Below, piece after piece: positions 1 to 10,300 of a DNA stretch of 10,300 nt (within the stretch, counting starts at the first letter, position 1; the number at the start of each line of letters is the position of its first letter). Both the position numbers and the translations under genes were made by a program. This stretch comes from Actinomycetes bacterium. Lineage in GTDB: Bacteria > Actinomycetota > Acidimicrobiia > Acidimicrobiales > Palsa-688. Under the pieces are notes generated by a model that worked only from the letters and a program-made list of their open reading frames with translations, was not told the origin of the DNA and did no database searches. Where the stretch lies: positions 1 through 10,300 of the forward strand of contig JAKAXG010000087.1 in the NCBI GenBank assembly GCA_021827225.1. Reading direction: 5' to 3'.

Positions 1-204
1 TGGCGCATCCCGGGTACTTCCTACAGCCACCCCTCGGCGCCGCTGGGCGAGAGGGTGGTCTGTGGGGGACGGTCCCGACCCAGAATCTCCAGAATCTGTA
101 CGCCTTCGCCAAATCTGTACCGCGACCGGCGGCGGATTACCGAAAGCGTCCAGGTTTCGTGAAAAGGTACAGAGTTCGAGGGGGTCAGAGGTGAGCTGAG
201 GTCG
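1..204. other. Left-edge non-coding region with TCTGTAC motifs
   Basis: No convincing gene is visible in these 204 bases, which lie downstream of the ABC1 kinase gene. The 9-mer CCAGAATCT occurs twice in tandem (80-88 and 89-97). The 9-mer AATCTGTAC occurs at 93-101 and 112-120. An inverted heptamer, GTACAGA, lies at 167-173. A minus-strand ATG at 8..6, preceded by AGGAAG eight bases upstream, could start a gene running off the left edge. Only three bases of it follow inside the window, so this is speculation. If it is real, the motifs would lie in its promoter. No clear hairpin terminator for the kinase gene was seen. Confidence 0.4.
93..173. repeat. Triplicated TCTGTAC motif (two direct, one inverted)
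   Basis: TCTGTAC is present at 95-101 and 114-120 on the plus strand, and as its reverse complement GTACAGA at 167-173. The two direct copies extend to AATCTGTAC and start 19 bp apart, about two helical turns. That arrangement is common for tandem regulator sites. The region is noticeably less GC-rich than its surroundings. A role as an operator is inferred; no known regulator consensus was recognised. Confidence 0.35.
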
Positions 205-1830
205 TCAGCGGCCGTGAGCCCGCCGGCGCCCGCCCCGGTGTTCCTCCATCCGCCGGCGGATCAGCTCCCGCCGGGCCTGCAGGTCCCGGTAGCTCATGCG
301 CTCCACGTCCGACGCCACCCCGAGTGACGCCTTGAAGCCCTCCAGGTCGACGGCCTGCCGGCGGGGGTCGACGCCGACCTCGGCGGCTATGCGCTCACCG
401 TGGCGGGAGGTGAAGTACATGGCGATCTGGGTGATCTCCGAGAAGAGGTCCACGTCGGGGGCGAGGGTGGCCAGCGCCCCGTCGATGAACAGCAGGTCCT
501 TGACGTAGAGCATCAGCACCTTGGGGAAGCGGGCGCCGTAGGCCAGCAGCTTCTTGATCATCTCCCGGATCTCGGCCAGGAGCTCGTCGGGTGACATGGC
601 CGTGGGGTCCTTGACCGGCTGGTCGATGCCCAGGTCGCGGATCACCGCGTCGAGGTCGGTGTCGGCCGGCAGCGCTCCCAGGTCGCGCAGGGCGGCCAGC
701 TGCATGCGGGGATCGTTGATGGTGCCGCCCATCAGCATGCGCAGGAAGGCCAGCCGGCGGCCCTGGTCGAGGCGGCCGGTGATGCCGTAGTCGAGCAGCG
801 CCACCTTCCCGTCGGGGCAGACGAACAGGTTGCCGCCGTGGAGGTCGCCGTGGAAGACCCCGTAGAGGGTGGCGCCCTCCAGGAACGAGATCATCAGCGC
901 CCGCACCACCGAGGCGGTGTCGATGCCGGCCGCCTTCATGCCGGCGACGTCGTCGAAGGAGAACCCGCCCAGGCGCTCCATCACCAGCACCCGGCGGGTG
1001 ACCAGGGTGGGGTGGGGGCGGGGCACGATCACCGACCGCTGGTCGGTGGCGGCGAACACCGCCGCCACGTCGAGCATGTTGTCCGCCTCCAGGCGGAAGT
1101 CCAGCTCCTCCACGATGGTCTCGGCGAACAGCTCCACCAGCGCCGGCGGGTTGGCCAGCGCCGACACCGGGATCCGCCCGATCAGGTGGGGGGCGATCCA
1201 GCTCATGGCGGCCAGGTCCCGCCGGACGGTCGTGCCCACCGACGGCCGCTGCACCTTGACCACCACCTCCTCGCCGGTGTGGAGGGTGGCGGCGTGGACC
1301 TGGGCGATGGAGGCGGCGGCCAGCGGCTGGCGGTCGAAGGAGGAGAAGACCTCCTCGATGGTGGCGCCCAACTCCTGCTCCACCACCGCCCGGACCGTCT
1401 CGAACGGCTCGGGCGGCACCCGGTCACGCAGCAGGCGGAACTCGGCGACCAGCTCCGCCGGGAACAGGCCCTCCCCGGAGGAGAGGATCTGACCCAGCTT
1501 TATGTAGGTCGGCCCGAGCGTCTGGAACGCCTGGCGCAGACGGCGCGACAGGCCGCCCCGCGAGATCTCCGGCCGGCCCAGCCGGCGTCCCCGCCGGCGG
1601 TCCAGCACGTACCAGCCGGCCAGCGCCCGGCCCAGCTCCAGCGCCACCCGGACCACGCGGGCGCCGGGCGGCAGCCGGCGCGGCTCGAGGAGTTGTGGGA
1701 CCTGGGCCTGGGTGGCCGCCCGCCGCTCGTCGGCTCCCACCCGCCAGGTCAGGGCGGTGGGGTCGACTAGCCAGGGGGGGTTGGCGCTGAAGGCGCCGAC
1801 GGACAGGTCGGCGGGGGAGACCGACGGCAT
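205..1830 (-). CDS. ABC1/UbiB (AarF) family atypical kinase
   Basis: This 541-residue protein belongs to the ABC1/ADCK/UbiB family of protein-kinase-like ATPases. The family is linked to isoprenoid quinone metabolism and membrane lipid homeostasis, but its substrates are mostly unknown. Diagnostic motifs are visible in order: the family-specific KxGQ motif (KLGQILSS, K111-Q114), the alanine-rich nucleotide loop AAASIAQVHA (171-180), the lysine in VVVKVQRP (K192), the catalytic loop HGDLHGGNLF (D329, N334), and the metal-binding DYG (D347) in place of DFG. Residues 1-60 are a poorly conserved leader. The C-terminus is Arg-rich (RRRMEEHRGGRRR) and I see no hydrophobic tail, whereas many UbiB proteins end in transmembrane helices. 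The ATG has no Shine-Dalgarno but has TAGTTT six bases upstream. The gene is divergent from the acuI-like gene. The family call is secure; the substrate is unknown. Confidence 0.93.
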   Translation of the reverse strand: MPSVSPADLSVGAFSANPPWLVDPTALTWRVGADERRAATQAQVPQLLEPRRLPPGARVVRVALELGRALAGWYVLDRRRGRRLGRPEISRGGLSRRLRQAFQTLGPTYIKLGQILSSGEGLFPAELVAEFRLLRDRVPPEPFETVRAVVEQELGATIEEVFSSFDRQPLAAASIAQVHAATLHTGEEVVVKVQRPSVGTTVRRDLAAMSWIAPHLIGRIPVSALANPPALVELFAETIVEELDFRLEADNMLDVAAVFAATDQRSVIVPRPHPTLVTRRVLVMERLGGFSFDDVAGMKAAGIDTASVVRALMISFLEGATLYGVFHGDLHGGNLFVCPDGKVALLDYGITGRLDQGRRLAFLRMLMGGTINDPRMQLAALRDLGALPADTDLDAVIRDLGIDQPVKDPTAMSPDELLAEIREMIKKLLAYGARFPKVLMLYVKDLLFIDGALATLAPDVDLFSEITQIAMYFTSRHGERIAAEVGVDPRRQAVDLEGFKASLGVASDVERMSYRDLQARRELIRRRMEEHRGGRRRAHGR

Positions 1831-1836
1831 CGAGGC

Positions 1837-1842
1837 AAACTA
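1837..1842 (-). promoter_or_regulatory. Candidate leaderless -10 box of the ABC1 kinase gene
   Basis: Reading the minus strand, TAGTTT is followed by six bases (GCCTCG) and then the ATG. This is the spacing expected if transcription starts at or next to the start codon. No purine-rich Shine-Dalgarno is present. The expected -35 position, about 17 bp upstream, falls inside the palindrome at 1859-1875. Confidence 0.5.
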
Positions 1843-1858
1843 CCGCAGCGCCCGCCCC

Positions 1859-1875
1859 TAACCGCCGGGCGGTTA
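1859..1875. promoter_or_regulatory. Perfect 17-bp palindrome, likely operator for divergent promoters
   Basis: TAACCGCCGGGCGGTTA has two perfect 8-bp arms (1859-1866 and 1868-1875) around a single central G. It sits in the 55-bp gap between the ABC1 kinase gene and the acuI-like gene. Its right end overlaps the first two bases of the -10 box proposed for the rightward gene. Its left end falls where the -35 element of the leftward gene would be. Length and symmetry resemble operators of TetR-family repressors, which often control acyl-CoA and reductase genes. That assignment is inference, and no regulator gene is nearby. Confidence 0.5.
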
Positions 1876-1879
1876 GCTT
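1874..1879 (+). promoter_or_regulatory. Candidate leaderless -10 box of the acuI-like gene
   Basis: TAGCTT is followed by six bases (GGCGCC) and then the ATG at 1886. No Shine-Dalgarno is present, so a leaderless transcript is likely. The box overlaps the right arm of the palindrome at 1859-1875, so a bound protein would block it. Confidence 0.5.
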
Positions 1880-1885
1880 GGCGCC

Positions 1886-2881
1886 ATGTCAGGATCAGCC
1901 TTCCGGGCCTTCGTGGCCGCCAAGACCGACGACGGCTTCCGCCGGGGAATCGCCGACTTTCCCGCCTCCGACCTGCCCGGCGACGGCGTGCTGATCGACG
2001 TGGAGTGGTCGAGCGTCAACTACAAGGACGCCCTGGCTTCCACCCCGGAGGGCAGGGTGGCCCGCATCTCGCCGCTGATCCCCGGCATCGACCTGGCCGG
2101 CCGGGTGGCCGAGGACGGCGGCGGGTTCTCGGCCGGCACCGCGGTGCTGGCCCACGGCTACGACATCGGAGTGGCCCGCCACGGGGGTTTCGCCGAGCGG
2201 GCCCGGGTCCCCGCGGAGTGGCTCGTCGCGCTGCCGACCGGGCTCGACACCCGGGAGGCGATGGTGATCGGAACCGCCGGCTACACCGCCGCCCTGTCGG
2301 TGATCCGCCTGCAGGAGCACGGCCTCACCCCGGAGGCCGGACCGGTGCTGGTCACCGGGGCCACCGGAGGGGTGGGCAGCACGGCGGTCAACCTGCTGGC
2401 CGGGCTGGGCTTCGAGGTGGTCGCCAGCACCGGCAAGGCTGACAGCCACGAGTACCTCCGGGAGCTGGGAGCGGTGGACATCATCGACCGGGCCACCCTC
2501 GGCGAGTCCGTGGGCAAGCCGCTGGACTCGATGCTGTGGGCCGGGGCCGTCGACTGCGTGGGTGGCGTCACCCTGGCCAACGTGCTGGCCCGGATCCGCT
2601 ACGGCGGGGCGGTGGCGGCGTCGGGCCTGACCGGAGGCCCGCAGATACCCACCACCGTGATGCCGTTCATCCTGCGGGGGGTCTCGTTGCTGGGTGTGGA
2701 CTCGGTGCAGACACCGATCGACACCCGCCGCCGGGTGTGGGAGCGGCTGGCCGGCGACCTCAAGCCGGCCGGCCTGGAGGCGATCGGCACCACCATCGAG
2801 CTGGACGACCTCGACGGCGTGCTCGCCCGGATCCTGTCAGGCGGGGTGACCGGGCGCTACGTGGTCCGCACCGGCGGCTAG
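1886..2881 (+). CDS. acuI: AcuI/YhdH-type NADPH-dependent acrylyl-CoA reductase (MDR family)
   Basis: This 331-residue protein is a zinc-free medium-chain dehydrogenase/reductase of the YhdH/AcuI branch. AcuI reduces acrylyl-CoA to propionyl-CoA with NADPH in the cytoplasm, in DMSP, acrylate or 3-hydroxypropionate metabolism. The N-terminal catalytic half contains SSVNYKDALA (42-51) and PGIDLAGRV (66-74). The Rossmann half has the nucleotide-binding GATGGVG (158-164) and STGK (181-184), consistent with NADPH. WAGAVDCVGG (218-227) and PFILRGVSLLGVDSV (260-274) are characteristic of this branch. The zinc-ligand cysteines of classical alcohol dehydrogenases are not evident. Length matches the family (about 325-330). 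The gene converges with the peroxiredoxin gene and shares a CTAG with its stop. Substrate is inferred from family; a broader quinone or enoyl reductase activity is possible. Confidence 0.85.
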   Translation: MSGSAFRAFVAAKTDDGFRRGIADFPASDLPGDGVLIDVEWSSVNYKDALASTPEGRVARISPLIPGIDLAGRVAEDGGGFSAGTAVLAHGYDIGVARHGGFAERARVPAEWLVALPTGLDTREAMVIGTAGYTAALSVIRLQEHGLTPEAGPVLVTGATGGVGSTAVNLLAGLGFEVVASTGKADSHEYLRELGAVDIIDRATLGESVGKPLDSMLWAGAVDCVGGVTLANVLARIRYGGAVAASGLTGGPQIPTTVMPFILRGVSLLGVDSVQTPIDTRRRVWERLAGDLKPAGLEAIGTTIELDDLDGVLARILSGGVTGRYVVRTGG

Positions 2882-3339
2882 GCGTTCAGCGCGGCCAGCA
2901 GCTTCTTCGGGGTGTCGGCCGGGGAGATCTTGTACCACACCTCGGCGAGCCGGCCGTCGGCGTCGACGAGGAAGGCGGAGCGCAGGATGCCCATGTACTT
3001 GCGGCCGTACATCGACCGCTCGGTCCACACGCCGTAGGCCTCGGCCACGGAGTGGTCCTCGTCGGCCAGCAGGGGGAAGCCCAGCCCGTACTTCTGGTCG
3101 AACTTGGCCTGCTTGGCGGAGGGATCGGGGCTGATGCCGATGACTCCGTTGTCGCCGATCTGGTCGAGGACGTCGCGCAGCCCGCACGCCTGGGTGGTGC
3201 ACCCCGGCGTGTCGGCTTTGGGGTAGAAGTACACGAGCACCGACCGTCCCCGGTAGTCCTTCAGGTGGATGACCTTGCCGGTCTGGTCGTGCAGGGAGAA
3301 CTCGGGGGCTTTGTCGCCGACCTTCAGGTGCTGGGCCAT
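2878..3339 (-). CDS. bcp: BCP-type thiol peroxidase (peroxiredoxin Q)
   Basis: This 153-residue peroxiredoxin of the AhpC/TSA fold reduces hydrogen peroxide and organic hydroperoxides in the cytoplasm, normally using thioredoxin. VGDKAPEFSL (7-16) is the typical N-terminal motif. The active site is YPKADTPGCTTQACGLRD (39-56), with peroxidatic Cys47 preceded by the family Thr-Pro-Gly. A second cysteine, Cys52, lies five residues later, the resolving-cysteine position of atypical 2-Cys BCP enzymes. Later conserved segments are GISPD (68-72), FPLLAD (88-93) and AFLVDADG (122-129). Length is normal for BCP. The ATG has TAGCAT seven bases upstream and no Shine-Dalgarno. The gene is divergent from the LLM oxidoreductase gene and convergent with the acuI-like gene. 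No OxyR-like site was recognised. Confidence 0.95.
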   Translation of the reverse strand: MAQHLKVGDKAPEFSLHDQTGKVIHLKDYRGRSVLVYFYPKADTPGCTTQACGLRDVLDQIGDNGVIGISPDPSAKQAKFDQKYGLGFPLLADEDHSVAEAYGVWTERSMYGRKYMGILRSAFLVDADGRLAEVWYKISPADTPKKLLAALNA

Positions 3340-3346
3340 GGTCCGG

Positions 3347-3352
3347 ATGCTA
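3347..3352 (-). promoter_or_regulatory. Candidate leaderless -10 box of bcp
   Basis: On the minus strand TAGCAT is followed by seven bases (CCGGACC) and then the bcp ATG. No Shine-Dalgarno intervenes. The 74-bp gap to the divergent LLM gene is otherwise a GC-rich stretch built of CCGG-type repeats, with a -10-like box at each end and no recognisable -35 hexamer. Confidence 0.45.
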
Positions 3353-3401
3353 GAAGACGCCGGCCCCCGGCCCGGCGGCCGGAAGGTCCGGTCGGGGCTT
3401 C

Positions 3402-3407
3402 TACTGT
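3402..3407 (+). promoter_or_regulatory. Candidate leaderless -10 box of the LLM oxidoreductase gene
   Basis: TACTGT is followed by six bases (CGGGGG) and then the ATG at 3414. The G-run could be mistaken for a Shine-Dalgarno but directly abuts the ATG, so it is too close. The spacing equals that upstream of the acuI-like gene and the ABC1 kinase gene. Confidence 0.45.
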
Positions 3408-3413
3408 CGGGGG

Positions 3414-4292
3414 ATGCGAATCGGAATCGTGCTACCCCAGACCGCCGGCGCCACGTGGGAGCGGGCGTCGCGCACCGCCGCCCACGCCGAGGAGGCCGGG
3501 TTCGACTCGGTGTGGGTGATCGACCACCTGAACGGCTTCCCCCCGGAGGGCGGGATCATGGAAGCCTGGACCATGCTGTCGGCGCTGGCCGCCACCACCT
3601 CGCGCATCGGCCTGGGCGCCCAGGTGTTCTGCCAGTCGTTCCGCAACCCGGCGTTGATGGCCAAGATGGCCACCACCCTGCAGCACATCAGCGGCGGCCG
3701 GCTGCAGTTCCTGATCGGGGCCGGCTGGTACCAGGAGGAGTACGAGGCCTTCGGTTACCCGTTCCCGGCCGCCGGGGTCCGGGTCGAGGAGCTGCGCGAC
3801 ACGGTCCGGATCTGCCGGGGGATGTGGGAGTCCGGCGGGGAACCTTTTTCCTACGAGGGCAGGCACTACTCGGTGAGGTCGGTCATGAACCGCCCGGCGC
3901 CCGAGCACCCCATCTCCATAGGGGTGGGCGGCAGGGGAGCGCGGGTGCTGGACCTGACCGCCGCCGAGGCCGACGAGTGGAACTGCCCGGCGGCGGCCCT
4001 GCCCCAGTACCCGCAGCTGAAGCGGACGCTCGAGGAGCGCCTCGAAGCGCACGGCCGTCAGGTCCGGCGCACCTTGCAACTGGTGTTCGCTCCCGGGGAG
4101 GAAGCCGTCCCCGCCGGCCTGGCCGGGTTCAATCCCGACCTGGGCCTGCGGGGCTCGACCGGCCAGATGGTGGACCGCCTCGGCCAGCTGGCCGAGGACG
4201 GCATAAGCGGGGTGTTCGGGATGGTGGCGAACCGGGCCGCCCTGGAAGCGGTCGCCGCCGTCCTGCCCGAGCTGCAGGCGGTCGGCGCCTAG
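3414..4292 (+). CDS. LLM-class (F420-dependent type) flavin oxidoreductase
   Basis: This 292-residue protein is a luciferase-like monooxygenase-fold TIM barrel. The start MRIGIVLPQT, followed by AEEAGFDSVWVIDHL (25-39), is typical of the F420-dependent branch abundant in Actinomycetota. Other class markers are SRIGLGAQV (63-71), RNPALMAKMATTLQHISGGR (77-96), IGAGWYQEEYEAFGYPF (101-117), the ERVxxLxE-like helix RVEELRDTVRI (123-133), and PISIGVGGRGARVLDLTAAEADEWN (166-190). Members move hydride between reduced F420 and small organic substrates, or oxidise alcohols. The substrate cannot be read from sequence, and FMN use cannot be excluded. The protein is somewhat shorter than members of about 330-350 residues but looks complete. 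Its stop interlocks with that of fabF through CTAG at 4289-4292. No functional link to the fab genes is evident. Confidence 0.88.
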   Translation: MRIGIVLPQTAGATWERASRTAAHAEEAGFDSVWVIDHLNGFPPEGGIMEAWTMLSALAATTSRIGLGAQVFCQSFRNPALMAKMATTLQHISGGRLQFLIGAGWYQEEYEAFGYPFPAAGVRVEELRDTVRICRGMWESGGEPFSYEGRHYSVRSVMNRPAPEHPISIGVGGRGARVLDLTAAEADEWNCPAAALPQYPQLKRTLEERLEAHGRQVRRTLQLVFAPGEEAVPAGLAGFNPDLGLRGSTGQMVDRLGQLAEDGISGVFGMVANRAALEAVAAVLPELQAVGA

Positions 4293-5506
4293 CCCTCCAC
4301 CGGGGCCATGACGATGCTGCCGTTGTGGCCGCCGAAGCCGAAGCTGTTCGACAGGGCCGGCCCGGGCTGCCACTCGCGGGGGGAGCCGCTCACCACGTCC
4401 AGCCTGATCTCCGGGTCCTGCTCGGTGAGGCCGACGGTGGGGGGGATCAACCCGTGGGTGATGGTGAGGGCCAGCGCCACCGCCTCCAGGGAGCCGGCGG
4501 CGCCGAGCGAGTGGCCGGTGATGCCCTTGATCGAGGTGACCGCCGGCCCCGGCGTGCCGAACACCTTGGTGATGGCCACGCTCTCGGCCAGGTCGTTGGC
4601 CGGGGTGGACGTCCCGTGGGCGTTGATGTGGGTGACCGCCTCGGCGCTGATGCCGGCGTCGAGGAGGGCCTGCTCCATGCAGGCGACGGCCCCGCCGCCG
4701 TCGGGGGGTGGGGCGGTGATGTGATGGGCGTCGGCGGTGCTGGCCGCCCCGAGGATCTCGGCGTAGATGTGCGCCCCCCGGGCCCGGGCCCGCTCCAGCT
4801 CCTCGAGCACCAGCACGGCGCCGCCCTCGGCTATCACGAAGCCGTCGCGTTTGGCGTCGAAGGGCATCGACACCCCGCTGGTGGACAGCGCCGTCATGTT
4901 GGCGAAGCCGGCCTCCCCGAGGGGGGTGATGGCCGCCTCGGACGAACCGGCGAACACCACGTCGCAGCGGGCGGAGGCCACCAGCCGGGCGCCGGCCCCG
5001 ACGCTCTGGGTCCCGGCCGCGCAGGCGGTGACGATGGCCTCGCACGGCCCCCGGAATCCGTAACGCATGGACACGTCGGCGGCGGCCCGGTTGCCCATCA
5101 TCATGGGGACCAGGAACGGGCTCACCCGCCGGGCGCCCCGGTCCCGCAGGACGGCGAGCTGGTCCTCGATGGTCTCGATCCCGCCGATCCCGGTGCCGAT
5201 GATCACCCCGCCCCGGTCGGGATCGACCGCCAGGGCCTCGATCCCGCCGGCGTCGTCGAGGGCTTCGGCGGCGGCCACCGCCGCGAACTGGGTGAAGCGG
5301 TCCACCCGGCGCAGCTCCTTGGGGCCGTACACCGAGGTGGCGTCGAAGCCGGAGACCCTGCGGGGGCCCTCGGGGGCGGGGCCGAGGAGCCCCTGCCAGA
5401 AGGCGTCGCGGCCGATGCCGCACGGTCCCACCACGCCCAGGCCGGTGACCGCCACCCGGCGGCCCGGGACGCCGGGGCGGCCGTCGGCGGGGAAGAGAGC
5501 CTGCAT
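4289..5506 (-). CDS. fabF: Beta-ketoacyl-ACP synthase II (FabF)
   Basis: This 405-residue condensing enzyme elongates acyl chains by decarboxylative Claisen condensation of acyl-enzyme with malonyl-ACP in the cytoplasm. RRVAVTGLGVVGPCG (16-30) opens the thiolase fold. The catalytic triad is complete: Cys162 in VTACAAGT, His297 in NAHGTSTP and His332 in GITGHSLGAAGS, with Lys327 nearby. NSFGFGGHN (387-395) is the C-terminal glycine-rich motif. The start was chosen at 5506 because its ATG shares one base with the acpP stop (TGATG), giving translational coupling and a normal length. The open frame extends further upstream, but only through acpP in another frame. About 15 extra residues precede the first strand. 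The residue three after the TACAAG segment is Gln where FabF enzymes often have His. It is the last gene of the fab cluster. Confidence 0.96.
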   Translation of the reverse strand: MQALFPADGRPGVPGRRVAVTGLGVVGPCGIGRDAFWQGLLGPAPEGPRRVSGFDATSVYGPKELRRVDRFTQFAAVAAAEALDDAGGIEALAVDPDRGGVIIGTGIGGIETIEDQLAVLRDRGARRVSPFLVPMMMGNRAAADVSMRYGFRGPCEAIVTACAAGTQSVGAGARLVASARCDVVFAGSSEAAITPLGEAGFANMTALSTSGVSMPFDAKRDGFVIAEGGAVLVLEELERARARGAHIYAEILGAASTADAHHITAPPPDGGGAVACMEQALLDAGISAEAVTHINAHGTSTPANDLAESVAITKVFGTPGPAVTSIKGITGHSLGAAGSLEAVALALTITHGLIPPTVGLTEQDPEIRLDVVSGSPREWQPGPALSNSFGFGGHNGSIVMAPVEG

Positions 5507-5745
5507 CAGAGCTTCGAGGTCACCAGAGTGAAGGCCTGGCCGACCGTCTCGACACCCTCGAGCTCCGACTCGTCGACGGTGATGTCGAACTGCTCCTCCA
5601 GGGCCATCACCAGTTCGACCAGGTCGAGGCTGTCGGCGTCGAGGTCGTCGGCGAAGCTGGCCTCGGGGGTGACCTTCTCCGGCTCGACCTGCAGTACCTC
5701 CACGGCGCACTGCTTGAACTTGTCGAAAGCCTCGTTGTTGTCCAC
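5506..5745 (-). CDS. acpP: Acyl carrier protein
   Basis: This 79-residue acidic four-helix protein carries growing acyl chains as thioesters on 4'-phosphopantetheine. The attachment site is Ser39 in DLDADSLDLVEL (34-45), the standard DSL motif. Length, acidity and the run LVMALEEQFDI (44-54) are typical. The start is GTG at 5745, preceded by GGAAGGA (5751-5757) with a five-base gap. An ATG 14 bases upstream is out of frame, so the GTG stands. The gene lies between fabH and fabF, which matches its role as shared substrate carrier. Its TGA stop overlaps the fabF ATG by one base. Confidence 0.97.
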   Translation of the reverse strand: MDNNEAFDKFKQCAVEVLQVEPEKVTPEASFADDLDADSLDLVELVMALEEQFDITVDESELEGVETVGQAFTLVTSKL

Positions 5746-5757
5746 GGTTGTCCTTCC
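5746..5757 (-). promoter_or_regulatory. Shine-Dalgarno fixing the GTG start of acpP
   Basis: GGAAGGA on the minus strand (5757..5751), five bases before the GTG at 5745, explains initiation at a non-ATG codon. The 97-bp fabH-acpP gap also holds TACATT (5826..5821). That could be an internal -10 box giving extra acpP transcript, but no matching -35 was seen. Confidence 0.6.
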
Positions 5758-5842
5758 ATTGGTGTGTGCGAACGGTCGGCTACCGGCCGAGGGGATCGAC
5801 CGGGTCGGAGCCTGACGAAAAATGTAGTCGTGGGCGCGGTCT

Positions 5843-6826
5843 TTACCGGCTCTGCCACCGCCAGACCGCCGATGCCCACGTCATTCCGGCGCCGAAGCCG
5901 GCCATCAGGATGTGGTCGCCCTCCCGCACCCGGCCGGCGTCGATGGCCTCGATGAGCGCCAGGGGGATCGACGCCGAGCTGGTGTTGCCGGTGTGGTCGA
6001 TGACCGAGGCGATGCGGTCGGCGGGCAGGCCCAGGCGGGAGGCGGCGGCCTCCATGATGCGGATGTTGGCCTGGTGGGGCACGAACAGGGCGATGTCGTC
6101 GATGCCCAGCTTGGCCCGTTCCAGCGAGGCCCTGGCCGACTCCACCGTCGCCAGGACCGCCCGCCGGAACACCTCCTTGCCGCGCATGACCATCCCCGAG
6201 CCGTGCTGGGCGTAGAGGAGGGGCACCAGGTTGCCGTCGACGCCGAGGTCCCAGCCGAGCAGCGAACCCTCGCCCGGTACCGCCTCCACCACCACCGCTC
6301 CGGCGCCGTCACCGAAGAGGAAGGCGTTGGTGCGGTCCTCCCAGTTGGTGGCCCGGGTGAGGGTCTCGGCTCCGATGAGCAGCACCCGCTCGGCCCCGGC
6401 CGAGATCAGCCCGCTGGCGGTCACCAGGCCGTAGGTGAAGCCGGCGCACGCCGCGTTCAGGTCCATGGCCCCGCCTCCCACGCCGAGGGCGGCGGCCACC
6501 GCCGCCGAGTTGGCGGGGATGAGCTGGTCGGGCGTGGTGGTGCACAGGACCACCACGCTGATGTCGCGCGCGTCGACCCCGGCCCGCTCGAGGGCCTTGC
6601 GTCCGGCCTCCGCGGCCAGGGTGCCGGTGGTGCCCAGCCCGTTCTCGGGCGGCTGCTCCGGAGGGGCCGGATCCACGAACGGCCCGGTGGCGGCCCGCCG
6701 GGTGCGGATGCCGCTGCGCTCGAAGATCCACTCGTCGGTGGTGTCGAACAGCGTGGTGATGTCCTCGTTGGTGACGACCCGCTCGGGCAGGGCGGTGCCC
6801 CAGCCGGTGATGGTGACGCCGGTCAT
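5843..6826 (-). CDS. fabH: Beta-ketoacyl-ACP synthase III (FabH)
   Basis: This 327-residue enzyme starts fatty acid synthesis by condensing an acyl-CoA primer with malonyl-ACP. The Cys-His-Asn triad is complete: Cys127 in LNAACAGFTYGL, His251 in FVPHQAN and Asn281 in HTGNTSSASIP. The N-terminal DEWIFERSGIRTRR (31-44) and the C-terminal GFGAGMTWASAVWRW (310-324) are standard. The start at 6826 was chosen because MTGVTITGWGTALPERVV matches the family N-terminus and its ATG overlaps the fabD stop by four bases (ATGA). The frame stays open far upstream through fabD, but that is a shadow. A Pro-rich segment (about 46-66) makes the loop after the first conserved block longer than usual. Primer preference, straight or branched, cannot be judged from sequence. 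Confidence 0.95.
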   Translation of the reverse strand: MTGVTITGWGTALPERVVTNEDITTLFDTTDEWIFERSGIRTRRAATGPFVDPAPPEQPPENGLGTTGTLAAEAGRKALERAGVDARDISVVVLCTTTPDQLIPANSAAVAAALGVGGGAMDLNAACAGFTYGLVTASGLISAGAERVLLIGAETLTRATNWEDRTNAFLFGDGAGAVVVEAVPGEGSLLGWDLGVDGNLVPLLYAQHGSGMVMRGKEVFRRAVLATVESARASLERAKLGIDDIALFVPHQANIRIMEAAASRLGLPADRIASVIDHTGNTSSASIPLALIEAIDAGRVREGDHILMAGFGAGMTWASAVWRWQSR

Positions 6827-8028
6827 GACGCGTGCAACCAGACGATCGGCTGGCCGGCCTGGACCCGCTCGCCCGGCTGCGCCAGGCTGCCCTTGAGGGT
6901 CCCGGCGAAGGGGGAGAGGACCTCGCGGCCCGAGACGGTGCCGAGCAGGGTGCCCACCTCGATGGCGTCGCCCGGACTGGGCCCGCCGCCCTGCACCGGT
7001 TCGAACACCCCGGCGGAGGGGCTTATGACCACCCGCTCGGAGACGTAGAGCAGCTCGCCCTGATGGCCGCTGGCGTAGGTGTGCAGGGCGCTGTTGCCCG
7101 ACACGGCGTCGACCAGGGTGTCGAGATCGGCGGGCGTGGACACCCTCACGGTGGTGGCGCTGGGCAGGATGCGCCGGATCATGGCCGACAGCGAGTCTCC
7201 GGGGCCCAACTCGACGAAGACGTGCTCGGCGTCGAGGTGACGGTCGGCGACGCCGGCCAGGCGCAGAACGGTCTGGTACCAGCGGATGGGGCTGCACAGC
7301 TGGGCGGACAGGAGCACCTTCCACTCGTCGCCGCTGGCGTGGAACCGGCCGTCCACGTTGGCCACCACCGGGGTGTCGGGGTCGTGGAAGGTGGTCGTCG
7401 CCAGCGCCTTGCGCAGCCGGTCCCGGGCGGGGGCCATGAAGGGGGTGTGGAAGGCGCCGCCCACCCGGATGGGGCTGACCCGGCGGGCGCCCATCGACTG
7501 GGCCAGGTCGGCGGCCCGCTCGACCGAAGCCGCCTCGCCGGCGATGACGGTCTCCTCCGGGCCGTTGAAGTTGGCGACCCACACCTCGCCGTCGGCCAGC
7601 CGGCAGGCGATGTCCACGGTGTCGGCGTCGCAGCCCGCCACGAGGGTCATCACCCCCGGGGCGGCGTCGGCCGCCGCCTGCATGGCCTCGCCCCGCTCGG
7701 CCACCACCCGGACGGACTCCTCGAAGCCGAGGATGCCGCTGGCGGCCAGGGCGCTGTACTCGCCGACGGAGTGGCCGGCCACCCGGGTCGGCTCGATGCC
7801 GAGCCGCTCCACCGCGTCGAGCACCAGGAGGCTGAAGGTGAACGTTGCGACCTGGGCGTTCCTGGTCTCGGTCAGCTCTTCGGGACCGGCGTCTGTCAGC
7901 AGGGCGGCGATGTCGCGCCCGGCCGCCTCCGACGCCTCCTCGACGATCTCCCAGGACGGGTGCTGCCTCCAGGGCGCCCCCATGCCGGGTCGTTGCGCTC
8001 CTTGACCGGGAAACACGAAGGCGGGCAA
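6823..8028 (-). CDS. fabD: Malonyl-CoA:ACP transacylase (FabD) with C-terminal biotinyl/lipoyl-like domain
   Basis: Residues 1-305 of this 401-residue protein form a malonyl-CoA:ACP transacylase, which loads malonate onto acyl carrier protein. Visible are FVFPGQGAQRPGM (4-16), the nucleophile elbow GHSVGEYSAL (Ser87), Arg112 in VAERGEAM, catalytic His194 in GAFHTPFM, and VELGPGDSLSAMI (272-284). FabD is normally about 300-320 residues. Here about 90 more follow, and residues 333-398 resemble a biotinyl/lipoyl carrier domain: VISPSAGVFEP, then GDAIEVGTLLGTV, then SPFAGTLKG and GERVQAGQPIVWL. Where biotin carriers have EAMKM, this protein has VSGREV, so the modifiable lysine appears absent. The start is TTG at 8028, supported by AGGAGGT nine bases upstream and by the family N-terminus. 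The gene heads the fabD-fabH-acpP-fabF cluster, which suggests the extra domain acts in fatty acid synthesis. Confidence 0.93.
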   Translation of the reverse strand: MPAFVFPGQGAQRPGMGAPWRQHPSWEIVEEASEAAGRDIAALLTDAGPEELTETRNAQVATFTFSLLVLDAVERLGIEPTRVAGHSVGEYSALAASGILGFEESVRVVAERGEAMQAAADAAPGVMTLVAGCDADTVDIACRLADGEVWVANFNGPEETVIAGEAASVERAADLAQSMGARRVSPIRVGGAFHTPFMAPARDRLRKALATTTFHDPDTPVVANVDGRFHASGDEWKVLLSAQLCSPIRWYQTVLRLAGVADRHLDAEHVFVELGPGDSLSAMIRRILPSATTVRVSTPADLDTLVDAVSGNSALHTYASGHQGELLYVSERVVISPSAGVFEPVQGGGPSPGDAIEVGTLLGTVSGREVLSPFAGTLKGSLAQPGERVQAGQPIVWLHAS

Positions 8029-8037
8029 AGCGGCGGG

Positions 8038-8044
8038 ACCTCCT
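8038..8044 (-). promoter_or_regulatory. Strong Shine-Dalgarno deciding the TTG start of fabD
   Basis: AGGAGGT on the minus strand lies nine bases before the TTG at 8028. It is the strongest ribosome binding site seen in the window and supports the unusual start codon over the ATG at codon 16, which would remove the conserved PGQG motif. Confidence 0.75.
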
Positions 8045-8185
8045 GGGGGAAAGGCCGTTGGGGGACGTGGTGCAGCCGGCCCCGTTCCGGAGCCGACCCA
8101 GGTTGGACCCCCGGGCGGGCGGAAACGTAACCACCGGCGCCACAGAAGCTAAGCCCAGGCGGGGAGCGGAAGGGGGTTAGCGCTG
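8045..8185 (-). promoter_or_regulatory. Upstream region of the fab operon with candidate promoters
   Basis: The 157-bp gap between the ATPase gene stop and fabD should hold the operon promoter. Two TANNNT boxes are visible on the minus strand: TAGCTT (8151..8146) and TACGTT (8129..8124). Either would give an untranslated leader of roughly 85-110 bases, unlike the leaderless genes elsewhere in the window. No good -35 hexamer and no FasR-like or FapR-like operator could be recognised. Read-through from the ATPase gene is also possible, as no obvious hairpin terminator follows its stop. Confidence 0.35.
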
Positions 8186-9544
8186 TTAGGTGTCGGGCGG
8201 GAGCGGGTCGGCCTCCTGCTCCTGCTCCAGCATCAGCCTGCGGGCGGTCGACGAATCGTCGAAGCGGAGCAGCTTCACCAGGTGCACCACCGTGCCCCTC
8301 TCCGGTCGGGACTCGAAGCGGACCTGGTCCACCAGGGCGTGCATGAGCGCCATCCCCCGGCCGTGCTCGGCGTCGGTGTCGGCCATGGTGGGGCCGCTCA
8401 AGGCGTCGTGGTCGAACCCCCGCCCCACGTCCACCACCCGGATGTGGCAGCCGGTGGCGGCGATGCCGACCGCCACGTCGTAGGCGTCACCGGGTCCGGA
8501 ATGGTCGATCACGTTGGCGCACGCCTCGGTGACGGCCAGCTCCACGGCGTCGGCGTCGTCGGGGATCACCCCCACCTCCCTCATGGCCGCCCGGATCAGG
8601 TGGCGGGTGACCGGGACGCTCAGCCGGTCGCGGGGCAGCTGCAGCGACAGCGTCACCTGAAAGCCCTTCCCGGTCGACGCCGCCGCCGGCTGGTCGGGGC
8701 GGCGGGGCCAGTGGTAGCGGTGGGTCACGTCTCGGTCCCTGGACCGGGTCAGGTCGACGACGATCCGGCATTCGTGGTCACCCGCCGCCAGGGACTCCAC
8801 CACGTTCACGTCTGCCTCCCCGGCGGCCCGGGCGGCCAGCCCGCCGGCCAGCGCCGAGGTGAAGCGGCACAGGGCCGGGGCGGCGGCCGGCCCGAACGGG
8901 CACCGCCGGTTGCGGATCACGGCCCGGTCGGCCTGCGCGGTCACGACCTCGAAGTCCCCTCCCAGCCGGTCCTCCACCTCGACCAGCAGGTCGGCGAGCG
9001 ATCGGGCATCGGACTGCAGATCGGCCCGGTGCGCCTCCCGGGCGGCCACGGTGGCTCCCGCCCGGGCCGCCGCCTCCTCCAGGCTGCGGCCGCCGGCGAC
9101 GTCGGCGCCGATCAGGCCGACCAGGTGGCCGAGGCGGCCGTCGGGGACCAGGCCGGGATCTGCCGGTTCCAGGTCGATGTCGCGCTCGGGGGGGCGGGCC
9201 ACGCTCAACGACAGCGCCACCGCCTCGGTCCCGCCGTGCTCGGCGACCAGCCGGGCGGCCTGGTCATGGGCCCTGGTGACGCCCGCTCCCACCGGTGTCC
9301 CCGGCAGGGGGCCGTCGGGGAGGCGGCGGGAGCGCAGATGGCCGCGCCGGCCCTCCCAGTCGAGCGACACCCAGACCGGGCCGTCCGGTCCGCTCTCGAG
9401 CGTCTGGCGGACGAGCGGGCGGGCCAGCTCCACGACCGCCGGTTCGACGGCGTGGCGGGACAGATGGGTGCAGATCTCGTCCTCCAGCAGTGAAGACGAT
9501 CCGGGGACTCGGGAGTCGACGCACCATTCCACGGCAGGGTTCAT
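8186..9544 (-). CDS. Three-cysteine sensor-like domain fused to RsbW-type ATPase domain
   Basis: This is a 452-residue cytoplasmic regulator. The C-terminal part (about 297-425) is a GHKL/HATPase domain of the RsbW/anti-sigma type: N-box ELAVTEACANVIDHS (336-349, E340 and N344), G1 box VVDVGRGFD (370-378), G2 box HGRGMAL (394-400) and RGTVVHL (416-422). Such domains are serine kinases or anti-sigma factors acting in partner-switching. The middle part (about 180-265) resembles the ligand or metal-sensing half of SufR/DeoR-like actinobacterial regulators: ADLLVEVEDRLGGDFEV, then RRCPFG (C215), ALCRF (C226) and GDHECRIVVDL (C259). No DNA-binding helix-turn-helix was recognised at the N-terminus. 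No sigma factor or anti-anti-sigma gene is in the window. The ATG at 9544 lacks a clear Shine-Dalgarno, and a GTG at codon 5 is an alternative. The ATPase call is firm, the sensor call moderate. Confidence 0.82.
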   Translation of the reverse strand: MNPAVEWCVDSRVPGSSSLLEDEICTHLSRHAVEPAVVELARPLVRQTLESGPDGPVWVSLDWEGRRGHLRSRRLPDGPLPGTPVGAGVTRAHDQAARLVAEHGGTEAVALSLSVARPPERDIDLEPADPGLVPDGRLGHLVGLIGADVAGGRSLEEAAARAGATVAAREAHRADLQSDARSLADLLVEVEDRLGGDFEVVTAQADRAVIRNRRCPFGPAAAPALCRFTSALAGGLAARAAGEADVNVVESLAAGDHECRIVVDLTRSRDRDVTHRYHWPRRPDQPAAASTGKGFQVTLSLQLPRDRLSVPVTRHLIRAAMREVGVIPDDADAVELAVTEACANVIDHSGPGDAYDVAVGIAATGCHIRVVDVGRGFDHDALSGPTMADTDAEHGRGMALMHALVDQVRFESRPERGTVVHLVKLLRFDDSSTARRLMLEQEQEADPLPPDT

Positions 9545-9660
9545 ACCGCGCCGGGGCGAATTTGACGCCGGTCCCCGCCACGGGCCCGGCCCGAGCGCAG
9601 CGGCCGCCGCCGGGCCCGGTCAACGGGCGGCGCCGGCCCCTCCGGTCAGTGTGAACAGGT

Positions 9661-9691
9661 GGGCATATCCCTCCCCCGGGGGCGTATGCCC
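9661..9691. repeat. Nested inverted repeat
   Basis: Outer arms GGGCATA (9661-9667) and TATGCCC (9685-9691) are exact reverse complements. They enclose a CCCCCGGGGG palindrome (9673-9682). The two centres differ by only about 1.5 bp, so the whole could act as an operator or a cruciform. The AT-containing outer arms stand out from the GC-rich surroundings. Function is unknown. Confidence 0.4.
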
Positions 9692-9734
9692 CACCGGAGG
9701 GGGCCGGATACCCGCCCGCGGCGGCCGTGGTCGC

Positions 9735-9740
9735 TAGGTT
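9735..9740 (+). promoter_or_regulatory. Candidate leaderless -10 box of the coiled-coil gene
   Basis: TAGGTT is followed by eight bases (CAACGGCG) and then the ATG at 9749. No Shine-Dalgarno is present. A -35 hexamer is not evident. Confidence 0.45.
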
Positions 9741-9748
9741 CAACGGCG

Positions 9749-10300
9749 ATGACCGTCGCTTTCGCCGCCGCCCTGGCCGTCGCTGTAATCGCACTACTGG
9801 CCCTGGGTGCCACGGCCCGGCGGGGTTCGGTCGCCACCCGCCGGGACCGCCTCGAGGCTCAGACCCGCACCCGGGAGCTGGCGGAGGCCCGCCAGTCGGC
9901 GGAGGACGCCGCCCGGAGGGCCGACTCCGCCGCGGAGGAGGCGAGGGCCGCCCGGGCGGCGGCCGGTGACGCCGAGAGCCGGCTGGCCGAGGCGGAGAGC
10001 CGCCTGGCGGACGCCGACCGCCGGGCGTCGGAGGCGGAGCGGCGGGCCGAGGCGTTCCAGGCTGAGATCCTCCGGGCGGAGTCCCGGGCGGCGCAGCGCC
10101 GGGCGGCGGCGGCGGTCACGCCGTCGGCCGGGTCGGTGCTGTGGCAGCTGGAGCGGCTCCGTTGCGAGCGGGAGTGGTCCGAGGTGGTGGGTCCCGGCGT
10201 CCCGCTGCCGGTGGAGTGGGACGAGACCTTCGGGGCGGTGCTGGCCACCGAGATGGCCGTCGTGCGGGAGGTGATCGGCACACCCGGCGAGGTGGAGGCG
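9749..10300 (+). CDS. Membrane-anchored coiled-coil protein, partial at right edge
   Basis: An ATG at 9749 opens a frame of 184 codons that is still open at the window end. Residues 3-21 (VAFAAALAVAVIALLALGA) form one hydrophobic helix followed by RR, suggesting an N-terminal signal anchor with the rest in the cytoplasm. Residues about 30-120 are almost entirely Ala, Glu, Arg and Asp in heptads, a long coiled coil. Residues 128-184 are different: a Trp-containing amphipathic segment (SVLWQLERLRCEREWSEVVG) and an acidic segment that may begin a globular domain. The start is favoured by the -10-like TAGGTT upstream and the sensible membrane helix. The family was not recognised. Divergence from the sensor-ATPase gene suggests a related signalling role, and a histidine-kinase-like protein is possible, but this is a guess. 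Confidence 0.72.
   Translation, partial: MTVAFAAALAVAVIALLALGATARRGSVATRRDRLEAQTRTRELAEARQSAEDAARRADSAAEEARAARAAAGDAESRLAEAESRLADADRRASEAERRAEAFQAEILRAESRAAQRRAAAAVTPSAGSVLWQLERLRCEREWSEVVGPGVPLPVEWDETFGAVLATEMAVVREVIGTPGEVEA
9971..10054 (+). repeat. Tandem 21-bp repeats coding heptads of the coiled coil
   Basis: Four consecutive heptads are near copies at the protein level: AESRLAE (75-81), AESRLAD (82-88), ADRRASE (89-95) and AERRAEA (96-102). The underlying DNA has a degenerate 21-bp period. The pattern fits a coiled coil that grew by heptad duplication. Confidence 0.6.

Follow-up and report, generated by a model that had tools for sequence, protein, structure and literature searches.

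A lysine-less biotinyl/lipoyl-like domain fused to or encoded beside the malonyl-CoA:ACP transacylase FabD

Introduction

The gene fabD-BSH is located on the minus strand (6823..8028) of the window, a stretch of 10,300 nucleotides from contig JAKAXG010000087.1, and encodes a protein of 401 amino acids in which a malonyl-CoA:ACP transacylase (FabD) is followed by a biotinyl/lipoyl-like domain (barrel-sandwich hybrid, BSH) that lacks the modification lysine. An earlier note on this DNA had proposed such a fusion from the letters alone; it is confirmed here by AF2, Foldseek and VIA-align, with the biotin carboxyl carrier protein (BCCP) as the closest fold. One clade has the domain as a fusion with FabD; in many other organisms it is encoded between fabD and fabH, and it is often clustered with a carboxyltransferase gene. 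This arrangement is a real and conserved use of a known fold; the evidence for the fold, for the missing lysine and for the gene linkage is solid, and a partner and a role are proposed below. Overall, the interpretation given in the earlier note is partly supported.

No description of a lysine-less, FabD-linked domain family was found in the literature searched. To our knowledge, it is an open question whether, in bacteria, the enzymes of type II fatty-acid synthesis form an organized assembly with acetyl-CoA carboxylase or work as free enzymes; a conserved BCCP relative that is not a carrier and is fused or linked to FabD provides a set of proteins for this question.

Gene cluster and transacylase

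The minus strand of the window carries a type II fatty-acid cluster with the genes fabD-BSH, fabH, acyl carrier protein (ACP) and fabF. The TTG start of fabD-BSH is preceded by a ribosome-binding site AGGAGG, read in the sequence at 8039..8044 (minus strand), and the product matches Acyl_transf_1 (E 7.6e-33) and TIGR00128 (E 2.8e-70). The ATG of fabH (KAS III; 5843..6826, minus strand; ACP_syn_III_C, E 4e-36) overlaps the fabD-BSH stop codon as ATGA, a junction that was read in the sequence. It is followed on the same strand by the open reading frame of the 79-residue ACP (5506..5745; PP-binding, E 6.6e-14) and by fabF (KAS II; 4289..5506), whose start is taken to be the ATG overlapping the ACP stop codon and whose match to ketoacyl-synt (E 3.6e-40) was obtained with the longer reading 4289-5575. 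Just upstream of the cluster, 8186-9544 (minus strand) encodes a 452-residue protein that has a HATPase_c_2 domain at its C-terminus and also matches MetOD1, possibly an anti-sigma or sensory protein. At the other end a luciferase-like monooxygenase (3414-4292, plus strand) converges with fabF, the stop codons overlapping.

Residues 1-311 of fabD-BSH (7096..8028, minus strand) are an ordinary FabD. The FabD fold is kept, the gene shares its cluster with those of FabH, ACP and FabF, and residues S87, R112, H194 and Q243, which we take to be the catalytic Ser, Arg, His and Gln of FabD, are invariant in 48 aligned sequences. The TIGR00128 (fabD) score of 237.1 bits is below the equivalog cut-off of 260.9. 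Likeness to classical FabD is confined to these 311 residues: the solved bacterial FabDs that top the fold comparison are 293-320 residues long, end where the linker of fabD-BSH starts, and have no tail domain. Because the fused protein is the sole TIGR00128 match among the contigs of genome G005, it is probably the housekeeping enzyme there. Five other genomes with a fused FabD (G001, G002, G003, G004 and G006) each have one or more additional FabD-family matches at other places.

Fold and conservation of the tail domain

The transacylase is connected by a linker (residues 312-324; 7057..7095, minus strand; model pLDDT below 50 for residues 314-329) to the lysine-less BSH domain (residues 325-401; 6826..7056, minus strand), which is supported by AF2, Foldseek, VIA-align and the family profile. 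A fold search with the full-length model returned FabDs and acyltransferases, none of them informative for the tail; because they filled the list, residues 322-401 were folded alone and gave an AF2 model with a pLDDT of 94. Its top matches are BCCP in both Foldseek and VIA-align, with lipoyl domains ranking below BCCP and efflux adaptors of the HlyD/AcrA type scoring somewhat lower. The Pfam score of the window tail is below threshold. The family profile matches E. coli BCCP with E 9e-9, and its best row is a lipoyl protein of the E2p type (9.3e-11), which another search had matched in three stretches; the best efflux adaptor reaches 0.0012. The tail belongs to the biotinyl/lipoyl family, has the barrel-sandwich fold of a biotin carrier, and is most similar to BCCP in fold. 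It would descend from BCCP and not from a lipoyl domain, a descent that is not proven, because the sequence profile puts the E2p lipoyl protein above BCCP. A chance resemblance to the biotinyl fold is incompatible with what the profile, the fold and the conservation show.

At the place of the EAMKM hairpin of biotin carriers the window reads VSGREV (residues 365-370; 6919..6936, minus strand), a tip hairpin that is shortened according to alignment and segment length. No lysine occurs within residues 362-374 in any of the 121 sequences of the fused set, i.e. the window and the best 120 of 325 homologue matches, so that the absence of the modification lysine, claimed from the window sequence, holds throughout the fused clade as sampled. 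Neither the biotinylated lysine of an (A/S)MKM-like hairpin nor, in the same alignment, the DKA lysine at the hairpin tip of lipoyl domains is present.

In conservation the tail matches the catalytic core, and the two appear to be under similar selection, judging from the same 121 sequences: identity over all pairs is 72 percent for the tail vs 74 percent for the core, and mean identity to the window sequence 75 vs 76 percent. In an alignment of 37 family members of our choice, the conserved residues are R332 (37/37), E331 (35/37), E325 (35/36) and W397 (34/37), together with P337 (36), G340 (37), F342 (34), S372 (34), F374 (35), G376 (36) and G386 (36). The loop around residues 345-355 and the hairpin tip, which can be deleted, are variable. 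Since the first and last strands of biotinyl domains lie at the end opposite the biotin hairpin, E331/R332 and W397 point to a putative binding face away from the carrier tip. Mimicry of the biotin carrier had been suggested earlier; for the biotin arm itself it is unlikely, because the tip differs among family members and is reduced in length in the main fused clade.

Most fused loci (52 of 58) have a hairpin segment of 18 residues, and four (L084, L089, L096, L112) have one of 22; among 50 stand-alone loci the segment has 22 or 23 residues in 32 and 27 in one, the length pattern being unmatched in the remaining two fused and 17 stand-alone loci. L002 and L019, where the contig ends inside the domain, are counted as fused for hairpin length and belong to neither class in the neighbor counts.

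Distribution and gene neighborhood

The earlier note had placed the domain on FabD. The fused form exists, and the same domain is also encoded by a separate gene of about 90 codons, mostly between fabD and fabH. Such short reading frames were found by searching the class Acidimicrobiia and the phylum Actinomycetota, to which Acidiferrimicrobium sp. IK (G001, locus L007), a relative with the fused form, belongs. With the family profile at E <= 1e-12 the domain is found once in each of 115 genomes among the 296 searched in the class. In the draw from the phylum it was counted by us in 63 of 396 genomes, weaker matches including ordinary biotinyl/lipoyl domains. A protein search with 13 stand-alone domains gave 1248 matches at E <= 0.001; the organisms named among the best 120 are Acidimicrobiales, Acidimicrobiia or Actinomycetes/Actinomycetia. 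A second stand-alone group gave 265 matches, the best 120 of which are from Actinomycetota or Actinobacteria where named, and one from a soil metagenome. Many of the best 120 of the 1248 carry the name biotin carboxyl carrier protein or biotin/lipoyl-containing protein. For members of about 90 residues whose aligned hairpins lack MKM, the former name would be misleading as evidence for a biotin carrier, and it could also mislead pathway reconstruction.

That the fusion tracks a clade, as had been asked earlier, is borne out by the domain tree, in which most fused forms group together. The fused loci L084, L089, L096 and L112 stand apart from this main group. The smallest number of changes between fused and separate forms is three on the domain tree (106 rows, with few columns and many open forks) and four on the FabD tree (77 rows, 40 fused and 37 separate, after thinning of near-duplicates, including L089, and omission of rows with a short or no FabD segment). 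Several independent fusions of FabD with the domain are suggested; a single clade of all fused FabDs is not rejected (p-AU 0.073). L084, L089, L096, L110 and L112, fusions from the phylum and class draws, are unlike the main fused clade and may stem from separate fusions; L110 is very divergent.

Gene neighbors were compared in 56 fused and 50 stand-alone loci, of which those from L058 on were mostly picked by us from match lists and some are nearly identical (e.g. L009 and L010), so that the fractions are not an unbiased census. Loci L022-L026, L028, L030 and L033 (an unrelated match, FabD-only loci and duplicates) and all from L116 on were set aside before counting. Measured by the ends of the reading frames, fabD lies within 200 nt upstream on the same strand in 41 of the 50 stand-alone loci. 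All nine others (L059, L060, L090, L092, L098-L102) have an acyl-CoA carboxylase carboxyltransferase gene within the part read, which was confirmed with PF01039 for L090 and L060 and recognized elsewhere by similarity to the L090 protein. In L092 the contig ends 340 nt upstream of the domain gene.

The usual order in stand-alone loci is fabD - domain - fabH - fabF - carboxyltransferase; in L075, the one locus checked for this, fabG-like and ACP genes sit between fabH and fabF. Where at least 4.5 kb are available downstream, a carboxyltransferase gene was found in 26 of 40 stand-alone loci and not found in the other 14; it was found near none of the 22 fused loci with 4.5 kb downstream. The link to acetyl-CoA carboxylase put forward earlier gains indirect support from many stand-alone loci and none from the fused ones. 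Because the carboxyltransferase is missing from 14/40 stand-alone and 22/22 fused loci, the carboxylase link is not universal, and it is unseen in the clade of the window itself. In mycobacteria, fabD, KAS and accD genes lie in one cluster; proximity within such a cluster could mean no more than a shared pathway.

Proposed role

We tentatively suggest, at somewhat less than an even chance, that the tail gave up its prosthetic group and became a docking or assembly module tying FabD to acyl-CoA carboxylase, a reading suggested by the conserved face together with the gene neighbors. The domain, whether stand-alone or at the C-terminus of FabD, would bind both FabD and the carboxylase, the latter most likely via its carboxyltransferase or its biotin-carboxylase/carrier subunit. 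The enzyme that makes malonyl-CoA would in this way be held near the one that loads malonyl onto ACP, or assembly of the carboxylase would be aided. That such contacts exist, that malonyl-CoA is the product of the carboxyltransferase and that the flow of malonyl is affected is what we infer.

Somewhat unlikely, in our estimate, is that the domain serves only FabD, as an accessory for stability, binding of ACP or FabH, or regulation, and does not interact with the carboxylase. FabD is indeed its most constant neighbor (the 56 fused loci and 41 of the 50 stand-alone loci), fabH of the window overlaps the codons of fabD-BSH, and the 22 fused loci have no carboxyltransferase nearby. This reading is opposed by L060 and L090, in which the carboxyltransferase gene directly follows the domain gene (L060:4364-6101, L090:7112-8956) and no match to fabD, fabH or fabF was found in the 12 kb read for L060 or the 10.5 kb read for L090, the L090 stretch ending 3 kb downstream. 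The domain in these two loci is possibly an accessory subunit of the carboxylase outside a fatty-acid cluster. Also against a purely FabD-bound role, L059, L098, L099, L100 and L102 contain fabH, fabF and carboxyltransferase genes and a fabD match on neither strand; L101 shows the same set of genes, with a fabD-like reading frame beside the domain gene on the opposite strand. The domain sequences of L098-L102 are divergent (50-54 bits).

The docking module might take a more specific form, which we consider unlikely: a coupling subunit dedicated to bacterial type II fatty-acid synthesis, with the fold of a carrier and no prosthetic group, that would join the carboxylase to FabD and let malonyl be handed on inside the complex, as a bacterial counterpart of the plant BADC proteins. 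In the clade of the window this bridge would have become part of FabD.

Comparison with known systems

Plant BADC proteins are plastid relatives of BCCP without the biotinylation motif, which share 25-30 percent identity with plant BCCP, coexist with true BCCP and interact with BCCP and biotin carboxylase, according to the sections at hand of PMC11926652. The same sections report BADC as an inhibitor of the carboxylase and, from other studies, as a glue for acetyl-CoA carboxylase assembly, and they do not mention a fusion with FabD. By description, not by sequence, the present domain is like BADC in being similar to BCCP and devoid of the biotinylation motif, which makes BADC, by analogy, the nearest functional parallel.

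Following this parallel, the domain might be a regulator which, by competition with the genuine BCCP for binding to the carboxylase, reduces the supply of malonyl-CoA as a feedback from the fatty-acid cluster. We regard this as improbable. The BCCP-like fold, the lost lysine and the carboxyltransferase linkage would suit such a competitor, and inhibition in vivo is proposed for BADC in the sections at hand of PMC11926652; however, the hairpin end, which a carrier inserts into active sites, is variable in the family and shortened in the main fused clade, and the same sections argue that the structural results of that study do not fit a role of BADC as an inhibitor.

The epsilon subunit of actinobacterial carboxylases (AccE/PccE) is a small subunit encoded beside the carboxyltransferase that affects assembly and activity, according to the portion at hand of PMC13118682. 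The present domain resembles it in size and gene position. It belongs to a different family, since PF13822, the epsilon family, is absent from the five families matched by 37 domain sequences at E up to 0.01. By our count epsilon is over the cut-off in 6 of 63 genomes with the domain (E <= 1e-12) vs 44 of 333 without it; this difference is too weak, and too confounded by kinship, to serve as a sign of mutual exclusion of the two.

From BCCP itself (AccB, or the BCCP domain of acyl-CoA carboxylase alpha subunits) the domain differs in the missing MKM lysine, in the shortened hairpin of the main fused clade and in being fused to or encoded beside FabD. The E2 lipoyl domains of 2-oxo acid dehydrogenases share its fold and carry the DKA lysine, which it lacks. 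HlyD/AcrA-type efflux adaptors also contain unmodified barrel-sandwich domains, but these are periplasmic and combined with other domains.

A search of 14 genomes with PF00364 gave other biotinyl/lipoyl domains over the cut-off in every one. Among the 30 loci obtained, EAMKM was read in eight genomes (G001, G005, G015, G089, G098, G144, G168 and G301) and lipoyl-type motifs only in the remaining six. The domain as a substitute for a missing BCCP is ruled out by the EAMKM domains in these eight of the 14 genomes.

Hairpin lysines in stand-alone homologues

A conserved lysine at the hairpin tip of homologues, which the earlier note had named as speaking against its view, is present in one stand-alone group and neither in the fused clade nor across the whole family. 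A lysine falls within the hairpin region in 76 of the 120 stand-alone homologues listed; 72 share a single position for it, mostly within EGKGHSTPV, where our alignment places it one residue before the canonical place. Among the listed 120 of the second stand-alone group the count is 37, at scattered positions. Within the compared loci that match the hairpin pattern, a hairpin lysine occurs in six, all stand-alone.

The EGKGHSTPV lysine might bear a group, and the domain as a whole might be a present or former modified carrier, in which the GKG lysine or another residue is modified and the fused clade has lost it secondarily. The lysine counts of the two stand-alone groups speak for this reading, which we nevertheless consider very improbable: no MKM or DKA motif was found in the hairpins read of stand-alone homologues, other homologues have P, R, S, V or G at the position of the EGKGHSTPV lysine, the place of the lysine is not conserved across the family and its flanks do not resemble a biotin or lipoyl attachment site, the tip varies among the 37 aligned family members, and the 121 fused-clade sequences have no lysine there. 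Hardly credible, finally, is a drifting relic, i.e. a leftover carrier-like gene fused by chance, for which the lack of a known function and the low Pfam score of the window tail might speak, against a tail conserved like the catalytic core, conserved residues specific to the family and a single copy per genome in the 115 genomes of the class. The recurrent EGKGHSTPV hairpin, with its lysine beside the canonical place, characterizes a large stand-alone group (P0126-P0237).
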